Assembly: GCA_003243255.1 (NCBI GenBank)
Contig: QFQM01000010.1
Span: forward strand, 1-62,603
Origin: Flavobacterium psychrophilum
GTDB lineage: Bacteria; Bacteroidota; Bacteroidia; Flavobacteriales; Flavobacteriaceae
DNA length: 62,603 nt
Direction of reading: 5' to 3'
The position numbers were made by a program, and so were the translations under genes. Below are positions 1 to 62,603 of this stretch, one piece after another. Every line of letters starts with the position of its first letter. The stretch's first letter is position 1. Below the pieces are notes generated by a model, which was given only the letters and a program-made list of their open reading frames with translations, had not been told where the DNA came from and did not search any database.

Positions 1-375
1 TTTTTTTTTTTTTTTTACATCATTGAGTTCTTTGTTAAGACCGGCGTCTGACAAGTCCACACTTTGGCGTTTCTTAAATGGAAGAGAATTAGTTTAATTT
101 TTGCTGTACTTACCAAAGCTTGCTCGGTCCTGTTGCGGTTATCACGCCCTAAAATTGAGTAAGTTTGTTATAATATTGAAGAAGACTTGAGTTTCTAAGT
201 AAGTTTGGGGGCCTAAATTAGATTTGCTATTAAACTGAGACAAAGAAATGCAATTCGGCATTTTGAGGCGTGCGGATTTTCCGCAGTTAACAAAATTTTA
301 ACGGATGGTGCAGGCAATAAAAAATCCTGCTCTAAGGCAGGATTGTAATTTTAGAAGACTTGAGTTATCGAGGCT
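1..375. other. Intergenic region, no convincing gene
   Basis: The window opens with a run of about 16 T. I find no convincing gene here. The only open frame of note is a 39-codon minus-strand frame at 142-261 with no recognisable family and no ribosome site, so I do not call it. The right end holds the terminator of the small gene at 376-555. Confidence 0.5.
319..347 (-). terminator. Rho-independent terminator of the 376-555 gene
   Basis: Inverted arms AATCCTGC (323-330) and GCAGGATT (337-344) enclose a 6-base loop. On the minus strand the hairpin is followed by a T run, so it ends the small membrane protein gene just upstream. The same stem sequence is reused at 1372-1395. Confidence 0.7.
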
Positions 376-555
376 TTATCTTTTTGTAAACAGAGATATT
401 ATCAGCGCTAAAATAGTTCCAAGAATAATAATTAAGATTCTATAGAATCTTGAATTGTGGTAAATATTATCATAACTACTATTCCGCCTCTTTTTAAAGG
501 TTATTAAAAAATATATCCCTACTATAATTACCGTAAATAAGAAGACATACTTCAT
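376..555 (-). CDS. Small two-helix membrane protein, 59 aa
   Basis: This small frame opens at an ATG and encodes 59 residues. It begins MKYVFLFTVIIVGIYFLITF, a hydrophobic helix, continues with a basic polar middle (KKRRNSSYDN), and ends in a second hydrophobic helix (about residues 39-56) followed by TKR. Two helices joined by a charged loop are what a real small inner-membrane protein looks like, and a terminator hairpin lies about 30 bp past the stop. No family is recognised and no function is assigned. The next gene on the same strand (660-830) is also a small two-helix protein. Confidence 0.55.
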   Translation of the reverse strand: MKYVFLFTVIIVGIYFLITFKKRRNSSYDNIYHNSRFYRILIIILGTILALIISLFTKR

Positions 556-659
556 TACTCTATTATAAGATATAAATACTTTTTTTACTGTTTTTTATCG
601 GAAAGAATGAAAATCAGAGCATGATATTTATTACATATCTGATCCTTCGGGTTTTTATA

Positions 660-830
660 TTACCATGTTACTTTGTTAAGAACTGCTAAAACACCTAAAA
701 TTATTGCTACTACTCCTCCTAAATAACCTTTTAAATCCGCACTTACTAATTGAGGGTCGGAGTTCTTATATGTATACATTATAGAATAAATACCAACCGC
801 AATAAAACATAAACCAATTAATATATTCAT
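660..830 (-). CDS. Small two-helix membrane protein, 56 aa
   Basis: An ATG-initiated frame of 56 codons. The product starts MNILIGLCFIAVGIYSIMYT, has a short polar link (YKNSDPQLVSADLKG), then a second Gly/Ala/Val-rich helix (YLGGVVAIILGVLAVL) and ends NKVTW. The helix-link-helix plan with an N-terminal helix of the form GLCFIAVGIY is seen in small hypothetical membrane proteins of flavobacteria. Function unknown. It lies between two other minus-strand membrane-protein genes, so the three may form a loose cluster, but spacing (about 60-100 bp) does not prove an operon. Confidence 0.55.
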   Translation of the reverse strand: MNILIGLCFIAVGIYSIMYTYKNSDPQLVSADLKGYLGGVVAIILGVLAVLNKVTW

Positions 831-892
831 TATTTATCGTTTTTCATAACGCCCAATATCGCGGGTGAATCCGAGACATCGCAGTTTTTTTA

Positions 893-1291
893 CTAATAAT
901 TTAAATCTAAAGATTTGTCTATTATTGGTTGATTTATACTAATAATTGCAAGAATAAAGAAAAGAAATGTAAAAAGCATATATGTGTAAACTATAATATC
1001 ATAACTTAAATTAATCTGTGCATCCACATTTTCTAAATCTTTTTTTCTTATAAAACGACTCACTATATAATAGCCTGGTAAAAAATATCCTATGCCGATG
1101 ATCGCATAGCGTATTGATCGATTGTTTTTTTCATAAAAATCAACATAATTCAACAAATCGAATTCTATCAATATTGTAAAAATATTTATAAAAATTAAAA
1201 CTAAAAAAACTGATATAGTTTTTTCGTAAGCAATATCTTTTGATGCGCCTGTACTAAAATATTTATAAATAACTGCTAAAAAATTTCGCAT
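893..1291 (-). CDS. Hypothetical integral membrane protein, 132 aa
   Basis: Predicted helices lie at about residues 27-45 (VFLVLIFINIFTILIEF), 61-79 (YAIIGIGYFLPGYYIV) and 99-120 (IIVYTYMLFTFLFFILAIIS), separated by charged loops. I recognise no family. The composition is AT-rich, like the two small genes downstream on the same strand. The ATG start fits, since the first helix begins shortly after it. It could be a membrane partner of the response regulator upstream, but nothing in the sequence shows this. Confidence 0.6.
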   Translation of the reverse strand: MRNFLAVIYKYFSTGASKDIAYEKTISVFLVLIFINIFTILIEFDLLNYVDFYEKNNRSIRYAIIGIGYFLPGYYIVSRFIRKKDLENVDAQINLSYDIIVYTYMLFTFLFFILAIISINQPIIDKSLDLNY

Positions 1292-1367
1292 AATTAATTT
1301 TTGATTAATCCCCCGATGACGGAGGATTTAATTCGTCGGTACGGCTAAGCCATCGTCCCTCGAACCA

Positions 1368-1395
1368 TAAAAAATCCTGCTTCAATGCAGGATTT
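1368..1395 (-). terminator. Terminator of the response regulator gene
   Basis: Arms AAATCCTGC (1372-1380) and GCAGGATTT (1387-1395) with a 6-base loop. On the minus strand a T run follows. It sits 8 bp past the stop of the 1403-2068 gene. Confidence 0.75.
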
Positions 1396-1402
1396 CAAAT
1401 TT

Positions 1403-2068
1403 TTATATATACCCTTGTTTTCGGGCTTCGGCAATCAGGGCTTCGTCGTCACCGGTTACATCAAGTATTTTTTTAACCTTGTATTTTCTTTTTTCGATAG
1501 CGCTGTCTGAAAGCGGAATATACTTGCTCAGGTTCTTGGTTCGGATGCCTTTTGAGAGCAGTATAATTATTTTGGTGTCTATCTCGTCGAGCATAATGCC
1601 TTTTTCCTGACGCTTGATATAGCTTGATATGGTGTTGGAATAATAGGTCTCATCTTCCAGTACGGCTTCAAAGCATTCGGCAATCTCTTCGGTATTGCAG
1701 TCACTTTTGTTAATAAAGCCCTCAGGGTTTATATTACCAAGTATATTGTTCATGATCTCCATTTCCTTATGCATGGTCATCATTACAATTTTGCATTTGG
1801 GCATCAGCTTTCTTACCTGCACAGCCATATCATGCCCCGAAAATAATTTCATTTCAGGATATTCGGGTATGCTGTAATCAATTACCGCTATATCAAAAGG
1901 GGTATCCCTGTGCTTTTCCAAAACCTCGTATCCCGACTTGCAGTCGCGCGCTTTTGTAAAAGCCAGTCCGTTAAAATTTTTACCTTCAAGCATACTGAAG
2001 ATAGAACGGTAACCCTCCAGCACCACCATGTGGTCATCTATTGCCAGTACACTCAAACTCGTTTTCAA
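1403..2068 (-). CDS. Response regulator with LuxR-like HTH output
   Basis: A two-domain response regulator of 221 residues. The receiver occupies about residues 5-140: acidic pair D11/D12, likely phosphoacceptor D64 (in AVIDYSIPEY), and conserved lysine K121 (FINKSD). The C-terminal part (about 158-203) is a helix-turn-helix of the LuxR/NarL kind, degenerate compared with textbook members but with the expected LSKGIRTKNLSKYI and IEKRKYKVKKIL helices. It would bind DNA when phosphorylated by a cognate kinase. No kinase gene is adjacent, so it is an orphan here. Signal and regulon cannot be read from the sequence. Confidence 0.85.
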   Translation of the reverse strand: MKTSLSVLAIDDHMVVLEGYRSIFSMLEGKNFNGLAFTKARDCKSGYEVLEKHRDTPFDIAVIDYSIPEYPEMKLFSGHDMAVQVRKLMPKCKIVMMTMHKEMEIMNNILGNINPEGFINKSDCNTEEIAECFEAVLEDETYYSNTISSYIKRQEKGIMLDEIDTKIIILLSKGIRTKNLSKYIPLSDSAIEKRKYKVKKILDVTGDDEALIAEARKQGYI

Positions 2069-2155
2069 ACGTCTCCGGATTTTGGTATAAAAGTATATCG
2101 AATTTTTGAAATTTCATTACGGGAAACCTCATTTACAGCAATTTAATTTAAAAAT

Positions 2156-2186
2156 AAAAAACCTGCAACAATCGTCGCAGGTTTTT
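2156..2186 (-). terminator. Terminator of the M13 peptidase gene
   Basis: Arms AAAAACCTGC (2156-2165) and GCAGGTTTTT (2177-2186) around a short loop, 30 bp past the stop of the peptidase gene. The A/T flanks could let it work in both directions, but only the minus-strand gene ends into it. Confidence 0.75.
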
Positions 2187-2215
2187 GAATTATAATTATC
2201 TCTCTGAGAAAAATA

Positions 2216-4276
2216 TTACCAAATTTTCACTCGTTTGTCCGGAGCAATATACATTCCGTTACCCGGTTTTATGTCGAATGCATCATAAAAAGAGTCAACA
2301 TTCTGTAGCGGAACGTAAGCGCGATACATTCCCGGTGAATGCGGATCGGTTTTTACCTGGTTTTTAATAGCCTCGTCCCTTGCCTTTGTTCTCCAGATGG
2401 TTGCCCACGAAATGAAGAAACGCTGCTCCGGAGTATACCCGTCTATAAGCCCCGGATTTCCGTTTTGCTTAAGGTATAACTGAAGGCCATCATAAGCGGC
2501 ATTAACACCACCAAGGTCACCAATGTTTTCTCCAAGTGTAAACTTACCGTCTACATAAATGCCCGGTAGCGGCTGTAGCGCACTGTACTGGTCAGAAAGG
2601 CTACCACCAAGTCCTGTGAATTTGGCAAGGTCTTCGTCACTCCACCAGTTTACAAGGTTACCATCGGCATTATAGCGTGACCCTGAATCGTCAAATCCGT
2701 GTGATATCTCGTGACCGATAACTGCACCTATACCACCATAGTTTACAGCCTCATCAGCTTTATAATCGTAGAATGGTGGCTGAAGGATAGCCGCAGGGAA
2801 CACGATCTCGTTGTAAGACGGGTTAAAGTAAGCATTTACCGTTTGCGGAGACATATGCCACTCTGTTTTATCAACAGGTTTGTGAAGTTTTTCTATATCC
2901 TCTTTAAAATTCCATTTGGCAGCATTCTGCATATTATCAAAAAAGCTTCCGCCTTCTGCAGGGCCTTTGATAGTAAGTGCCGAATAATCTTTCCATTTGT
3001 CAGGGTAACCGATTTTTACATTCAGCTTGCGTAGTTTATTGATAGCGTTCTCTCTTGTAGATTTAGCCATCCACGGCAAGCGGTTGATACGGTTCTCAAA
3101 AGCAAGCATTACGTTTTTGATCATCGCTTCTGCTTTGGCTTTAGCTTCAGGTGGGAATTTTTTCTCCACATAAAGTTTTCCTAATGCCTCTCCAACTGTA
3201 CCGTTTACCGTTTGAAGTGCATTTTTATCACGCGACTCTTCTTTAATAGCTCCTCTAAGGGTTTTGCTGTAAAACTCCCAGTTAGCCGTCTCTATATCCG
3301 TAGACAGCTCATCCGAAGAATGATTGATAAGTGTCCATCTCATATACGCCTTCCAGTCTTCTGCTTTACCTGCTTTAAGTATTCCCTCAAGCGCAGTCAT
3401 ATATTTAGGCTGCGATACATTTATAACCTCATCGGCCTTTAGAGAAAGTCCAAGGCTGGTGAAATAGCTGTTCCAGTTTATTGAAGGAGTCAGTTTTTGC
3501 AATTCTGCAACCGTCATTGGGTTGTAGGTCTTTCTGCTGTCGCGACGCTCTACCCTGTCAAGTCTTGGGGTAGCCATAGCCGTTTCAAGCGCAAGTATAT
3601 TTGCTGCCTGTTTAGCCGCATCAGCATCTTTATAACCAAGATATTTAAGCATTCTGGCTACGTGCTTAACATACAGCTCACGTTTTTCTTTAGAGTCAGC
3701 ATCTTCAGAAACATAATAATCCCTGTCCGGTAATCCAAGGCTTCCCGGGCCTAAATAAACAATATTTTTATTACTGTCTTTAGCGTTTGAACCTACGCCC
3801 ATGCCAAAAAAGCCAAGCCCTCCGATAGGCTCCATTTCTATAAGCAGCTTTTCAAGGTCTTTTACATTCTTAACCTTGTCTATTTTTGACAAATAGGGCT
3901 TAAGAGGCGCTATTCCTGCCTTGTTACGGGCAACAGTGTCCATAATGGTTTTGTAAAGATTAGCTGCCTTACCCTGGTCTGAAGTTGATTTCAGGCTTTT
4001 GTTGGCCGCTGCTTCCTTAAGTATGGCAAGCGCATCGTTATTGGTGTTTTCACGAAGCTCGTCAAAACTTCCCCAACGGGTCTTGTCTGAAGGTATTTGT
4101 GTATTGTCCAGCCAGGTTCCGTTAACGTATCTAAAGAAGTCGTCCTGCGGTTTTACCTTCTTATCCATATAAGAAAGGTTGATGCCCGGTTTTTGCTGGG
4201 CTGCTGTTTGTGCAGTGCAAACGGTACCCATAGCCATAGCAGCAAGCACACATTTTGCAGTGTAGGTTAATTTCAT
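2216..4276 (-). CDS. M13 family zinc metallopeptidase (PepO/neprilysin-like)
   Basis: A 686-residue secreted or periplasmic endopeptidase of family M13. The zinc site is HEISH at about residues 522-526 (in IGHEISHGFDD), with the third ligand glutamate at about 583 (GENIGDLGG). The family motif NAYFNPSYNEIVFPA precedes it, and the N-terminal M13 helical domain starts after the signal peptide. A TTG upstream at 4297 is in frame, but I place the start at the ATG at 4276 because it gives a clean signal peptide (MKLTYTAKCVLAAMAMG) ending near Ala-Gln, and a -7 motif lies just upstream. Length is normal for the family (about 650-700). Substrates are probably short peptides. It is transcribed alone. 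Confidence 0.93.
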   Translation of the reverse strand: MKLTYTAKCVLAAMAMGTVCTAQTAAQQKPGINLSYMDKKVKPQDDFFRYVNGTWLDNTQIPSDKTRWGSFDELRENTNNDALAILKEAAANKSLKSTSDQGKAANLYKTIMDTVARNKAGIAPLKPYLSKIDKVKNVKDLEKLLIEMEPIGGLGFFGMGVGSNAKDSNKNIVYLGPGSLGLPDRDYYVSEDADSKEKRELYVKHVARMLKYLGYKDADAAKQAANILALETAMATPRLDRVERRDSRKTYNPMTVAELQKLTPSINWNSYFTSLGLSLKADEVINVSQPKYMTALEGILKAGKAEDWKAYMRWTLINHSSDELSTDIETANWEFYSKTLRGAIKEESRDKNALQTVNGTVGEALGKLYVEKKFPPEAKAKAEAMIKNVMLAFENRINRLPWMAKSTRENAINKLRKLNVKIGYPDKWKDYSALTIKGPAEGGSFFDNMQNAAKWNFKEDIEKLHKPVDKTEWHMSPQTVNAYFNPSYNEIVFPAAILQPPFYDYKADEAVNYGGIGAVIGHEISHGFDDSGSRYNADGNLVNWWSDEDLAKFTGLGGSLSDQYSALQPLPGIYVDGKFTLGENIGDLGGVNAAYDGLQLYLKQNGNPGLIDGYTPEQRFFISWATIWRTKARDEAIKNQVKTDPHSPGMYRAYVPLQNVDSFYDAFDIKPGNGMYIAPDKRVKIW

Positions 4277-4304
4277 AAGTTCGGTTTTTTTATTCAAGTG
4301 CTTA

Positions 4305-4312
4305 CAAAAATA
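4305..4312 (-). promoter_or_regulatory. -7 promoter element for the M13 peptidase gene
   Basis: On the minus strand this reads TATTTTTG, matching the Bacteroidota -7 consensus TAnnTTTG. It lies about 30 bp before the chosen ATG at 4276. Confidence 0.5.
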
Positions 4313-4418
4313 GAAAGTTAGCCCTAATGGGTGGTGCCAAATCTGTTAAAAATGCAAAAAAGTAATTTTACAGTGCTTCTAAATCATATTATTATGCGTT
4401 TAATAGCCCCCTGTTGCT

Positions 4419-4426
4419 TAATTTTG
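4419..4426 (+). promoter_or_regulatory. -7 promoter element for the Sco1 gene
   Basis: TAATTTTG matches TAnnTTTG and lies 16 bp before the ATG of the Sco1/SenC gene, implying a very short leader. Confidence 0.45.
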
Positions 4427-4442
4427 CAAAAAATTATTTGTA

Positions 4443-5135
4443 ATGGTTCAGTTCCTAAAAAAATACAGGCTTTTCCTGATAGTGCTTGTCGTACTGTCTG
4501 CAATCATTCTTTTTCTCTTTAACAGTGCGCTTAAGCCAAGAAAACACCTTAAGGTATACAGCCCTTCTGATGTAAATCCGGAATTGGTAGACAGTACCGT
4601 GCAGTATATTGCACGCGATCATAAAATTGCCGACTTTGCCTTTACCAACCAGAACGGTAAGACCATTACCCAAAACGACTATAAAGGAAAGATATACGTA
4701 GCCGATTTCTTTTTTACCACCTGCCCTACCATTTGCCCAAAAATGACCGACAATATGGGATGGCTGCAGAATCAGATAAAGAATATGCCCGATGTTATGC
4801 TTCTTTCGCACTCGGTTACTCCAGATATTGATACTCCCGAAGTACTAAAAGAATATGCTCAGAAAAAAGGCGTTATAGACAGCAAATGGAACCTGGTTAC
4901 CGGTAAAAAACAGGACATTTATTACATCGCGCGCAAGTCATACCTTGCCGTAAAGACATCCAGCTCAAGCGAACTGTATGATATGGTGCATACCGAAAAC
5001 TTCATACTTGTTGATAAAGAAGGCCGCATTCGCGGATTTTATAACGGCACCAACCTTGACAAACAAGTAGAAGGCGAGAAAAACATGAAGCAGCTTTTAG
5101 AGGATATTAAATGGCTTTCAGCTAATGAAAAATAA
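4443..5135 (+). CDS. SCO1/SenC family copper chaperone
   Basis: A membrane-anchored thioredoxin-fold protein of 230 residues that delivers copper to the CuA site of cytochrome c oxidase or keeps its cysteines reduced. It has one N-terminal transmembrane helix (about residues 8-27) and then the Sco domain. The copper ligands are visible: C94 and C98 in the CPTIC motif, and H183 in MVHTENF. Length is normal. It is the only gene in its unit, with a TAnnTTTG element just upstream and the feo operon downstream with its own promoter. Together with the heme genes later in the window it points to an aerobic respiratory organism. Confidence 0.92.
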   Translation: MVQFLKKYRLFLIVLVVLSAIILFLFNSALKPRKHLKVYSPSDVNPELVDSTVQYIARDHKIADFAFTNQNGKTITQNDYKGKIYVADFFFTTCPTICPKMTDNMGWLQNQIKNMPDVMLLSHSVTPDIDTPEVLKEYAQKKGVIDSKWNLVTGKKQDIYYIARKSYLAVKTSSSSELYDMVHTENFILVDKEGRIRGFYNGTNLDKQVEGEKNMKQLLEDIKWLSANEK

Positions 5136-5157
5136 AGGCAGTTTGGATATTAATTCA

Positions 5158-5165
5158 TACTTTTG
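5158..5165 (+). promoter_or_regulatory. -7 promoter element for feoA-feoB
   Basis: TACTTTTG matches TAnnTTTG, 25 bp before the feoA GTG start. A TTTG lies upstream at 5142-5145, but its spacing (12 bp) is short for a -33 element. I see no clear Fur or DtxR-type operator here. Confidence 0.5.
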
Positions 5166-5190
5166 CAATCTAAACTCATTCTAAATAATA

Positions 5191-5430
5191 GTGAAAACCA
5201 CACTTGCAGAACTTAAAAAAGGACAAACAGCCATTATTACCGAACTTAATATTGATGCTGTTCCGTTAAAGCTTCTTGAAATGGGATGCCTTCCCGGCAA
5301 TACTGTGGAACTTTTACAGGTTGCCCCTCTGGGCGATCCAATATATATCAATGTCAACGAAAGCCATGTCGCCATCAGGATGGAGACTGCCGCCCAGATT
5401 GAGGTTGATATCCTAACCGATTCTCATTAA
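5191..5430 (+). CDS. feoA: Ferrous iron transport protein A
   Basis: A 79-residue cytosolic SH3-like FeoA protein, thought to interact with FeoB during Fe(II) uptake. The family pattern is clear: LKKGQTAIITEL near the start, the central LLEMGCLPGNTVELLQ, and the end VAIRMETAAQIEV. The start is GTG at 5191. Its stop codon overlaps the feoB ATG by one base (TAATG), so the two are translationally coupled. Length matches the family (about 75-80). Confidence 0.93.
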   Translation: MKTTLAELKKGQTAIITELNIDAVPLKLLEMGCLPGNTVELLQVAPLGDPIYINVNESHVAIRMETAAQIEVDILTDSH

Positions 5431-7547
5431 TGGCTGCCCACAATCTACTGAACATAAAAATTGCATTAATTGGTAACCCAAACACCGGTAAGACCTCGGT
5501 TTTTAACCAGCTTACAGGTCTTAACCAACAGGTAGGAAACTATCCCGGCATAACGGTAGAGCGCAAAACAGGTTCGTGCAAGCTGCCAAACGGCACTAAA
5601 GGAACCATTATGGATTTGCCCGGAACCTACAGCCTTAATGCAAGTTCGATGGATGAGAATGTGGTTATCGAACTTTTACTCAACAAAAACGACAAAGATT
5701 ATCCCGATGTAGGCGTTGTGGTTACCGATGTGGAGAACCTTAAAAGAAACCTGCTGCTGTTTACCCAGATAAAAGACCTGGAACTGCCTACCATACTCGT
5801 GATCAACATGAGCGACCAGATGGAAAGAAAAGGCATCACGCTCGACATTCCTTATCTTGAAGAACAGCTTAAAACAAAGATTGCTCTGGTAAGTTCCCGT
5901 AAAGGCACCGGTATTGACAGGATAAAAGAGTTGATCGTTAACTATGGCACCCTCCCTACCGAACCCTGCCTTAACGCATCAAGCATAGACCCCGAATATT
6001 TTAACGGCCTGCGTCATGCCTTTCCGCAGCAGTTGCTGTATAAACTTTGGCTTGTTATTACACAGGATGTAAACTTTGGCCATCTGGAGCGCAAAGAAAT
6101 TGAGAGCAACAGCTCGTTTGCCAAAAGCAAACCAGAGCTGAAGCGCATGCAGCAAAAGGAGACCATTAAGCGTTACCAGTTCATTAATGATGTACTGAAG
6201 GTGGGTCAGATCATTGATAACTCAAAAGCGAAAGACCTGCGTGCCAAACTCGACAGGGTTCTTACACACAAAGTGTTTGGCTACGTAATATTCCTTGGCA
6301 TATTAATGCTGATATTCCAGTCGATATTTACCTGGTCGAGCATACCGATGGATCTTATAGATGAGGGCTTTGCATGGCTGGCATCATTCACCGAAGCGAA
6401 TATGGCTCCCGGCAAGCTCACCGACCTTATCACCCAGGGAATCATTCCGGGTATTGGAGGCGTGGTGATATTCATTCCCCAAATCGCATTTTTATTCCTC
6501 TTTATATCCATCCTCGAAGAAAGCGGTTACATGAGCCGTGTAGTATTTTTGATGGATAAGGTTATGAAGCCCTTCGGCCTTAACGGTAAGAGTGTGGTCC
6601 CGCTTATTTCGGGTACTGCCTGTGCTATCCCAGCCATTATGGCGGCACGTAATATAGAGAACTGGCGTGAAAGGCTCATCACCATACTGGTTACGCCATT
6701 CACTACCTGTTCGGCAAGGCTACCGGTATATACTATCCTGATATCGCTCGTAATTCCGGATAAAATTGTTGCAGGAATTTTTCACCTACAGGGACTTACG
6801 CTTATGCTGCTGTACCTTTTAGGCTTTGGAGGCGCATTAATTTCAGCATGGATATTAAACAAGATACTGAAGCTAAAACACAAAAGCTTTTTTGTGGCAG
6901 AAATGCCAAACTATAAGCTTCCGCTATTTAAGAATGTTGGACTTAACGTGCTCGAAAAGACCAAAGCCTTTGTAGCAGGAGCCGGTAAGATAATATTAGC
7001 ATTATCCATTATTATCTGGTTTTTGGGATCGCATGGACCGGGTGAGGCATTTGCCAATGCCGAAGAGATCATCTCGCACCAGCCGGAAAATAAAGTCCTC
7101 CCTGAAGATCAGCTTAACGACAAGATTGCTTCTTACCAGCTGGAGAACTCTTACATCGGTATCATGGGTAAATCCATTGAGCCTGTTATCCGTCCGTTGG
7201 GTTACGACTGGAAAATTGGCGTTGCTATAGTATCATCTTTTGCCGCCCGTGAGGTATTTGTAGGTACGCTTGCTACCATATACAATATAGGCAGCAGCGC
7301 CGAAGAAGAAGTTACCATAAAACAGCGCATGGCGAGTGAGGTGAATCCTCTTACAGGGCAAAAAGTATTTAATTTTGCCAGCGGGGCATCATTATTGCTG
7401 TTCTATGCTTTTGCAATGCAGTGTATCAGTACGCTGGCTATTACCAAAAAGGAAACCAATTCCTGGAAATGGCCACTAATACAACTTATAGGCATGAGTA
7501 GTTTTGCCTATATCGTATCGCTTATTGCATACCAGCTTTTAAAGTAA
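5430..7547 (+). CDS. feoB: Ferrous iron transporter FeoB
   Basis: The Fe(II) uptake transporter, 705 residues. The N-terminal G domain shows G1 GNPNTGKTS (15-23), the G2 region VGNYPGITVE (35-44), G3 DLPG (62-65) and G4 NMSD (126-129). A helical linker follows, then the membrane part with two Gate domains, including LISGTACAIPAIMAAR and FTTCSARLPVYTILISL, and the second copy around AAREVFVGTLATIYNIG. Size is normal for a FeoB without the extra C-terminal domain. It is coupled to feoA and followed 4 bp later by a small FeoB-associated protein gene. Iron-dependent control is expected but no operator could be identified. Confidence 0.96.
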   Translation: MAAHNLLNIKIALIGNPNTGKTSVFNQLTGLNQQVGNYPGITVERKTGSCKLPNGTKGTIMDLPGTYSLNASSMDENVVIELLLNKNDKDYPDVGVVVTDVENLKRNLLLFTQIKDLELPTILVINMSDQMERKGITLDIPYLEEQLKTKIALVSSRKGTGIDRIKELIVNYGTLPTEPCLNASSIDPEYFNGLRHAFPQQLLYKLWLVITQDVNFGHLERKEIESNSSFAKSKPELKRMQQKETIKRYQFINDVLKVGQIIDNSKAKDLRAKLDRVLTHKVFGYVIFLGILMLIFQSIFTWSSIPMDLIDEGFAWLASFTEANMAPGKLTDLITQGIIPGIGGVVIFIPQIAFLFLFISILEESGYMSRVVFLMDKVMKPFGLNGKSVVPLISGTACAIPAIMAARNIENWRERLITILVTPFTTCSARLPVYTILISLVIPDKIVAGIFHLQGLTLMLLYLLGFGGALISAWILNKILKLKHKSFFVAEMPNYKLPLFKNVGLNVLEKTKAFVAGAGKIILALSIIIWFLGSHGPGEAFANAEEIISHQPENKVLPEDQLNDKIASYQLENSYIGIMGKSIEPVIRPLGYDWKIGVAIVSSFAAREVFVGTLATIYNIGSSAEEEVTIKQRMASEVNPLTGQKVFNFASGASLLLFYAFAMQCISTLAITKKETNSWKWPLIQLIGMSSFAYIVSLIAYQLLK

Positions 7548-7551
7548 GATT

Positions 7552-7674
7552 ATGGACATACAAAGCATAATAGTATATATCATTGTTGCAGGTGCTGTGG
7601 CTTTCCTGATAAAAAAGTACTTTTTTAAAAAGAAAAAAAAGGGCGATTGCGGCCCTGACTGCGGGTGTAGTTAA
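7552..7674 (+). CDS. FeoB-associated Cys-rich membrane protein, 40 aa
   Basis: A 40-codon ATG frame 4 bp after feoB. The product has one hydrophobic helix (IIVYIIVAGAVAFLI), a lysine stretch (FFKKKKKG) and the cysteine tail GDCGPDCGCS. Small single-helix proteins with a C-terminal CxxxCxC-type tail directly behind feoB are a known family (FeoB-associated Cys-rich membrane protein), so position and composition agree. Its role is not established; an accessory part in Fe(II) transport or sulfur-ligand binding of iron is inferred. It fills the FeoC position of the enteric operon but is unrelated in sequence. Confidence 0.82.
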   Translation: MDIQSIIVYIIVAGAVAFLIKKYFFKKKKKGDCGPDCGCS

Positions 7675-7710
7675 TACTGATCTTATCTGTTTTAACACAA
7701 AGTCCGCAAT

Positions 7711-7726
7711 CCCGATAGCTATCGGG
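7711..7726. repeat. Palindrome CCCGATAGCTATCGGG
   Basis: A perfect 16-bp palindrome between feoB and the convergent AraC gene. The same word appears at about 15364-15379 and, with one change, at about 43138-43153, each time in intergenic DNA. It is a short dispersed repeat and may also act as a hairpin at gene ends. Confidence 0.7.
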
Positions 7727-7772
7727 ATAGTGTTTCATATCCTTCTGACCTTAGTGGTTAATAATACCCTTA

Positions 7773-8570
7773 TTAAATCTGCGACGGTGCCATACCATAC
7801 TGTTTTTTAAAGGCAAAAGAGAAATGTGACAGATCTTCAAAACCTAAGTCGAGGTACACATCGCTCACCGCTTTTTTGTGATCCTTAAGCAAGGTATAGG
7901 CTTCCTTAAGCCTGCGCTGTAACAGCCATCGGCCGGGTGAGATGCTGAATATCTTTTCGAAATCGCGCTTAAAGCCGGAAAGGCTCCTGCCTGTTAAATA
8001 GGCAAAGCGGCTTATGTCTACATTAAAATGATAGTTTTGCTGCATAAAAGCCTCAAGGTCTATCTTACCCGGTTCTGAAAAATCGAACAACACATCGGTC
8101 AGTTCAGGTTTTATTTTCAGCAACAGCAAAACCGCTTCTTCCTGCTTTATCTTATACAGGGGCGAGTCCGGCTGCTGATTAAAAAGTTCCTCATACTCCC
8201 TTAGTGAATTCATATAATTAGCCAGTACCGATTTACCATCTAGTGGTATATAAGACGGAACCTCAGCTTTCTTTGCAGAAGAGTAACCATACTTAAGGGC
8301 AAACTCGCGTAAAAAATTTTGTGTAAACAGCATCGCTACCGAGCGGTATTCGCCATTCTCGGGTGGGTTCTTTACAAACCGCAGCAACTGGTTCCTGTGA
8401 CAAAAATACATCTCGCCCTCGTCAAAGGTTTGCTGGCTGGTTCCATTGTCAAGAATATTGGTTCCCGATACGATAAAGCTTATGGCATGGTCAGGGACAA
8501 AGTTTTCGCCTGCCCTGCTGCTCGAATAATAACATGAGAATTGTATGGGTGCTCTCTGGATTGTTTGCAT
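7773..8570 (-). CDS. AraC family transcriptional regulator
   Basis: A 265-residue regulator with an N-terminal cupin-like sensory half (about 1-150, with FDEGEMYFCHRNQLLRFVKN) and a C-terminal pair of helix-turn-helix motifs (about 165-265: FNVDISRFAYLTGRSLSGFKRDF, and the AraC signature in AVSDVYLDLGFEDLSHFSFAFKKQYG). It lies just downstream of an aldehyde dehydrogenase gene on the same strand, with about 220 bp of palindrome-rich DNA between them. Control of that enzyme gene is a reasonable guess; the ligand is unknown. Confidence 0.88.
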   Translation of the reverse strand: MQTIQRAPIQFSCYYSSSRAGENFVPDHAISFIVSGTNILDNGTSQQTFDEGEMYFCHRNQLLRFVKNPPENGEYRSVAMLFTQNFLREFALKYGYSSAKKAEVPSYIPLDGKSVLANYMNSLREYEELFNQQPDSPLYKIKQEEAVLLLLKIKPELTDVLFDFSEPGKIDLEAFMQQNYHFNVDISRFAYLTGRSLSGFKRDFEKIFSISPGRWLLQRRLKEAYTLLKDHKKAVSDVYLDLGFEDLSHFSFAFKKQYGMAPSQI

Positions 8571-8611
8571 AGTATAGGTAAAAAATCTATTGTGTTTTTG
8601 TTATGAATTAA

Positions 8612-8781
8612 TTCCCTACGGGAAAGAAACACCTTCGTTCTAATTCTTTTTCTACCAAAATTAAATCGCTACGCGATATACTGAAGGTAAGCTAAACTTA
8701 TAAGCCTCCCTGATTTTCCCGTTAGGGAATATATGTTGGTAGTAAATCGTGAAACATGAATGGTTAATTTCCCGTAGGGAA
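8612..8781. repeat. Cluster of four short palindromes
   Basis: Four small inverted repeats with 3-4 base centres: TTCCC-TAC-GGGAA (8612-8624), ATCGC-TAC-GCGAT (8665-8677), TTCCC-GTTA-GGGAA (8716-8729) and TTCCC-GTA-GGGAA (8769-8781). Three share the same arms. They could be REP-like units or operators of the AraC regulator. The stop of the dehydrogenase lies to the right, so they sit in its 3' region and upstream of the AraC gene. Confidence 0.65.
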
Positions 8782-8791
8782 TCAATAAAAT

Positions 8792-10207
8792 TTACACCAG
8801 CAATGTTTTAGGCTCAACATATTCTTCAAGGCCAAAAGCTCCGTATTCCCTTCCCAATCCGGATTGTTTGAATCCGCCGAATGGCGCCTGAGGATCATGG
8901 CTAAGCGCATTGATCATTACACGACCGGCTACAATTTGAGACGCTACCCTCTTTGCCCTTTGCTCATCGGCAGAACTCACATACGCCTGAAGTCCGTAAT
9001 CGGTATCGTTAGCAATAGCTATAGCATCAGCTTCATCTTTATAAGGGATGATAGAAAGCACCGGGCCAAAGATCTCTTCACGGGCAATGCGCATGTTGTT
9101 ATTTACATTGGTAAATACAGTAGGTTTTACAAAGTTTCCGGCTTCAAGTCCTTCAGGCTGACCTTGTCCACCAACAAGGAGTTCGGCACCTTCTTCAAGA
9201 CCGAGTTTAATATACCCCTGAACGCGATCGTATTGCTTTTTGCTTACCATAGGCCCTACAGCCGTATCGGCATCTGCCGGATTACCAACCTTTACATTTT
9301 CTACAGCTGTTTTTATCAGTTGATTCACTTCATCAAGTTTATCCTCAGGAACCAGCAGCCTTGTTCCTGCGATACATGCCTGCCCACTGTTCATATAGGC
9401 AGCACCAATAGCCATAGGGATAGCTTTTTCAAGATCGGCATCATCAAGGATAATATTAGGCGATTTGCCGCCAAGTTCAAGGGTTACGCGCTTAAGGGTA
9501 TCTATAGCACCACGGGCAATGGATTTACCCACCACGGTAGAGCCTGTAAATGATATCTTGGCAATATCAGGGTGTGCAGTAATGGCATTACCTACCACAG
9601 TACCTAATCCGTTCACTACATTGAACACCCCTTTAGGCAATCCGGCTTCATGGAAACATTCCAACAGCACCTGCGTTTGCAACGCACTCATTTCACTTGG
9701 TTTGATAACGGCTGTACTTCCTGCTGATATTGCCGTAGCGAGTTTGTTGGCAATAAAACTGTTGCTGGCATTCCACGGAGTGATGATACCTACAACGCCA
9801 AGCGGCTGCATCAGTACTTTAGAATGGCCAAGGGTTCTTTCGAATTCAAAAGCCTTAAGGGTTTCAATAGCGGTATTGAATCCGTTAATCACATAGCTCA
9901 CACTCATTTTGCTGAACTGATAGGTGCCGCCATATTCCTGAACCATGACATCGATAAGGTCCTGTTCTCTTCTGGCAACGGCATCGTGCAGCTTTTGCAG
10001 GTAACCGATGCGTTCTTCTTTAGTAGTAAGGGAGAACGTTTTGTAGGCTTCTTTGGCAGCAGCCACGGCAAGGTTCACGTCCTGTTCGTTGCCAAGCACG
10101 ACTTTCCCTATAAGCTGGTTGTTTGCCGGATTTATAAGGTCAAAAAGTTCGGTGCCGTTTGGAGTAACGAATTCACCGTTTACATACATTTTGTCTATTG
10201 TTTTCAT
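8792..10207 (-). CDS. NAD(P)-dependent aldehyde dehydrogenase
   Basis: A 471-residue enzyme of the ALDH superfamily that oxidises an aldehyde to the acid. Catalytic residues are in place: N145 (PWNAS), E244 (LELGGKSPN), C278 (NSGQACIAG), and the coenzyme loop FTGSTVVGKSIARG at about 220-233. The C-terminal EEIFGPVLSIIPY and PFGGFKQSGLGRE motifs are present. The substrate cannot be told from sequence. About 95 bp separate it from the upstream mntH gene, so it may have its own promoter. An AraC regulator follows on the same strand. Confidence 0.92.
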   Translation of the reverse strand: MKTIDKMYVNGEFVTPNGTELFDLINPANNQLIGKVVLGNEQDVNLAVAAAKEAYKTFSLTTKEERIGYLQKLHDAVARREQDLIDVMVQEYGGTYQFSKMSVSYVINGFNTAIETLKAFEFERTLGHSKVLMQPLGVVGIITPWNASNSFIANKLATAISAGSTAVIKPSEMSALQTQVLLECFHEAGLPKGVFNVVNGLGTVVGNAITAHPDIAKISFTGSTVVGKSIARGAIDTLKRVTLELGGKSPNIILDDADLEKAIPMAIGAAYMNSGQACIAGTRLLVPEDKLDEVNQLIKTAVENVKVGNPADADTAVGPMVSKKQYDRVQGYIKLGLEEGAELLVGGQGQPEGLEAGNFVKPTVFTNVNNNMRIAREEIFGPVLSIIPYKDEADAIAIANDTDYGLQAYVSSADEQRAKRVASQIVAGRVMINALSHDPQAPFGGFKQSGLGREYGAFGLEEYVEPKTLLV

Positions 10208-10303
10208 CTTGTTTTTCTTTTAGATTAACAAGACAAAGTTCGTGCGGTTTTCAGCTTTTCATTTTGTTGAAAAGCCCAAGTTTACTTTGTTGAAAAGCTC
10301 ACC

Positions 10304-12190
10304 TTAATCTTTAACGATAAGTACAGGTATACCTACCTTATGCCTAACGGCATCTACCGTAGTACCCAGTATAAGGTCTTTGATCCAGTTGTGCCCGTGT
10401 GCACCCAGTATAAGAATATCAAAGTTACCGGCATTGTTTACAATAAGCGGAATCTGCTTTTTAGGGCTGCCAAAGCTTAATTGTGTAGTTACCTTATAGC
10501 CCTTTTCTTCAAGTGCTGCTTTGTAGTCGTTAAGGTATTTCATATCCGATGCCGTTTCGAAATCGCTGGCCTGATCGCCGTGAAGCATAGCCCCTACGGT
10601 TTCTACCACATGGATAAGCGTATAATTGGCATGTTTACCACCCATCTGCATGGCACTGCCAATACTTTTTACATCTATTTTAGAGAAATCCAGCGCAATG
10701 GCAATATTATTGTACACTTTAGTTCCTGATTGCTCCTGAACGATAACCTCGTCAATGTGCGGTACGTGCGGAACATGTGCCCTGCTCTTCCTTACAAACG
10801 GATTGATGATAATATACAACAGTACCGCTGCTGCCGCAATAGCTACCGGAACGACAAATACCCAGATGTAAACCGGATTTTCGGCTTCGGTAATCCAGCC
10901 TTCAATTTCGTCATACACCAGTTTGGCGTTAAGCGATACAATAACCAATGCTATAGCCCATGAGGCTAATCTCGTCCACCTTCCAATGGCAAATTCGTTC
11001 ATTTTGCTCTTATCACTCACAAAATGGATAAGCGGAATAATGGCAAAGCCTAACTGTAGGCTCAATACCACCTGACTGAATACCAATAACTTTCCGGTAG
11101 ATTCTTCACCAAAATAAAGTATCGTAAAAAAGGCCGGAGCAATGGCGATAAGTCTTGTAATGATACGTCGCACCCACGGTTGTATACGCAGGTTAAGATA
11201 ACCTTCCATTACTATCTGTCCGGCAAGCGTTCCGGTAATGGTAGAGCTTTGTCCCGCAGCAATTAGTGCCAATGCAAACAGTGTCGCCGCCCAGCCCGAA
11301 CCGAGCATAGGTGCCAACAGCTGGTGTGCATCCTGAATATCGGCTACATCGTGCCTTCCGGCTGTGTAGAAGGTGGCTGCTGCCAATATCAATATCGCGG
11401 CATTTACAAAAAACGCCATATTCAGTGCGATAACAGAATCGATAAGGTTATAGCGTATGGCCTGTTTTATACCTTTAAAAGTACGGTCGAATTTTCGTGT
11501 CTGCACCAATGATGAATGCAGGTACAGATTATGCGGCATTACCGTTGCCCCGATAATACCTATAGCAATATACAAAGCCGCATCACTCGGGATAGATGGA
11601 ATGAGTCCTTTGGCTACTTCGGCCATATCGGGCTTTGCAAAGAACATCTCGGCAAGAAAAGAAAGACCTATGATAGCGATAAGTCCTATAATAAATGCCT
11701 CCATTTTCTTGATGCCCTTGTTCATAAGGAACAGTAACAGGAAGGTATCAAACATGGTAATTCCCACACCCCACAATAATGGAATATCGAATAATAATTT
11801 TAATCCTATTGCCATACCCAGCACCTCCGCTAGGTCACAGGCAGCAATAGCTATTTCGGCAAGGCCGTATAAAAAATAATTGATCCCTTTAGAATAGGTT
11901 TCACGCGATGCCTGTGCCAAATCCCTGCGGCTTACGATACCCAGTCGGGCACTAAGGCTTTGCAGCAGCAGCGCCATAATATTACTCATCAACAGTACCC
12001 AAAGCAGGGAATACCCAAACTGGCTACCTCCGGCTATATCGGTGGCCCAGTTACCGGGATCCATATAGCCTACGCTTATCATATAAGCAGGTCCAAAAAA
12101 GGCAAGCACCTTTTTCCATACCGAAGTGTTTTGCCCTACGGCAACCGACTCATGTACTTCTTCAAGCGAATGACTGTTGCGGTGCTCCAT
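10304..12190 (-). CDS. mntH: Nramp Mn2+/Fe2+ transporter fused to a universal stress domain
   Basis: A proton-coupled divalent metal importer of 628 residues. Residues about 25-465 form the Nramp unit with roughly 11 helices; the metal-site motifs DPGNW (44-48) and MPHNLYLHS (218-226) are intact, as is the GQSSTITGTLAGQ loop (313-325). Residues about 490-628 are a universal stress protein (Usp) domain with the nucleotide-binding type end GAHGHNWIKDLILGTTVDAV. Plain MntH proteins are about 410-430 residues, so the tail adds a whole domain. The start is one base after the mntR stop, so mntR-mntH are co-transcribed. The Usp tail may couple transport to ATP or stress state; this is inference. Confidence 0.93.
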   Translation of the reverse strand: MEHRNSHSLEEVHESVAVGQNTSVWKKVLAFFGPAYMISVGYMDPGNWATDIAGGSQFGYSLLWVLLMSNIMALLLQSLSARLGIVSRRDLAQASRETYSKGINYFLYGLAEIAIAACDLAEVLGMAIGLKLLFDIPLLWGVGITMFDTFLLLFLMNKGIKKMEAFIIGLIAIIGLSFLAEMFFAKPDMAEVAKGLIPSIPSDAALYIAIGIIGATVMPHNLYLHSSLVQTRKFDRTFKGIKQAIRYNLIDSVIALNMAFFVNAAILILAAATFYTAGRHDVADIQDAHQLLAPMLGSGWAATLFALALIAAGQSSTITGTLAGQIVMEGYLNLRIQPWVRRIITRLIAIAPAFFTILYFGEESTGKLLVFSQVVLSLQLGFAIIPLIHFVSDKSKMNEFAIGRWTRLASWAIALVIVSLNAKLVYDEIEGWITEAENPVYIWVFVVPVAIAAAAVLLYIIINPFVRKSRAHVPHVPHIDEVIVQEQSGTKVYNNIAIALDFSKIDVKSIGSAMQMGGKHANYTLIHVVETVGAMLHGDQASDFETASDMKYLNDYKAALEEKGYKVTTQLSFGSPKKQIPLIVNNAGNFDILILGAHGHNWIKDLILGTTVDAVRHKVGIPVLIVKD

Positions 12191-12191
12191 A

Positions 12192-12851
12192 TTATAAAGG
12201 TTTTACAAACAGGTTAGACGCTATTTTATTGGATACGGTAACCTGCTTGTCGCCAAGCTTAATCGTTAATGACATATCAAAATCTTCTTTACTGATAACC
12301 TCTATGGCAGAGCCAAGTGCTATCTGTTGCTTATCGAGATACTGAAGGAATGCCGAAGAACTGTCCTTAACCCCCACGCAGATCACTTTTTTGCCAATAG
12401 CAATTTCGCTCAGCAGCTTTTTGTCAATTTTGGCAATCTTTCCGTTTCGGTCAGGGATTGGGTCGCCGTGTGGGTCTTCGGTAGGGAAACCTAAAAATTC
12501 ATCCAGCTTGTTCATTAGCTTATCGCTTTTGATGTGCTCCAGCTGTTCGGCTACATCATGCACTTCGTCCCATGAGAAATCAAGCTTTTCTAAAAGAAAT
12601 ACTTCCCAAAGGCGGTGTTTGCGCACTATCATCAGTGCCATAAATCGGCCCTCTTCGGTAAGTGAAACGCCCTGGTATTTTTTATAGACCACCAGGCCTT
12701 TATCGGCCAGTTTCTGCACCATATCGGTAACCGATGATGGCTTGCTTTCCATCTGGCTGGCAATGGCATTGGTCGTTATCCCTTTAGCCTGGTTAAGGGA
12801 CAAGTGGTATATTACTTTAAGGTAGTTCTCTTCAGAGTAGGTCATTCTCAC
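12192..12851 (-). CDS. mntR: DtxR/MntR family metal-dependent repressor
   Basis: A 219-residue regulator with three parts: an N-terminal winged helix (about 1-65; AIASQMESKPSSVTDMVQKLADKGLV), a dimerisation and metal-binding domain (about 66-140; the helix RKHRLWEVFLLEKL and DEVHDVAEQLEHIKSD hold His and Glu ligands), and a C-terminal FeoA/SH3-like domain (about 145-219). It should repress mntH when Mn or Fe is plentiful. It is the first gene of an mntR-mntH operon with a one-base gap. A candidate operator lies at 12902-12917, overlapping where its own -33 element should be, which suggests autoregulation. Whether it senses Mn(II) or Fe(II) cannot be decided. Confidence 0.9.
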   Translation of the reverse strand: MRMTYSEENYLKVIYHLSLNQAKGITTNAIASQMESKPSSVTDMVQKLADKGLVVYKKYQGVSLTEEGRFMALMIVRKHRLWEVFLLEKLDFSWDEVHDVAEQLEHIKSDKLMNKLDEFLGFPTEDPHGDPIPDRNGKIAKIDKKLLSEIAIGKKVICVGVKDSSSAFLQYLDKQQIALGSAIEVISKEDFDMSLTIKLGDKQVTVSNKIASNLFVKPL

Positions 12852-12866
12852 TGTGCATTATACCTA

Positions 12867-12874
12867 CAAATATA
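12867..12874 (-). promoter_or_regulatory. -7 promoter element for mntR-mntH
   Basis: On the minus strand this reads TATATTTG, a match to TAnnTTTG, 15 bp before the mntR ATG. Confidence 0.5.
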
Positions 12875-12901
12875 GTATAATTTGATTAGTTTAAAAACTT
12901 T

Positions 12902-12917
12902 TTTAGGCAAGACTAAA
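12902..12917. promoter_or_regulatory. Candidate MntR operator
   Basis: A 16-bp dyad, TTTAGGCAAGACTAAA, with arms TTTAG/CTAAA. DtxR-family operators in many bacteria are dyads of the TTAGGnnnnCCTAA kind, so this site matches with one change in the right half. It lies about 28 bp upstream of the mntR -7 element, that is over its -33 region. The divergent bacilliredoxin promoter is about 80 bp away on the other side. Confidence 0.45.
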
Positions 12918-12995
12918 TATTTCGCGGTTTTGTCAGGTTTCTCTCTATCTGTAACAAAAAAGTTTGCGGTTATGAGTTTGGCACAAAAAATGCAT

Positions 12996-13003
12996 TATCT
13001 TTG
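12996..13003 (+). promoter_or_regulatory. -7 promoter element for the bacilliredoxin gene
   Basis: TATCTTTG matches TAnnTTTG, with TTTG at 12977-12980 as a possible -33 element. The 15-bp gap is slightly shorter than usual. The ATG follows 35 bp later. Confidence 0.55.
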
Positions 13004-13038
13004 CAGTAGATAATTAACTTATTAAAGAATACTATATT

Positions 13039-13449
13039 ATGTATCCAGAAGAATTAGTAAAACCAATGCGCGCGGAACTTTCTGACGCAGGTTTTCAGGA
13101 ACTATATACAGCCGATGCGGTAAAAGATGCTATTTCTAAAGAAGGAACTACACTTGTTGTAGTAAACTCTGTATGCGGTTGTGCTGCACGTAATGCAAGA
13201 CCGGGCGCTAAAATGAGCCTTGATAACGGTAAAAAACCGGATAATCTTATTACGGTATTTGCCGGTGTAGATAAAGAAGCGGTAGATGAGGCAAGAGCAA
13301 ACATGTTCCCATTCCCACCGTCATCACCAAGCATGGCATTATTCAAAAACGGTGAGCTTGTACACATGCTTGAGCGTCACCACATTGAAGGCCGCCCTGC
13401 GGATATGATCGCTGAAAATCTTAAAGATGCTTATAACGAGTTCTGCTAA
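13039..13449 (+). CDS. BrxA/BrxB family bacilliredoxin
   Basis: A 136-residue thioredoxin-fold protein of the YphP/YqiW (DUF1094) family. The CGC active site is C46-G-C48 in VVNSVCGCAARNARPG, followed by the family segments FPPSSPSMALFKNGELVHM and ERHHIEGRPADMIAENLKDAY. In Bacillus these enzymes remove bacillithiol from proteins; Bacteroidota also carry them, but whether this organism makes bacillithiol is not shown here. It is a single-gene unit with its own -7 element and a strong terminator. Confidence 0.93.
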   Translation: MYPEELVKPMRAELSDAGFQELYTADAVKDAISKEGTTLVVVNSVCGCAARNARPGAKMSLDNGKKPDNLITVFAGVDKEAVDEARANMFPFPPSSPSMALFKNGELVHMLERHHIEGRPADMIAENLKDAYNEFC

Positions 13450-13470
13450 TTACAGACTCCAAAATAACCT

Positions 13471-13496
13471 AAAGCCACGCCAACAGCGTGGCTTTA
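13471..13496 (+). terminator. Terminator of the bacilliredoxin gene
   Basis: Perfect arms AAAGCCACGC (13471-13480) and GCGTGGCTTT (about 13486-13495) around a CAACA loop, followed by ATTGTTT. Confidence 0.85.
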
Positions 13497-13582
13497 TTGT
13501 TTCAGGTGCTATGCAGGCATACTAAAACTTTTTAGTATTAACTAAAAAGGTACTACTTTTACGCGAATTTTTAGAAACGTTC

Positions 13583-14317
13583 ATGGAAAAGATCTTATCC
13601 TATCCCTTATCCATAATTTATTATTTAGTATTCTTTCTGTTTTTGGTGATATTTCACCCGATACAGTGGATATGCTTTAATGTATTTGGTTACCAGGCCC
13701 ACAAAAAAAGCGTTGACATCCTTAACGGTTTCCTTGTGAGGGCAACCCTTATACTGGGTACTACCTATAAGTTTGAAGGCAGGGAAAAGGTACCGGCAGG
13801 TGTGCCGCTTATTATCGTGGCAAACCACCAGAGCATGAACGACATACCGCCAATCATTTGGTTTATGCGCAAATTTCACCCTAAATTCATCAGTAAGAAA
13901 GAATTAGGCAAAGGAATACCAAGCGTTTCATACAATTTAAGGCATGGAGGTTCCGTTCTTATAGACAGGAAAGACGCAAGACAGTCACTGCCTGTTATTA
14001 AAGGGCTGGGAGAATACATACAGAAGCACAACCGCTCGGCAGTAATTTTTCCGGAAGGAACAAGGAGCAAAACCGGAGAACCTAAGAAATTTAGTGAAAC
14101 CGGACTTAAAGTGCTTTGCAAAGCCGCCCCATCTGCGTACATTGTACCTGTAAGCATAAATAACTCATGGAGACTTGACCGTTTTGGTAAATTCCCTATG
14201 GGATTGGGTAACCGATTGACTTTTACCGTACAGGAGCCTTTTGCTATCAAAGATATTCCTTTTGAGGAAGTGATGGAGAGAACAGAGAATGCCGTTATAC
14301 AAGGAATAAAAAATTAA
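13583..14317 (+). CDS. plsC: 1-acyl-sn-glycerol-3-phosphate acyltransferase
   Basis: A 244-residue membrane acyltransferase that makes phosphatidic acid or a similar lipid. The catalytic Hx4D motif is H82-D87 (NHQSMND), and the phosphate-binding motif FPEGTRS is at 156-162. A hydrophobic N-terminus (residues 10-33) anchors it. It is followed 6 bp later by an acyl-ACP desaturase gene, so both enzymes that set membrane acyl composition are likely co-transcribed. A second PlsC-type gene is at 60630-61382. TACTTTTA, a near match to the -7 motif, lies about 30 bp upstream. Confidence 0.9.
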   Translation: MEKILSYPLSIIYYLVFFLFLVIFHPIQWICFNVFGYQAHKKSVDILNGFLVRATLILGTTYKFEGREKVPAGVPLIIVANHQSMNDIPPIIWFMRKFHPKFISKKELGKGIPSVSYNLRHGGSVLIDRKDARQSLPVIKGLGEYIQKHNRSAVIFPEGTRSKTGEPKKFSETGLKVLCKAAPSAYIVPVSINNSWRLDRFGKFPMGLGNRLTFTVQEPFAIKDIPFEEVMERTENAVIQGIKN

Positions 14318-14323
14318 GAAACT

Positions 14324-15319
14324 ATGTCTACTAAAAACGTTCGCCTGGAAGTAATGAAATTCCTTGAAAAGGATATTGACACTTTCGTGGAAAATTACCT
14401 TATCCCGGTCGAAACCATCTGGCAGCCAAGCGACATGCTGCCTGACTCAAAAAAAGAGACCTTTTTTGAGGATCTTAAAGAACTGCGCGAAATAGCTAAA
14501 GACCTGCCTTACGACTTTTGGGTAGTGCTTGTAGGCGACACTATTACCGAAGAGGCGCTTCCTACCTATGAGTCATGGCTTATGGATGTAGAAGGTGTTG
14601 ACCAGGTAACAGAAGGCGGTAACGGATGGTCGAAATGGGTTCGCCACTGGACAGGCGAAGAGAACCGTCATGGTGACCTGCTTAACAAATACCTTTATCT
14701 GAGCGGACGCGTAAACATGCGCGAAGTAGAGATCACTACGCACCACCTTATCAACGACGGATTTGATATTGGTACCGATCGTGACCCGTACAAAAACTTT
14801 GTATATACCAGCTTCCAGGAGCTAGCCACTTATATATCGCACAACCGTGTATCGCAGCTTGCCAAGAAATTTGGCGACAACAAACTGTCTAAAATGTGTA
14901 AGCTTATTGCCGGAGACGAAATGCGTCACCACATGGCCTACAGCGAATTCGTAGACAGGATATTTAAGGTAGACCCAAGCGAAATGATGCTTGCTTTCCA
15001 GAGCATGATGAAACTTAAGATCGTTATGCCGGCGCACTTCCTTAGAGAGTCGGGCGATGCTTTGGGTAATGCTTTCGAAAGTTTCTCAGACTCTGCACAG
15101 CGTATCGGGGTTTATACCGCTACCGACTATGTAGACATCCTTAAGAAACTGATTGACAAATGGCAGATCGATAAGATCAACGGCCTTACGGCAGAAGCCG
15201 AAAAAGCACGTGATTTCCTTATGAAGCTTCCGGACAGGATGACAAGAATTTCTGAAAGGATCGTTATCCCTGATGAATCGCATATATTTAAATGGGTTAC
15301 ACCAGCCCTTGTAAAATAA
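14324..15319 (+). CDS. Soluble diiron acyl-ACP desaturase
   Basis: A 331-residue ferritin-like diiron enzyme of the plant stearoyl-ACP desaturase family. Iron ligands are visible in the two signature segments EENRH (112-116) and DEMRH (198-202), with a further glutamate in FQELATY (E166). It introduces a double bond into an acyl chain bound to acyl carrier protein and needs oxygen and reductant. Length matches bacterial members (about 330). It directly follows plsC with a 6-bp gap and ends at a hairpin terminator. Confidence 0.92.
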   Translation: MSTKNVRLEVMKFLEKDIDTFVENYLIPVETIWQPSDMLPDSKKETFFEDLKELREIAKDLPYDFWVVLVGDTITEEALPTYESWLMDVEGVDQVTEGGNGWSKWVRHWTGEENRHGDLLNKYLYLSGRVNMREVEITTHHLINDGFDIGTDRDPYKNFVYTSFQELATYISHNRVSQLAKKFGDNKLSKMCKLIAGDEMRHHMAYSEFVDRIFKVDPSEMMLAFQSMMKLKIVMPAHFLRESGDALGNAFESFSDSAQRIGVYTATDYVDILKKLIDKWQIDKINGLTAEAEKARDFLMKLPDRMTRISERIVIPDESHIFKWVTPALVK

Positions 15320-15322
15320 TAT

Positions 15323-15350
15323 AAAGCCGCTCGAAAGAGTGGCTTTTTTT
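15323..15350 (+). terminator. Terminator of the plsC-desaturase unit
   Basis: Stem AAAGCCGCTC/GAGTGGCTTT (one G-T pair) with loop GAAA and a run of seven T. Confidence 0.85.
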
Positions 15351-15399
15351 GACCTCACCCCCTCCCGATAGCTATCGGGACTCTCCAAAGGAGAGGGGA
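15351..15399. repeat. Dispersed repeat, CCTCACCCC/GGAGAGGGG type
   Basis: Holds CCTCACCCC, the palindrome CCCGATAGCTATCGGG and CTCTCCAAAGGAGAG. The same words recur at 28043-28153, 43121-43243 and 53252-53309. No coding content. Confidence 0.65.
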
Positions 15400-15441
15400 G
15401 TAGCTTCACACATTTAATTTAATAATGCTCTTATAACGTTC

Positions 15442-15518
15442 TGTCATTGCGAGGAGGTACGACGAAGCAATCTCAAATTTAGATTGCCACACTTCGCTGC
15501 TCTCCGTTCGCAATGACA
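15442..15518. repeat. MITE-like palindromic element, TGTCATTGCGA ends
   Basis: A 77-bp element bounded by TGTCATTGCGA on the left and its inverse TCGCAATGACA on the right. It contains GAAGCAATCT near one end and AGATTGC near the middle, so the arms fold over most of the length. Its ends resemble those at 44537-44604 and 47177-47271. No open frame. Confidence 0.7.
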
Positions 15519-15581
15519 ACTCTTTCTTATACCAATCAAATTTAATTAGCACAATTCACTCTTTACTCCTAACTTTATTGC

Positions 15582-16229
15582 ATGAATAACCTCATCGACA
15601 TCACTAAAACTTTTGTAAAAGCACAGCTCGCACAGGCCGAAGGCGGTCACGACTGGTTTCATATTGAGCGGGTGTACAATAACGCTTTGCTAATCGCAAA
15701 AGGGGAAGAATGTAATCTTGAGGTGGTTCAGTTAGGGGCTTTGCTGCACGATATTGCCGACAGCAAATTCCACGACGGTGATGAAACCGTTGGCCCGTCA
15801 ATGGCATGGCAGTTTCTCCAGGCGCAAAACGTAGAAGAAGAAACTATCATCCATGTGGTGAATATAATCGAGAACATTTCATTTAAGGGTGGCAACTACG
15901 AAATGAAATTCCACTCCATAGAACTGGATATCGTTCAGGATGCCGACAGACTCGATGCCCTTGGCGCGATAGGAATTGCACGTACATTCAACTACGGCGG
16001 CTTTAAGAACAGGGCATTGTATGACCCTTCTATTCCGCCAAACCTCAATATGACCAAAGAGGAATACAAGGCCACTACTGCCCCAACCCTTAATCACTTT
16101 TACGAAAAACTACTATTGCTTAAAGACCGTATGAATACGCCAACGGGCAAAACCATTGCCGAAAGCCGCCACCAGTACATGGTTGATTTCCTTGAGCAGT
16201 TTTACTCCGAGTGGGAGGGTGAGAAATAA
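15582..16229 (+). CDS. HD domain metal-dependent phosphohydrolase
   Basis: A 215-residue HD-superfamily protein. Metal-ligand residues fit the HD pattern: H23/D24 and H27 in GGHDWFHIERV, H56-D57 in LLHDIADSKF, and the late aspartate in IVQDADRLDALGAIG. The substrate is probably a nucleotide or phosphoester, but is unknown; relatives include E. coli YedJ. The 3' end overlaps the convergent gene at 16202 by 28 bp. Confidence 0.85.
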   Translation: MNNLIDITKTFVKAQLAQAEGGHDWFHIERVYNNALLIAKGEECNLEVVQLGALLHDIADSKFHDGDETVGPSMAWQFLQAQNVEEETIIHVVNIIENISFKGGNYEMKFHSIELDIVQDADRLDALGAIGIARTFNYGGFKNRALYDPSIPPNLNMTKEEYKATTAPTLNHFYEKLLLLKDRMNTPTGKTIAESRHQYMVDFLEQFYSEWEGEK

Positions 16230-17722
16230 CCTCCCAGCACTCCCAGCGTAGTATCATATACCAGTTTTTTATTTACCCTTGCCAGCAGCCAGGCAACAAA
16301 ACTCATTACAAAAATATCTTGCGGCCCTGATCGTGCCTGTTCGATAAACTCCTTAACCGTATTTTTAAATTTAGGGGTTGCCAATATTTCAGGTTTAAGC
16401 GCATAACGTTCTATCAGGGCAAGGTACTGCACTACCCTGTCTTCATTAACCGAAGCCAGGTATTTTTTGTAACGGCGCTTAAAGCTTTTTATTCGTGATA
16501 GTGCCAGTTCAGTATATTCCTGCTGTACATGCAGCAATATCTCCACCAGGCATTTTTTTATCGCCCATTCCATACCCATTTTCTTTTCATACCAGCTATC
16601 GGAATGGCTTAGCTTTACCATTTCTTTCGCGGCATCACGCCCGGCATCCTGCTGAAGGTAAATTACAATAAGCAGCAACCTCAGGTCGGCAATATCATTG
16701 GCATCCGCTTTTTTATGCTGTGCCAAGGCTCTTTCGGCAATGTCGACAGCCTTTCCGGGATTGCCCGAGTAGTTTTCGTTGAGTGCCTTCAGCAAAAAAT
16801 AGCGCAGGCAAAAACGGTTGTAATACTTGCCTCCCTGCTTTTGCAGCTGCTCCCTCATCTTTTCAAGATACTCCTGCGAATCGGAAAAGCGACCGTTCCT
16901 GAAATGGAAGTTGGCCATAAAATACAAGATGTAGATATGGTAGTACAGATGTCTTTCGGCCAGTGCCGCATTGCCATTAATGAACATATAACTTTTGGCA
17001 ATAAAAGGGGCTATCTTTCCGTAATCGCTGTTAAGGGAGGCATATTCGTTGGCAATGAACAATATCTGGTAAAGCGATTTAAAGGTAAGTACCTGCCTTA
17101 GCGAAATTCCATGCGTGGCAATAGTATTCTTTATAAGTTCCTGAAAATCGACAATCTTGCCTTCGTGATACATCTGTGCAAGCTCCCTTCGCAGTAAAGC
17201 ATACCCCAGATTGAGTTGTTCCTCCTGTTCGAGTTTCTTTTTATTGGCTGCAAATTTTTTAATAACCTCATCTAATGGCAATGCAGGGTTAAGGTGGGCA
17301 AACTGTATCTGGGTATGATAGATCTCATTCAGCAGACTAAAGTGTTCCAATTCGGTGGCGATACTTTCGGCTTTTGCCAACGATTTAAAAGCAGCCTTAG
17401 TGAGCTTGTGTTCAAAGAACAGGCGGCTCACTACCAACAGGCGCAGTACAGCATGTTCATCGGAAGTATCGTTCTCAAAACTGCGGTTCGCCATAAATTC
17501 TACCAGCGTATCATACAGCCTTTTGCTCAGGGCATGATAGGCATCGGCAGATTTTTTATCGGGAAAAGACTTCTTTTTAACTTTTATATCGTCAGTTTTT
17601 AGCAAATTGAACAATTCTGTATTGCGTACATCCTTACGCTTGTTCTTTTTGTCAAGATACAGGCTAAATACCTTTATATCTTCATCATTCATAAGATGTA
17701 TCACTTCCTGAATCGCATTCAT
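16202..17722 (-). CDS. Hypothetical alpha-helical repeat protein, 506 aa
   Basis: A long cytoplasmic protein with no signal peptide or membrane helix. It looks like a helical-repeat (TPR-like) scaffold: repeated amphipathic helices with Ala/Tyr/Leu spacing such as EYLEKMREQLQKQGGKYYNRFCLRYFLL and GKAVDIAERALAQHKKADANDI. I start it at the second methionine (MNAIQEVIHL, 17722) because the seven earlier residues run into a hydrophobic stretch without support; the ATG at 17743 is the alternative. No catalytic motif seen. Its last 28 bp overlap the convergent HD gene, so the two messages are antisense at their ends. Confidence 0.75.
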   Translation of the reverse strand: MNAIQEVIHLMNDEDIKVFSLYLDKKNKRKDVRNTELFNLLKTDDIKVKKKSFPDKKSADAYHALSKRLYDTLVEFMANRSFENDTSDEHAVLRLLVVSRLFFEHKLTKAAFKSLAKAESIATELEHFSLLNEIYHTQIQFAHLNPALPLDEVIKKFAANKKKLEQEEQLNLGYALLRRELAQMYHEGKIVDFQELIKNTIATHGISLRQVLTFKSLYQILFIANEYASLNSDYGKIAPFIAKSYMFINGNAALAERHLYYHIYILYFMANFHFRNGRFSDSQEYLEKMREQLQKQGGKYYNRFCLRYFLLKALNENYSGNPGKAVDIAERALAQHKKADANDIADLRLLLIVIYLQQDAGRDAAKEMVKLSHSDSWYEKKMGMEWAIKKCLVEILLHVQQEYTELALSRIKSFKRRYKKYLASVNEDRVVQYLALIERYALKPEILATPKFKNTVKEFIEQARSGPQDIFVMSFVAWLLARVNKKLVYDTTLGVLGGYFSPSHSE

Positions 17723-17850
17723 ACCAACTGATTTTAAGATCATAAATATATAAAAAATGCTATTTTATATCGTCAGTTTTTTTAAGATATTGATTTTTAC
17801 CACAGGCAACTTTGAAGGAAATTTGCTTCATAATTTTAAAACAACAAATT

Positions 17851-18321
17851 ATGGAACCGCTAAAACCAACAGAAGTAAACAATACTTCAGAATCAAGAAC
17901 TTCAAAACAAAATGTACAATCGCCATTAAAGCCGAGTGCTGCCTTTGTGGGTGCTTCATGGATGACACTCATCATTGGAATGGGAGCTTATTGCATCGGG
18001 CTTTTTAATTCGGATATGCTTTATAATGAAAAAGGCTATTACTTTACCATATTGCTTTTTGGATTGTTCTCTGTAATATCAGTACAAAAAAGCGTGCGCG
18101 ACAGGCTGGAAGGCATACCGGTAACCGACCTGTATTATGGCATAAGCTGGTTTAGCACCATTGCCTCGTTGACCCTACTGATAATAGGATTATGGAATGC
18201 CAACTTACTGCTAAGCGAAAAAGGATTCTTCGGGATGTCGTTTGCCCTTGGGCTTTTCTCGGCCATTGCCGTACAAAAGAACACCCGTGACCTGAAACAA
18301 TTTGAATCTAACAATATATAA
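17851..18321 (+). CDS. YiaA/YiaB family inner membrane protein
   Basis: A 156-residue protein starting at the ATG at 17851. The longer frame from 17812 begins in the leader and is not favoured. After a polar 30-residue N-terminus come two repeats of a two-helix YiaA/YiaB unit, the first ending in ILLFGLFSVISVQKSVRD and the second in MSFALGLFSAIAVQKNTRD; the near-identical ends show the internal duplication. Function of the family is not established. It begins a run of plus-strand membrane genes. Confidence 0.87.
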   Translation: MEPLKPTEVNNTSESRTSKQNVQSPLKPSAAFVGASWMTLIIGMGAYCIGLFNSDMLYNEKGYYFTILLFGLFSVISVQKSVRDRLEGIPVTDLYYGISWFSTIASLTLLIIGLWNANLLLSEKGFFGMSFALGLFSAIAVQKNTRDLKQFESNNI

Positions 18322-18389
18322 CCCTTAGCGGTGCCCTGTGGCTGTTCCCGGTTTAGCGGATGGCTGCGGGGCTTTCTAATTACTTTACT

Positions 18390-18707
18390 ATGAAAACAAA
18401 ATACAGATTCCCGATGTATATGGTAGCTGTAGTGCTGCTGGCTATCGTTATTGCCGATATTATTCATTGGTTTCACATTACGGCACAGTATGACACCTTT
18501 GAACAAATGGTACCCGCCTACCTGAGCGTATTCCCTGCATGGTTACAAAACGCCAGGATCATTACCGCGATGGAGATATTTCTGCTTGGCATTTCGGGTT
18601 TCATCTTCGTGCAGGCCATTAAAGTGAATTATTTGAAAGTCATCTCAATAGTTTTTGCCGGACTCACGGCATTACTCATCTTCTGGCAAACATTTTCATT
18701 GATGTAA
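18390..18707 (+). CDS. Hypothetical membrane protein, 105 aa
   Basis: Start placed at the ATG at 18390 (MKTKYRFPMYM), where a basic N-terminus precedes the first helix; the frame extends 10 codons further upstream without support. Three helices are visible: VAVVLLAIVIADIIHWF (about 12-28), IITAMEIFLLGISGFIFVQA (about 57-76), and VISIVFAGLTALLIFWQTF (about 83-101). No family recognised. It sits between the YiaA/B gene and a DUF2157 gene on the same strand. Confidence 0.7.
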   Translation: MKTKYRFPMYMVAVVLLAIVIADIIHWFHITAQYDTFEQMVPAYLSVFPAWLQNARIITAMEIFLLGISGFIFVQAIKVNYLKVISIVFAGLTALLIFWQTFSLM

Positions 18708-18746
18708 ACCGATCATAATTACTATATTTAACTAAAAACCAACATC

Positions 18747-20015
18747 ATGACCTCACTACTAAAAGACCTGCCCGAACTGGTGACGAACAATGTTATCAGT
18801 CCGCAAACGGCAAAAGATATAGAGAACTATTATATCCATAAAAAACAGCCTCAGGGCAATAACCTGATGGCGATATTCGGGGTACTTGGCGCAACGCTTG
18901 TCGGGCTTGGCATCATACTCATTTTCGCCCATAACTGGGACAATTTCTCCCGAACGGTAAAAACAGCCTTAGCATTATTGCCGCTGATCAGCTTTCAGGC
19001 GCTTACAGCCTATACCATACTTAAAGATAAGAGTACGGTATGGAAACAAACTTCCGGTACGCTGCTTTTCTTTTCAGTAGGTGCTGCCATAGCACTCATT
19101 GCACAGATATATAATATTCCCGGCAATACTGCGTCCTTCCTGTGTACCTGGACAGTTTTGTGCCTACCGCTGGTTTATATATTGCGTGCCAATATACTGG
19201 GTATACTCCACATTATTTTTGCCACATGGTATGCAGCCATTGCCGGATATGAAGACGACAACCTCCCGTGGATGTATGTTGCTTTTATCGCAGCCTTTAT
19301 CCCTTTCTACATCGAAAGGCACCGTAGCGGACACACAGGCTTTACCGGTTTTATGAATCTGTTGTTACCTGTGAGCGGCACTATCGTGCTGGGTACATTC
19401 CTGGATAATGAATATGCCTTTAACCTTATTACCTACCTGGGCTTCTTTGGATTATTATATGCCGTAGGACAACTGCCTTTCTTCAGGAACTTTGGCTTCA
19501 GAGGCAACGGTTATCATATCGTATCACAGGCAGGGATCATTTTCGTGATGATGCTGATGTCCTTCAAATGGTTCTGGGAAATGGATAACATGCTTGGGAT
19601 AGCTCCTTTTACAGGAATATTGTGGTGTGTAATACTGGTAGCTACTATCGGCATATCCTACAAATATGAGTTACTGCAACGTGCCGATCCTTTTATACTT
19701 GCCATACTTGCCTCGCCCCTGTTCTATTTTGTGGGATATTTAAATCCACTCGCTGCAATGGCATTTGTAAACATCATTACCCTTGCCTTAGGTGTTGCCA
19801 TAATCCGCAAGGGTGTAGCGAAAATAGATTTGCCGCTGCTGAATTTCGGGCTGGTTATCGTATCGGTGCTTATCATCTGCCGATTCTTTGACACCTACAT
19901 GACCTTTGCCATCCGCGGACTGCTGTTTGTAGCTGTAGGCGCAGGCTTCTTTGCTGCCAACTATATCCTAATCCGAAAAAAGAAAAACCTTGAAACTGCT
20001 ACCCATGAAAACTAA
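18747..20015 (+). CDS. DUF2157 domain membrane protein
   Basis: A 422-residue polytopic membrane protein. The cytosolic N-terminus (about 1-45: LLKDLPELVTNNVISPQTAKDIENYY) and first helices (GVLGATLVGLGIILIFAHNWDNF) match the DUF2157 family. About 11-12 helices follow. Function is unknown. Its last 11 bp overlap the start of the GDYXXLXY gene; these two families often occur as neighbours, so this is a conserved functional pair. Confidence 0.85.
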   Translation: MTSLLKDLPELVTNNVISPQTAKDIENYYIHKKQPQGNNLMAIFGVLGATLVGLGIILIFAHNWDNFSRTVKTALALLPLISFQALTAYTILKDKSTVWKQTSGTLLFFSVGAAIALIAQIYNIPGNTASFLCTWTVLCLPLVYILRANILGILHIIFATWYAAIAGYEDDNLPWMYVAFIAAFIPFYIERHRSGHTGFTGFMNLLLPVSGTIVLGTFLDNEYAFNLITYLGFFGLLYAVGQLPFFRNFGFRGNGYHIVSQAGIIFVMMLMSFKWFWEMDNMLGIAPFTGILWCVILVATIGISYKYELLQRADPFILAILASPLFYFVGYLNPLAAMAFVNIITLALGVAIIRKGVAKIDLPLLNFGLVIVSVLIICRFFDTYMTFAIRGLLFVAVGAGFFAANYILIRKKKNLETATHEN

Positions 20016-20568
20016 AAATATACTTATCGCTTTTGCCCTGACGGCACTGGCACAGCTGGCAATTCCGCTAAAAATGGTATACGACAGCGAAATGACCGAA
20101 AGGGAAGGGACTGAATATAAATTCAGGACCGCGCCTATAGATCCTAGCGACCCGTTCAGGGGCAAATATATTGTACTGAATTATGATATAGATGTGATAC
20201 CTACCAAGGACAGCACCTGGGTTAGCAATGAAGAAATTTATGTGTCGCTGGGTACAGACGACAAAGGTTTTGCCAGGATTAACAACGTGTCGAGGGAAGA
20301 GCCTGAAACAGGCGATTATATTGCCACTAAAGTAGATTACTATTATGATTATAACAAGAGCCTGCACATAGTCCTGCCTTTTGACCGCTATTATATGGAA
20401 GAAAGCAAAGCCTATGATGCCGAGGTTGCCTACAGAAAATATAGCAGCAACGAAAAGGCAAAACCTGCCTATGCGGTAGTGGCTGTTAAAGATGGTGATG
20501 CCGTACTGAAAGATGTTATTATAGACGGTATGCCTATAAAAGATTATGTGGTTAAGAACAGAAAATAA
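20005..20568 (+). CDS. GDYXXLXY family membrane-associated protein
   Basis: A 187-residue protein with one N-terminal helix (about 4-23) followed by a globular, probably periplasmic part. The segment SDPFRGKYIVLNYD and the family-type segment ETGDYIATKVDYYY support the GDYXXLXY assignment. I use the ATG at 20005, which overlaps the DUF2157 stop (ATGAAAACTAA) and gives translational coupling; the frame begins at 19990 but those residues lie inside the upstream gene. The end ends DGMPIKDYVVKNRK. Role unknown. Confidence 0.83.
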   Translation: MKTKNILIAFALTALAQLAIPLKMVYDSEMTEREGTEYKFRTAPIDPSDPFRGKYIVLNYDIDVIPTKDSTWVSNEEIYVSLGTDDKGFARINNVSREEPETGDYIATKVDYYYDYNKSLHIVLPFDRYYMEESKAYDAEVAYRKYSSNEKAKPAYAVVAVKDGDAVLKDVIIDGMPIKDYVVKNRK

Positions 20569-20605
20569 ATACTATTCATCTCATTATGAATAGTATAATT
20601 TGTCT

Positions 20606-20613
20606 TACTTTTG
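20606..20613 (+). promoter_or_regulatory. -7 promoter element for the 20637 gene
   Basis: TACTTTTG matches TAnnTTTG, 23 bp before the ATG. Confidence 0.5.
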
Positions 20614-20636
20614 CCACGTAACAATAATCACCCACC

Positions 20637-22097
20637 ATGAAAAACCTCATTTATTTAGCACTGCTAGTTCCGTTCTTTGCCTTTTCGCAAAAGATAAAAA
20701 CAAAAAAAGATAAAGTACTTTTTGATGAAAAAGAAGTAGCCATCCTAAAAGAACCGTCTAATGATGTATACGACTTTTATACGCTTGACGGCAAAAAACA
20801 ATTTAGTGCAAAATACCAGGGGCTCTCAGAAGGCCAGACCGTGTTATATCAATGGTTAACCGTAACATCTGCCGATGGCAGCAAACAAAGCGAAATACCA
20901 TATGAGGTGCTTCAGACAGCATTTAGCCCAACTAAAATTATTTTAAGGCTGCTTTCGGAAAAATACGGGCTGATTGACAACAAGGGTATCAACCAGCAAA
21001 AACTGGAAGAGTTTTTTGCAACACCAAGGGAAAACCTGAGCGAAAAATACACTAAAAATGTGGTCGCTGCCAAAGAAGAAGCTAAAGCTACCAAAGCAGA
21101 ATATGATGCCAAAGTTGGTGCGTTAAGGCCTTTTGTAAAAAAGGACTTCACCATTGTTTCAGGAGGATCTTTAGGCACAACCATTATAGGTAAGGCTGTA
21201 CCTATCAGTAACTATTCGGCATTTGGCAACAACAGCCCTATCGAAGTTTATGACCTGGACAGGATTAAGGTAGCCAGCGCAGAACTTGTAGGCAATGTTG
21301 ATAATGACGTAAACGTTACCCTTTTTAACGATAATAAATTTACCTACAAGGCTAAAAGAAGATATACCAATACTGAAAGCAATCTTTTCATTGGCCAGCT
21401 TATAGAAGAACTGGTTGCGAGAGATATTACACTTGGCCATCAGGCACTTCAGTACAATAATAATCTTAAGAATGAGAAAATAAAGCTTGCTAAAGAAAGA
21501 AGTGCCAATCTTTATAACTTAAATGGTTATGCAATAGACGAGAAAGGGGTAAAGTATGAAGGTACCGTTACAGCTCAGTTCCAAAAGCTTGACGTTAATG
21601 AAACCGGTAACACCGAAGTTGTTGACGCTATTGATAATTACGGTAAAAAAGTTACGGTTAAATACCTGAATGAAAAGAAAAAAGAGAGAACCACTACGCT
21701 AAATGCATCAGACGGGACTAAATTTTGCGTAAAAAATAAAGCTGGTGGCGAAACATGCTACATAGGTATGAAAGTAAAAGGAGATTCGATGAAAAAAATC
21801 TCTAATGCTATGTCGCTTGGATTCAGTAATGCTTATTTCTACGAGCTGGTATATGAGGCTAATGGAAACATGGTCCTTAAAGATCCGGTTGAAGAAAACA
21901 TTTATGTAGTTAAGCTTAAAGACAAAAAAGAAGGCCAGATGCTTGACAAAAGAAAGAACGAAAAGCTTTCTGTTGAACTTGCAGAATATCTTTCTGCGTG
22001 TAAGTCGTTATCAAAAGAGATAAGCACCGGTACGTTTGACCTTAAGGTGCAGGACAACCTTATCAACATCATAAACGAGTATAACAGCTGTAAATAA
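20637..22097 (+). CDS. Secreted hypothetical protein, 486 aa
   Basis: An exported protein with a clear signal peptide (MKNLIYLALLVPFFAFS, cleavage before QKIKTK). The mature part has a coiled-coil-like stretch at about 138-160 (YTKNVVAAKEEAKATKAEYD), a Gly-rich segment (FTIVSGGSLGTTIIGKAVPIS), and two cysteines in FCVKNKAGGETCYIGM that could pair. I recognise no family, no lipobox and no type IX secretion C-terminal domain. It has its own promoter motif and a strong terminator, so it is a single-gene unit. Confidence 0.7.
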   Translation: MKNLIYLALLVPFFAFSQKIKTKKDKVLFDEKEVAILKEPSNDVYDFYTLDGKKQFSAKYQGLSEGQTVLYQWLTVTSADGSKQSEIPYEVLQTAFSPTKIILRLLSEKYGLIDNKGINQQKLEEFFATPRENLSEKYTKNVVAAKEEAKATKAEYDAKVGALRPFVKKDFTIVSGGSLGTTIIGKAVPISNYSAFGNNSPIEVYDLDRIKVASAELVGNVDNDVNVTLFNDNKFTYKAKRRYTNTESNLFIGQLIEELVARDITLGHQALQYNNNLKNEKIKLAKERSANLYNLNGYAIDEKGVKYEGTVTAQFQKLDVNETGNTEVVDAIDNYGKKVTVKYLNEKKKERTTTLNASDGTKFCVKNKAGGETCYIGMKVKGDSMKKISNAMSLGFSNAYFYELVYEANGNMVLKDPVEENIYVVKLKDKKEGQMLDKRKNEKLSVELAEYLSACKSLSKEISTGTFDLKVQDNLINIINEYNSCK

Positions 22098-22098
22098 T

Positions 22099-22132
22099 AA
22101 AAAGAGAGGAGGTAATTGCCTCCTCTCTTTTT
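22099..22132. terminator. Bidirectional terminator
   Basis: Fourteen-base perfect arms: AAAAAGAGAGGAGG (22099-22112) and CCTCCTCTCTTTTT (22119-22132). It lies between convergent genes and has A and T runs on both sides, so it should stop transcription from both. Confidence 0.9.
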
Positions 22133-22143
22133 ATATCAATATT

Positions 22144-22926
22144 TTATTTCCCCGGAAACTCCGCTTTTCTCTTTTCAAGAAATGCAGTAGTACCCTCTTT
22201 AAAATCGGCTGTCCCGAACGATTCTCCAAAGGCTTTTACCTCTGCTTTGTAACCGTTTACGCCATCTTCATAATTAGCATTGATAGCTTTTATCGCAGCC
22301 GATATTGCTACCGGTGAGTTCTTCATGATCTTCGCTGCGATACCTTTACAGAAATCTACAAGTTCTGCCTGAGGCACTACATGGTTCACAAGCCCGTAAG
22401 CTTTAGCCTCTTCCGCATTTATCATACCTGCTGTCATAATCATTTCCATAGCACGGCCTTTGCCTACAAGCTGCGGCAAACGCTGCGTACCACCATAACC
22501 CGGAATAACCCCAAGCGATACTTCCGGAAGGCCCATTTTGGCATTATCTGAAGCTACCCTAAAATGAGCTGCCATAGCCAATTCAAGACCTCCACCAAGT
22601 GCAAAACCGTTAACCGCTGCAATAACAGGAGTTGAAAGGTTCTGTACAAAATCAAACAGCAATTCCTGCCCTTTAGCAGCCAATAGCTCACCCTGATCGG
22701 TAGAGAAATCAGCAAATTCAGAAATATCCGCTCCGGCAACAAATGCCTTTTCGCCACTTCCTGTTACTATAATTGCTTTAACCGATTTATCGCTGTCAAG
22801 CGCTTTGAACGCTTCATGCAGTTCCTGTATCGTAGCCTTATTAAGCGCGTTAAGTTTTGTAGGCCTGTTAATGGTAATTACGGCAAGGCCATCGGCCAGC
22901 TCCGTAAGTATGTTTTCGTAATTCAT
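22144..22926 (-). CDS. Enoyl-CoA hydratase/isomerase (crotonase) family
   Basis: A 260-residue crotonase-fold enzyme acting on acyl-CoA. Both catalytic glutamates of true hydratases are present: E115 (GGGLELAMAAHF) and E135 (GLPEVSLGVIPGYGGTQRL), along with the oxyanion segment AFVAGADISEF (61-71). Likely reaction: hydration of a 2-enoyl-CoA in fatty-acid or butyrate-type metabolism; the exact chain length is open. It is the last gene of a tight minus-strand series, 4 bp behind a sensor kinase gene, and ends at the bidirectional terminator. Confidence 0.9.
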   Translation of the reverse strand: MNYENILTELADGLAVITINRPTKLNALNKATIQELHEAFKALDSDKSVKAIIVTGSGEKAFVAGADISEFADFSTDQGELLAAKGQELLFDFVQNLSTPVIAAVNGFALGGGLELAMAAHFRVASDNAKMGLPEVSLGVIPGYGGTQRLPQLVGKGRAMEMIMTAGMINAEEAKAYGLVNHVVPQAELVDFCKGIAAKIMKNSPVAISAAIKAINANYEDGVNGYKAEVKAFGESFGTADFKEGTTAFLEKRKAEFPGK

Positions 22927-22930
22927 GGTA

Positions 22931-24439
22931 TTATGTATGTTTGTTGTTTGTCTCTTCTTCTTCGCCTTCGGCGGTTGTTATGGGCAGGATAACCAAAAAC
23001 TCCGTTCCCTCGCCAACACGGCTTTCAAAGGTAATCGTACCGTGGTAATTTTCCACAATATTTTTAATGATTCCAAGCCCAAGACCCATACCGCTTGTTT
23101 TGGTGGTGAATTTCGGCTCAAAAATACGTCTCTTATTCTCAATGCTTATACCCTTACCGTTATCTTTAACCGATATCTTAGCCATATTCGCTTCACGGAA
23201 AACCCTTACCTCAACCATTGGGTTAACCTCATCTTCCGGGATAGCCTGTGTGGCATTCTTAACCAGGTTGGTTATGATACGGATAAGCTGTGTCCTGTCC
23301 ATACGGGTAATGATATATGGCTCATCAGCATGGTAGGTAATATATGGCTCGTTGAAAATTTCCAATGCCAGCTGCACGATCTTTACCACATTCAGCGTTT
23401 CGTTTTGCTGTGCCGGCATCGAGGCAAAACTCGAGAATGCTGATGCTACCGAACTCATGGTGTCAATCTGCTGTATCAGCGTTTTGGAGTATTCGTCAAG
23501 CTTTTGTTTTATCTCCGGATGGTTCGGGTCAAATTTGCGCTGGAAGCTTTGCACGGTAAGGCGCATTGGCGTTAGCGGATTCTTGATCTCGTGCGCTACC
23601 TGCTTGGCCATTTCGCGCCATGCCTGCTCCCTCTCGCTTTGGGCGAGTTTGGTTGCACTTTCGTCAAGATCATCCACCAGATTGTTATAGGCATCTACCA
23701 GCAGGCTGATTTCCTGAGGCGTATCACCCATATCGAGTTTTTCATTTTCTTCACTGAGTCGGGTTTCCTTAAGGCGATCGGATACCTCTTTTATCGACTT
23801 GGTAATATAACTCGAGAGGAAGTAGGCAATAATTACCGATATAAGCAACATGAAGGAATACACCTGCGCAAAGCGGATAAGGAAGTTGTTGGTCTCCTTT
23901 TCGTAATAACCGTCATCTTCTATATACGGCAGGTTCAATATTCCCAGTGGCTTGAATTTCGTATCCTTTATATAACTGTATGACGAGCGGAAACGTTTGC
24001 CATCCATCACCTTCAGGTCGACATACCTTTTTTCGGCGGTAGAGCGCAGCACCTTCAGTATAGGTGCCGGTATGTTCATAGAAATAGTATCTACCGAAAA
24101 TGCTGCTTTGGATGATTTCAGTAAATGTCCGTTAAGGTCATAAATGTTGATTTCCATCCCGTGGATATTGGCAAGCTCATGGATGCGCTCACGAAAGATC
24201 AACGGAAGGTTTTCGGTATTCAGCGGATAGGTAGTATTCGCAAGTATACAATTAATGTGTGCCTTGATGGCAAGTTCCTTGCGTTCCAGCCTGTCCTGAT
24301 GGTAGTCTTTAGCTTCTTTTTTAAACTGGTAAATGCTCACCGCAGCAATTAGCAACGATGCGATAAGGGTAATAAAAATCATGGACAGGAAAATCCTTGT
24401 CCGTAACGACCACCGCTTTATCTTGAATTTTTCCTTCAT
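22931..24439 (-). CDS. NtrY-like sensor histidine kinase with HAMP domain
   Basis: A 502-residue membrane kinase. TM1 about 15-37, an extracytoplasmic sensor region about 38-188, TM2 about 190-213, HAMP about 210-262, then DHp with phosphoacceptor H283 in the NtrY-type sequence EMAKQVAHEIKNPLTPMRLT, and a catalytic ATPase domain with N box NATQAIPED, G1 DNGKGIS and G2 GMGLGLGIIKNIV. No response regulator is encoded next to it. Its start overlaps the hemJ stop by one base, so it is translated from the same message as hemJ. A link to heme or redox status is inference from position. Confidence 0.92.
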   Translation of the reverse strand: MKEKFKIKRWSLRTRIFLSMIFITLIASLLIAAVSIYQFKKEAKDYHQDRLERKELAIKAHINCILANTTYPLNTENLPLIFRERIHELANIHGMEINIYDLNGHLLKSSKAAFSVDTISMNIPAPILKVLRSTAEKRYVDLKVMDGKRFRSSYSYIKDTKFKPLGILNLPYIEDDGYYEKETNNFLIRFAQVYSFMLLISVIIAYFLSSYITKSIKEVSDRLKETRLSEENEKLDMGDTPQEISLLVDAYNNLVDDLDESATKLAQSEREQAWREMAKQVAHEIKNPLTPMRLTVQSFQRKFDPNHPEIKQKLDEYSKTLIQQIDTMSSVASAFSSFASMPAQQNETLNVVKIVQLALEIFNEPYITYHADEPYIITRMDRTQLIRIITNLVKNATQAIPEDEVNPMVEVRVFREANMAKISVKDNGKGISIENKRRIFEPKFTTKTSGMGLGLGIIKNIVENYHGTITFESRVGEGTEFLVILPITTAEGEEEETNNKHT

Positions 24440-24984
24440 TAAGAGTTGTTTTTCTCCCTTATGCGTTTGTAAAATTTATAGCCCAGCATCAGCAATATCG
24501 AAAATACGATAATGCCCACTACCCCAAATATCCAGTTGATGGCACTCTTTAGTATCACTAAAAACACAACTGCAAAAAGTATGATGGTTGCCCCTTCGTT
24601 CCATAGTCGCATAAAACCTGTGCTGTATTTTACCTCATCGTTTTGCAATTGCTTAAAAATGCTGTGGCATTTAAAGTGGTACAAAAACAGCAGAAAAACG
24701 AATGTAAGTTTTACATGCATCCAAGGTTGCTGTAACCACTGCGGCATGATACATAAAAGTGTTATCGCAAAGATAGTTGCCAATACCGCCGACGGCCAGG
24801 TAATGATATACCAAAGCCTGTAGCTCATCAGCTTGTATTGTTTGATAAGGATCTCTTTTTCGGGTGAGGGCTTATCATTGGCCTCTATGTGGTATACAAA
24901 CAGCCTCACAATATAAAACAGCCCGGCAAACCAGGTGATTACAAATATAAGGTGCAGTGATTTTATGTAGTTGTAGTATTCCAT
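24439..24984 (-). CDS. hemJ: HemJ-type protoporphyrinogen IX oxidase
   Basis: A 181-residue integral membrane protein of the UPF0093/CopD-related HemJ family, which oxidises protoporphyrinogen IX to protoporphyrin IX. Signature residues: the N-terminal helix with conserved His (YIKSLHLIFVITWFAGLFYI), the next conserved His in VRLFVYHIEAND, the MHVKLTFVFLLFLYHFKCH segment, and RLWNEGATIILF near the C-terminus. Start is the ATG at 24984, which shares one base with the upstream stop (TAATG); an in-frame TTG lies six bases earlier. CopD is the alternative family, but the close linkage to hemH favours HemJ. Confidence 0.85.
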   Translation of the reverse strand: MEYYNYIKSLHLIFVITWFAGLFYIVRLFVYHIEANDKPSPEKEILIKQYKLMSYRLWYIITWPSAVLATIFAITLLCIMPQWLQQPWMHVKLTFVFLLFLYHFKCHSIFKQLQNDEVKYSTGFMRLWNEGATIILFAVVFLVILKSAINWIFGVVGIIVFSILLMLGYKFYKRIREKNNS

Positions 24985-25568
24985 TACCAATTTTGAAATT
25001 CAAAAAATTTAATTTTCGACGCATTTAAAGAGTTTTCATATTCTAAAATTTCTTTAAAAGTTTTATCTGTAAACCCCTGATTATCGTACCAAATATCATC
25101 TGCTGGATATGTACAAACACCATTTGTCAATTCGGCAAATATAGCACTTGTTAATAAGGCGAAGCGTAACTGAAAGCTATCTCCCGAATGCCAAACAAAA
25201 TGCACTTCTTTTTTACAATCTTTTAACCTGTCTTCAATTTCCTGAGCTGCAAATTGAATTTCAGGTTGTTTTTTACCAATAAGTTTCTCAAAAAAAGATT
25301 GCTTTGGTCTCATATCCTCTTTAGCCTTCTGAAGATTAAAATCACCAATATATAATTCAAAGCCGCTTATAAGATCTTTTTCCTTTAATGTATCAAGATG
25401 TGGATTTGACAACCTGAATTTAAACGGCAAAAAACCTGCATTCTCTCCATTAAAGTTAAATTCAGGGTGAACTTCAGTAACCATATCATAATCATTAAGC
25501 CTCTTCATCATTTGAGGAATCAAATCATTCGAAACTTCTTTGCAATAGACAATAATTTCTAAACTCAT
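24984..25568 (-). CDS. Hypothetical cytoplasmic protein, 194 aa
   Basis: No family recognised. The protein has no signal peptide or membrane helix. It begins with a beta-type segment (MSLEIIVYCKEVSNDLIPQM), has a charged middle with Lys/Gln-rich KKQPEIQF, and ends with an aromatic tail (KIKFFEFQNW). The gene is visibly more AT-rich than its neighbours, which hints at a later arrival, yet it is coupled on both sides: 6 bp after the MATE gene and overlapping hemJ by one base. Confidence 0.7.
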   Translation of the reverse strand: MSLEIIVYCKEVSNDLIPQMMKRLNDYDMVTEVHPEFNFNGENAGFLPFKFRLSNPHLDTLKEKDLISGFELYIGDFNLQKAKEDMRPKQSFFEKLIGKKQPEIQFAAQEIEDRLKDCKKEVHFVWHSGDSFQLRFALLTSAIFAELTNGVCTYPADDIWYDNQGFTDKTFKEILEYENSLNASKIKFFEFQNW

Positions 25569-25574
25569 CTTGTT

Positions 25575-26915
25575 TTATTCTTCGTTAACATGTTCGGCCA
25601 TTGCCGTTTTTAAAAATATCCCTGTTACTATAGTCGATAGCACATCGGCAATAGGAAAAGCCACCCATACTCCAAAAATACCAAAAAACTGTGGCAAAAT
25701 CAGAACCAGCGGTATCAGGAAAAAGCCCTGTTTTGAGAGCGTGAGCATCAGTGCTTTTTTGGCCATACCTGCCGCCTGAAAATAGGCAGCACCTATAAGC
25801 TGTACCGCAATAATGGGCGATGCCGCAAATACCCAGCGCAAAGCTCCCGGCGTATCACGGATAACATCAGGATCGGTTGTAAAGACTGCTGTAATCGGTT
25901 TTGCAAAAACCAGTATCACAATGAATATGAGTATAGCAAGTCCACCGGCATATTTGATGGAAAGGAAAACCGATTCGCGCACCCTTTCATGGTTCTTTGC
26001 TCCATAATTATAACCTGCAATCGGTAAAAAGCCCTGCGTAATGCCCAGTACAGGAAACAGTGCAAACATGAGCATACGGCTGATGATGCCATATACGGTT
26101 ACGGCATGTTCACCTCCTTGTGCAAACAAAGTATGATTAAGTATTACTGCCAGTACGCTTATTACCCCCTGCCTTGCAAAAGTTACAAAACTCAGCGAGG
26201 TGATCTCTCCGGCTACGGAATTCTGCCATGAAAAATGACTCCATTTAAGGCGAAGCTCGCTCCTGTAAATAAAGAACCAAAGGATATAAGCAAAACATAA
26301 AAAGAAAGATGATGCTGTTGCTATAGCAGCTCCCAAAACTCCAAGCCCCAGTATCTTTATAAACAGGATATCCAGAATTATATTAGACGATGCCGATATG
26401 ATCATCGATATCATGGCGTGCCTTGATTTATCCTCCGCACGGATAACACTGTTCCCCATCATGCTCAGTGCCTGAAACGGGACAGCCAGCAGCATCGGGA
26501 AAAAGAACTCCCGTGCCGGCCCTGTAATAGCACCGTTAGCGCCAAAGGCATATAGTATTTCGTCACCAAAAAACAATCCTGCCGCGACAAAAACCGACGA
26601 CAGCCCAAAGGTCATCATGATCTGGTGGGCAAAAGTGTTCAGTGCCTTTTCCTTGTTTTTAGCACCCAGAGCACGCGACAGTACCGATCCTCCGCCTGTG
26701 CCTATCGCCATACCCAGTGACGAAATGAAAAAGGTTACCGGCATAACCACCGACAGGGCGGCTATAGCCATTGATCCTATCCAACGGCCTACAAAAATGG
26801 TATCTATAAGTATATTGACCGTCATGAACAGTATACCAATAGAGGCCGGAACCGACTGTTTTATCAGCAGGCCCTTAATATCTTTTTTTGCAAGCTCGCG
26901 GGATGTAGCCTCCAT
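25575..26915 (-). CDS. MATE family efflux transporter
   Basis: A 446-residue cation-coupled multidrug or metabolite exporter with about 12 helices in two similar halves. Family segments include SVPASIGILFMTVNILIDTIFVGRW at the start of the first half, the loop GTGGGSVLSRALGAKNKEKA, and GYNYGAKNHERVRES in the second half. It starts exactly where hemH stops and belongs to the hemH-hemJ transcription unit. Export of a porphyrin or a toxic intermediate is one idea from its position; the sequence does not show substrate. Confidence 0.92.
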   Translation of the reverse strand: MEATSRELAKKDIKGLLIKQSVPASIGILFMTVNILIDTIFVGRWIGSMAIAALSVVMPVTFFISSLGMAIGTGGGSVLSRALGAKNKEKALNTFAHQIMMTFGLSSVFVAAGLFFGDEILYAFGANGAITGPAREFFFPMLLAVPFQALSMMGNSVIRAEDKSRHAMISMIISASSNIILDILFIKILGLGVLGAAIATASSFFLCFAYILWFFIYRSELRLKWSHFSWQNSVAGEITSLSFVTFARQGVISVLAVILNHTLFAQGGEHAVTVYGIISRMLMFALFPVLGITQGFLPIAGYNYGAKNHERVRESVFLSIKYAGGLAILIFIVILVFAKPITAVFTTDPDVIRDTPGALRWVFAASPIIAVQLIGAAYFQAAGMAKKALMLTLSKQGFFLIPLVLILPQFFGIFGVWVAFPIADVLSTIVTGIFLKTAMAEHVNEE

Positions 26916-27953
26916 TTAGTTAATAGCTTTTCCGGTTGCGTCCCACTCGTTAACCCATTTCACAAGCGTGTCTACCCATTGCTTATCATCATTAAGACAC
27001 GGTATTGCCTTAAAGTTCTGCCCGCCGTTCTCTTTAAAGTCCTCATCGGCACGCATAGCGATCTCTTCAAGGGTTTCAAGGCAGTCGGCTACAAAAGCAG
27101 GTGTTACCACTGCTATATTTTTAATGCCTTTACCCGGCATTTTATTGATCTCAACATCGGTATAGGGCTCCAGCCATTTGTCACCCGCAAGGCGCGACTG
27201 GAATGTCTGGTAATATTTATCCTGAGATAATCCCAGTTTCTCTACCACTAATCTTGTGGTTTCGTAGCAGTGTGTACGGTAGCAGAATTCTGCTGCCGGA
27301 GTTCCCGGAGTACAGCACATTACATCGGTCTGAAACTTTTTGTGTGATTTGGTCTTATCGGTTTTGCGTACATGGCGTTCCGGTATACCGTGATAGGAGA
27401 ATACCAGTTGATCGTAATCATAGCCTTCAAGCCCTCTTTTTATAGAATTGGCCAAGGCATCAATATAATCCGCGTTATTGTAAAATGCCGGAGCATTGGT
27501 AATCTTCATGTTTGGGAACTGTTTTTTCCTGATCTCCTCTGCCAATACCTCAATCGTTAGTGTAGAAGCCATTGCATATTGCGGATACAATGGTAACAAC
27601 AATACATCATCAACGCCTTTTGCAGCAAGCTCTTTCAGTCCGCTTTCAATTGATGGCTTACCGTAACGCATGGCAAGTGCTACCGGTACATCCGTTTGCT
27701 CTTTTACCAGTTCATGCACTTTTTTAGAGATCACGATAAGCGGCGAACCCTCAGACCACCATATCTTTTCGTAGGCATGCGCCGATTCTTCAGGCCTTTT
27801 GCGCAAAATAATTCCGCGTACTAAAAGTGCCCTCAACAAATAAGGCACATCTATTACATATTTATCCATCAGGAACTCATCCAGATATGGTTTTACGTCT
27901 TTTGGTGTAGGGCTTTCGGGCGAACCCAGGTTTACTAACAGTACTCCTCTCAT
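26916..27953 (-). CDS. hemH: Ferrochelatase
   Basis: A 345-residue enzyme that inserts Fe(II) into protoporphyrin IX, the last step of heme synthesis. It shows the family start GVLLVNLGSPESPTPKDVKPYL, the conserved SYHGIPERHV with the metal-site His, and the C-terminal VVTPAFVADCLETLEEIAM with the second active-site region. Length is typical. It is the first gene of an unusually tight series: the MATE gene follows without any gap, and hemJ comes third after it. Confidence 0.95.
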   Translation of the reverse strand: MRGVLLVNLGSPESPTPKDVKPYLDEFLMDKYVIDVPYLLRALLVRGIILRKRPEESAHAYEKIWWSEGSPLIVISKKVHELVKEQTDVPVALAMRYGKPSIESGLKELAAKGVDDVLLLPLYPQYAMASTLTIEVLAEEIRKKQFPNMKITNAPAFYNNADYIDALANSIKRGLEGYDYDQLVFSYHGIPERHVRKTDKTKSHKKFQTDVMCCTPGTPAAEFCYRTHCYETTRLVVEKLGLSQDKYYQTFQSRLAGDKWLEPYTDVEINKMPGKGIKNIAVVTPAFVADCLETLEEIAMRADEDFKENGGQNFKAIPCLNDDKQWVDTLVKWVNEWDATGKAIN

Positions 27954-28042
27954 TATGTTATTCTTTGTTTGCTATTTTAAAAGCCTTTAGCAGTTCACAA
28001 AAACCATGCGAAAGGCGGTTTGTTTTGTTGTTTTTTTCTTAG

Positions 28043-28153
28043 GCCTCACCCCTAGCCCCTCTCCAAAGGAGAGGGGAACTCAATCCGACTTACTCAAACT
28101 TTAAAAATCTGAGTGAAGCTTCTCCCTCTCCTTTGGAGAGGGCGGGGTGAGGT
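28043..28153. repeat. MITE-like element with inverted CCTCACCCC/GGGGTGAGG ends
   Basis: A 111-bp element. The left part reads CCTCACCCC then CCCCTCTCCAAAGGAGAGG; the right part has CTCTCCTTTGGAGAG then GGGGTGAGG. Its two ends are inverted copies, each carrying an inner palindrome. It lies between hemH and a 107-codon gene and encodes nothing. Related words occur at 15351, 43121 and 53252. Confidence 0.75.
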
Positions 28154-28156
28154 CTA

Positions 28157-28480
28157 TTAAACCTTCTCGTTTATACTCATTAAAACTTTGTTTATGCACC
28201 AGCTAAGTTCATCCTGCTCCGCTCCGTATTCGTCTATTTTTCCATACGCAGTATAGGGTGAAATATTGAATCCATCTTCTATATCATTATACCAAATTAC
28301 CTGTTTCCCAAAAACAGACACAACCCAAAAACCTCCTCCTTCATTTCCATATTCAGGTTCCTCCCATTTTTCAGGCTCAATTTTGATCAGCTTCCAAAAG
28401 ACAAGAAGTTCATCCTTAAGTTCGGGCTCCGTTTTGTGAATCTCAGCCTGTAATTCTTTTAAAGAAATTGGTTCCCACAT
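28157..28480 (-). CDS. Hypothetical protein, 107 aa
   Basis: A small acidic cytoplasmic protein. Its centre, EEPEYGNEGGGFWVVSVFG followed by KQVIWYNDIEDGFNISPYT, looks like a recognisable small family found scattered in many bacteria, some members of which resemble immunity-type proteins; I cannot name it firmly. The last eight residues, LMSINEKV, are identical to the end of the neighbouring AraC protein (28643-29515) and are encoded by a 24-bp exact repeat. A MITE-like element lies 3 bp past its stop and another repeat lies upstream, so this gene sits in a mobile-looking pocket. Confidence 0.65.
   Translation of the reverse strand: MWEPISLKELQAEIHKTEPELKDELLVFWKLIKIEPEKWEEPEYGNEGGGFWVVSVFGKQVIWYNDIEDGFNISPYTAYGKIDEYGAEQDELSWCINKVLMSINEKV
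28161..28184. repeat. 24-bp direct repeat, left copy
   Basis: Exact 24-bp match to 28647-28670. This copy encodes the last eight residues of the 107-aa protein in frame. The two copies bracket about 460 bp. Confidence 0.9.
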
Positions 28481-28514
28481 AATTTCATTTCTTTTAGATT
28501 AAAACATCTTAGCT

Positions 28515-28635
28515 ACTACACAAAGATCCACAGAGAATTCGTACTTGTAAAGCTCTCAGAGAACTCACGCCTTTGGCGTATAGCTAAAAACTTTGCGTAT
28601 CTCTGCGCCTTCTTTGTGCACCTTTGCGGTATAAC
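28515..28635. repeat. Dispersed repeat with CACAAAG/CTTTGTG ends
   Basis: Imperfect inverted element between the 107-aa gene and the AraC gene, with CACAAAGATCCACAGAGA near the left and GCGTATCTCTGCGCC plus TCTTTGTG near the right. It shares words (ACAGAGA, CTCAGAGA, GTATCTCTG) with the element at 42439-42572. No coding content. Confidence 0.6.
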
Positions 28636-28642
28636 TCTAACT

Positions 28643-29515
28643 TTACACCTTCTCGTTTATACTCATTAAATACTTCTTAGGCGTAGTGCCAAATTTTTTC
28701 TTGAATGCCGAGATAAAATGGCTTGCCGTACTATATCCTATCCTCAGTCCCACTTCATTTACATTATAAGTACCACTGTCAAGCAATTTACGGGCATAAT
28801 CCATCTTATAGTCAAAAAGGAAACTGTATACGCTGTCGCCATAAATCTGCTTAAAGCCCATTTTGAGCCTTTTAAGGCTGATGCCCACCTGATCGGCCAG
28901 TTCTTCAAGTCCGGGTGGTTCGGCCATATTGGCGATTACAATATCTTTAGCCTTGCGTATTTTTATTACGTTTTCCTCGTCTACAAGGAAAGGGCACGAT
29001 TCGGCATTGGTATCTTCGGCACGGTTAAAGTACAGGCTCAGCAGTTCGTACACCTTGCCTTTAAAGTATAGTTTTTTGATACTCTGATGCAGGTTGAAAT
29101 GGAAAAGCTGACTCAATACCACCGCCATAGACGGGTTTATTTTTTCGTCTTTATAATATTTCTTATCGATGTTGTCTTCACTCAAAAAAGGGATATGATC
29201 GGCCTGTTCGGAAAAAAATCCGTGGAATTTTTTTATCGAAACCAATACCGATATTACCCAGCTGTGCGGGGCAATTTCAAGATGCACCGGAAGCTCTTTT
29301 TGTGGGTTATATAAAAACAATGACAGCTCTTCGCGAAGGTCGAGTGCATAGCGCCCCTGGTTAAAAATAAACTTGGCACGGCCCTTTATGCCGAAGTGAA
29401 ATTGTATGAGGTCTGTCCCTACTTCCCTTTCATAATGAGAGGTTTCGTCACTATCGTTCTGAAAGCGCAGCACTATAAAATCATCCTCAATTTTTATTTC
29501 CTCATGAGAACCCAT
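28643..29515 (-). CDS. AraC family transcriptional regulator, divergent from hemA
   Basis: A 290-residue regulator. The N-terminal part (about 1-165) is a sensory domain with no named fold; the C-terminal part (about 185-285) holds two helix-turn-helix motifs, ELADQVGISLKRLKMGFKQIY and the AraC signature ending SHFISAFKKKFGTTPKKYL. The gene reads away from hemA with about 230 bp between the start codons, the arrangement expected for a regulator of the heme operon. Its ligand is unknown. Its last eight codons are repeated at the end of the downstream gene. Confidence 0.87.
   Translation of the reverse strand: MGSHEEIKIEDDFIVLRFQNDSDETSHYEREVGTDLIQFHFGIKGRAKFIFNQGRYALDLREELSLFLYNPQKELPVHLEIAPHSWVISVLVSIKKFHGFFSEQADHIPFLSEDNIDKKYYKDEKINPSMAVVLSQLFHFNLHQSIKKLYFKGKVYELLSLYFNRAEDTNAESCPFLVDEENVIKIRKAKDIVIANMAEPPGLEELADQVGISLKRLKMGFKQIYGDSVYSFLFDYKMDYARKLLDSGTYNVNEVGLRIGYSTASHFISAFKKKFGTTPKKYLMSINEKV
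28647..28670. repeat. 24-bp direct repeat, right copy
   Basis: Exact copy of 28161-28184, here encoding the LMSINEKV end of the AraC regulator. Confidence 0.9.
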
Positions 29516-29710
29516 AGCGGTATTTTTTTTTGAGCAATTGCAAAAATGCGATACTGCTTTATTTAGAATTGTTCTAAACTATGTTTTTGCAATGTGCTGA
29601 TTTTATTGCAAATTTAGATTATTTGGGCAAATAAATACATTTTCGTGCCAAAATATCCCGTAGCGATACAAATAGGACTTTGAGCGTTATTTTTTAAAAA
29701 ACGTTCACAA

Positions 29711-29718
29711 TACTTTTG
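29711..29718 (+). promoter_or_regulatory. -7 promoter element for the hemA operon
   Basis: TACTTTTG matches TAnnTTTG, 26 bp before the hemA ATG. The AT-rich DNA between the AraC and hemA starts contains no other clear element. Confidence 0.55.
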
Positions 29719-29744
29719 TAGAACTTTTAGGATAAGTGTGCACT

Positions 29745-31001
29745 ATGGAGAACAATAACGTATCAAGGCATCTTTATTTTTATGCGGTGGGTCTGAGTTA
29801 CAGGAAAGCCGATGCCGAGATAAGGGGCAAATTCAGTTTAGGGAATATAGCAAAGACAGCTTTGCTCGAGCAGGCAAAACAGGAAGGTATTGAGAGCCTT
29901 GTTGTTATCTCTACCTGCAACAGAACCGAGATATACGGTTATGCCCAACACCCTTTTCAATTAATAAAACTACTTTGCGATAACAGCCAGGGAACGGTTG
30001 AAGAATTTCAGCGTGTTGCCTTTGTATATAAAAATTCTGAAGCGATAGACCATATTTTCAGGGTAGCTTCAGGGCTTGACAGCCAGATTTTGGGTGACTT
30101 CGAGATCATAAGCCAGATCAAGAACAGCTTTAGCGAGTCTAAATCGTTAGGCCTTACCAATGCTTTTATGGAGCGCCTTGTAAACAGCGTAATTCAGGCA
30201 AGCAAAAGGATCAAGAACGAAACTGAGCTAAGCTCGGGTGCCACATCGGTATCGTTTGCATCGGTTCAGTACATAATGAATAATGTAGCCGATATCCAAA
30301 ACAAGAATATACTGCTTTTCGGTACCGGAAAGATAGGCCGAAATACCTGCGAGAATCTTGTTAAGCATACCAAGAACGACCATATTATCCTTATTAACCG
30401 CACCCGTGAAAAAGCGGAACAGGTGGCAGGTAAATTCAACCTCATCGTTAAGGATTATGACCTGCTTCCGCTGGAAGTAGCAAAAGCCGACGTGCTTGTA
30501 GTAGCTACAGGAGCACCTATGCCTACCATCGACAAAGATATTCTGGACATCAACAAGCCATTGCTTATCCTTGACCTTTCTATTCCTAAAAATGTACACA
30601 GCAATGTAACGGAGTTGGATGGTGTTACTGTAGTGCACCTTGATGACCTGTCTAAAATTACAGACACTACCCTCGAAAACCGCAAAAAACATATTCCTGC
30701 TGCCGAGGCCATTATTGAAGATATTAAAAGCGAATTTACCGACTGGACCACAGCCCGAAAATTTGCCCCAACTATAAATGCCCTTAAAGAAAAGCTTACT
30801 ACCATAAAAGATACTGAGCTTAACTTTCAACGCAAAAAAATAAGTAATTTTGATGAAGAACAGGCCGAAATTATCAGCCAGCGCATTATTCATAAGATTA
30901 CGACACATTTTGCAAATCATCTTAAAGACCGCGATACCATGGTAGATGAAAGCATCGAATGGATCGAAAAGGTTTTTCAGATTGAAGCTTCATCCAAATG
31001 A
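29745..31001 (+). CDS. hemA: Glutamyl-tRNA reductase
   Basis: A 418-residue NADPH-dependent enzyme making glutamate-1-semialdehyde from Glu-tRNA, the first committed step of the C5 heme pathway. The catalytic cysteine is C58 in VISTCNRTEIYGY; the substrate-binding segment FRVASGLDSQILGDFEI and the NADPH fold ILLFGTGKIGRNTCENL follow. I use the ATG at 29745 rather than the GTG at 29736, since the protein then starts MENNNVSRHLYFYAVGLSYR as expected. It overlaps hemC by 4 bp (ATGA), opening the hemACD run. Confidence 0.95.
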   Translation: MENNNVSRHLYFYAVGLSYRKADAEIRGKFSLGNIAKTALLEQAKQEGIESLVVISTCNRTEIYGYAQHPFQLIKLLCDNSQGTVEEFQRVAFVYKNSEAIDHIFRVASGLDSQILGDFEIISQIKNSFSESKSLGLTNAFMERLVNSVIQASKRIKNETELSSGATSVSFASVQYIMNNVADIQNKNILLFGTGKIGRNTCENLVKHTKNDHIILINRTREKAEQVAGKFNLIVKDYDLLPLEVAKADVLVVATGAPMPTIDKDILDINKPLLILDLSIPKNVHSNVTELDGVTVVHLDDLSKITDTTLENRKKHIPAAEAIIEDIKSEFTDWTTARKFAPTINALKEKLTTIKDTELNFQRKKISNFDEEQAEIISQRIIHKITTHFANHLKDRDTMVDESIEWIEKVFQIEASSK

Positions 31002-31918
31002 AAAAACCAATACGAATAGGTACCCGCGACAGCGAACTTGCCCTTTGGCAGGCCCATACCGTTGAGCGCAAACTGAACCAGTTAGGGTATCCCACACAAA
31101 TTGTTGCCGTAAAATCTACCGGCGATATTATTCTTGATGTTCCGTTATACGAACTTGGCATTACAGGTATTTTTACCAAAACGCTGGATGTTGCCATGCT
31201 GAAAGGTGAGGTAGATATTGCCGTGCATTCTATGAAAGACGTACCTACTGCATTGCCTAAAGGCATTGTACAGGCAGCCGTTTTAGAACGTGCCAATGTA
31301 AACGACATCCTGGTACATAAAGGCAATACCGATTTCCTTCATGATAACGCAACGATAGCAACGGGAAGCCTTCGCCGACAGGCACAATGGCTGCACCGCT
31401 ACCCTAACCATACTGTAACCGACCTTCGCGGTAATGTGAATACCCGTCTGCAAAAGCTGAAAGACAACAACTGGGACGGGGCTGTTTTTGCCGCTGCCGG
31501 ACTGGAGCGCATCAACCTGCTTCCTGAAAATCATATTGATCTCGACTGGATGATTCCGGCTCCTGCGCAGGGTGCTATGGTAGTGGTTGCCATGGAAAAC
31601 GACCTTTACAGCCGTGAAGCTGTAGCCAAAATGAACGATGCCGAAACCGAACTGTGTACACGTGTAGAACGTCAGTTCCTGCGTACGCTTGAAGGTGGCT
31701 GTACTGCTCCAATTGGTGCTTTGGCAACCAATATAGACGGGGAAATCCGTTTTGAGGGTGTGCTGTTATCTATAGATGGCAAGGAGCGTATCCATATCGA
31801 AAAAGTAATGGGTACCGATGAAGACGCGATTGAATTTGGTAATAAATGTGCCAATGAAGTGCTGAACAATGGCGGAAACGAGTTAATGGCGAAGATTAAG
31901 GAGCAACTGAATAAATAA
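30998..31918 (+). CDS. hemC: Porphobilinogen deaminase (hydroxymethylbilane synthase)
   Basis: A 306-residue enzyme that joins four porphobilinogens into hydroxymethylbilane on a dipyrromethane cofactor. The cofactor cysteine is C235 in LEGGCTAPIGALA; the catalytic aspartate D81 is in HSMKDVPT; SLRRQAQ (124-130) is the phosphate-loop arginine segment. Overlaps hemA by 4 bp and hemD by 1 bp, so the three are translated together. Length normal. Confidence 0.96.
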   Translation: MKKPIRIGTRDSELALWQAHTVERKLNQLGYPTQIVAVKSTGDIILDVPLYELGITGIFTKTLDVAMLKGEVDIAVHSMKDVPTALPKGIVQAAVLERANVNDILVHKGNTDFLHDNATIATGSLRRQAQWLHRYPNHTVTDLRGNVNTRLQKLKDNNWDGAVFAAAGLERINLLPENHIDLDWMIPAPAQGAMVVVAMENDLYSREAVAKMNDAETELCTRVERQFLRTLEGGCTAPIGALATNIDGEIRFEGVLLSIDGKERIHIEKVMGTDEDAIEFGNKCANEVLNNGGNELMAKIKEQLNK

Positions 31919-32589
31919 TGGGATCTTTCCGTGTACTGTCTACCAAAAAGCTTTTGGCAAACCAGAAGCAATTTCTGCTCAATGCAGGATTGTCGATAGT
32001 GGAAGCCGATTTTATCTCGGTTAACCTGAAACGTTTTGAGATTGGCACGGCAAAGGATAATCTGATATTTACCAGTCAGAATGCGGTAATTAGCTTTTTG
32101 CACAATGGAGCGTCGGCACAGCTTAAGGATAAAGGTATCTTTTGCGTAGGCATAAAAACCAAAGCAGCCCTTGAGCATTACGGCTACACCGTAAAAGTCT
32201 GCACGGATTATGCCGAAAAGCTAGCAAAGACAATTTCCGAAAGTTATGCCCATGAAAGCTTTACCTTTTTCTCGGGTAACCTGAGAAGGGATACGCTACC
32301 GGAAGCATTAATAGCCGCCGGAATTGAGATGAACGAGATACAGGCGTATGAAACCGTGCTTACGCCACATAAGATAAACAGTATACTTGACGGTATACTT
32401 TTTTACAGCCCAAGCGGCGTAGAGAGTTACCTGAAAGAAAACAACATAACAAACGAAACCTGCTTTTGCATTGGTACAACTACGGCAAACGCATTAAAGG
32501 ATATAACACAAAACGTAGTGATTGCTAATCAGCCATCGGTTGAAAATGTGATCATACAGTGTATAAATTATTATAAAGAGACGAATTAG
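31918..32589 (+). CDS. hemD: Uroporphyrinogen-III synthase
   Basis: A 223-residue enzyme that cyclises hydroxymethylbilane with inversion of ring D. HemD proteins are poorly conserved, so the call rests on the two-domain alpha/beta layout, the segments LIFTSQNAVISFL and GILFYSPSGVESYL (typical of each half), and position: it shares one base with hemC and precedes hemE. The end is followed by a 60-bp repeat-like spacer. Confidence 0.88.
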   Translation: MGSFRVLSTKKLLANQKQFLLNAGLSIVEADFISVNLKRFEIGTAKDNLIFTSQNAVISFLHNGASAQLKDKGIFCVGIKTKAALEHYGYTVKVCTDYAEKLAKTISESYAHESFTFFSGNLRRDTLPEALIAAGIEMNEIQAYETVLTPHKINSILDGILFYSPSGVESYLKENNITNETCFCIGTTTANALKDITQNVVIANQPSVENVIIQCINYYKETN

Positions 32590-32656
32590 TTCAGCGACGA
32601 ATTTCACGAATCAGCACAAATTTAATTAGTGAGAATTGGTGTAATTAGTGGCAAAA
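32590..32656. repeat. Palindromic AATTxGTG-type dispersed element
   Basis: Contains GACGAATTTCACGAAT, CACAAATTTAATTAGTG and GGTGTAATTAGTGGC, the same family of words found at 38779-38834 and 62463-62516. It fills the hemD-hemE gap and ends just before the hemE ATG, so it could form a hairpin in the message. Confidence 0.6.
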
Positions 32657-32668
32657 AATAAAACAACG

Positions 32669-33694
32669 ATGAGCATAAAAAACGACCTTTTCTTAAAAGC
32701 ATTACGCAACGAGACAGTAGAACGCCCACCGGTATGGATGATGCGCCAGGCAGGCAGGTACTTACCTGAATTCCGTGCACTGCGTGATAAATATGATTTC
32801 TTTACCCGCTGCCAGACACCTGAGCTTGCTGCCGAGATTACAGTACAGCCTATCCGAATCGTAAAGCCGGATGCTGCCATCCTTTTCTCTGATATCCTTG
32901 TGGTACCACAGGCTATGGGTATCGAAGTATTGATGAAAGAAAGCGTAGGCCCGTTTTTACCAAACCCTATCCGCACAGCTCAGGATGTAGAGAAAGTACG
33001 CGTACCGGACATTCACGAAACGCTTGGTTACGTGATGGATGCCATTAAGCTGACAAAAGAAATGCTGAACGACGAAGTGCCGCTTATCGGTTTCGCAGGT
33101 TCGCCATGGACTATCTTCTGTTATGCGGTAGAAGGAAAAGGCTCAAAAAGTTTTGATACCGCAAAAGGTTTCTGCTTTTCGCAGCCTGAAGCGGCACACG
33201 CACTACTTCAGAAAATTACCGATACTACCATTGCTTACCTTAAAGAAAAAGTAAAAGCAGGTGTAAATGCCGTACAGGTGTTTGACAGCTGGGGTGGTAT
33301 GTTATCTCCTGTTGACTATCAGGAATTCTCATGGAAATACATCAACCAGATCGTAGAAGCACTGGCTCCTGAAACGCACGTTATCGTGTTTGGAAAAGGC
33401 TGTTGGTTTGCCCTTAACGATATGGCACAAAGCAAGGCATCGGCACTGGGTGTTGACTGGACATGCTCTGCACGCAATGCCCGTTACCTTTCAGGTGGCA
33501 GGATAACCCTACAGGGTAACTTTGACCCGTCACGACTGTTATCACCTATACCAACCATTAAAAAAATGGTACACCAGATGATCGATGAGTTTGGCAAAGA
33601 CAATTATATCGTAAATTTAGGCCACGGCATACTACCAAACATTCCGGTAGACCATGCTAAAGCGTTTATTGACGCTGTGAAGGAATATAAATAA
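32669..33694 (+). CDS. hemE: Uroporphyrinogen decarboxylase
   Basis: A 341-residue enzyme removing the four acetate carboxyls of uroporphyrinogen III. The family start [17 protein letters not shown] carries the substrate-binding arginines, [13 protein letters not shown] and [16 protein letters not shown] follow, and the late segment [19 protein letters not shown] has the conserved His. Start is the ATG at 32669; an in-frame GTG at 32648 would begin inside the repeat element. Length normal. No cofactor needed. Confidence 0.96.
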
Positions 33695-33702
33695 GCTACA
33701 AG

Positions 33703-33757
33703 TTTACAGTTTACGGTTCACAGCTGCCACGGTTGCTGAATGACTGTAAACTGTAAA
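33703..33757. repeat. Inverted repeat TTTACAGTTTAC/GTAAACTGTAAA
   Basis: Perfect 12-base arms at 33703-33714 and 33746-33757 between hemE and the next gene. A similar word cluster, AGTTTACAGTGG and GTTTACAGTTGCC, follows trpS at about 62438-62465. It may fold in the message or mark a dispersed repeat. Confidence 0.65.
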
Positions 33758-33779
33758 CCGTTAACTTAAAACTATAAAA

Positions 33780-34133
33780 ATGCCTCTAAGCTTAGGACTA
33801 CGCGATGAAGAAAATGAAAGGATAAACAACATCCTGAACAAGCTTATGGAACTGGCTTATGTTCCTGAAGGCTGGCTGAAAGATAAGGCACAACCGTTGC
33901 TTACGCAGCTTGCATTATCATATGAAAGCCTTGATGCCATGACGGGTGATGAACTTAATGCTCATGTAACCAAACTGCATTTTGACTTTGCCAATATGGA
34001 ACGCCTTGCCGATATGCTGGCAGCCAACCCTGCATTTAAGGATAAGGCAATCGCTTTATACAGTTTCACTCAGGCGGAAAGCAAGATGTTCTCGTTTGAT
34101 ATTTTTAATAAGATAAATGCGCTTAACCAATAA
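33780..34133 (+). CDS. Hypothetical protein in the heme operon, 117 aa
   Basis: A small, acidic, helical cytoplasmic protein (MPLSLGLRDEENERINNILN, then LMELAYVPEGWLKDKAQPLL). I recognise no domain. It lies between hemE and hemF and its stop overlaps the next start by one base (TAATG), so it is part of the heme transcription unit. A structural or regulatory role in the pathway is possible by position only. Confidence 0.75.
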   Translation: MPLSLGLRDEENERINNILNKLMELAYVPEGWLKDKAQPLLTQLALSYESLDAMTGDELNAHVTKLHFDFANMERLADMLAANPAFKDKAIALYSFTQAESKMFSFDIFNKINALNQ

Positions 34134-34561
34134 TGAATAAAGTTTTAGCTCTTTTTGCAATAATGGTTTTTGCTACATCATGTAGTACTTATACTGTAAC
34201 TCCAGAATCACTGAAAGCACAATTTCTTGCTGCTGACCCACAAATTGACGACGTAAAAATAAATGATCCTCTTTTTCATCCCAGCAAGATAAATTACAGT
34301 GCCAACAGAATAAAAAAGATTGCCGTAACAGACAAACAGGGACTTACCAGCCATCTTGACAATTCTCCATCCATCGAGATGAGAATAACTCAAAAGAACG
34401 GAAAAAGATTTGTTGTCTATTTTGACACCGTAGAACTGCGAAATGATACTTTATCTGGCAGCAGGTCAAGATATCTTGGAATGCCTAAAAAAATACCATT
34501 TGACAGCATTGCCAAAATTGAGTTACAGGACGGAGGTAAAGATTACCATTATCAAAATTAG
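34133..34561 (+). CDS. Putative lipoprotein, 142 aa
   Basis: Begins MNKVLALFAIMVFATSCSTYT: a basic N-terminus, a hydrophobic core and the lipobox ATSC with C17 as the lipidation site. The mature part is short and beta-rich (ITQKNGKRFVVYFDTVELRND). No family recognised. It overlaps the upstream small gene by one base and lies 49 bp before hemF, so it is transcribed inside the heme operon although a lipoprotein has no obvious part in porphyrin chemistry. Confidence 0.78.
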   Translation: MNKVLALFAIMVFATSCSTYTVTPESLKAQFLAADPQIDDVKINDPLFHPSKINYSANRIKKIAVTDKQGLTSHLDNSPSIEMRITQKNGKRFVVYFDTVELRNDTLSGSRSRYLGMPKKIPFDSIAKIELQDGGKDYHYQN

Positions 34562-34610
34562 TATTGGAGCAATCCATTGCCAACTCCATTTTTTAAAGCA
34601 GGACTTAACA

Positions 34611-35513
34611 ATGAAAAATAAATTTTACCAATACATACAACAATTACAGGACACAATCACTTCAGGACTTGAAGCGGTAGATGGTACTGCAAAATTTCGT
34701 GAGGACATCTGGGAACGTGCCGAAGGTGGTGGCGGACGTACGCGTGTTATCGAAAACGGAAGTGTGTTCGAAAAGGGAGGGGTAAATATCTCTGCCGTTC
34801 ACGGACCATTACCTCCTGCAATGCAGGCTTATTTTAAGGTGGGTGATGTAGATTTTTTTGCCTGTGGACTGAGCCTTGTCATTCACCCAAAGAATCCTTT
34901 TGTCCCAACAGTACATGCCAACTGGCGTTATTTTGAAATGTATGATAAACAAGGTAATGTAGTAGACAGCTGGTTTGGCGGAGGGCAGGACCTTACACCT
35001 TACTACCTGTTTGATGAGGATGCAAAACATTTTCACCAGACCTGTAAAACGGCCTGTGACAAACATAACCCTGACTTCTACACAAAGTTCAAAAAACAAT
35101 GTGATGAATATTTCTGGAACGCTCACCGTGATGAAGCACGCGGCATCGGCGGACTGTTCTTTGACCACTGCAAGGCAACAGAAGATTTCAGTATGGATAA
35201 CTGGTATGATTTCGTGACCGAAGTGGGCAACAGTTTCCTTCAGGCTTATGTACCAATTGTTGAAAGAAGAAAAGATATAGCTTATACTGAAGAAAACCGT
35301 ACCTGGCAGGAAATTCGCCGTGGGCGTTATGTGGAGTTCAACCTCGTGCATGATAAAGGCACGCTGTTCGGGCTTAAGACAAATGGGCGTATGGAGAGCA
35401 TATTAATGAGCCTCCCTCCGCACGTACAATGGGTATACGACCATCATCCTGCAGCAGGCAGCGAAGAAGAGCGACTGATAAAAATACTGGCAAATCCGAT
35501 AGATTGGGTATAA
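34611..35513 (+). CDS. hemF: Oxygen-dependent coproporphyrinogen III oxidase
   Basis: A 300-residue enzyme that decarboxylates coproporphyrinogen III to protoporphyrinogen IX with O2. Family motifs: NISAVHGPLPPAM, VHANWRYFEMYD, WFGGGQDLTPYYLF and the C-terminal GRYVEFNLVHDKGTLFGLKT. The ATG at 34611 (MKNKFYQYIQQL) is the right start; an open frame extends upstream to 34443 but lies inside the lipoprotein gene. The aerobic HemF rather than HemN in this operon agrees with an oxygen-using lifestyle. Confidence 0.96.
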   Translation: MKNKFYQYIQQLQDTITSGLEAVDGTAKFREDIWERAEGGGGRTRVIENGSVFEKGGVNISAVHGPLPPAMQAYFKVGDVDFFACGLSLVIHPKNPFVPTVHANWRYFEMYDKQGNVVDSWFGGGQDLTPYYLFDEDAKHFHQTCKTACDKHNPDFYTKFKKQCDEYFWNAHRDEARGIGGLFFDHCKATEDFSMDNWYDFVTEVGNSFLQAYVPIVERRKDIAYTEENRTWQEIRRGRYVEFNLVHDKGTLFGLKTNGRMESILMSLPPHVQWVYDHHPAAGSEEERLIKILANPIDWV

Positions 35514-36454
35514 AGAGATACATAACAGCTATGTTGTTTACGGGCGGCGGTTGTTTTGCGCAAACCGACAGCCTGAGTAATCCCTATATCCAAAAATTTG
35601 AAGATAAGATATCGGCACAGCTGTTCATGCTGAATACCTCAAACCAGTTTTCGCTGAACTATGAACAGGAAAATATAACCCTGGATATGGTTCCGAACCA
35701 AAAAACAACTTTAGGCGTTTCGGTTCAGTACGATTTCATTTCGTTTAGCTTTGGTGTAGCACCCCGTTTCCTTGCCGACAACAAAGACAACAAGGATTCT
35801 AAAATGACGGCTTACAGCCTGTCCTTCTTCCCCGGCAGATGGATGCAGCATTTTGATCTCATCTACCAAAAAGGGATTTCGCTGGAGGTTCCCGGAGCAT
35901 CTATATACTATCCCGGGTTAAAGACCTTTAAGTTAGGAGGAAGCACCTCTTATGTCTTCAATAAGAATTACTCTTTCAGGGCACTGGCTTTCCAGAGTGA
36001 GCGACAGCTAAAAAGTGCCGGAAGTTTTGCCCCGCAGCTCTCTTATTATTACACCGAACTGAACGGTAATAAAACTGAAGATCTTAAAGGTAAGTCTTAC
36101 TTTATAGATATTGCACTGTCTCCGGCATATAATTACAACTGGGTTATCGCTAAAAAGTTTCTTGTTGGAGCCGGATTTTCACTTGGCAGCGGAATAACGT
36201 ATATGAATGATGAGGGCGACGATGAAACCCATTTTTTGAGTACAGCATCACTAAGCATATCGTTAGGATATAATTCCGACACCTTTTACGGTGGCCTCTA
36301 CACAAAGGGCACCGCATCGAACCATAACACCGAAAGCAAAGTCGAAATGAATGATGCCGTGAGTTATGGAACGATATTTTTTGGCTACCGTTTTAATGCC
36401 CCGGATGCTTTAACGAGAGAAAAGAATAAAATTAAGGAGAAGTATAAGTTGTAA
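35504..36454 (+). CDS. Outer-membrane beta-barrel-like protein (DUF4421-like)
   Basis: A 316-residue exported protein. The best start is the TTG at 35504, which overlaps the hemF end by 10 bp and gives a proper signal peptide (GIKRYITAMLFTGGGCFA); the ATG at 35531 leaves too little signal sequence, and the frame upstream is hemF shadow. The mature part has many alternating strands ending in aromatic residues (GVSVQYDFISFSFGVAPRFL, GTIFFGYRFNAPDAL), as in a beta-barrel, and resembles DUF4421 proteins. Function unknown. It ends just before a REP-like palindrome. Confidence 0.68.
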   Translation: MGIKRYITAMLFTGGGCFAQTDSLSNPYIQKFEDKISAQLFMLNTSNQFSLNYEQENITLDMVPNQKTTLGVSVQYDFISFSFGVAPRFLADNKDNKDSKMTAYSLSFFPGRWMQHFDLIYQKGISLEVPGASIYYPGLKTFKLGGSTSYVFNKNYSFRALAFQSERQLKSAGSFAPQLSYYYTELNGNKTEDLKGKSYFIDIALSPAYNYNWVIAKKFLVGAGFSLGSGITYMNDEGDDETHFLSTASLSISLGYNSDTFYGGLYTKGTASNHNTESKVEMNDAVSYGTIFFGYRFNAPDALTREKNKIKEKYKL

Positions 36455-36465
36455 GTTGACGGTTT

Positions 36466-36532
36466 AGCTCCGGAGGAGCGATATATTTATAGAACAATTA
36501 AAAACGAAATTATAAAGAGCTCCGGAGGAGCG
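36466..36532. repeat. REP-like palindromes upstream of the transposase
   Basis: Two copies of AGCTCCGGAGGAGCG (36466-36480 and 36518-36532). The first is followed by ATATATTTATAG, the second by GCATA just before the transposase ATG. Each forms a small hairpin. Confidence 0.8.
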
Positions 36533-36540
36533 GCATAAAA

Positions 36541-36999
36541 ATGGCTGATACCTATTCTCAAATATATATACAAATCGTTTTTGCCGTAAAAGGCAGAGAT
36601 AATCTCATATCATCAAGATGGAAAGATGAATTGTATAAATATATAACCGGGATTATTACTAACGAAGGCCAAAAGTTACTTGCCATAAACGGAATGCCTG
36701 ACCATATACACATACTGATAGGGCTTAAACCAACAGCAACTTTGTCCAATATAGTTAGAGATATTAAAGCCAATTCATCAAAATTTATAAACGAAAGAAA
36801 ATGGATTGCAGGCAAATTTGAATGGCAACAGGGATTTGGTGCTTTTTCGTATAGCCATTCACAATTGACAAATGTTATTACCTATATCCAAAATCAGGAA
36901 GAGCATCATAAAACAAAAACATTTAGGGAAGAGTACATCGAGTTCCTGAATTTATATAATATTGATTTTAAAAATGAATTTATTTTTGAGGATGTATGA
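36541..36999 (+). CDS. REP-associated tyrosine transposase (Y1/IS200-like)
   Basis: A 152-residue single-strand DNA transposase of the Y1/HUH class. The HUH pair is H55 and H57 in PDHIHILIGL; the nucleophilic tyrosine is Y115 in NVITYIQNQEEHH, with Q119 next to it. Size is that of TnpA of IS200/IS605 and of REP-associated tyrosine transposases (RAYTs). The flanks favour a RAYT: six GCNCCGGNGGNGC-type hairpins with a CATATTTATAG tail surround the gene, in both orientations. The motif residues are all present, so it may be active. It sits inside the heme region, just before hemB. Confidence 0.9.
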   Translation: MADTYSQIYIQIVFAVKGRDNLISSRWKDELYKYITGIITNEGQKLLAINGMPDHIHILIGLKPTATLSNIVRDIKANSSKFINERKWIAGKFEWQQGFGAFSYSHSQLTNVITYIQNQEEHHKTKTFREEYIEFLNLYNIDFKNEFIFEDV

Positions 37000-37004
37000 T
37001 ATGC

Positions 37005-37168
37005 CGCTCCTCCGGAGCTCAATGTCATTGCCTTATTAATTTGCTATAAATATGTCGCACCGCTGGTGCTCAAAACCCATTATCTACAATAGATAAGCTT
37101 CGGAGAAGCGGCATATTTATAGATCGAATCAGACCAATCGTTAAAAAGCCCCGGAGGGGCGACATATA
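37005..37168. repeat. REP-like palindromes downstream of the transposase
   Basis: Four related hairpins: CGCTCCTCCGGAGC (37005-37018, inverted), one around 37044-37070 (inverted, with CTATAAATATG before GTCGCACCGCTGGTGCT), AGCTTCGGAGAAGCGGCATA (from 37096) and AGCCCCGGAGGGGCGACATA (from 37146). Arms vary but keep base pairing, and the CATATTTATAG tail recurs, which suggests selection for the fold. Confidence 0.8.
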
Positions 37169-37209
37169 AAAATTAGTAACCTCCCTTTTGTGGGAAAAAC
37201 ATAATAATC

Positions 37210-38205
37210 ATGTACCCGATACATCGCAATCGCAGACTACGCACCAACGAATCCATTCGTTCGCTGGTACGTGAAACTATACTGACACCAAACGACTTTA
37301 TGTTCCCCATGTTCATTGCTGAAGGAACAAATATAGAAGTGGCTATCCCATCTATGCCGGGAATCTTCCGCCGTTCCATCGACCTTACCGTTAAGGAAGT
37401 AAAAGAACTTTGGAGCCTTGGCATAAAAGCCGTAAACATTTATGTAAAGGTAGACGACAAGTTAAAAGACAATACCGGAAAAGAAGCCTGGAATCCTGAC
37501 GGACTGATGCAGCGCGCCATTAAGGCCATTAAAGATGCTGTCCCTGAAATTATTGTAATGCCCGATGTAGCTCTTGATCCCTATTCTATATACGGACATG
37601 ACGGGATAATAAAAAATGGTGATGTAGCTAACGACGAAACCGTAGACGCTCTTGTACGCATGGCAATTTCCCACGCCGAGGCAGGAGCCGATTTTGCCGC
37701 ACCAAGTGATATGATGGACGGCAGGGTGTTGCGTCTTCGTGAAGGACTGGACAGTGCCGGCTTTCAGCATGTAGGTATTATGAGCTACAGTGCCAAATAT
37801 GCATCATCTTTCTATGGGCCGTTCAGGGATGCGCTTGATAGTGCCCCGAAAGAATCGGAAGTGAAAGTCCCTAAAGATAAAAAGACCTACCAGATGGATT
37901 ATGCTAATCGCATCGAGGCCATAAGGGAAGCATTGCATGATGTGGAGGAAGGCGCTGATATTGTTATGGTAAAACCGGGTATCGCTTACCTTGACATCGT
38001 TCGTGAAGTGAAAGATGCTGTAAATGTTCCGGTGTCGGTATATCAGGTATCGGGTGAATATGCGATGGTAAAGGCTGCTGCCGAAAGGGGCTGGCTGGAC
38101 AATGACAAGATCATGATCGAGCAGCTGCATTGCATAAAACGTGCAGGAGCTGACATTATATCGACGTACTTTGCCAAAGAAGCCGCAATACTTTTAAATA
38201 AATAA
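37210..38205 (+). CDS. hemB: Porphobilinogen synthase (ALA dehydratase)
   Basis: A 331-residue enzyme joining two 5-aminolevulinates to porphobilinogen. Schiff-base lysines are K196 (YSAKYASSFYGPF) and K255 (VMVKPGIAYLDIV). The metal loop DVALDPYSIYGHDG (119-132) lacks the three cysteines of zinc enzymes, so this is the Mg-dependent type. It is separated from the rest of the heme genes by the transposase and its palindromes and has no visible TAnnTTTG motif right upstream; it may be read from hemF or from a weak local promoter. It ends at a strong terminator. Confidence 0.96.
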   Translation: MYPIHRNRRLRTNESIRSLVRETILTPNDFMFPMFIAEGTNIEVAIPSMPGIFRRSIDLTVKEVKELWSLGIKAVNIYVKVDDKLKDNTGKEAWNPDGLMQRAIKAIKDAVPEIIVMPDVALDPYSIYGHDGIIKNGDVANDETVDALVRMAISHAEAGADFAAPSDMMDGRVLRLREGLDSAGFQHVGIMSYSAKYASSFYGPFRDALDSAPKESEVKVPKDKKTYQMDYANRIEAIREALHDVEEGADIVMVKPGIAYLDIVREVKDAVNVPVSVYQVSGEYAMVKAAAERGWLDNDKIMIEQLHCIKRAGADIISTYFAKEAAILLNK

Positions 38206-38211
38206 TTTAAC

Positions 38212-38246
38212 ACCGCCCCTTCGTAAATGAAGGGGCGGTTGTTTTT
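38212..38246 (+). terminator. Terminator of hemB
   Basis: Eleven-base perfect arms ACCGCCCCTTC and GAAGGGGCGGT with a 6-base loop, then TGTTTTT. Confidence 0.9.
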
Positions 38247-38253
38247 ATCTTTG
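38246..38253 (+). promoter_or_regulatory. -7 promoter element for the cytochrome gene
   Basis: TATCTTTG matches TAnnTTTG, 13 bp before the ATG. It starts at the end of the hemB terminator, so stop and restart are packed into about 40 bp. Confidence 0.5.
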
Positions 38254-38266
38254 CAAAAACTTTGAA

Positions 38267-38674
38267 ATGAAACACAAGCTAATCATCCCTTTCCTGGCAA
38301 TTTCACTTTGTGCCTGCAAAAAAGAAGAGGAGAAAAAAGAATCAACATACACTACAAGCGAAACAGTTTCTGAAGGCGCAACGGCCAACCTTTCTCCATC
38401 GGAACAATTGGGACAGGAAATTTTTGACGGCAAAGGCAACTGCTTTTCCTGCCATAAACCCGACCAGAAGATCATCGGTCCGAGCGTAATGGAAATCGCT
38501 AAAATATACAAAGAGAAAAAAGGTAATATGGTTGAGTTCTTAAAAGGAAATGGCGAACCATTAGTAGACCCTTCACAATATGAAGTGATGAAAACCAACT
38601 TTGCCATCACTAAGAATTTTACCGATGAGGAACTAAAAGCTCTCGAGGACTACTTTATGAGTTTCGCCAAATAG
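38267..38674 (+). CDS. Lipid-anchored class I cytochrome c
   Basis: A 135-residue exported monohaem cytochrome. The N-terminus (MKHKLIIPFLAISLCACKKE) is a lipoprotein signal with C15 or C17 as the anchor. After a Glu/Ser/Thr linker comes the haem motif C59-F-S-C62-H63, and M108 (YEVMKTNFA) is the likely sixth ligand. The fold size (about 90 residues) fits an electron shuttle to an oxidase. It uses haem c, the product of the pathway encoded just upstream, but is separated from hemB by a terminator. Confidence 0.92.
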   Translation: MKHKLIIPFLAISLCACKKEEEKKESTYTTSETVSEGATANLSPSEQLGQEIFDGKGNCFSCHKPDQKIIGPSVMEIAKIYKEKKGNMVEFLKGNGEPLVDPSQYEVMKTNFAITKNFTDEELKALEDYFMSFAK

Positions 38675-38778
38675 TTTTCAGCCGCAGCCTGCCTGCCGCA
38701 GGCAGGTAACAGTCAGCAGTTCTTACCATACCTCTAAAATATTTCAGCCAAGAACCTTGCCTGTCGGCATACAGGTTG

Positions 38779-38834
38779 CACAAATTATCACAAATTGAAT
38801 TGGTGAAATTAGTAATTTGTGGCTCTTTTTTTAA
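38779..38834. repeat. AATTxGTG-type element, second copy
   Basis: CACAAATTATCACAAATT then AATTAGTAATTTGTGGCTC and a T run. It closely matches 62463-62524, and in both places it runs directly into the ACTGAAC array. Confidence 0.75.
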
Positions 38835-38890
38835 ACTGAACACTGAACACTGAACACTGAACACTGAACACTGAACACTGAACACTGAAC
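38835..38890. repeat. Heptamer tandem array, 8 copies of ACTGAAC
   Basis: Fifty-six bases of perfect ACTGAAC repeats ending in the last base of the response-regulator stop codon. The same unit makes the array at 62525-62603, where the window ends. Confidence 0.95.
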
Positions 38891-39573
38891 TACGGCGCTA
38901 CAAGCTTAAAACCTATCCTTGGGATATTTTCAATGCGGATGCTTTCGTCGTCTTTGAAGATTTTACGTAAGCGTGAGATAAAAACGTCCATACTTCGACC
39001 CATGAAATAATCATCGGTTCCCCAAAGTGCTGTAAGTATCTTTTCGCGTTTCAATATGGTATTCTTATTATCAATAAAAAGCTTTAGCAATGCCGATTCT
39101 CTTTCGGTAAGGCTTATCTTTTCATCACCTTTCATTATTACATAATTCTCGGGGTCAAAAGTAAATGAACCTATGGTACAGGCTGTACTTTTTGTTGGTG
39201 TAACTTTTTGGCTGCGTTGCAGGAAAACCTCAATTTTCAGGATAAGCTCCTCGATGCTATAGGGTTTTATCAGATAATCATCCGCACCAAGCTTGAGCCC
39301 TTTTATACGGTCTTCCTTAAGGGTTTTAGCCGAAAGGAAAATAATTGGCACGGCAAGGTTGCGTTCGCGTATGGCAGCAGCAAGTTCAAAACCGTCCATT
39401 TCGGGAAGCATCACATCGAGTATGCACAGGTCGAATTCTTCTTTTTTAAAAGCTTCAAAAGCGGCTGCCCCATTGGCAAAATGTACCACATCATAGTATT
39501 GCTCTAAGTTATCTGACGTTAAGAACGCCAGCGTATTATCGTCTTCTACATATAATATTTTCTTTCGGCTCAT
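38890..39573 (-). CDS. OmpR-family response regulator
   Basis: A 227-residue regulator. The receiver (about 4-118) has acidic residues E10-D11-D12, phosphoacceptor D53 (CILDVMLPEMDGFEL) and K103 (YLIKPYSIEEL). The C-terminal winged helix (about 128-225) has LTERESALLKLFIDNKNTIL and GRSMDVFISRLRKIFKDD. Its start overlaps the kinase stop by 4 bp (ATGA), so it forms one unit with the kinase upstream. Its stop codon abuts a tandem array, an odd position that may affect message 3' ends. Confidence 0.93.
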   Translation of the reverse strand: MSRKKILYVEDDNTLAFLTSDNLEQYYDVVHFANGAAAFEAFKKEEFDLCILDVMLPEMDGFELAAAIRERNLAVPIIFLSAKTLKEDRIKGLKLGADDYLIKPYSIEELILKIEVFLQRSQKVTPTKSTACTIGSFTFDPENYVIMKGDEKISLTERESALLKLFIDNKNTILKREKILTALWGTDDYFMGRSMDVFISRLRKIFKDDESIRIENIPRIGFKLVAP

Positions 39574-40844
39574 ACTATGTTGCTTTTAGGAATATGAATA
39601 GTAATGGTAATTCCGCTACCCTCATTATTATGGATGCTTATTTTCCAACCGTGAAGTTCGCATATCTTTTTCACATAAAAAAGTCCGATACCAAAGCCTT
39701 CAACCTCGGTTTTGTTCTCACGGGGCACCCTGTAAAAACGATCAAACACATAATCAATATGTTCAGGGTCGATACCCGGGCCATTATCGGTAAAGCTTAG
39801 GGCAAGTCCTTTATTTTGTTCAGAAACAGCGATGTTGATCACCGGTTTTCCGGTATTGTATTTCACGGCATTCTCTACAATATTATAAGCGATGTTATAA
39901 AAATGGAATTCATCAGCTTTAATAATGTATTCGGGCTTACTGCGGTGAAAATTCACAATAGCATTTTCAAACTTTATTGAAGCATTTTCGCGCACAAGCT
40001 CCAGGCTATCTACCACATTGAACTGCTTTTTCTCTAACGATACTAATGACGATTCTGTTTTGGCCACCGAAAGTATGCGTTCAATATGCTGGTTGAGCTT
40101 GTTACTCTGTTCAATGATAATTTTGAGGTATTTGTTCAGTTTTGGGTCATTTTCAATGGCTTGTTGCTTTGCAGCATAGTTAGATGCAATCAGTATAGAT
40201 GACAATGGTGTCTTAAACTCATGCGTCATATTATTGATGAAATCCTTTTGCAGCTCGGTATATTTTTTCTGTTTCAGCATCAGGAAAACCGAGTACACAT
40301 AAATTATCAATACCAGAAATAATACACCTGTATAGATCCAGTACTGCTGCAATGAAGTGATATAACTATACCGCAGCTGCGGAAAACGAACCGCAAAGTA
40401 GTAAACCAGTCCTTCTTTTTTAGAAAAGCATTTTTCGCACTGCATCTTTTCATTCTTCTTTCCTGATGCGGCAATATATTCACCATACATCATCTCATCC
40501 GAACCACAATCATAGATAGCATATTCATAATCGAGATCCAGCTTTACCTTCTGAAATTCGTTTTGCAGGTATACCTCAAGTATCTCGGCCTCAAAAACGT
40601 CGTTGACATTAACTACATAATAATCTTCGGACACTTTTTTTATTGGAGTCTCGGCAGGCAGTTCATTGTCATTGTCCTTATAAATCTTGTTTACGACATC
40701 CTGAAGCGCAAAATGGATTTTCTCTCCCATCTCCTTCTTTTCAAAGGTATAAGCCTGGTTAAGCATGACCAATTGCATGCTCAAAACCCCTATTATGGCG
40801 AGCAACCCAATAAAAACTATTATATTTAACGTATTGAATTTCAA
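39570..40844 (-). CDS. Sensor histidine kinase with a cysteine-bearing outer domain
   Basis: I place the start at a TTG at 40844 (giving a 424-residue protein), because the consensus -7 motif at 40904-40911 lies inside the longer frame that begins at 40952. It has TM1 about 5-26, an extracytoplasmic domain about 27-168, TM2 about 170-188, phosphoacceptor H208 in NMTHEFKTPLSS, N box NIVENAVKYN, and G boxes DNGPGID and GFGIGLFYVKKIC. The outer domain has C113 and a CxxC pair (C136, C139 in MQCEKCFS), which could sense redox or metal. The cognate regulator is next to it. Confidence 0.9.
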   Translation of the reverse strand: MKFNTLNIIVFIGLLAIIGVLSMQLVMLNQAYTFEKKEMGEKIHFALQDVVNKIYKDNDNELPAETPIKKVSEDYYVVNVNDVFEAEILEVYLQNEFQKVKLDLDYEYAIYDCGSDEMMYGEYIAASGKKNEKMQCEKCFSKKEGLVYYFAVRFPQLRYSYITSLQQYWIYTGVLFLVLIIYVYSVFLMLKQKKYTELQKDFINNMTHEFKTPLSSILIASNYAAKQQAIENDPKLNKYLKIIIEQSNKLNQHIERILSVAKTESSLVSLEKKQFNVVDSLELVRENASIKFENAIVNFHRSKPEYIIKADEFHFYNIAYNIVENAVKYNTGKPVINIAVSEQNKGLALSFTDNGPGIDPEHIDYVFDRFYRVPRENKTEVEGFGIGLFYVKKICELHGWKISIHNNEGSGITITIHIPKSNIV

Positions 40845-40903
40845 TTTTGGAATGTTATTTGTATAACCGGTTACGGTTTTATTTATAAATAGTATATTGC
40901 TGC

Positions 40904-40911
40904 CAAAAGTA
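40904..40911 (-). promoter_or_regulatory. -7 promoter element for the kinase-regulator operon
   Basis: On the minus strand TACTTTTG, matching TAnnTTTG, 59 bp before the chosen TTG. It decides against the ATG at 40952 as the start. Confidence 0.5.
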
Positions 40912-41035
40912 ACAAAACAATAATGCAGCATAAAATTAGTAAAGCCCTGCATATAAAAAACGCTGAAACAGTGCCCGTTAACATGTCATTAACAATACTT
41001 TGAAAGCGATTAACAAATTTGTAGGTTTTACTGAA

Positions 41036-41043
41036 TATATTTG
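41036..41043 (+). promoter_or_regulatory. -7 promoter element for the DUF1573 gene
   Basis: TATATTTG matches TAnnTTTG, with TTTG at 41018-41021 about 14 bp upstream. The ATG is 51 bp downstream. Confidence 0.5.
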
Positions 41044-41094
41044 TGTAACTGAAACTGAAAAAAATTTAATAACTAATATTAATTGATTACGATT

Positions 41095-41592
41095 ATGAAA
41101 ACTTTAAAATTATCTGCTCTTGCACTTGTAGGTGCTTTCTTCTTTGTTGCTCAGGGTGCTTCTGCACAAACAGCTACTGCAAAAAAAGCTGCTGCTGCTC
41201 CTGCTGCCGCTGCTACACAAGAAGCTCCAAAAAACATGACTCCATCTGGAATCACATGGAAAGAAGACACTCACAACTTTGGTGATATTGAAAAAGGTAA
41301 ACCGGTTTCTCACGAGTTTACTTTCAAAAACACTACAAAGCAGACTGTACTTATCACTAACGTAAAAGCGTCTTGCGGATGTACAGCTACAAACTACACT
41401 AAGACTCCTGTTAAACCGGGTGAGTCTGCTACTGTAACTGCAACTTTTAACGCTGCATCTCCGGGAAGCTTCACTAAAAACGTAACTGTTACTACTAATG
41501 ACAGCGACGTTAACAAAATCCTTACTATCAAAGGTAAAGTTTTAGCTCCTGCTACTGAGGCTGCTCCGGCTGTTGCTCCTTCAGCTAACTAA
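41095..41592 (+). CDS. DUF1573 domain exported protein
   Basis: A 165-residue secreted protein. The signal peptide (MKTLKLSALALVGAFFFVAQ to ASAQ) is followed by an Ala/Lys-rich linker, then the DUF1573 immunoglobulin-like domain: THNFGDIEKGKPVSHEFTF, the VKASCGCTATNYTKTPV segment with the conserved cysteine pair, and GSFTKNVTVTTND. Start is the ATG at 41095; a TTG four codons earlier is in frame. Role is structural or unknown. Codon use is strongly biased and regular, as in a highly expressed gene. It ends at a good terminator. Confidence 0.9.
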   Translation: MKTLKLSALALVGAFFFVAQGASAQTATAKKAAAAPAAAATQEAPKNMTPSGITWKEDTHNFGDIEKGKPVSHEFTFKNTTKQTVLITNVKASCGCTATNYTKTPVKPGESATVTATFNAASPGSFTKNVTVTTNDSDVNKILTIKGKVLAPATEAAPAVAPSAN

Positions 41593-41617
41593 TTCGTATA
41601 TCATCTTACTATATATA

Positions 41618-41647
41618 GAGCCTTCCGCTTTGCGGAGGGCTTTTTTT
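41618..41647 (+). terminator. Terminator of the DUF1573 gene
   Basis: Arms GCCTTCCGC and GCGGAGGGC with a TTT loop (one G-T pair), followed by seven T. Confidence 0.85.
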
Positions 41648-41690
41648 ATGCTTACTCTGACACATATTCTTTACTAAAAGAATTTTTTAT

Positions 41691-41705
41691 TTTACAAAAT
41701 GTAAA
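41691..41705. promoter_or_regulatory. Candidate operator TTTACA-AAA-TGTAAA
   Basis: A perfect 6-base dyad about 60 bp before the membrane protein gene at 41766, with a half-site TTTTACATT at about 41732-41740. Small XRE repressors often control their own operons through such dyads, and the XRE gene is the second gene here. Confidence 0.4.
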
Positions 41706-41765
41706 GTTTATTTGTCATATTGGAAATTTTATTTTACATTCGTTTCAACTTTAAATCCAATCATC

Positions 41766-42242
41766 ATGAAAACGAATTATTTATTTCCGCACAAATGGAA
41801 AACAATCAGCGGTATTCTTTTCCTTTTAAGTTTTATCGGACTGGCTTCTGTATTTGTTATAGACAGGGAAACCTTTGAATTCAAAGCCAGGGTATTTGCC
41901 ATTGTTGGCCAGAATGACATTCTGGGCGAGAACATTTTTTTCAGTGTGATTCAAGACAGTATTACCGATGAGTTGCTGATGTTTTTCTTAATTCCCTCAG
42001 GAATTATTTATGCCTTCTCAAAAGAAAAGCAGGAAGATGAAATGGTGGCTTCCATCAGGCTGCATAGCCTGGCATGGTCTACCATAATTAATTATGCCAT
42101 TATATTGTTTTGCTATATGTTTGTTTTCGGATTTCCTTTCCTTAATATAATGATGGTAGCACTTTTATCACAGCTGCTTATCTTTATTGTAATTTTCCGT
42201 TTTAAAATGTATCGTTTTTATACTACCCAGGATGAAGAATAA
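41766..42242 (+). CDS. Hypothetical membrane protein paired with an XRE regulator, 158 aa
   Basis: I start it at the ATG at 41766 (MKTNYLFPHKWKTISG); the frame extends 18 codons upstream without support. Four helices are visible: ILFLLSFIGLASVFVI (about 17-32), LLMFFLIPSGIIYAF, STIINYAIILFCYMFVF and LNIMMVALLSQLLIFIVIF. I recognise no named family. Its last 11 bp overlap the start of a small XRE regulator gene, and such membrane-protein/XRE pairs are common two-gene units in Bacteroidota. Confidence 0.75.
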   Translation: MKTNYLFPHKWKTISGILFLLSFIGLASVFVIDRETFEFKARVFAIVGQNDILGENIFFSVIQDSITDELLMFFLIPSGIIYAFSKEKQEDEMVASIRLHSLAWSTIINYAIILFCYMFVFGFPFLNIMMVALLSQLLIFIVIFRFKMYRFYTTQDEE

Positions 42243-42432
42243 TATAAAAGTACAACGCGCAATATTTAACCTTACCCAGCAGGATCTTGCTGATAAGATT
42301 GGCGTAAGCCGGCAAACCATCAATGCCATGGAAGCCGGAAAATTTGTACCTTCTACCGTACTGGCATTAAAGATCTCACGCCTGTTTGAAAAACCCGTTA
42401 ATGAGATCTTCGAATTAGGGGAAGAGGATTAA
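42232..42432 (+). CDS. XRE/Cro family DNA-binding protein, 66 aa
   Basis: A minimal helix-turn-helix protein: KVQRAIFNLTQQDLADKIGVSRQTINAMEAGKFVPSTVLALKISRLFEKPVNEIFEL covers the whole domain, with recognition helix SRQTINAME. This is the YozG/YgzD-like subtype that usually regulates its own operon. The ATG at 42232 overlaps the upstream gene by 11 bp. Confidence 0.9.
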   Translation: MKNNIKVQRAIFNLTQQDLADKIGVSRQTINAMEAGKFVPSTVLALKISRLFEKPVNEIFELGEED

Positions 42433-42438
42433 GAGTTA

Positions 42439-42572
42439 TACCACAGAGATACACAAAGTAGGCGCAAAGTTTCACAAAGATTCATTACTTCACAAAGTGA
42501 AGTTCTCAGAGAGCTCTTAAACCTCAAAAAACTTGGTGTATCTCTGAGTCAGCTTAGCGTATCTCTGTGGTA
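42439..42572. repeat. MITE-like element with TACCACAGAGATAC ends
   Basis: A 134-bp element with perfect 14-base terminal inverted repeats, TACCACAGAGATAC (42439-42452) and GTATCTCTGTGGTA (42559-42572). The interior has GCGCAAAG, CACAAAGTGAAG and CTCAGAGAGCTC. It fills most of the gap before ogt. A related, less perfect element is at 28515-28635. Confidence 0.85.
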
Positions 42573-42623
42573 CAAAAAATATTATTACTTTTACTCAACA
42601 ATCAAAAAATTCAACAATCCCAA

Positions 42624-43097
42624 ATGGAACAGGCCCATATAAAAACACCGCTTGGCATTGCCCTTATTGAAGGTGATGAAAACGGCATTACCAAAATATG
42701 GGTATTGGATGAAGAACTTCCGGTTTCTAAAAAAATGCCTACTGCTCTTAAAGAAGCCGCGCAACAACTAACCGAATATTTTGACGGAAAACGCAATACT
42801 TTTGATTTTCTGCTCAATCCGCAAGGGACAGATTTCCAGAAAAAGGTATGGAAGGCCCTGCTCGAAATCCCGTTTGGAAAGACAACATCTTACCAGGAAC
42901 TTTCCATAAAATTAGGCGATGTAAAAGCCATTCGCGCCGTGGCATCTGCTAATGGCAAAAATCCGCTTTGGGTAGTCGTGCCCTGCCACAGGGTTATTGG
43001 GTCTGATGGTTCGCTTACCGGATATGCCGGAGGATTATGGCGTAAAAAATGGCTGCTGGAACACGAAACACCTCCCATTCAGCAGAGTTTGTTTTGA
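42624..43097 (+). CDS. ogt: Methylated-DNA-protein-cysteine methyltransferase
   Basis: A 157-residue suicide repair protein that takes methyl groups from O6-methylguanine. The acceptor cysteine is C121 in VVPCHRVIGSDGSLTGYAGG, and the helix-turn-helix FGKTTSYQELSIKLGDVKAIRAVASANGKNP precedes it. The start is the ATG at 42624; the extra 19 codons upstream read through the repeat element. Length matches the short Ogt/MGMT class. A TACTTTTA near-match to the -7 motif lies about 35 bp upstream. Confidence 0.93.
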   Translation: MEQAHIKTPLGIALIEGDENGITKIWVLDEELPVSKKMPTALKEAAQQLTEYFDGKRNTFDFLLNPQGTDFQKKVWKALLEIPFGKTTSYQELSIKLGDVKAIRAVASANGKNPLWVVVPCHRVIGSDGSLTGYAGGLWRKKWLLEHETPPIQQSLF

Positions 43098-43120
43098 TTT
43101 TATTATTAAGGAAATTTATC

Positions 43121-43243
43121 AACCACCCCGCCCTACTCCCGATAACTATCGGGACTTCGAAGGAGGGGAATCCTACTCGTCTCCAATATACATAGGAGTG
43201 AGTTTCCCCTCCTTCGGAGGGGTGGCTGAAAGCCGGGGTGGTT
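43121..43243. repeat. MITE-like element with AACCACCCCG ends
   Basis: A 123-bp element with perfect 10-base terminal inverted repeats AACCACCCCG (43121-43130) and CGGGGTGGTT (43234-43243), inner inverted segments GAAGGAGGGGAA and TTCCCCTCCTTC, and a near-copy of the GATAGCTATC palindrome. It lies between ogt and the next gene. No coding content. Confidence 0.85.
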
Positions 43244-43311
43244 AATACTTAATCCTTTTTATTTGCATCCATTTTTTATGTAAATTCGTCATAACATCCT
43301 AACCGATACTT

Positions 43312-44526
43312 ATGAAAAAATTCCTTCTTTGGTTTGTCGGCATTTTTGCTGCAATCATTGTCCTGATGTACATTTTTGATGTTGATTATCTTATAAAAGC
43401 CGTTCGCGTGGTATACCTTCACGGCAAGACAACCGCCTATCTTGACGATTATACCCATTTTGATAACCGCACCATAAAAAAAGGCACTTCACAACCCTGG
43501 GCTACCCATAAGGAGTATAACAAAATAAAAGCAACCCAAAGACTTGAAGATGTTCATAAAGAACTGGGAACGGTAGCCTATCTCATCATTAAAAACGACA
43601 GCATCTGGCACGAAAGCTATTATGACGGTTATGGCAAAGACTCCAAATCGAACTCCTTCTCGATGGCCAAAACGGTAGTTACTGCCGCTATGTTCAAAGC
43701 CATTATGGAGGGCAAGATAAAAAGCCTCGACCAGCCTGTTTCCGACTATTTCCCTGAATTTAGCAAAGGCCTTGCCGCAAAACTTACTGTAGGCGATTTA
43801 TCTTCAATGAGCACAGGTCTTGACTGGGGCGAACAGTACAGCAGTGCCTTTTCCATTACTACCCGTGCTTACTTTGGCGACCACCTGTGGGATACCATGC
43901 TTGGAGTTCCTGTTATAAAAGAACCGGGTAAGGAATTCGAGTACGTAAGCGGTGCCACCGAACTACTGGCGATGGTAATTACCAAAGCTACCGGCGAAAC
44001 GCTTTCTGACTACGTATCTAAAAAATTCTGGCAGCCTATGGGAGCCGATAACGATGCGCTTTGGCAAATTGACAAACCCGATGGCATCGAAAAAGCTTAC
44101 TGCTGTATTGCGAGCAACGCCCGTGATTTTGCCCGTTTTGGCAAACTCCTCAAGCACAACGGTAAATGGAATAATGAGCAGATTTTAGACAGTACGGCTG
44201 TAGCCAAAATGACGCATGCGCGTTTCCCTGCTTCACCGCAATATGCCTATGGGGTTTGGCTAAACAACTATATGAGTAAAGAGATGTATTACCTGCGTGG
44301 GCACCTGGGCCAGTTTGTAATTGTGATTCCGGAAGATGATATCATCATCGTTCGCTTAGGCCATATCAAAGGTCTGCAAACCACGACCGACCCGCACAGC
44401 AACGACTTTTATGTATATGTAGACGAAGCCTACAAAATGATGGGACTTATGAAACCCAACGAAGGCAAAGGCAACAACCTGCCTATGACTAAAGAAGATG
44501 CAGAAGTAGCAGCAATGAAAAAGTAA
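43312..44526 (+). CDS. Class C beta-lactamase-like serine hydrolase
   Basis: A 404-residue membrane-anchored hydrolase (helix at about 3-22). The catalytic SxxK is S117-M-A-K120 in NSFSMAKTVV, the second motif is in YVSGATELLAMVI (Y-x-S form), and the third region is the HLGQFVIVIPEDD strand near the end. The family spans beta-lactamases, esterases and D-Ala peptidases; the last two fit a housekeeping copy better than antibiotic resistance. A TM anchor instead of a cleaved signal peptide is notable. Confidence 0.88.
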   Translation: MKKFLLWFVGIFAAIIVLMYIFDVDYLIKAVRVVYLHGKTTAYLDDYTHFDNRTIKKGTSQPWATHKEYNKIKATQRLEDVHKELGTVAYLIIKNDSIWHESYYDGYGKDSKSNSFSMAKTVVTAAMFKAIMEGKIKSLDQPVSDYFPEFSKGLAAKLTVGDLSSMSTGLDWGEQYSSAFSITTRAYFGDHLWDTMLGVPVIKEPGKEFEYVSGATELLAMVITKATGETLSDYVSKKFWQPMGADNDALWQIDKPDGIEKAYCCIASNARDFARFGKLLKHNGKWNNEQILDSTAVAKMTHARFPASPQYAYGVWLNNYMSKEMYYLRGHLGQFVIVIPEDDIIIVRLGHIKGLQTTTDPHSNDFYVYVDEAYKMMGLMKPNEGKGNNLPMTKEDAEVAAMKK

Positions 44527-44536
44527 CACTCGCGGG

Positions 44537-44604
44537 TGTCATTCTGAACGCAGCGCAGCGTAGTGAAGAATCTCTACAAAGATCCTTCCTTCGTCAGGAT
44601 GACA
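44537..44604. repeat. MITE-like element, TGTCATTCTGA ends
   Basis: A 68-bp element with near-perfect inverted ends TGTCATTCTGA and TCAGGATGACA, and an interior with GCAGCGCAGCGTAGTGAAGAATC. Related to 47177-47271, which carries the same interior motif. Confidence 0.8.
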
Positions 44605-44621
44605 AAAAAGCCTTAAACATT

Positions 44622-45335
44622 ATGCTAGAAAGAATAAATCTCGAAAATATACTTTTCCTTGATATAGAAACGGTTCCTGAGCAACCTAACTATACCCTTC
44701 TTGACGAAGAGACCCAGCTTCTTTACGACCTTAAAACACATTATCAGCGTAAAGACGGGCAATCACCCGAAGAATTTTATGAAAAAGCAGGTATCTGGGC
44801 CGAGTTCGGTAAAATCGTATGCCTTTCGGTAGGATATTTTACCTTTAAGGGAGATATCCGCCACTTCAGGGTAACGTCTTTTCATGGGGAAGAGTCAAAA
44901 ATATTAAAAGACTTCAACAACCTGCTGAATAATCACTTCAGCCAGCCACAACATATTATGTGCGGGCACAATGCTAAGGAATTCGACTTCCCATTCATTG
45001 CGCGTCGTATGATCATCAACAATATTGCGATACCGTTGAAATTAAACCTTTTCGGCAAAAAACCGTGGGAAGTACCCCATCTGGACACCATGGAGCTTTG
45101 GAAATTTGGCGATTATAAAAGCTTTACCTCCTTAAAGCTGCTCACCAAAATATTAGGCATTCCCTCGCCCAAAGGCGACATCGATGGCAGCCAGGTAGGC
45201 TATGTATACCACGTAGAGAAAGACATTGACCGTATAGTGACCTACTGCGAAAAAGACGTTATTGCCGTGGCACAGGTACTGCTTCGTTTTAGAAGAGAAG
45301 AGCTTTTGGTGGATGATGAGATTATACATGTGTAG
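44622..45335 (+). CDS. 3'-5' exonuclease (DNA polymerase B-like exonuclease family)
   Basis: A 237-residue DnaQ-fold exonuclease. The first acidic motif D14-x-E16 is in LFLDIETVPEQ; the second is in CGHNAKEFDFPFIARR; the third region is YCEKDVIAVAQVLLRF. This layout and the long middle loop (TFKGDIRHFRVTSFHGEE) fit the PolB-like exonuclease family PF10108. It probably acts in DNA repair or as a stand-alone nuclease; substrate unproven. Confidence 0.9.
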   Translation: MLERINLENILFLDIETVPEQPNYTLLDEETQLLYDLKTHYQRKDGQSPEEFYEKAGIWAEFGKIVCLSVGYFTFKGDIRHFRVTSFHGEESKILKDFNNLLNNHFSQPQHIMCGHNAKEFDFPFIARRMIINNIAIPLKLNLFGKKPWEVPHLDTMELWKFGDYKSFTSLKLLTKILGIPSPKGDIDGSQVGYVYHVEKDIDRIVTYCEKDVIAVAQVLLRFRREELLVDDEIIHV

Positions 45336-45339
45336 CATT

Positions 45340-45430
45340 AGTCTGATGTCGGAAGTCCGATGCTACAGCCAATATCTCTAACATTTTACCACTCCACACA
45401 TCAGACTTCGGACCTCGGACATCCGACTAA
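45340..45430. repeat. Dispersed repeat, TCCGATGTCGGAAG type
   Basis: Words GTCGGAAGTCCGATG and CAGACTTCGGACCTCGGACATCCGAC lie as an imperfect inverted pair between the exonuclease and ABC genes. A copy of the word recurs at about 47138-47160 (GTCCGATGTCGGATGTC). No open frame. Confidence 0.6.
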
Positions 45431-45448
45431 ATTCATTACTTTTACTTC

Positions 45449-47134
45449 ATGAACAACCCTCTGCTCCACATAGATCACGTTACCATTTCAGCCCGAAAAG
45501 AGGGCCAGTGGATTCCCATAGTAAAAAACAGTTCGTTTACCTTAAACGAGAATGAAATACTGGGTATAGTGGGCGAATCAGGTTCAGGTAAATCGGTTAC
45601 TTCATTAGCCGTTATGGGCTTATTACCAAAAGGTATATTGGCTATAACCGAGGGTAAAATTGATTTTGACGGCAAGGATATTTCGGCCATGAGCCAAAAG
45701 GAGCTTCGCAGTCTCCGTGGAAATGACATTGCGATGATCTTTCAGGAGCCTATGAGTTCGCTTAATCCATCATTAAAATGTGGCTATCAGGTAGAGGAGA
45801 TATTAAAGGAGCATACAAACCTTAGCGCGGCAGCAATAAAACAGGAGGTGCTTTCGCTTTTTGAAAAAGTAAAACTTCCGAACCCTGAAAAGATATACAA
45901 TCGCTATCCGCATGAGATATCGGGTGGTCAAAAGCAGCGCGTTATGATCGCTATGGCCATTGCCTGCAAGCCTAAAATACTTATTGCTGATGAGCCTACC
46001 ACAGCTCTCGACGTTACTGTTCAGCAGGAAATCATACTGTTGCTGAAAGAACTGCAGCAGGAAACCAAAATGAGTATTATCTTTATTTCGCACGACCTGT
46101 CGCTGGTATCAGAGATTGCCAACAGGGTCATCGTGATGTTTAGGGGTGAAATCGTTGAACAGGGTGAATCGGCAGAAATATTCCACAATCCAAAACATAC
46201 GTATACCAAAGCACTCATCAGTTCGCGTCCATCACTTGATGTACGCCTTAAGCGACTGCCTACAATACAGGACTATCTTGAAGGTACTGTAAACCCTGAA
46301 GAGATCACACCACAGCAGCGCGCTGCACATCTTGAAAAACTATACAGCCAAACGCCATTGCTTGAAGTGAAGAATGTAGAAAAAGAATACGTTTCCTCAG
46401 CCGGGCTATTCGGTAAAAATGTGCACTTTAAAGCGGTTGACGATGTAAGCTTTAAAATATACGAAGGCGAAACCCTTGGACTTGTTGGCGAATCGGGTTG
46501 TGGTAAGTCGACTTTAGGCAATGCCATATTACAGTTGGACAAAGCTACTGCCGGAACTATACTATACCGTGGTGTTGACCTGACCAAATTATCTTCATCG
46601 GCCATCCGCGACCTGCGTAAAGAGATACAGATCATTTTCCAGGACCCCTATTCGTCACTTAACCCACGTATTACCGTAGGAAAAGCCATCATGGAACCCA
46701 TGAAAGTACACAAGCTTTACAAGAACGACAAGGAACGTCGTGAAAAGACCATCGAAATACTGAACCGTGTAGGATTGGGCGAAGAGCACTTTAACCGTTA
46801 CCCACATGAGTTTTCGGGAGGGCAGCGGCAACGTATCGGGATTGCCCGAACGATTGCCCTGCAACCCAAACTTATCGTTTGTGATGAGTCGGTATCAGCG
46901 CTGGATATTTCGGTACAGGCACAGGTCCTTAACCTGCTTAACGAACTAAAGGAAAACTTTGGGTTTACCTATATCTTCATTTCGCACGACCTTGCCGTGG
47001 TAAAATATATGAGCGACCAGGTACTGGTAATGAACAAAGGAAAAATCGAAGAAATGAATGAAGCCGATGCCCTGTATGCGCATCCTCAGAAAGAATATAC
47101 TAAAAAGCTAATTGCAGCTATCCCGAAGAGTTAG
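45449..47134 (+). CDS. Double ABC ATPase of a peptide/nickel-type importer
   Basis: A 561-residue cytoplasmic ATPase carrying two complete ABC modules in one chain, like a DppD-DppF fusion (as in GsiA or YejF). Module 1: Walker A GESGSGKSVTS, signature ISGGQKQR, Walker B ILIADEPTTALD. Module 2: Walker A GESGCGKSTLG, signature FSGGQRQR, Walker B LIVCDESVSALD. Each has the oligopeptide-type segment following its nucleotide fold. Its permease and binding protein are not in the window. The substrate is most likely a peptide or similar solute. A near -7 motif TACTTTTA lies upstream. Confidence 0.92.
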   Translation: MNNPLLHIDHVTISARKEGQWIPIVKNSSFTLNENEILGIVGESGSGKSVTSLAVMGLLPKGILAITEGKIDFDGKDISAMSQKELRSLRGNDIAMIFQEPMSSLNPSLKCGYQVEEILKEHTNLSAAAIKQEVLSLFEKVKLPNPEKIYNRYPHEISGGQKQRVMIAMAIACKPKILIADEPTTALDVTVQQEIILLLKELQQETKMSIIFISHDLSLVSEIANRVIVMFRGEIVEQGESAEIFHNPKHTYTKALISSRPSLDVRLKRLPTIQDYLEGTVNPEEITPQQRAAHLEKLYSQTPLLEVKNVEKEYVSSAGLFGKNVHFKAVDDVSFKIYEGETLGLVGESGCGKSTLGNAILQLDKATAGTILYRGVDLTKLSSSAIRDLRKEIQIIFQDPYSSLNPRITVGKAIMEPMKVHKLYKNDKERREKTIEILNRVGLGEEHFNRYPHEFSGGQRQRIGIARTIALQPKLIVCDESVSALDISVQAQVLNLLNELKENFGFTYIFISHDLAVVKYMSDQVLVMNKGKIEEMNEADALYAHPQKEYTKKLIAAIPKS

Positions 47135-47176
47135 TTTTGTCCGATGTCGGATGTCTGAAGCTAAATTAGGCGTGTG

Positions 47177-47271
47177 TGTCATTCTGAATGGAGCGCAGCG
47201 TAATGAAGAATCTCTAATAGAGTGTGCAAAATATTGATTCTTCACTTCATTTCATTACGTTCAGAATGACA
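47177..47271. repeat. MITE-like element, TGTCATTCTGAA ends
   Basis: A 95-bp element with perfect inverted ends TGTCATTCTGAA and TTCAGAATGACA, and the interior word GAGCGCAGCGTAATGAAGAATC shared with 44537-44604. Confidence 0.85.
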
Positions 47272-47286
47272 GAACCAATCAACAAT

Positions 47287-47316
47287 AAAAAAAGCCCTTT
47301 CGATTGAAAGGGCTTT
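47287..47316 (-). terminator. Terminator of the CoA-transferase operon
   Basis: Arms AAAGCCCTTTC and GAAAGGGCTTT around GATT. On the minus strand a run of T follows, so it ends the scoA-scoB unit. Confidence 0.85.
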
Positions 47317-47337
47317 ACTGTAATAAAAATCTAAAGA

Positions 47338-47997
47338 TTAATCAATCACCATTTCAGGGATATCGCCCTCAATGATAAGATTACCTTCAGTTGCATTTTT
47401 AATATCTTCTACGGTTACGCCCGGAGCGCGCTCTAATAATTTAAAACCTTCCGGCACAACTTCTATAACAGCAAGTTCTGTAACGATCTTCTTAACGCAG
47501 CCTACGCCTGTTAGCGGCAATGAACAGCGTTTAAGCAGTTTGCTTTCGCCGGCTTTGTTTACATGCATCATGGCAACGATAATATTCTCGGCAGATGCCA
47601 CAAGATCCATAGCACCACCCATACCTTTTACCATTTTACCCGGAATCTTCCAGTTAGCTATATCTCCGTTCTCTGCTACTTCCATAGCACCAAGAATGGT
47701 AAGGTCTACCTTCTGTGCACGAATCATTCCGAAGCTTAGTGCCGAATCAAAGAATGATGCTCCCGGTAATGTTGTTATCGTTTGTTTTCCCGCGTTGATG
47801 ATATCAGCATCCTCCTCACCCTCAAACGGAAACGGACCCATGCCCAATACCCCGTTCTCACTCTGGAATTCTACCGATATATCATGCCTTACATAATTGG
47901 CAACAAGGGTTGGTATACCAATACCAAGGTTAACAAAGTAACCATCTTTTACTTCTTTCGCTATCCTTTTTGCGATTTGTTCCTTTCCTAGTGCCAT
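47338..47997 (-). CDS. scoB: 3-oxoacid CoA-transferase subunit B
   Basis: A 219-residue subunit of succinyl-CoA:3-ketoacid CoA-transferase. The catalytic glutamate is E47 in FQSENGVLGMGPFP. Other family segments: VNLGIGIPTLVANYV and GAMEVAENGDIANWKIPGKM. It pairs with subunit A one base upstream. The enzyme swaps CoA between acetoacetate and succinyl-CoA (ketone-body or butyrate metabolism). Length normal. Confidence 0.94.
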   Translation of the reverse strand: MALGKEQIAKRIAKEVKDGYFVNLGIGIPTLVANYVRHDISVEFQSENGVLGMGPFPFEGEEDADIINAGKQTITTLPGASFFDSALSFGMIRAQKVDLTILGAMEVAENGDIANWKIPGKMVKGMGGAMDLVASAENIIVAMMHVNKAGESKLLKRCSLPLTGVGCVKKIVTELAVIEVVPEGFKLLERAPGVTVEDIKNATEGNLIIEGDIPEMVID

Positions 47998-47998
47998 A

Positions 47999-48700
47999 TT
48001 AACTTCTTTGTCTTACTGTTCGTTGTTCAATGCGTTTCTCGTATCGTTCCCCTTGAAATATTCGTTGAACGAATATGCCCGGGATATGGATCTGGTTCGG
48101 GTCAAGTTCACCAGCCGGAACAAGCTCTTCTACCTCAGCGATAGTAATTTTCGCAGCACCCGCCATACATGAGTTAAAGTTCCTCGCGGTACCTTTAAAG
48201 ATAAGATTACCCGCTTCGTCACCCTTCCATGCTTTTACAATAGAAAACTCAGCTTTAAAAGCCTCTTCCATAATATGCATCTTTCCATTGAATTCACGTG
48301 CTTCTTTACCTTCGGCCACTTCAGTCCCATAACCTGCAGGTGTAAAGAATGCGGGGATTCCTGCCTGTGCAGCACGGCATTTTTCAGCTAGGGTTCCTTG
48401 TGGTGTAAGCTCTACTTCAAGCTCACCACTAAGCATTTGTCTTTCAAACTCAGCATTTTCGCCAACGTATGACGATATCATTTTTTTGATCTGTTTCTTT
48501 TGCAGCAGTAATCCAAGTCCAAAATCATCAACACCTGCATTGTTAGAGATACAGGTAAGATTTGTGGTTCCTTTTTTAACCAGTTCGTTAATGCTGTTCT
48601 CCGGAATACCGCAAAGGCCAAAGCCTCCAAGCATTATGGTTACGCCGTCTTTTATATCGTGCAGCGCTTCCCCAACGTTTTGCACTTTTTTATTAATCAT
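47999..48700 (-). CDS. scoA: 3-oxoacid CoA-transferase subunit A
   Basis: A 233-residue partner subunit. It begins [36 protein letters not shown], the subunit A signature, and has [11 protein letters not shown] and [28 protein letters not shown] segments. Its stop is one base before the scoB ATG, so the complex is made from a single message. Confidence 0.94.
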
Positions 48701-48737
48701 ACAATAGAATTTAGTTTTCGCGCATAAATATATAAAA

Positions 48738-48761
48738 AAACGCCTTCTTTCGAAGACGTTT
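48738..48761 (-). terminator. Terminator of the PBP1A gene
   Basis: Arms AACGCCTTC and GAAGACGTT (one G-T pair), followed on the minus strand by seven T. Twelve bp past the stop. Confidence 0.75.
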
Positions 48762-48772
48762 GTTAATTAATT

Positions 48773-51112
48773 TTAAAGTCCGCCAAACTCTGACATATCA
48801 ATATCCAGTGAGTCTGTTGCGGTAGTATCCTTGACGACTGGCTTGGCACAATCCACCTTGATGGAGAGGTTTGCCGGCCGTTCGAATGGTCTTTCAGATA
48901 TTTTATAAACCATAGTGTCATCGGCATAACATTTCTTCATGAATAAACCGAATATCGGTAGTGCCATGGTAGCACCCTGACCGTAGATAAGGCCTTTAAA
49001 GTGAGCCGAACGGTCTTCGTTACCTACCCATACACCTGTAGCAAGATTTGGCACCATACCGATGAACCAACCGTCAGACTGGTTCTGTGTCGTACCCGTT
49101 TTACCGGCAACAGGGTTAACTATCTTATAAGGATAACCCGTCATACGGTTATAGCCCGTACCTCCGGCACCGCCCCATTTCAGCCTTGCTCCCGATCCAC
49201 TTTCGGTAACACCCTCAAGTAATTTGATGATGGCATAGGCAATATCTTTACTCATAACGTCTTTGGTTTCCATTTTGCTCTGGAAAAGCAATACGCCATT
49301 TTTGTCTTCAATTTTATTGATAACGGTAGGTTTAATATACACCCCCTGATTGGCAAAGGTACTATAGGCCGCAACCATGTCGCTAACCGTGATATCAACC
49401 GCACCAAGGGCAATAGATGGCTGCTCCGGGATATCGCTTTCAACACCCAGCTTACGCGTAAGGTCTACTACTGCTTTAGGGCCTACCCTGTCTATCAGTT
49501 TAGCCGAGATTGTATTAACCGAATAAGCAAGAGCTTTTTTAAGTGTTATCGGACCCATGAACTGTCCGTTAGAGTTTTGCGGATTCCAGTCGGCATCAAT
49601 GCCATACTTACCTTTCGGCATACTGAATGGCGCATCAACCACAGTATCACACGGCGATAAATGCAGTTGCTCGATAGCTGCCGCATATACGAATGGCTTA
49701 AAGGTAGAACCTACCTGCCTTGCTCCCTGCTGCACGTGGTCATACTGGAAGTGTTTGTAGTTGATACCCCCAACCCATGCCTTTACGTGCCCATCAATTG
49801 GGCTCATTGACATAACACCCGTCTGAAGGAAGTGTTTGTAATAACGGATAGAATCAAGCGGAGTCATTACCGTATCTCTCTCTCCTTTCCAGGTAAAGAC
49901 AGTCATGTCAGTCTTCACTTTAAATGATGCGATGATATCATCTTCATCTTTGCCTTCGTCAGTCATTATTCTCCAACGCTCCGAATTGCGCATTGCACGA
50001 TCTAGTATCTTATCGGTCTCAGCCTTAGAAATATTTACGAAAGGTGCATTCGTGTTCTTTTTCTGCTGGATAAAGAATTCCTCCTGAAGGTTAGCCAAAT
50101 GCTCGTGTACTGCCTCCTCGGCATACTGCTGCATTTTAGAATCGATAGTAGTATATATCTTAAGTCCGTCACGGTAAATATCATATTCCGACCCGTCATC
50201 TTTTTTGTTTTCCTTAGCCCATTTTTTCATGTAATCCCTAAGGTACTCCCTAAAATAGGTCGCAACACCTTCGTTGTGGCTTTCAGGATTATAATTTGTA
50301 ACAATAGGCTGAGCAGCAAGTTTCTCTTTTACCGATTCATCCAGTTTGCCATATTTCACCATCTGGCTCAATACAGTATTTCTCCTGTCAAATACAAGCT
50401 TTTTCCTTTTTTCCCTCATCGGATTGAAGTACGAAGGATTTTTAAGCATCCCTACAAGTACTGCCGCCTCTTCAACCTTAAGGTTTTTAGGCTCTTTACC
50501 AAAGTATATTTTTGATGCTGAACGTATACCCACAGCATTGTTTACAAAGTCAACCGTATTGAAGTACATCGCAATGATCTCTTCTTTGGTATACTGTCTT
50601 TCAAGTTTGGTTGCAATAATCCATTCTTTAGCTTTCTGCACAATCCTGAAAAGGAAGAATCTTGAACCTTCGCCATGGAAAAGGTTTTTAGCCAGCTGTT
50701 GCGTAATGGTACTTGCACCACCGCTGCTTCCCAGGGTAGCCACAGCCCTTAGCGTACCTTTAGTATCGATGCCTGAGTGTTCAAAGAAACGTTCATCTTC
50801 CGTAGCTATAAGTGCATCTACCAGTGATTTAGGCAAATCGGCATATTTTACCGGAGTACGGTTCTCAAGGTAAAATTTACCTATAGTCTGACCGTCTTCA
50901 GAGATGATCTCTGTTGCCACGTTAGAATCCGGATTTTCCAGCTGTTCAAAGTCCGGCATTCTACCGAATACACCCCATGAAGCCAAAAGGAAAAACAGGA
51001 ATACCGACGCTAAGCCGATCCCGAATATCTTCCAGAATTTTTTTACGTAATATCCGGCCGGATGGTCTCCGGAACCTGCATTTGATTTTTTAGTTGTCTT
51101 CTTTATCGCCAT
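48773..51112 (-). CDS. Class A penicillin-binding protein (PBP1A)
   Basis: A 779-residue bifunctional peptidoglycan synthase. N-terminal helix (about 32-50); GT51 transglycosylase domain with EDERFFEHSGIDTKGTLRA (catalytic Glu) and GASTITQQLAKNLF; transpeptidase with SxxK in GSTFKPFVYA, SVN in AYSVNTISAK and KTGTT in VAGKTGTTQNQSDGW. Start is the ATG at 51112; an in-frame TTG two codons earlier is possible. It lies 8 bp behind gldH, so cell-wall synthesis is co-transcribed with a gliding protein. Confidence 0.95.
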   Translation of the reverse strand: MAIKKTTKKSNAGSGDHPAGYYVKKFWKIFGIGLASVFLFFLLASWGVFGRMPDFEQLENPDSNVATEIISEDGQTIGKFYLENRTPVKYADLPKSLVDALIATEDERFFEHSGIDTKGTLRAVATLGSSGGASTITQQLAKNLFHGEGSRFFLFRIVQKAKEWIIATKLERQYTKEEIIAMYFNTVDFVNNAVGIRSASKIYFGKEPKNLKVEEAAVLVGMLKNPSYFNPMREKRKKLVFDRRNTVLSQMVKYGKLDESVKEKLAAQPIVTNYNPESHNEGVATYFREYLRDYMKKWAKENKKDDGSEYDIYRDGLKIYTTIDSKMQQYAEEAVHEHLANLQEEFFIQQKKNTNAPFVNISKAETDKILDRAMRNSERWRIMTDEGKDEDDIIASFKVKTDMTVFTWKGERDTVMTPLDSIRYYKHFLQTGVMSMSPIDGHVKAWVGGINYKHFQYDHVQQGARQVGSTFKPFVYAAAIEQLHLSPCDTVVDAPFSMPKGKYGIDADWNPQNSNGQFMGPITLKKALAYSVNTISAKLIDRVGPKAVVDLTRKLGVESDIPEQPSIALGAVDITVSDMVAAYSTFANQGVYIKPTVINKIEDKNGVLLFQSKMETKDVMSKDIAYAIIKLLEGVTESGSGARLKWGGAGGTGYNRMTGYPYKIVNPVAGKTGTTQNQSDGWFIGMVPNLATGVWVGNEDRSAHFKGLIYGQGATMALPIFGLFMKKCYADDTMVYKISERPFERPANLSIKVDCAKPVVKDTTATDSLDIDMSEFGGL

Positions 51113-51120
51113 CTTCAATA

Positions 51121-51633
51121 TTATTCTGTTGACTCAATCCTGAAACCTACATCCGTTACCCCGTCAAGCTCGTTTACGCCCGGTACTTCACCGCCTTTTC
51201 TAACAGCATGCTGAATTGTAACGGTATACTTACCAGCTTTAGGGAATCTTTGATTTTCCTTGTACCAAAGCTTGCTCTCCTTAATATCGGTAAAGCCTTC
51301 GCCCATAAGACTGCCATCAGGGTTTGCCATAGGATATTCCAGCGTATCTACCTTTACCAGCTTGCTTCCCGGCTCCTGCATCTGAACGATCAGGAACAGG
51401 TTATTATACGGATAATCATTGTTATTCCTAACGTTAATAAACATATTATATTTTGACACCGTATCCTTTTGGTCAAAGCTAAAAGACACTTTCTCGTCTT
51501 TTTTCCACTTGCCGTCAAGTCCCTTGTATTCATCAAATACACGATTCTTGTCGCATGAGCTTACCAAAAGAAGCATGCCAAAAACCGCAAGGCTATTCCG
51601 TAGGGCTGCCACCGGTATTCTTGTCGTTACCAT
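51121..51633 (-). CDS. gldH: Gliding motility lipoprotein GldH
   Basis: A 170-residue lipoprotein needed for gliding (and linked to the Gld/type IX machinery) in flavobacteria. Lipobox VSSC lies in FGMLLLVSSCDKNRVFDEY; the mature part has NMFINVRNNNDYPYNNLFLIV and WYKENQRFPKAGKYTVTIQHA. The open frame runs on to 51876 but those residues are ricT shadow. I choose the ATG at 51633; a GTG at 51612 is the alternative. Either start lies inside the 3' end of ricT (41 or 20 bp overlap). This gene strongly marks the organism as a flavobacterium. Confidence 0.9.
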   Translation of the reverse strand: MVTTRIPVAALRNSLAVFGMLLLVSSCDKNRVFDEYKGLDGKWKKDEKVSFSFDQKDTVSKYNMFINVRNNNDYPYNNLFLIVQMQEPGSKLVKVDTLEYPMANPDGSLMGEGFTDIKESKLWYKENQRFPKAGKYTVTIQHAVRKGGEVPGVNELDGVTDVGFRIESTE

Positions 51634-53128
51634 TATTCTTGTTTCGGTTTTTATGGTTTCGGTTCTTATTTCTGTTGTTAGGTTTTCTTTCGCCTTCCGG
51701 TCTTTCACCTGCAGGATTTTCGCCTTGTGGTCTTTCAGCCTGAGGCCTTTCAGGTCTTGGTTTTTCAGGTCTTTCAGCGTTGTTATTCCTGTTATCGTTA
51801 GGCCTTCTTTCGCCTTTCTGCCTGTTATTGTTGTTCCTGTTTTCGTTAGGCTTTCTTTCGCCTGCAGGTTTATCATTATTAGTTCTTTCCGGACGCTCAG
51901 TTCGGTTATCCCTTGCCTCTTTATTGGCAGGAACTATTTTGTTAGACGGTCTGTCGCCAGCCGGCCTGTCCTGTTTTTTATCGGCAGGAGCATGCTCGCG
52001 TTTCTTGTCTTTGTTCGGCCTTTTTCTTTTCTTAGGCGTATCAAAACGCGTAAGGCTGTCCTGGCCCATAGCATTCTGGAAAGTTTTTTCCACTTCCGGA
52101 GCCACTTCCTCAACAGCATAATCTTCTAGTGAGCTCACACGCTGCTTTAGCTTGTTCAGTTCTACGATCTCTTTTACCTGATCGGCCTTAAGCACATGCC
52201 AGTGCGCCATATTATTAGTATAGGCAAACCACATCAGTCCTTTAAAGATGTCTACCTTCTGGCAAAAAGCATCTCCTTTTTCGGTATATACTTTAGTATC
52301 CATATCGGGAAGGCCTTTCAGCGCATCAAGATATGTGTCTAATTCGTAGTTAAGGCAGCATTTCAGTTTACCACACTGTCCTGCAAGCTTTTGCGGGTTC
52401 AGCGATAACTGCTGGTAACGTGCCGCAGAGGTATTTACGCTCCTGAAGTCCGTTAACCATGTCGAACAGCAAAGCTCACGTCCACATGATCCGATACCTC
52501 CAAGACGTGAAGCCTCCTGACGGAAACCTACCTGTTTCATCTCGATACGGGTACTGAACTCACGCGCAAAATCCTTGATAAGCTGACGGAAATCCACACG
52601 GTCATTAGCCGTATAGTAGAAGGTCGCTTTAGATCCGTCACCCTGGAATTCGATATCCGATATCTTCATCTCAAGGTTAAGGCGAATCGCGATTTCCCTT
52701 GCCACTACCTTCATCGGTTCTTCCTTATCACGCGCATCACTCCAGATATCAATATCCTTTTGCGATGCTTTCCTGTAAATCTTTGCTATATCAGCGTTGT
52801 TCTTTACATTCTTTTTCTTCATCTGCACCTTTACCAGTTCGCCGGTAAGAGTTACAATGCCTATATCGTGACCCGGAGAAGCTTCAGTAGCAACAATGTC
52901 GCCCATGCTCAGGGTAAGTTTTTCAGTATTTCGGTAAAATTCTTTACGCCCGTTCTTAAAGCGCACCTCAACGCAGTCAAAAGGCGCTTCGCCTCCCGGG
53001 AGGCTCATATTTGCTAACCAGTCGAAGACCGTAAGTTTATTACAACTGTCCGTCCCGCAGGTCCCGTTATTCTTACATCCACGAGGCGTTCCATCTTTGG
53101 ATCCCGTAGAACAGTTTGTACATGCCAT
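51593..53128 (-). CDS. ricT: RicT/YaaT family PSP1 protein with a long disordered tail
   Basis: A 511-residue protein. The N-terminal Cys-rich segment (CTNCSTGSKDG to CGTDSCNK) and PSP1 core (about 40-330) match RicT, a subunit of an Fe-S complex acting on RNA maturation and differentiation in Bacillus. Core cysteines include GSCGRELCCSTW and AGQCGKLKCCLNY. From about 375 on the tail is a low-complexity stretch of Arg, Glu, Pro and Asn repeats (AERPEKPRPERPQAERPQ), far longer than in Bacillus. Its 3' end overlaps the gldH start. In this phylum the role is inferred from the family only. Confidence 0.88.
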   Translation of the reverse strand: MACTNCSTGSKDGTPRGCKNNGTCGTDSCNKLTVFDWLANMSLPGGEAPFDCVEVRFKNGRKEFYRNTEKLTLSMGDIVATEASPGHDIGIVTLTGELVKVQMKKKNVKNNADIAKIYRKASQKDIDIWSDARDKEEPMKVVAREIAIRLNLEMKISDIEFQGDGSKATFYYTANDRVDFRQLIKDFAREFSTRIEMKQVGFRQEASRLGGIGSCGRELCCSTWLTDFRSVNTSAARYQQLSLNPQKLAGQCGKLKCCLNYELDTYLDALKGLPDMDTKVYTEKGDAFCQKVDIFKGLMWFAYTNNMAHWHVLKADQVKEIVELNKLKQRVSSLEDYAVEEVAPEVEKTFQNAMGQDSLTRFDTPKKRKRPNKDKKREHAPADKKQDRPAGDRPSNKIVPANKEARDNRTERPERTNNDKPAGERKPNENRNNNNRQKGERRPNDNRNNNAERPEKPRPERPQAERPQGENPAGERPEGERKPNNRNKNRNHKNRNKNNGNDKNTGGSPTE

Positions 53129-53510
53129 AGTTGTGTTATATATAGATCGCGGCCGTGCCGCTACTTGTTCGTAAAATGTTTTTGCGGGTAAAGATAGTAT
53201 TTTTTTGCGGGAATGTTGTTAAGGGTTGTGATTGGGGCTTATGGCCTCACCCCCAGCCCCTCTCCACACGAGCGATAGCGAACTGGCGAAGCAAAGGAGA
53301 GGGGAGCTCAATGAGTAAGAACATCTGAGGGAAGCTACGGCCTTAAACTCCGTGGCGTAAAGCAAATCGGAACTTAAGGCATAAAGAAGCATCCGCTGTC
53401 TGAGCGAAGCAAGTTCGGATGGTTTAGCCGAAAAATTCGATTTGTAGCCTAAGGAGTTCAGCCGTGCCTTTTTGGTGCTGCCTGTGGCAAGACAAAAGAA
53501 CAGAATAAAA
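53129..53510. repeat. Repeat-filled intergenic region
   Basis: No gene. From the right of the ricT start comes AT-rich upstream DNA, then a CCTCACCCC...GGAGAGGGG element (53252-53309) whose CTCTCC/AAAGGAGAGG core is split by 27 bases reading ACGAGCGATAGCGAAC and ending GCGAAGC. A further block to about 53500 (GAGCGAAGCAAGTTCGGATG, GCCGTGCCTTTTTGGTG) looks like another dispersed flavobacterial repeat. Confidence 0.6.
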
Positions 53511-53534
53511 AAACCTGCACTCTCATGCAGGTTT
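53511..53534 (-). terminator. Terminator of trhO
   Basis: Perfect arms AAACCTGCA (53511-53519) and TGCAGGTTT (53526-53534); on the minus strand a T run follows. Confidence 0.85.
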
Positions 53535-53557
53535 TCTTAACTATATATTTTAAGGTG

Positions 53558-54910
53558 TTACCCTATAACTTTAAACAGTTTGTCAGAAAGACGGATCCTG
53601 AACGGAACACTGAAGGTAACTTTATCGCCTTTTGCAGCGATTGTCCCATCCTGACCGTTAACACGCATTTTCTCGATAACCAGTTGCTGCTCGCCTGTAG
53701 TAGGACCTGAGATGATTACCGTATCGCCAACAGCCAGTTCGTTTTCCATGATAAACTGTGCTACTTCTGCTTTCGGGAAATAGTGCTCGCCTTTACCCAC
53801 CAGTGTTTTTCTGATTCGTGGGCGAACAGTTTTCGTTTTGGCAACCGTCCCTAAGGTAACATCAGAAATTTCAGTTCCGGTTTTCTTGAAGATTAGGCGG
53901 TCGGCTTTTCCTTTTTTAAAGATCATGTTGCCGTTCATAATACCACGACGTAATGCTCTCTGCTCTTCAACCGGCAGGTTAACCACATCCTGGCATGCTT
54001 CCGAACAACAGTTTTGTGAAGCATCCTTACACTCATCACACTGAATAAACAGCAGGTGACAAGCCTCGTTAGCACAATTAGTGTGGTTGTCGCATGGCTT
54101 ACCGCACTGGTGGCACTGCGAAACGATATCGTCGGTAATACGCTCACCAAGGCGTGCGTCGAACACGAAGTTCTTACCTATGAATTTGCTTTCTAATCCT
54201 TCAGCCTTTACCTGGCGGGTATATTCAATGATACCGCCCTCAAGCTGGTACACATTCTGGAAACCTTTGTGCTTAAAGAACGCCGATGCCTTTTCGCAAC
54301 GGATACCTCCTGTACAGTACATCAGCAGGTTTTTGCCTTCTTTATGCTCTGCCAATTGCTCTTCAATAATAGGCAACGACTCACGGAACGTATCAACATC
54401 CGGAGTGATGGCACCACGGAAGTGACCGATCTCGCTCTCGTAGTGGTTACGCATATCGACCACGATAGTATTCGGGTCTTCCAGCATATCGTTAAACTCC
54501 TGTGCTTTCAGGTGCACCCCTATATTGGTCACATCAAAAGTCTCGTCGTTAAGTCCATCGGCAACGACTTTATCACGAACTTTGATGGTAAGTTTAAGGA
54601 ACGAAAGGTCGTCCTGCTCCACCGCCACGTTAAGGCGAATATCTTTCAGGAACGGGATAGTATCAAGGTGGTCTTTGAATTCGTAGAAATGATCAGCCGG
54701 AAGCGAAAGCTGGGCGTTGATACCCTCTTTGGCAACGTAAATTCTTCCTAAAACCTCCAGTGGGTTCCAGGCTAAGAAAAGCGAATCGCGAAATTGTTTT
54801 GGATCAGAAATGTGTGCGTAGGCATAGAAAGACAGCGTAAGGCGCTGTTTACCGCTTTCCTCGATCAGGGCGGTTCTTTCCTCTGCGCTTAAAGTGTTGA
54901 ACAGTTGCAT
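53558..54910 (-). CDS. trhO: TrhO-type tRNA uridine hydroxylase (rhodanese family)
   Basis: A 450-residue protein that adds an oxygen at U34 of some tRNAs, related to E. coli YceA/TrhO. An N-terminal acylphosphatase-like part (AYAHISDPKQFRDSL, RIYVAKEGINAQLSLP) precedes the rhodanese domain with C199 in MYCTGGIRCEKASAF. A Cys-rich region (CHQCGKPCDNHTNC to CCSEACQDV) and a further C-terminal domain follow, longer than in E. coli (about 350). Start at the ATG at 54910; a TTG three codons earlier is in frame. Confidence 0.9.
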   Translation of the reverse strand: MQLFNTLSAEERTALIEESGKQRLTLSFYAYAHISDPKQFRDSLFLAWNPLEVLGRIYVAKEGINAQLSLPADHFYEFKDHLDTIPFLKDIRLNVAVEQDDLSFLKLTIKVRDKVVADGLNDETFDVTNIGVHLKAQEFNDMLEDPNTIVVDMRNHYESEIGHFRGAITPDVDTFRESLPIIEEQLAEHKEGKNLLMYCTGGIRCEKASAFFKHKGFQNVYQLEGGIIEYTRQVKAEGLESKFIGKNFVFDARLGERITDDIVSQCHQCGKPCDNHTNCANEACHLLFIQCDECKDASQNCCSEACQDVVNLPVEEQRALRRGIMNGNMIFKKGKADRLIFKKTGTEISDVTLGTVAKTKTVRPRIRKTLVGKGEHYFPKAEVAQFIMENELAVGDTVIISGPTTGEQQLVIEKMRVNGQDGTIAAKGDKVTFSVPFRIRLSDKLFKVIG

Positions 54911-55002
54911 GCTATACAATTTTAAGTGAGATATTTTCAGTATGTTGTTGGTTCACAATGGCGGAACCGGCTGCAAAGGTAGAAAAATTATATTATTACC
55001 GA

Positions 55003-56463
55003 CTAATTATTGTTTGACAGATCTAATATTTCTTGTAAAGAGGTTTTGTTTTTAATAAGATATTCAAGTTTATTTCTATCAATAATAATGATATTTATAT
55101 TACGAGCTAAATCATTTTTATTTACAATGGCGTTCGTAACAAAAATCAATTTAACATTTTCATAATTATGATTACTTAAAAATTTTGATTCTAACAATGA
55201 AATTTTTTTTCTCTTCAAAATTTTAAATTCAAAAAAACACTTTATACCATTATATTTTGCTGACAAATCTACTCCTGTATCATTTCTTAATGACACATCT
55301 GTAATTTCAGTAAAACGATTCTTTTCAAGTATATATTTAAAAAACTTAGCAAATGACAATTCATTCATTTCATCAATATCACTAATGGTAATTTTATCTT
55401 GATAATTATCAATAGTTTGAACATCAACAATGTTTGAATATTGTTGAATATCATTAATTTCAATTATTAAGACACCGTCTTTATACAGAATGTAATGACT
55501 GTTAGAATTTTCAACATCAATATCTTCTTCATACTCTCGAAAATTAAGAAATCCTTCATAGGAAAGCAGTTCACTATCAACCCCCACAAATAAAAACTTT
55601 TGATCATCAATTTTATAAAATGATCCCGCAAAACTTTTATTATCATAATTAACCATAGGTCCATTAAATAGTAAATCTCTAAAATCCCTATTTTTTAAAT
55701 TTTGTTCAGGTAATGTGATTGAACCTTCTAACCTTTTTCTCATTTGAGAATAATATTTACTCAATCTACTATTCACTAAAAAACTAAACACTGAAGCGTA
55801 ATGACCTGCTCTTAAAATATGATTTTCCATAATTGGGGAAATTTCACCAGTAGTTATAGGAGGATCAATAAATCTATTGGTACTAATACTATCCTCATTC
55901 AGAACTGTAAGAGAAGCTACTCTAACATCGCCAGTTTCTCTACGCTTTTGCGCAATTGCATTAGCCCGCTGGTTATTTGATGTTTGAATACTAATTGCTC
56001 CTTTGGCTTCAACAACTAAAACTCTATTGTCTACCATCTGACATTTCCAATCCGGACGTTTAGTATTTCCATAAATTCTCTGAATAGTAGATGTCTTAAT
56101 ATTAAAAAGTTTTTCAGCAATTGCAACAGAAATTCCAACACCAAAATCCTCCGAAATTGTTTTTATAGTTTCAGAACCCGTAGCTTGTCGAATATCTGCT
56201 ATCTTTATTCTAAATTCATTTGTGTTTGAATAAATTTTTTCAACCAAATCTGCTTTATCTAAGAATTTCATTCTATTTGAAGGCGCAAATCTTCTGGTTT
56301 GTATAGCCCCTATATTATATATTAGCTTATATAAATTAATATTAATTATTCTACTTGTAGTTACTTTATCTAAAGTATTCAAATCTGGTAGCAAAAGAGG
56401 ATCAATTTCTACAGAAATCTGTCGATTCATAAAATGCAGTGCCATGTCTCTTATAAATGCCAT
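55003..56463 (-). CDS. Unrecognised protein with two PD-(D/E)XK-like motifs
   Basis: A 486-residue protein clearly more AT-rich than its neighbours. Two possible nuclease cores: P137-D138 with E152-A-K154 (RPDWKCQ then VLVVEAKG), and D399 with E412-F-K414 (GVDLSAKYNG then CFFEFKI), the second after a helix EMNELSFAKFFKYILEKN, as in Mrr-like restriction enzymes. A helix-turn-helix-like stretch (FGVGISVAIAEKLFNIKTSTIQRIY) precedes the first core. It lies alone between trhO and recA. A restriction or anti-phage role is inference; I recognise no named family. Confidence 0.6.
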   Translation of the reverse strand: MAFIRDMALHFMNRQISVEIDPLLLPDLNTLDKVTTSRIININLYKLIYNIGAIQTRRFAPSNRMKFLDKADLVEKIYSNTNEFRIKIADIRQATGSETIKTISEDFGVGISVAIAEKLFNIKTSTIQRIYGNTKRPDWKCQMVDNRVLVVEAKGAISIQTSNNQRANAIAQKRRETGDVRVASLTVLNEDSISTNRFIDPPITTGEISPIMENHILRAGHYASVFSFLVNSRLSKYYSQMRKRLEGSITLPEQNLKNRDFRDLLFNGPMVNYDNKSFAGSFYKIDDQKFLFVGVDSELLSYEGFLNFREYEEDIDVENSNSHYILYKDGVLIIEINDIQQYSNIVDVQTIDNYQDKITISDIDEMNELSFAKFFKYILEKNRFTEITDVSLRNDTGVDLSAKYNGIKCFFEFKILKRKKISLLESKFLSNHNYENVKLIFVTNAIVNKNDLARNINIIIIDRNKLEYLIKNKTSLQEILDLSNNN

Positions 56464-56641
56464 AATTAATTTACCGTAAATAAGTTTCGATACTAAAACT
56501 ACAAAACTTTCCTTAACATTCTACCCAATTGTAAGAAATTATTCAACATGCTTTTCCAAAAATAAACTTATCCACAACCCTCATCCTCACATTGCCACAC
56601 CAAAAAAAAGCATTATTTTTACCCAAAATCATATACAAAAA

Positions 56642-57646
56642 ATGAGCGGAGATAAAGAAGCAAAACTGAAGGCGTTACAGCTTACATTAGATAAACTGGA
56701 CAAGGCTTACGGTAAAGGAACGGTGATGAAACTGGGCGACCAGGCTGTTGAAGAAGTTGAAGCAATCCCTTCAGGATCGTTGGGTGTAGACCTTGCCCTT
56801 GGCGTTAACGGCTACCCTCGCGGAAGGATAATAGAAATATACGGACCTGAATCGTCAGGTAAAACCACACTTACGCTTCACGCTATTTCTGAAGCGCAAA
56901 AAGCAGGTGGTATCGCTGCCTTTATTGATGCGGAGCACGCGTTTGACCGTGTGTATGCAGAAAAACTTGGTGTAGATATCGAAAACCTTATCATATCGCA
57001 GCCGGATAACGGTGAACAGGCACTTGAAATTGCTGAAAACCTTATCCGTTCGGGTGCTATTGATATCGTAGTAATCGACTCGGTTGCGGCACTTACGCCT
57101 AAGAGCGAGATCGAAGGCGAAATGGGAGATTCTAAAATGGGTCTTCACGCTCGTTTGATGTCTCAGGCACTTCGTAAACTTACGGCTACTATCAGCAAAA
57201 CCAACTGTACGGTATTCTTTATCAACCAGCTTCGTGAAAAGATCGGTGTGATGTTTGGTAATCCTGAAACCACTACCGGTGGTAACGCACTTAAGTTCTA
57301 CGCTTCGGTAAGGATAGACATCCGCCGTGCAGCGCAGATAAAAGACGGTGAGAATGTAATTGGTAACCGCACTAAAGTGAAGATCGTTAAGAACAAAGTG
57401 GCACCTCCTTTCAAAACGGCAGAATTCGACATCATGTATGGCGAAGGCGTTTCTAAAACAGGTGAGATTCTTGACCTTGCAGTGGAGTTTGAGATCATCA
57501 AGAAATCGGGCTCATGGTTTAGCTACGGCGATACCAAATTAGGCCAGGGACGCGATGCTGTAAAAGCGCTGATAAAAGATAATCCGGAACTCGCTGAAGA
57601 GCTGGAACTGAAAATAAAAGAGATGATAAAAGAACAGGCATCTTAA
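56642..57646 (+). CDS. recA: Recombinase RecA
   Basis: The 334-residue strand-exchange protein and SOS co-protease. Walker [11 protein letters not shown] is near residue 70, the catalytic glutamate follows in [17 protein letters not shown], and Walker [11 protein letters not shown] and the L2 loop ([19 protein letters not shown]) are intact. Length is normal for Bacteroidota (about 335). A TATTTTTA near-match lies about 25 bp before the ATG. I see no SOS box that I could name. It ends at a strong terminator. Confidence 0.97.
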
Positions 57647-57655
57647 AATAAATAT

Positions 57656-57682
57656 GAAAACCCGATTTTTTCGGGTTTTTTT
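57656..57682 (+). terminator. Terminator of recA
   Basis: Arms AAAACCCGA and TCGGGTTTT around a T loop, then a T run. Confidence 0.85.
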
Positions 57683-57751
57683 ATTGCTATTACGCAACCT
57701 TTTACGTTTTTTGTATCTATCTATAAACCGGTTTTTTACGCTGAACGATTT

Positions 57752-58183
57752 ATGAAAAAGATTTTACTATTATTTACGGCATTATTTATCATCTCATCCT
57801 GTGATATGGAACCCGATGAAGCTCCACAATATACTGTCGAATTCTTGCCTGCCGACTGGGTTATCTATCCGCAATGGGTTGAAGCCGGGCGCAACTATGA
57901 GGTAAGGGTAGGATTCACCAAACCTAATGGCTGCTACCTGTTTGACCGCTTTACTTCGGAGAAAGACGGCAATGCCGTTCTTATTGCTGTACAAACTATG
58001 GTGCGTTTAGAAGGTGAATGCAGAAACTATGAAAACGAAAGTAAAGTAGAACAAAGTTTCACATTTACCTGTGATGAAAGCTATGCTCTTACTAATAACA
58101 GCTATACCTTTAAATTTTTCTCAGGCTATGATGTAGAAGGCAATAAAACATACGAACAGATAGTGATACCGGTTAAAAAATAA
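57752..58183 (+). CDS. Putative lipoprotein, 143 aa
   Basis: Signal MKKILLLFTALFIISSCDME with lipobox ISSC. The rest is beta-rich (YTVEFLPADWVIYPQWVEAG, FTFTCDESYALTNNSYTFKF) with cysteines in NGCYLFDRF and EGECRNYE that could form a disulfide. No family name is recognised. It is 18 bp from the ECF sigma gene, so it may open that operon. Confidence 0.8.
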   Translation: MKKILLLFTALFIISSCDMEPDEAPQYTVEFLPADWVIYPQWVEAGRNYEVRVGFTKPNGCYLFDRFTSEKDGNAVLIAVQTMVRLEGECRNYENESKVEQSFTFTCDESYALTNNSYTFKFFSGYDVEGNKTYEQIVIPVKK

Positions 58184-58201
58184 CTTAAACTAACATAAAA
58201 T

Positions 58202-58744
58202 TTGGGTCTAGATCAGCTCATAAAGGACTGCCAGAGTAACAGCATCCGGGCGCAGGAACAGCTATATAAGCTTCTTGCTCCTAAGATGTTTGCGGCCTGT
58301 CTTAAGTATTCGCGCAATCGTGCGGATGCCGAGGACAACCTGCAGGACGGTTTCCTTCTGATCTTCCAGAAAATTGGCCAGTTCCAGTTCAAAGGTTCTT
58401 TTGAAGGCTGGGCTAAAAGGGTAATGATCAATAATGTGCTTCAAAAATACCGTTCAGAAGGTATCTTCGAACTCGTTAGCGAAAACATCCCCGATGTTGC
58501 CGATGTTGAGATAGAAAGCGAAAGCATATCTATGGACTACCTTGTAGGCATAATACAGGAACTGCCTGACCGTTACAGGATGGTGTTTAACCTATATGTG
58601 ATTGATGGCTATTCGCATAAAGAAATTGCTGAGATGCTCAGTATTACTGACGGCACCTCTAAATCCAACCTTGCCCGCGCAAGAATGATATTAAAAGAAA
58701 AAATTGAAGCCCTTCAGGGCAATAGCATACCAACCGCAAAATGA
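58202..58744 (+). CDS. ECF-type RNA polymerase sigma factor
   Basis: A 180-residue sigma factor with regions 2 (CLKYSRNRADAEDNLQDGFLLIFQKI and FKGSFEGWAKRVMINNVLQKY) and 4 (LPDRYRMVFNLYVIDGYSHKEIAEMLSITDGTSKSNLARARMILK). The start is TTG at 58202 (MGLDQLIKDC); no ATG fits. Its last 4 bp overlap the next gene (ATGA), whose N-terminus looks like the sigma-binding part of an anti-sigma factor. Target genes are unknown. Confidence 0.92.
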   Translation: MGLDQLIKDCQSNSIRAQEQLYKLLAPKMFAACLKYSRNRADAEDNLQDGFLLIFQKIGQFQFKGSFEGWAKRVMINNVLQKYRSEGIFELVSENIPDVADVEIESESISMDYLVGIIQELPDRYRMVFNLYVIDGYSHKEIAEMLSITDGTSKSNLARARMILKEKIEALQGNSIPTAK

Positions 58745-60552
58745 ACGAGAAACACAATATAGACAGGTTATTCCAGGAAAAGTTCAAGGACTTTGAAGTG
58801 ACCCCTCCTGATTTTGTATGGGAAAACATACGGGAGGAACTCCAGGAAAAAAAGAAACGCAGAGTCATTCCTATATGGCTAAAGCTATCCGGGGTGGCAG
58901 CGATATTGCTGCTCGGCGGACTCCTTACGACATTGTTCTTTAACGATACGGAAAATCCTGCCATCAATGCACCGGCTGTAGTTATAGAAGGTAAAAATAC
59001 AAGTCCGGCAAATACTGACCCGGCATCGCCAGTCGTATCTGCTCCAAATCAGGCCGGCCCATCGGCTTCGGAAACAGGAACAGCTTCTCAAAATAATACA
59101 ACAACAAACGACAACAATACAGCTGTAGCGGTTAGCGAAGAAAGCGTAAATGCTAATGCACCGTCTACACAAACTAACATCAACAATCAGAAAACAAACA
59201 GAAGAAACACTACCAATACTGCTTTAGACAGAAATAGCAATGCTGTTGCTTATGATGGCAACACTGCAAATAAGACAGGTTCTAAAAGAAGCAATCGCAA
59301 TACCCAAATACAACAGGGTAATGCTGTTGTTGCCACATCAGGCAATAACCAAAACAATGGCAACCGTACTGATAAAAGATCAGGCAACATAAACAATGCT
59401 GCAACAGCAGAAGGCATTGCTGCTACCGATACAAATGCTAATGGCAAAAATGCAGCGCAGAAAAAAAACACAGCTAACCCTGTTTCTGCAACCGAAGGCA
59501 TTGCTGCAACAGATAATAAATCATCAATCAAAAATACAGACAGTAATAATCCTGCTAACACTAACGGCACTCAACAAAAACAGAATGCTGTTAATAGCAT
59601 AACATCTACTGAAGGTGTTGCTGCAACAGGAAATACATCGGGCACAGTTCCGGCGAATGCCGCAAACGACCCGGCATCAAAAAGCAATGTAATAATCGAC
59701 AAGAATATTCCTGTCGGTACAAAAGTAGCACAAACTGCAATAGACACTAACAAGGTCGTTCCCCAAAACGAACTTGAAAAACTACTTGAGGAAAAACTGA
59801 AAGGTGAAGACAAAGACAAGCAGCTTGCCGAAAACAAAAAGAGTAAAGACCGTTGGAACATCAGGCCACAAGTGGCTCCGGTATTCTACAGTTCACTATC
59901 ATCAGGATCGCCAATCAATGAGCAATTTGCTTCAAACAGCAAAAGCTATGACAGCGACCTTAGTTATGGACTTGGCGTAAACTATGCGGTAACCGACAGG
60001 ATAAGTATCCGCTCAGGGATCAACACGGTTAACCTTAACTATTCTACTAACGATATTGCTTATTATGCTTCACTTAACAGCGGAACGTCAAATATAGGAA
60101 CGTCGAAAGCAGCAGGTTTTGTTATCCAGCCTGCAAATGCACCGGCACCGGACGTGTTCCTTATTGACGGACAAAGCACTCAGCTTGTAGAGGGCTCCAT
60201 GATTCAAAGAACAGGATATATTGAGATTCCTCTTGAAATGAGCTATGCTTTAGTGAACAAAAAATTCGGAATCGACCTGATAGGTGGTGTGAGTTCGCTA
60301 TTCCTTAATGAAAATAATGTAAGTGTCCTTTCATCTACAGGTATGAGTACCGAAGTAGGTAAGGCACAAAACCTTAATAATCTACACTTCAGTACCAATG
60401 TAGGTATTGGCTTTAAATATCGTTTCTTTGATTCGTTCCAGGCCAGCTTTGAACCTACATTCAAATACCAGGTAAATGCCTACAGCAGGGATGCGGGTAA
60501 CTTTAAACCGTATTTCATAGGGCTTTACTCGGGTATAAGTTTTAGTTTCTAA
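58741..60552 (+). CDS. Anti-sigma-like protein with C-terminal outer-membrane beta-barrel
   Basis: A 603-residue protein with an unusual plan. Residues about 1-42 are polar (DRLFQEKFKDFEVTPPDFVW) and should be cytoplasmic; 43-66 is one hydrophobic helix (IPIWLKLSGVAAILLLGGLL); about 70-360 is a Thr/Asn/Ala-rich linker with three TEGIAATD-type repeats; about 375-603 is a set of alternating strands (SYGLGVNYAVTDRISIRSGI, NVGIGFKYRFFDSFQASF) ending in F, as in an outer-membrane barrel. No signal peptide is seen. If right, one chain could link the cytoplasm to the outer membrane. It is co-transcribed with the sigma gene. Confidence 0.72.
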   Translation: MNEKHNIDRLFQEKFKDFEVTPPDFVWENIREELQEKKKRRVIPIWLKLSGVAAILLLGGLLTTLFFNDTENPAINAPAVVIEGKNTSPANTDPASPVVSAPNQAGPSASETGTASQNNTTTNDNNTAVAVSEESVNANAPSTQTNINNQKTNRRNTTNTALDRNSNAVAYDGNTANKTGSKRSNRNTQIQQGNAVVATSGNNQNNGNRTDKRSGNINNAATAEGIAATDTNANGKNAAQKKNTANPVSATEGIAATDNKSSIKNTDSNNPANTNGTQQKQNAVNSITSTEGVAATGNTSGTVPANAANDPASKSNVIIDKNIPVGTKVAQTAIDTNKVVPQNELEKLLEEKLKGEDKDKQLAENKKSKDRWNIRPQVAPVFYSSLSSGSPINEQFASNSKSYDSDLSYGLGVNYAVTDRISIRSGINTVNLNYSTNDIAYYASLNSGTSNIGTSKAAGFVIQPANAPAPDVFLIDGQSTQLVEGSMIQRTGYIEIPLEMSYALVNKKFGIDLIGGVSSLFLNENNVSVLSSTGMSTEVGKAQNLNNLHFSTNVGIGFKYRFFDSFQASFEPTFKYQVNAYSRDAGNFKPYFIGLYSGISFSF

Positions 60553-60598
60553 GCCTTGTTGGTTAGGCTACGGAAACTTTATTAGGTAGTTCTATTTG

Positions 60599-60640
60599 TA
60601 AAAGCGCTTCTGCAGTCCCGGAGGTGCTTTTATTTTTTTG
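60599..60640 (+). terminator. Possible terminator of the sigma/barrel operon
   Basis: Imperfect arms AAAAGC...GCTTTT around CTTCTGCAGTCCCGGAGG, then seven T. The T run reaches the stop codon of the convergent acyltransferase gene. Confidence 0.55.
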
Positions 60641-61382
60641 TATTACGCAGCAAATCATCATAAAGTATCTGCCATACTTTGTCTTTCAGGTTTTTCAGGT
60701 CGGTCTTATCTTCCATAGATAAACCGTCAGTCTCCACAAAATTGTGCACTTTAGCCCTTAGCAATCCCGGTTTACCACTGAAGAAGTTAAACGAAAACCG
60801 CCTTTTGTTATCGTAAAAGCTCATCGGTACGATCGGGATTTGGTGCTCTATTGCCAGTCGGAATGCCCCGTCTTTAAATTCATCGAGCAGAATCGATTCG
60901 TCATCCGGCACACCTCCCTCAGGAAAGATACAGATACTAAGTCCCTGGTTCAGCCTTTTCTGCGCACGCTTAAAAACCTCAAAACGGCTTTTGGAACTGT
61001 TTCGGTCTACCAGTATGCAGGTGCGCTTGTAAAAGAACCCGAAAATGGGAATTTTTACCAGTTCTTTTTTGCCTACAAACACAAACGGATTCTTTGAAAT
61101 GACAAGCATCAGCATAATATCCGTCATAGAGGTATGATTGGCTACCAGCATATAGCTTTTTCTTTTTTGCAGCTCTTCCTCCCGTTCAATCTTATAGGGC
61201 AGCCCCATACCAAACAGGATTATTTTTGCCCAGAAACGAGCCAGCACAAAAAACTGCGGATAGGTCTTTTCCGATGATATGGTGATGATTAGCAATGGCG
61301 ACAAAACTATAATTGGCACTCCCATAAGGATATAGAACCAAATTCGCCATAGTGTCCACAAAAAATACTGTACTATTTTCAT
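60630..61382 (-). CDS. 1-acyl-sn-glycerol-3-phosphate acyltransferase (second copy)
   Basis: A 250-residue PlsC-type enzyme. The Hx4D motif is in VANHTSMTDIM, the second motif FPEGG is in ICIFPEGGVPDD (not the FPEGTRS of the first copy), and an N-terminal hydrophobic part anchors it. Start at the ATG at 61382; a TTG three codons earlier is in frame. It may differ in acceptor from the copy at 13583, for example an ornithine-lipid or other lyso-lipid; this is a guess. It is divergent from trpS, with about 75 bp between the starts. Confidence 0.88.
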   Translation of the reverse strand: MKIVQYFLWTLWRIWFYILMGVPIIVLSPLLIITISSEKTYPQFFVLARFWAKIILFGMGLPYKIEREEELQKRKSYMLVANHTSMTDIMLMLVISKNPFVFVGKKELVKIPIFGFFYKRTCILVDRNSSKSRFEVFKRAQKRLNQGLSICIFPEGGVPDDESILLDEFKDGAFRLAIEHQIPIVPMSFYDNKRRFSFNFFSGKPGLLRAKVHNFVETDGLSMEDKTDLKNLKDKVWQILYDDLLRNTKK

Positions 61383-61429
61383 ATATTCCAAATGTAAGGA
61401 TTCAATCCTTATTTTCTACCCAAATCGTT

Positions 61430-61437
61430 TACCTTTG
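61430..61437 (+). promoter_or_regulatory. -7 promoter element for trpS
   Basis: TACCTTTG matches TAnnTTTG, 22 bp before the trpS ATG. Confidence 0.55.
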
Positions 61438-61459
61438 TGAAAATTCAATTTTTTGTAGA

Positions 61460-62431
61460 ATGGCAAGAATATTAACCGGAATACAAAGTACCGGAACCCC
61501 GCATTTAGGCAATCTTTTAGGCGCCATCATACCGGCGATAGAAATGGCCAACAAACCAGAGAATGATTCATTCCTGTTTATAGCCGACCTTCACTCGACT
61601 ACACAGATTAAGGACGGCACTACATTACGTGCTAACACCTATAGTGTAGCAGCTGCATGGCTGGCGTGCGGACTTGACATTAACAAAGTTATTTTTTACC
61701 GCCAGAGCGACGTGCCGCAAACAGCAGAGCTGTCATGGTACCTTAGCTGTTTCTTCCCTTTTCAGCGTCTTACGCTGGCCCACTCTTTTAAAGATAAGGC
61801 CGACAGGCTTGAGGATGTAAACGCAGGTTTGTTTACCTACCCTATGCTTATGGCTGCCGATATATTATTATATGACGCTGAATTTGTACCCGTTGGTAAA
61901 GACCAGGTACAGCATATCGAGATAACCCGCGATGTGGCTTCGCGCTTTAACCACCAGATGGGTGAAACTTTTGTATTGCCTGAGGCTGTTACCAGCGATG
62001 AGACAAAAATCATTCCGGGTACCGACGGTGAAAAGATGAGTAAATCTAGAAATAATTACATCAATATCTTCCAGGACGATAAACCGCTTCGCAAGCAGGT
62101 AATGGCAATCCAAACGGACAGCACGCCTCTTGAAGAGCCTAAAAATCCCGATACCTGTAATGTGTTTGCGCTATACAAACTACTGGCGACTCCTGAGCAG
62201 ACAGAGGCTATGCGCGCCAATTACCTTGGCGGCAATTACGGCTACGGTCATGCAAAGCAGGCATTGTTTGAGCTTATCGTTGAAAAGTTCAAAACCGAAA
62301 GGGAAAAATATGCTTACTACATCAATAACCTTCCGGAGGTTGATGCCCTGCTGAAAACCGGAGCCTCAAAAGCTGCAACAATCGCTAATGGCGTATTACA
62401 TAAAGTAAGGACTAAACTGGGATACGAATAG
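61460..62431 (+). CDS. trpS: Tryptophanyl-tRNA synthetase
   Basis: A 323-residue class I aminoacyl-tRNA synthetase charging tRNA-Trp. The HIGH-like motif is PHLGN (residues 14-18) and KMSKS is seen as GEKMSKSRNNYI at about 190. Start is the ATG at 61460 (MARILTGIQSTGTPHLG); the frame extends 36 codons further upstream but overlaps the divergent acyltransferase start. Size normal. It is followed by repeat DNA to the end of the window. Confidence 0.96.
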   Translation: MARILTGIQSTGTPHLGNLLGAIIPAIEMANKPENDSFLFIADLHSTTQIKDGTTLRANTYSVAAAWLACGLDINKVIFYRQSDVPQTAELSWYLSCFFPFQRLTLAHSFKDKADRLEDVNAGLFTYPMLMAADILLYDAEFVPVGKDQVQHIEITRDVASRFNHQMGETFVLPEAVTSDETKIIPGTDGEKMSKSRNNYINIFQDDKPLRKQVMAIQTDSTPLEEPKNPDTCNVFALYKLLATPEQTEAMRANYLGGNYGYGHAKQALFELIVEKFKTEREKYAYYINNLPEVDALLKTGASKAATIANGVLHKVRTKLGYE

Positions 62432-62462
62432 TTAGACAGTTTACAGTGGTCCGTTTACAGTT

Positions 62463-62516
62463 GCCACGAATTACACAAATTATCACGAATTGGTGGAATT
62501 AGTGTAATTTGTGGCT
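62463..62516. repeat. AATTxGTG-type palindromic element, third copy
   Basis: GCCACGAATTACAC on the left pairs with GTGTAATTTGTGGC on the right with one mismatch, so it folds into a long hairpin. It closely matches 38779-38834 and shares words with 32590-32656. A T run and then the heptamer array follow. Confidence 0.75.
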
Positions 62517-62524
62517 CTTTTTTT

Positions 62525-62603
62525 CTGAACACTGAACACTGAACACTGAACACTGAACACTGAACACTGAACACTGAACACTGAACACTGAACACTGAAC
62601 ACT
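62525..62603. repeat. Heptamer tandem array to the window end
   Basis: About 11 copies of the 7-bp unit CTGAACA, the same unit as at 38835-38890. The window stops inside the array, so its true length is unknown and it may be where an assembly broke. Confidence 0.95.

Follow-up and report, generated by a model that had tools for sequence, protein, structure and literature searches.

A candidate stand-alone defence nuclease with two putative PD-(D/E)XK active sites in a variable trhO-recA slot of Flavobacterium

Introduction

What does a lone, AT-rich gene do between trhO and recA in a Flavobacterium genome, and how did it come to be there? The gene encodes a 486-residue protein and lies in what we call the window, the whole 62,603-nt stretch of Flavobacterium psychrophilum DNA analysed here (GenBank assembly GCA_003243255.1, contig QFQM01000010.1). 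A preliminary description of the locus took the gene for an acquired, single-gene defence or restriction factor belonging to no family that it recognised, and pointed to two PD-(D/E)XK-like cores in its product. Below we consider where the gene sits, what its product resembles and how widely its relatives are spread, and we weigh a defence role against the alternatives.

Results

Composition and edges of the insert

The open reading frame agrees in coordinates, strand and length with the one first described (Table 1). Its GC content is 0.277, compared to 0.420 for the rest of the window, and is the lowest among the 50 non-overlapping ORFs of at least 150 aa in the window; third-position GC (GC3) is 0.168, compared to 0.50 for trhO and 0.43 for recA, in keeping with the earlier impression that the gene is more AT-rich than either neighbour. 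Three other ORFs in the window also have low third-position GC (0.25-0.28), at 24984-25568 (-), 36541-36999 (+) and 41083-41592 (+).

We set the edges of the insert by comparison with G035, the closest genome examined, whose recA protein is 99.7% identical to that of the window. Homology between the window and the G035 locus (L038) stops at position 54985 (98.6% identity over 286 bp) and resumes at position 56533 (96.8% over 372 columns). Bounded in this way, the insert consists of one gene with 69 bp upstream and 17 bp downstream. As proposed at the outset, then, the gene has no operon partner and no methylase beside it, its neighbours being trhO and recA; the adjacent methyltransferase that defines a type II restriction-modification system is absent from this one-gene insert.

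Table 1. Positions in the window of the gene, its predicted domains and putative motifs, and the edges of the slot.
Feature	Coordinates	Strand	Basis
486-aa protein gene, two PD-(D/E)XK-like motifs	55003..56463	-	ORF, homologue and motif analyses
N-terminal domain, residues 1-267: PD-(D/E)XK-like core and C-terminal helices	55663..56463	-	model and alignment
First active-site motif D138...E152-x-K154 (putative)	56002..56052	-	128-sequence conservation
Middle beta-rich segment, residues 268-345	55429..55662	-	model; no family match
C-terminal Mrr-like PD-(D/E)XK domain, residues 346-486	55006..55428	-	Pfam, fold, conservation
Second active-site motif D399...E412-x-K414 (putative)	55222..55269	-	128-sequence conservation
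trhO, left core-gene flank of variable slot	53558..54919	-	
recA, right core-gene flank of variable slot	56642..57646	+	
Whole insert at the trhO-recA junction	54986..56532	.	edges set against G035 (locus L038)

The trhO-recA junction in related genomes

Synteny across related genomes had been suggested as a way to see whether the junction is a variable site, and it is indeed variable, being empty, occupied by this gene or occupied by various other inserts. Our comparison used 42 loci: those of the window and of Flavobacterium sp. NRK1, 20 from the best 30 recA matches (61 genomes), and 20 chosen from the best 30 trhO-flank matches among 396 genomes. The trhO-recA gap was measurable in 15 of the 42. 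Two of these (L047 and L088) have genes of ordinary composition in the gap; in the other 13, trhO and recA are divergent and lie 175 to 2,662 bp apart. The 486-aa gene fills two of the 13, since the NRK1 copy sits at the same junction as the window copy, and one is empty (L044, 175 bp). Five of the ten other occupied junctions have a match to a toxin-antitoxin or defence profile: a Shedu-family gene (L098); a HigB toxin with an HTH protein and the PADLOC candidate pair PDC-M02A/B (L096); HepT with a nucleotidyltransferase (HepT/MNT; L091); a DpdB/DndB-like gene (L089); and ParE with an ORC-CDC6-like ATPase (L038). The remaining five hold an ORC-CDC6-like ATPase alone (L092), a membrane protein of family 8xMP (L097), ORFs with no match above cut-off (L040 and L095), or an uncharacterised open frame that runs into the opposite strand of recA (L090).

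The G035 insert (L038) has the same breakpoints as that of the window and a different, 2.2-kb AT-rich content, namely a ParE-type toxin (PF05016), a 78-aa ORF and the 520-aa ORC-CDC6-like ATPase; the 78-aa ORF matches no family above cut-off and would be an antitoxin by position only. The ATPase, found beside the toxin at L038:3357-4919 (-) and alone at L092:4437-5999 (+), is a defence candidate itself.

On its far side, recA is separated from the sigma-factor gene by 530-596 bp in 12 of these 13 divergent loci (L091 has no sigma match); among the other loci of the 42, this spacing is 525-563 bp in five and 776 bp in L053. Given that the recA-sigma side is constant and the trhO-recA gap is not, the variation in this clade is confined to the trhO side, and because loci were picked for their likeness to the window, the tally describes one clade and not the genus. 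Within that Flavobacterium clade, the junction between trhO and recA acts as a small site at which AT-rich genes of defence, toxin-antitoxin and unknown type are swapped. The acquired, lone gene at a variable site that the preliminary description envisaged is therefore supported by low GC, by the one-gene insert and by the variability of the junction. The presence of Shedu-family and toxin-antitoxin genes in the same slot of relatives likewise supports the defence role first suggested; we infer that role from position, which supports it well.

Three further loci carry genes close to trhO. A 477-aa AT-rich protein that matches nothing in Pfam or PADLOC at E <= 0.01 is encoded beside trhO at L094:611-2044 (-), on a contig that ends before recA. 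A gene for a PIN-domain protein, with a small partner upstream (L093:642-1282, -), and a gene for an AriA/OLD-like ATPase (L107:1424-3391, -) lie near trhO in stretches that, as read, do not include recA, such that the variable edge may go with trhO.

In the literature searched, which held few subscription papers and included passages of PMC12904381, PMC12137116, PMC12839542 and PMC10121019, neither the trhO-recA defence slot nor the protein family is mentioned, a weak sign of novelty.

Conservation of two putative active sites

The two D...E-x-K patterns noticed originally (D138/E152/K154 and D399/E412/K414) are both present. By itself, such a pattern is weak evidence, near chance level: the protein has six D-x(10-20)-[D/E]-x-K starts compared to a shuffle mean of 3.3, 16% of 2,000 shuffles reach six, and a PD-led pattern, which occurs once in the protein, arises in 6.7% of shuffles. 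Since the pattern is near chance level, it is conservation across homologues that shows the motifs to be real. Among the 128 distinct family sequences listed by three homologue searches, up to 120 from each (the window's own included), D138, E152 and K154 are invariant (128/128), as are Q172, K173 and several further N-terminal residues, and P137 is kept in 127. The D399/E412/K414 triad is complete in 114 of the 128, incomplete in five short proteins and substituted in nine, four of which have K changed to R; each of the three residues is present in 96-99% of the sequences that reach its position. Both the N-terminal and the C-terminal domain thus carry the residues of a PD-(D/E)XK site.

Mean identity of the 128 sequences to the window protein is 66.5% over residues 1-267, 51% over residues 268-345 and 40% over residues 346-486. 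The N-terminal domain is therefore the most conserved part and the C-terminal domain the fastest-evolving, with the second triad nonetheless kept. The five short proteins (P0068, P0078, P0115, P0125 and P0128) end too early to include the whole of the second active site. In four cases the cluster has no contig longer than 2.6 kb, and these proteins may be fragments. The fifth, P0125 (359 aa), ends at residue 359, lacking the C-terminal nuclease domain, and since the longest contig of its cluster is 61 kb, a form of the family without this domain may exist.

Domains and predicted folds

The C-terminal third of the protein is firmly assigned, by profile and by modelled fold, to the Mrr-like PD-(D/E)XK domains. 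Pfam Mrr_cat (PF04471) matches residues 363-469 (E 3.2e-4; 21.2 bits, compared to a cut-off of 21), which accords with the Mrr-like setting ascribed to the second motif from the start. Scans of 40 family members out of the 128 sequences, at E <= 0.05, gave Mrr_cat in 35, PDDEXK_9 in eight and Hjc in seven. The model of this domain has a PD-(D/E)XK fold, close to enzymes including Can2, Cdn1 and Card1. In this copy, nothing in Pfam scores above cut-off over the N-terminal 345 residues, and the model of residues 1-267 has weak fold matches, mainly to PD-(D/E)XK nucleases, with none at E <= 0.001 in Foldseek. The full model also has no Foldseek match at E <= 0.001 (best, Cdn1 at E 7.3e-3), and sequence searches against solved structures gave matches at chance level only. 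From its invariant motif and weak fold match, the N-terminal core seems PD-(D/E)XK-like. Of the two halves first described as nuclease cores, therefore, the C-terminal one models as such, and the N-terminal one gives weak fold matches with no family match.

A helix-turn-helix-like stretch at residues 105-130 had also been described; it falls mostly inside one long modelled helix (97-119 or 97-120), and so is not supported. We considered a duplicated nuclease domain and rejected it, as profiles of the N- and C-terminal domains show no likeness to each other, a weak test with profiles of such low diversity (N-domain Neff about 2).

NCBIfam and PADLOC have no match for this copy. Over the 40 members, the widest PADLOC match is the ZorD Mrr-like nuclease model PDLC00631, in 16 (E <= 0.05), while the Cas4, Cas4d, Cas2d and PDC-S02 models each match one or two members; two isolated matches are all that NCBIfam yields. 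SduA_C/DUF4263 is without a match in Pfam or PADLOC, both for this copy and for the 40 members.

These domain assignments bear on two alternatives to a self-sufficient defence nuclease. The protein could be a modification-dependent (type IV) restriction enzyme that cuts only DNA with foreign base modifications, with a C-terminal domain that works in the manner of Mrr or MspJI. We consider this unlikely, since Pfam scans of this copy and of the 40 members detect neither a modified-base reader domain nor the Mrr N-terminal domain, and Mrr_cat is common to many other nucleases. Alternatively, it could be an abortive-infection nuclease, with a phage trigger leading to degradation of host DNA or RNA and death of the infected cell. 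Can2, Cdn1 and Card1, to which the C-terminal fold is close, are signal-activated nucleases, and toxin genes fill the same slot in relatives. However, the same Pfam scans detect no CARF or other ligand-sensing domain, and the insert has no antitoxin or partner, so that we rate abortive infection, too, as a minor possibility.

Family members and their distribution

The protein is not the orphan that it had been called. A homologue search of the protein database, which scored the 7,995 candidates sharing most words, gave 164 family proteins at E <= 0.01, counting that of the window. A profile search also gave 164 proteins, four of its 120 listed being absent from the first list, and a search with the N-terminal domain only gave 155, of the same family, with lengths of 323 to 546 aa among the 120 listed. 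Short forms aside, no different architecture with this N-terminal domain appears among those 120 of the 155 matches, within limits on length. The family thus has many members and no name in Pfam, NCBIfam or PADLOC, in which the whole protein is unnamed; the initial failure to recognise it is borne out.

The family occurs sporadically in genomes. In a genus sample, one of 398 genomes has the gene, Flavobacterium sp. NRK1, which is the search centre; G164 gave a weak match (E 7.8e-4, residues 255-428, 24% identity) in a frame that looks like a metallophosphoesterase, and we dropped it as chance. The gene is therefore neither present in all relatives nor of normal composition, the finding that would have spoken against the preliminary description. 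Samples of the taxonomic family, order and phylum have the gene in two of 397, one of 246 and one of 395 genomes, respectively, and among Cellulophaga assemblies it is in one of 18. Because the family, order and phylum samples each include NRK1, the only other genomes found with the gene are G469 (family sample) and the Cellulophaga assembly. Among the sources named for family proteins are Kordia, Maribacter, a Cytophagales MAG and Pseudoalteromonas distincta, a spread suggestive of transfer across phyla.

We considered carriage by phages or plasmids and set it aside; tblastn of phage and plasmid collections at E 1e-5 gave no match, and in viral contigs a pattern picked out 26 stretches, none of them confirmed. 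The two other copies whose surroundings were read (L002 and L007) are located elsewhere than at trhO-recA, and their immediate neighbours (two scanned for each) include no defence gene beyond one HTH regulator. The Cellulophaga copy (L002:4761-6524) is followed by this small opposite-strand regulator (PF01381), a possible partner that is absent from the window insert.

This distribution also bears on a housekeeping role. A DNA-repair or recombination nuclease, similar to Holliday junction resolvases and working near recA, would fit the gene adjoining recA, the Hjc profile in seven of 40 members and the phage Holliday junction resolvase PHROG matched by nine of 40. We nonetheless regard such a role as improbable, given that only NRK1 has the gene in the genus sample, that it is absent from the G035 junction, that its composition is foreign and that the slot accepts unrelated genes.

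Selection and possible exchange

Comparison of the window copy with that of NRK1 gives a dN of 0.050 and a dS of 0.396; the ratio, 0.13, is similar in all three domains. A ratio this low indicates that the protein has been kept working, and the 486-aa protein is, by this measure, under purifying selection. The dS of the gene is below that of four nearby genes (0.68 for recA, 0.78 for the sigma factor, 1.39 for PSP1 and 1.65 for trhO), which hints that the gene was exchanged after the lineages split; codons limited to A/T could explain part of the low dS.

The low dS, together with a very compact insert made up of a single nuclease gene, would fit a selfish element that uses its nuclease to spread itself into the slot. 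Unrelated cargo at the same breakpoints in G035, the location of the L002 and L007 copies at other sites, and the possible effect of A/T-restricted codons on dS all argue against this reading, and we think it very improbable.

Discussion

We propose that the gene moves horizontally and encodes a self-sufficient nuclease against phages (or plasmids), housed here in a small trhO-recA defence slot, and give this reading a probability of roughly 0.6. Judging from the conservation rates, the nearly unchanging N-terminal domain would serve as main catalytic core, and the Mrr-like C-terminal domain, which changes fast, would be a second nuclease that also reads the target, which may be a DNA end, a modified base or an unusual structure. 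A single protein or, more probably, a dimer of it would cleave invading DNA on both strands, and the host would be spared because its own DNA lacks the trigger; this would be the logic of Shedu, achieved with different domains. Several observations count against our proposal: the copy has no PADLOC match, fold matches of the N-terminal domain are weak, the C-terminal triad is substituted in nine of 128 sequences, the slot also accepts genes of unknown role, the scanned neighbours of the L002 and L007 copies include no defence gene beyond one HTH regulator, and a family form lacking the C-terminal domain may exist, which lowers our estimate slightly. A more specific version is possible, and we put it forward only tentatively: that the family is an undescribed one of stand-alone defence nucleases with two distinct PD-(D/E)XK sites per chain, a nearly constant core and a fast-evolving, target-choosing Mrr-like partner, and that it occupies an apparently unreported recA-trhO slot with interchangeable Shedu-family and toxin-antitoxin cargo.

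With this gene, the self-contained nuclease defences gain a single-gene candidate in which both putative active sites are mapped. Having two conserved active sites in one chain makes each directly testable by a single-residue change. The trhO-recA slot may also serve as a natural screen, in that its occupants in new Flavobacterium genomes would be fair defence candidates, as would the ORC-CDC6-like ATPase and the unnamed genes already found there.

Several known systems resemble the 486-aa protein in part. Archaeal Hjc and related resolvases have a PD-(D/E)XK core to which both halves of the protein show some fold likeness; however, the Hjc chains listed are 109-130 residues long, compared to 486 aa, two cores and a sporadic distribution here. 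The nuclease part of ZorD, from Zorya, has the Mrr-like domain detected by PDLC00631, but the 486-aa protein has no helicase match in Pfam and its insert holds no other gene. Can2, Card1 and Cdn1 are CRISPR ancillary nucleases; the insert has no CRISPR genes, the N-terminal half resembles a second nuclease, and no CARF domain appears in Pfam scans of this copy and the 40 members, with the fold comparison leaving room for one. Mrr proteins share the C-terminal Mrr_cat catalytic domain, but not, by Pfam profile, an N-terminal DNA-binding domain.

Lastly, Shedu (SduA) is a defence nuclease encoded by one gene, in which the PD-(D/E)XK domain is C-terminal and the other half varies; the 486-aa gene is likewise alone in its insert, and a Shedu-family gene lies in the same slot of a related genome (L098). 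Shedu is described as a PD-(D/E)XK nuclease whose N-terminal clamp attaches to the ends of DNA (PMC12904381), and for a Shedu with another N-terminal domain, a nuclease variant is described as losing protection (PMC12137116). Unlike Shedu, the 486-aa family has a second conserved PD-(D/E)XK motif, in its N-terminal half. Given that it has no SduA_C/DUF4263 match, and that BLASTP likeness of the protein to the L098 Shedu-family protein is at chance level only, the family is not Shedu by membership. As an analogy for mechanism, we nonetheless regard Shedu as the best working analogue.
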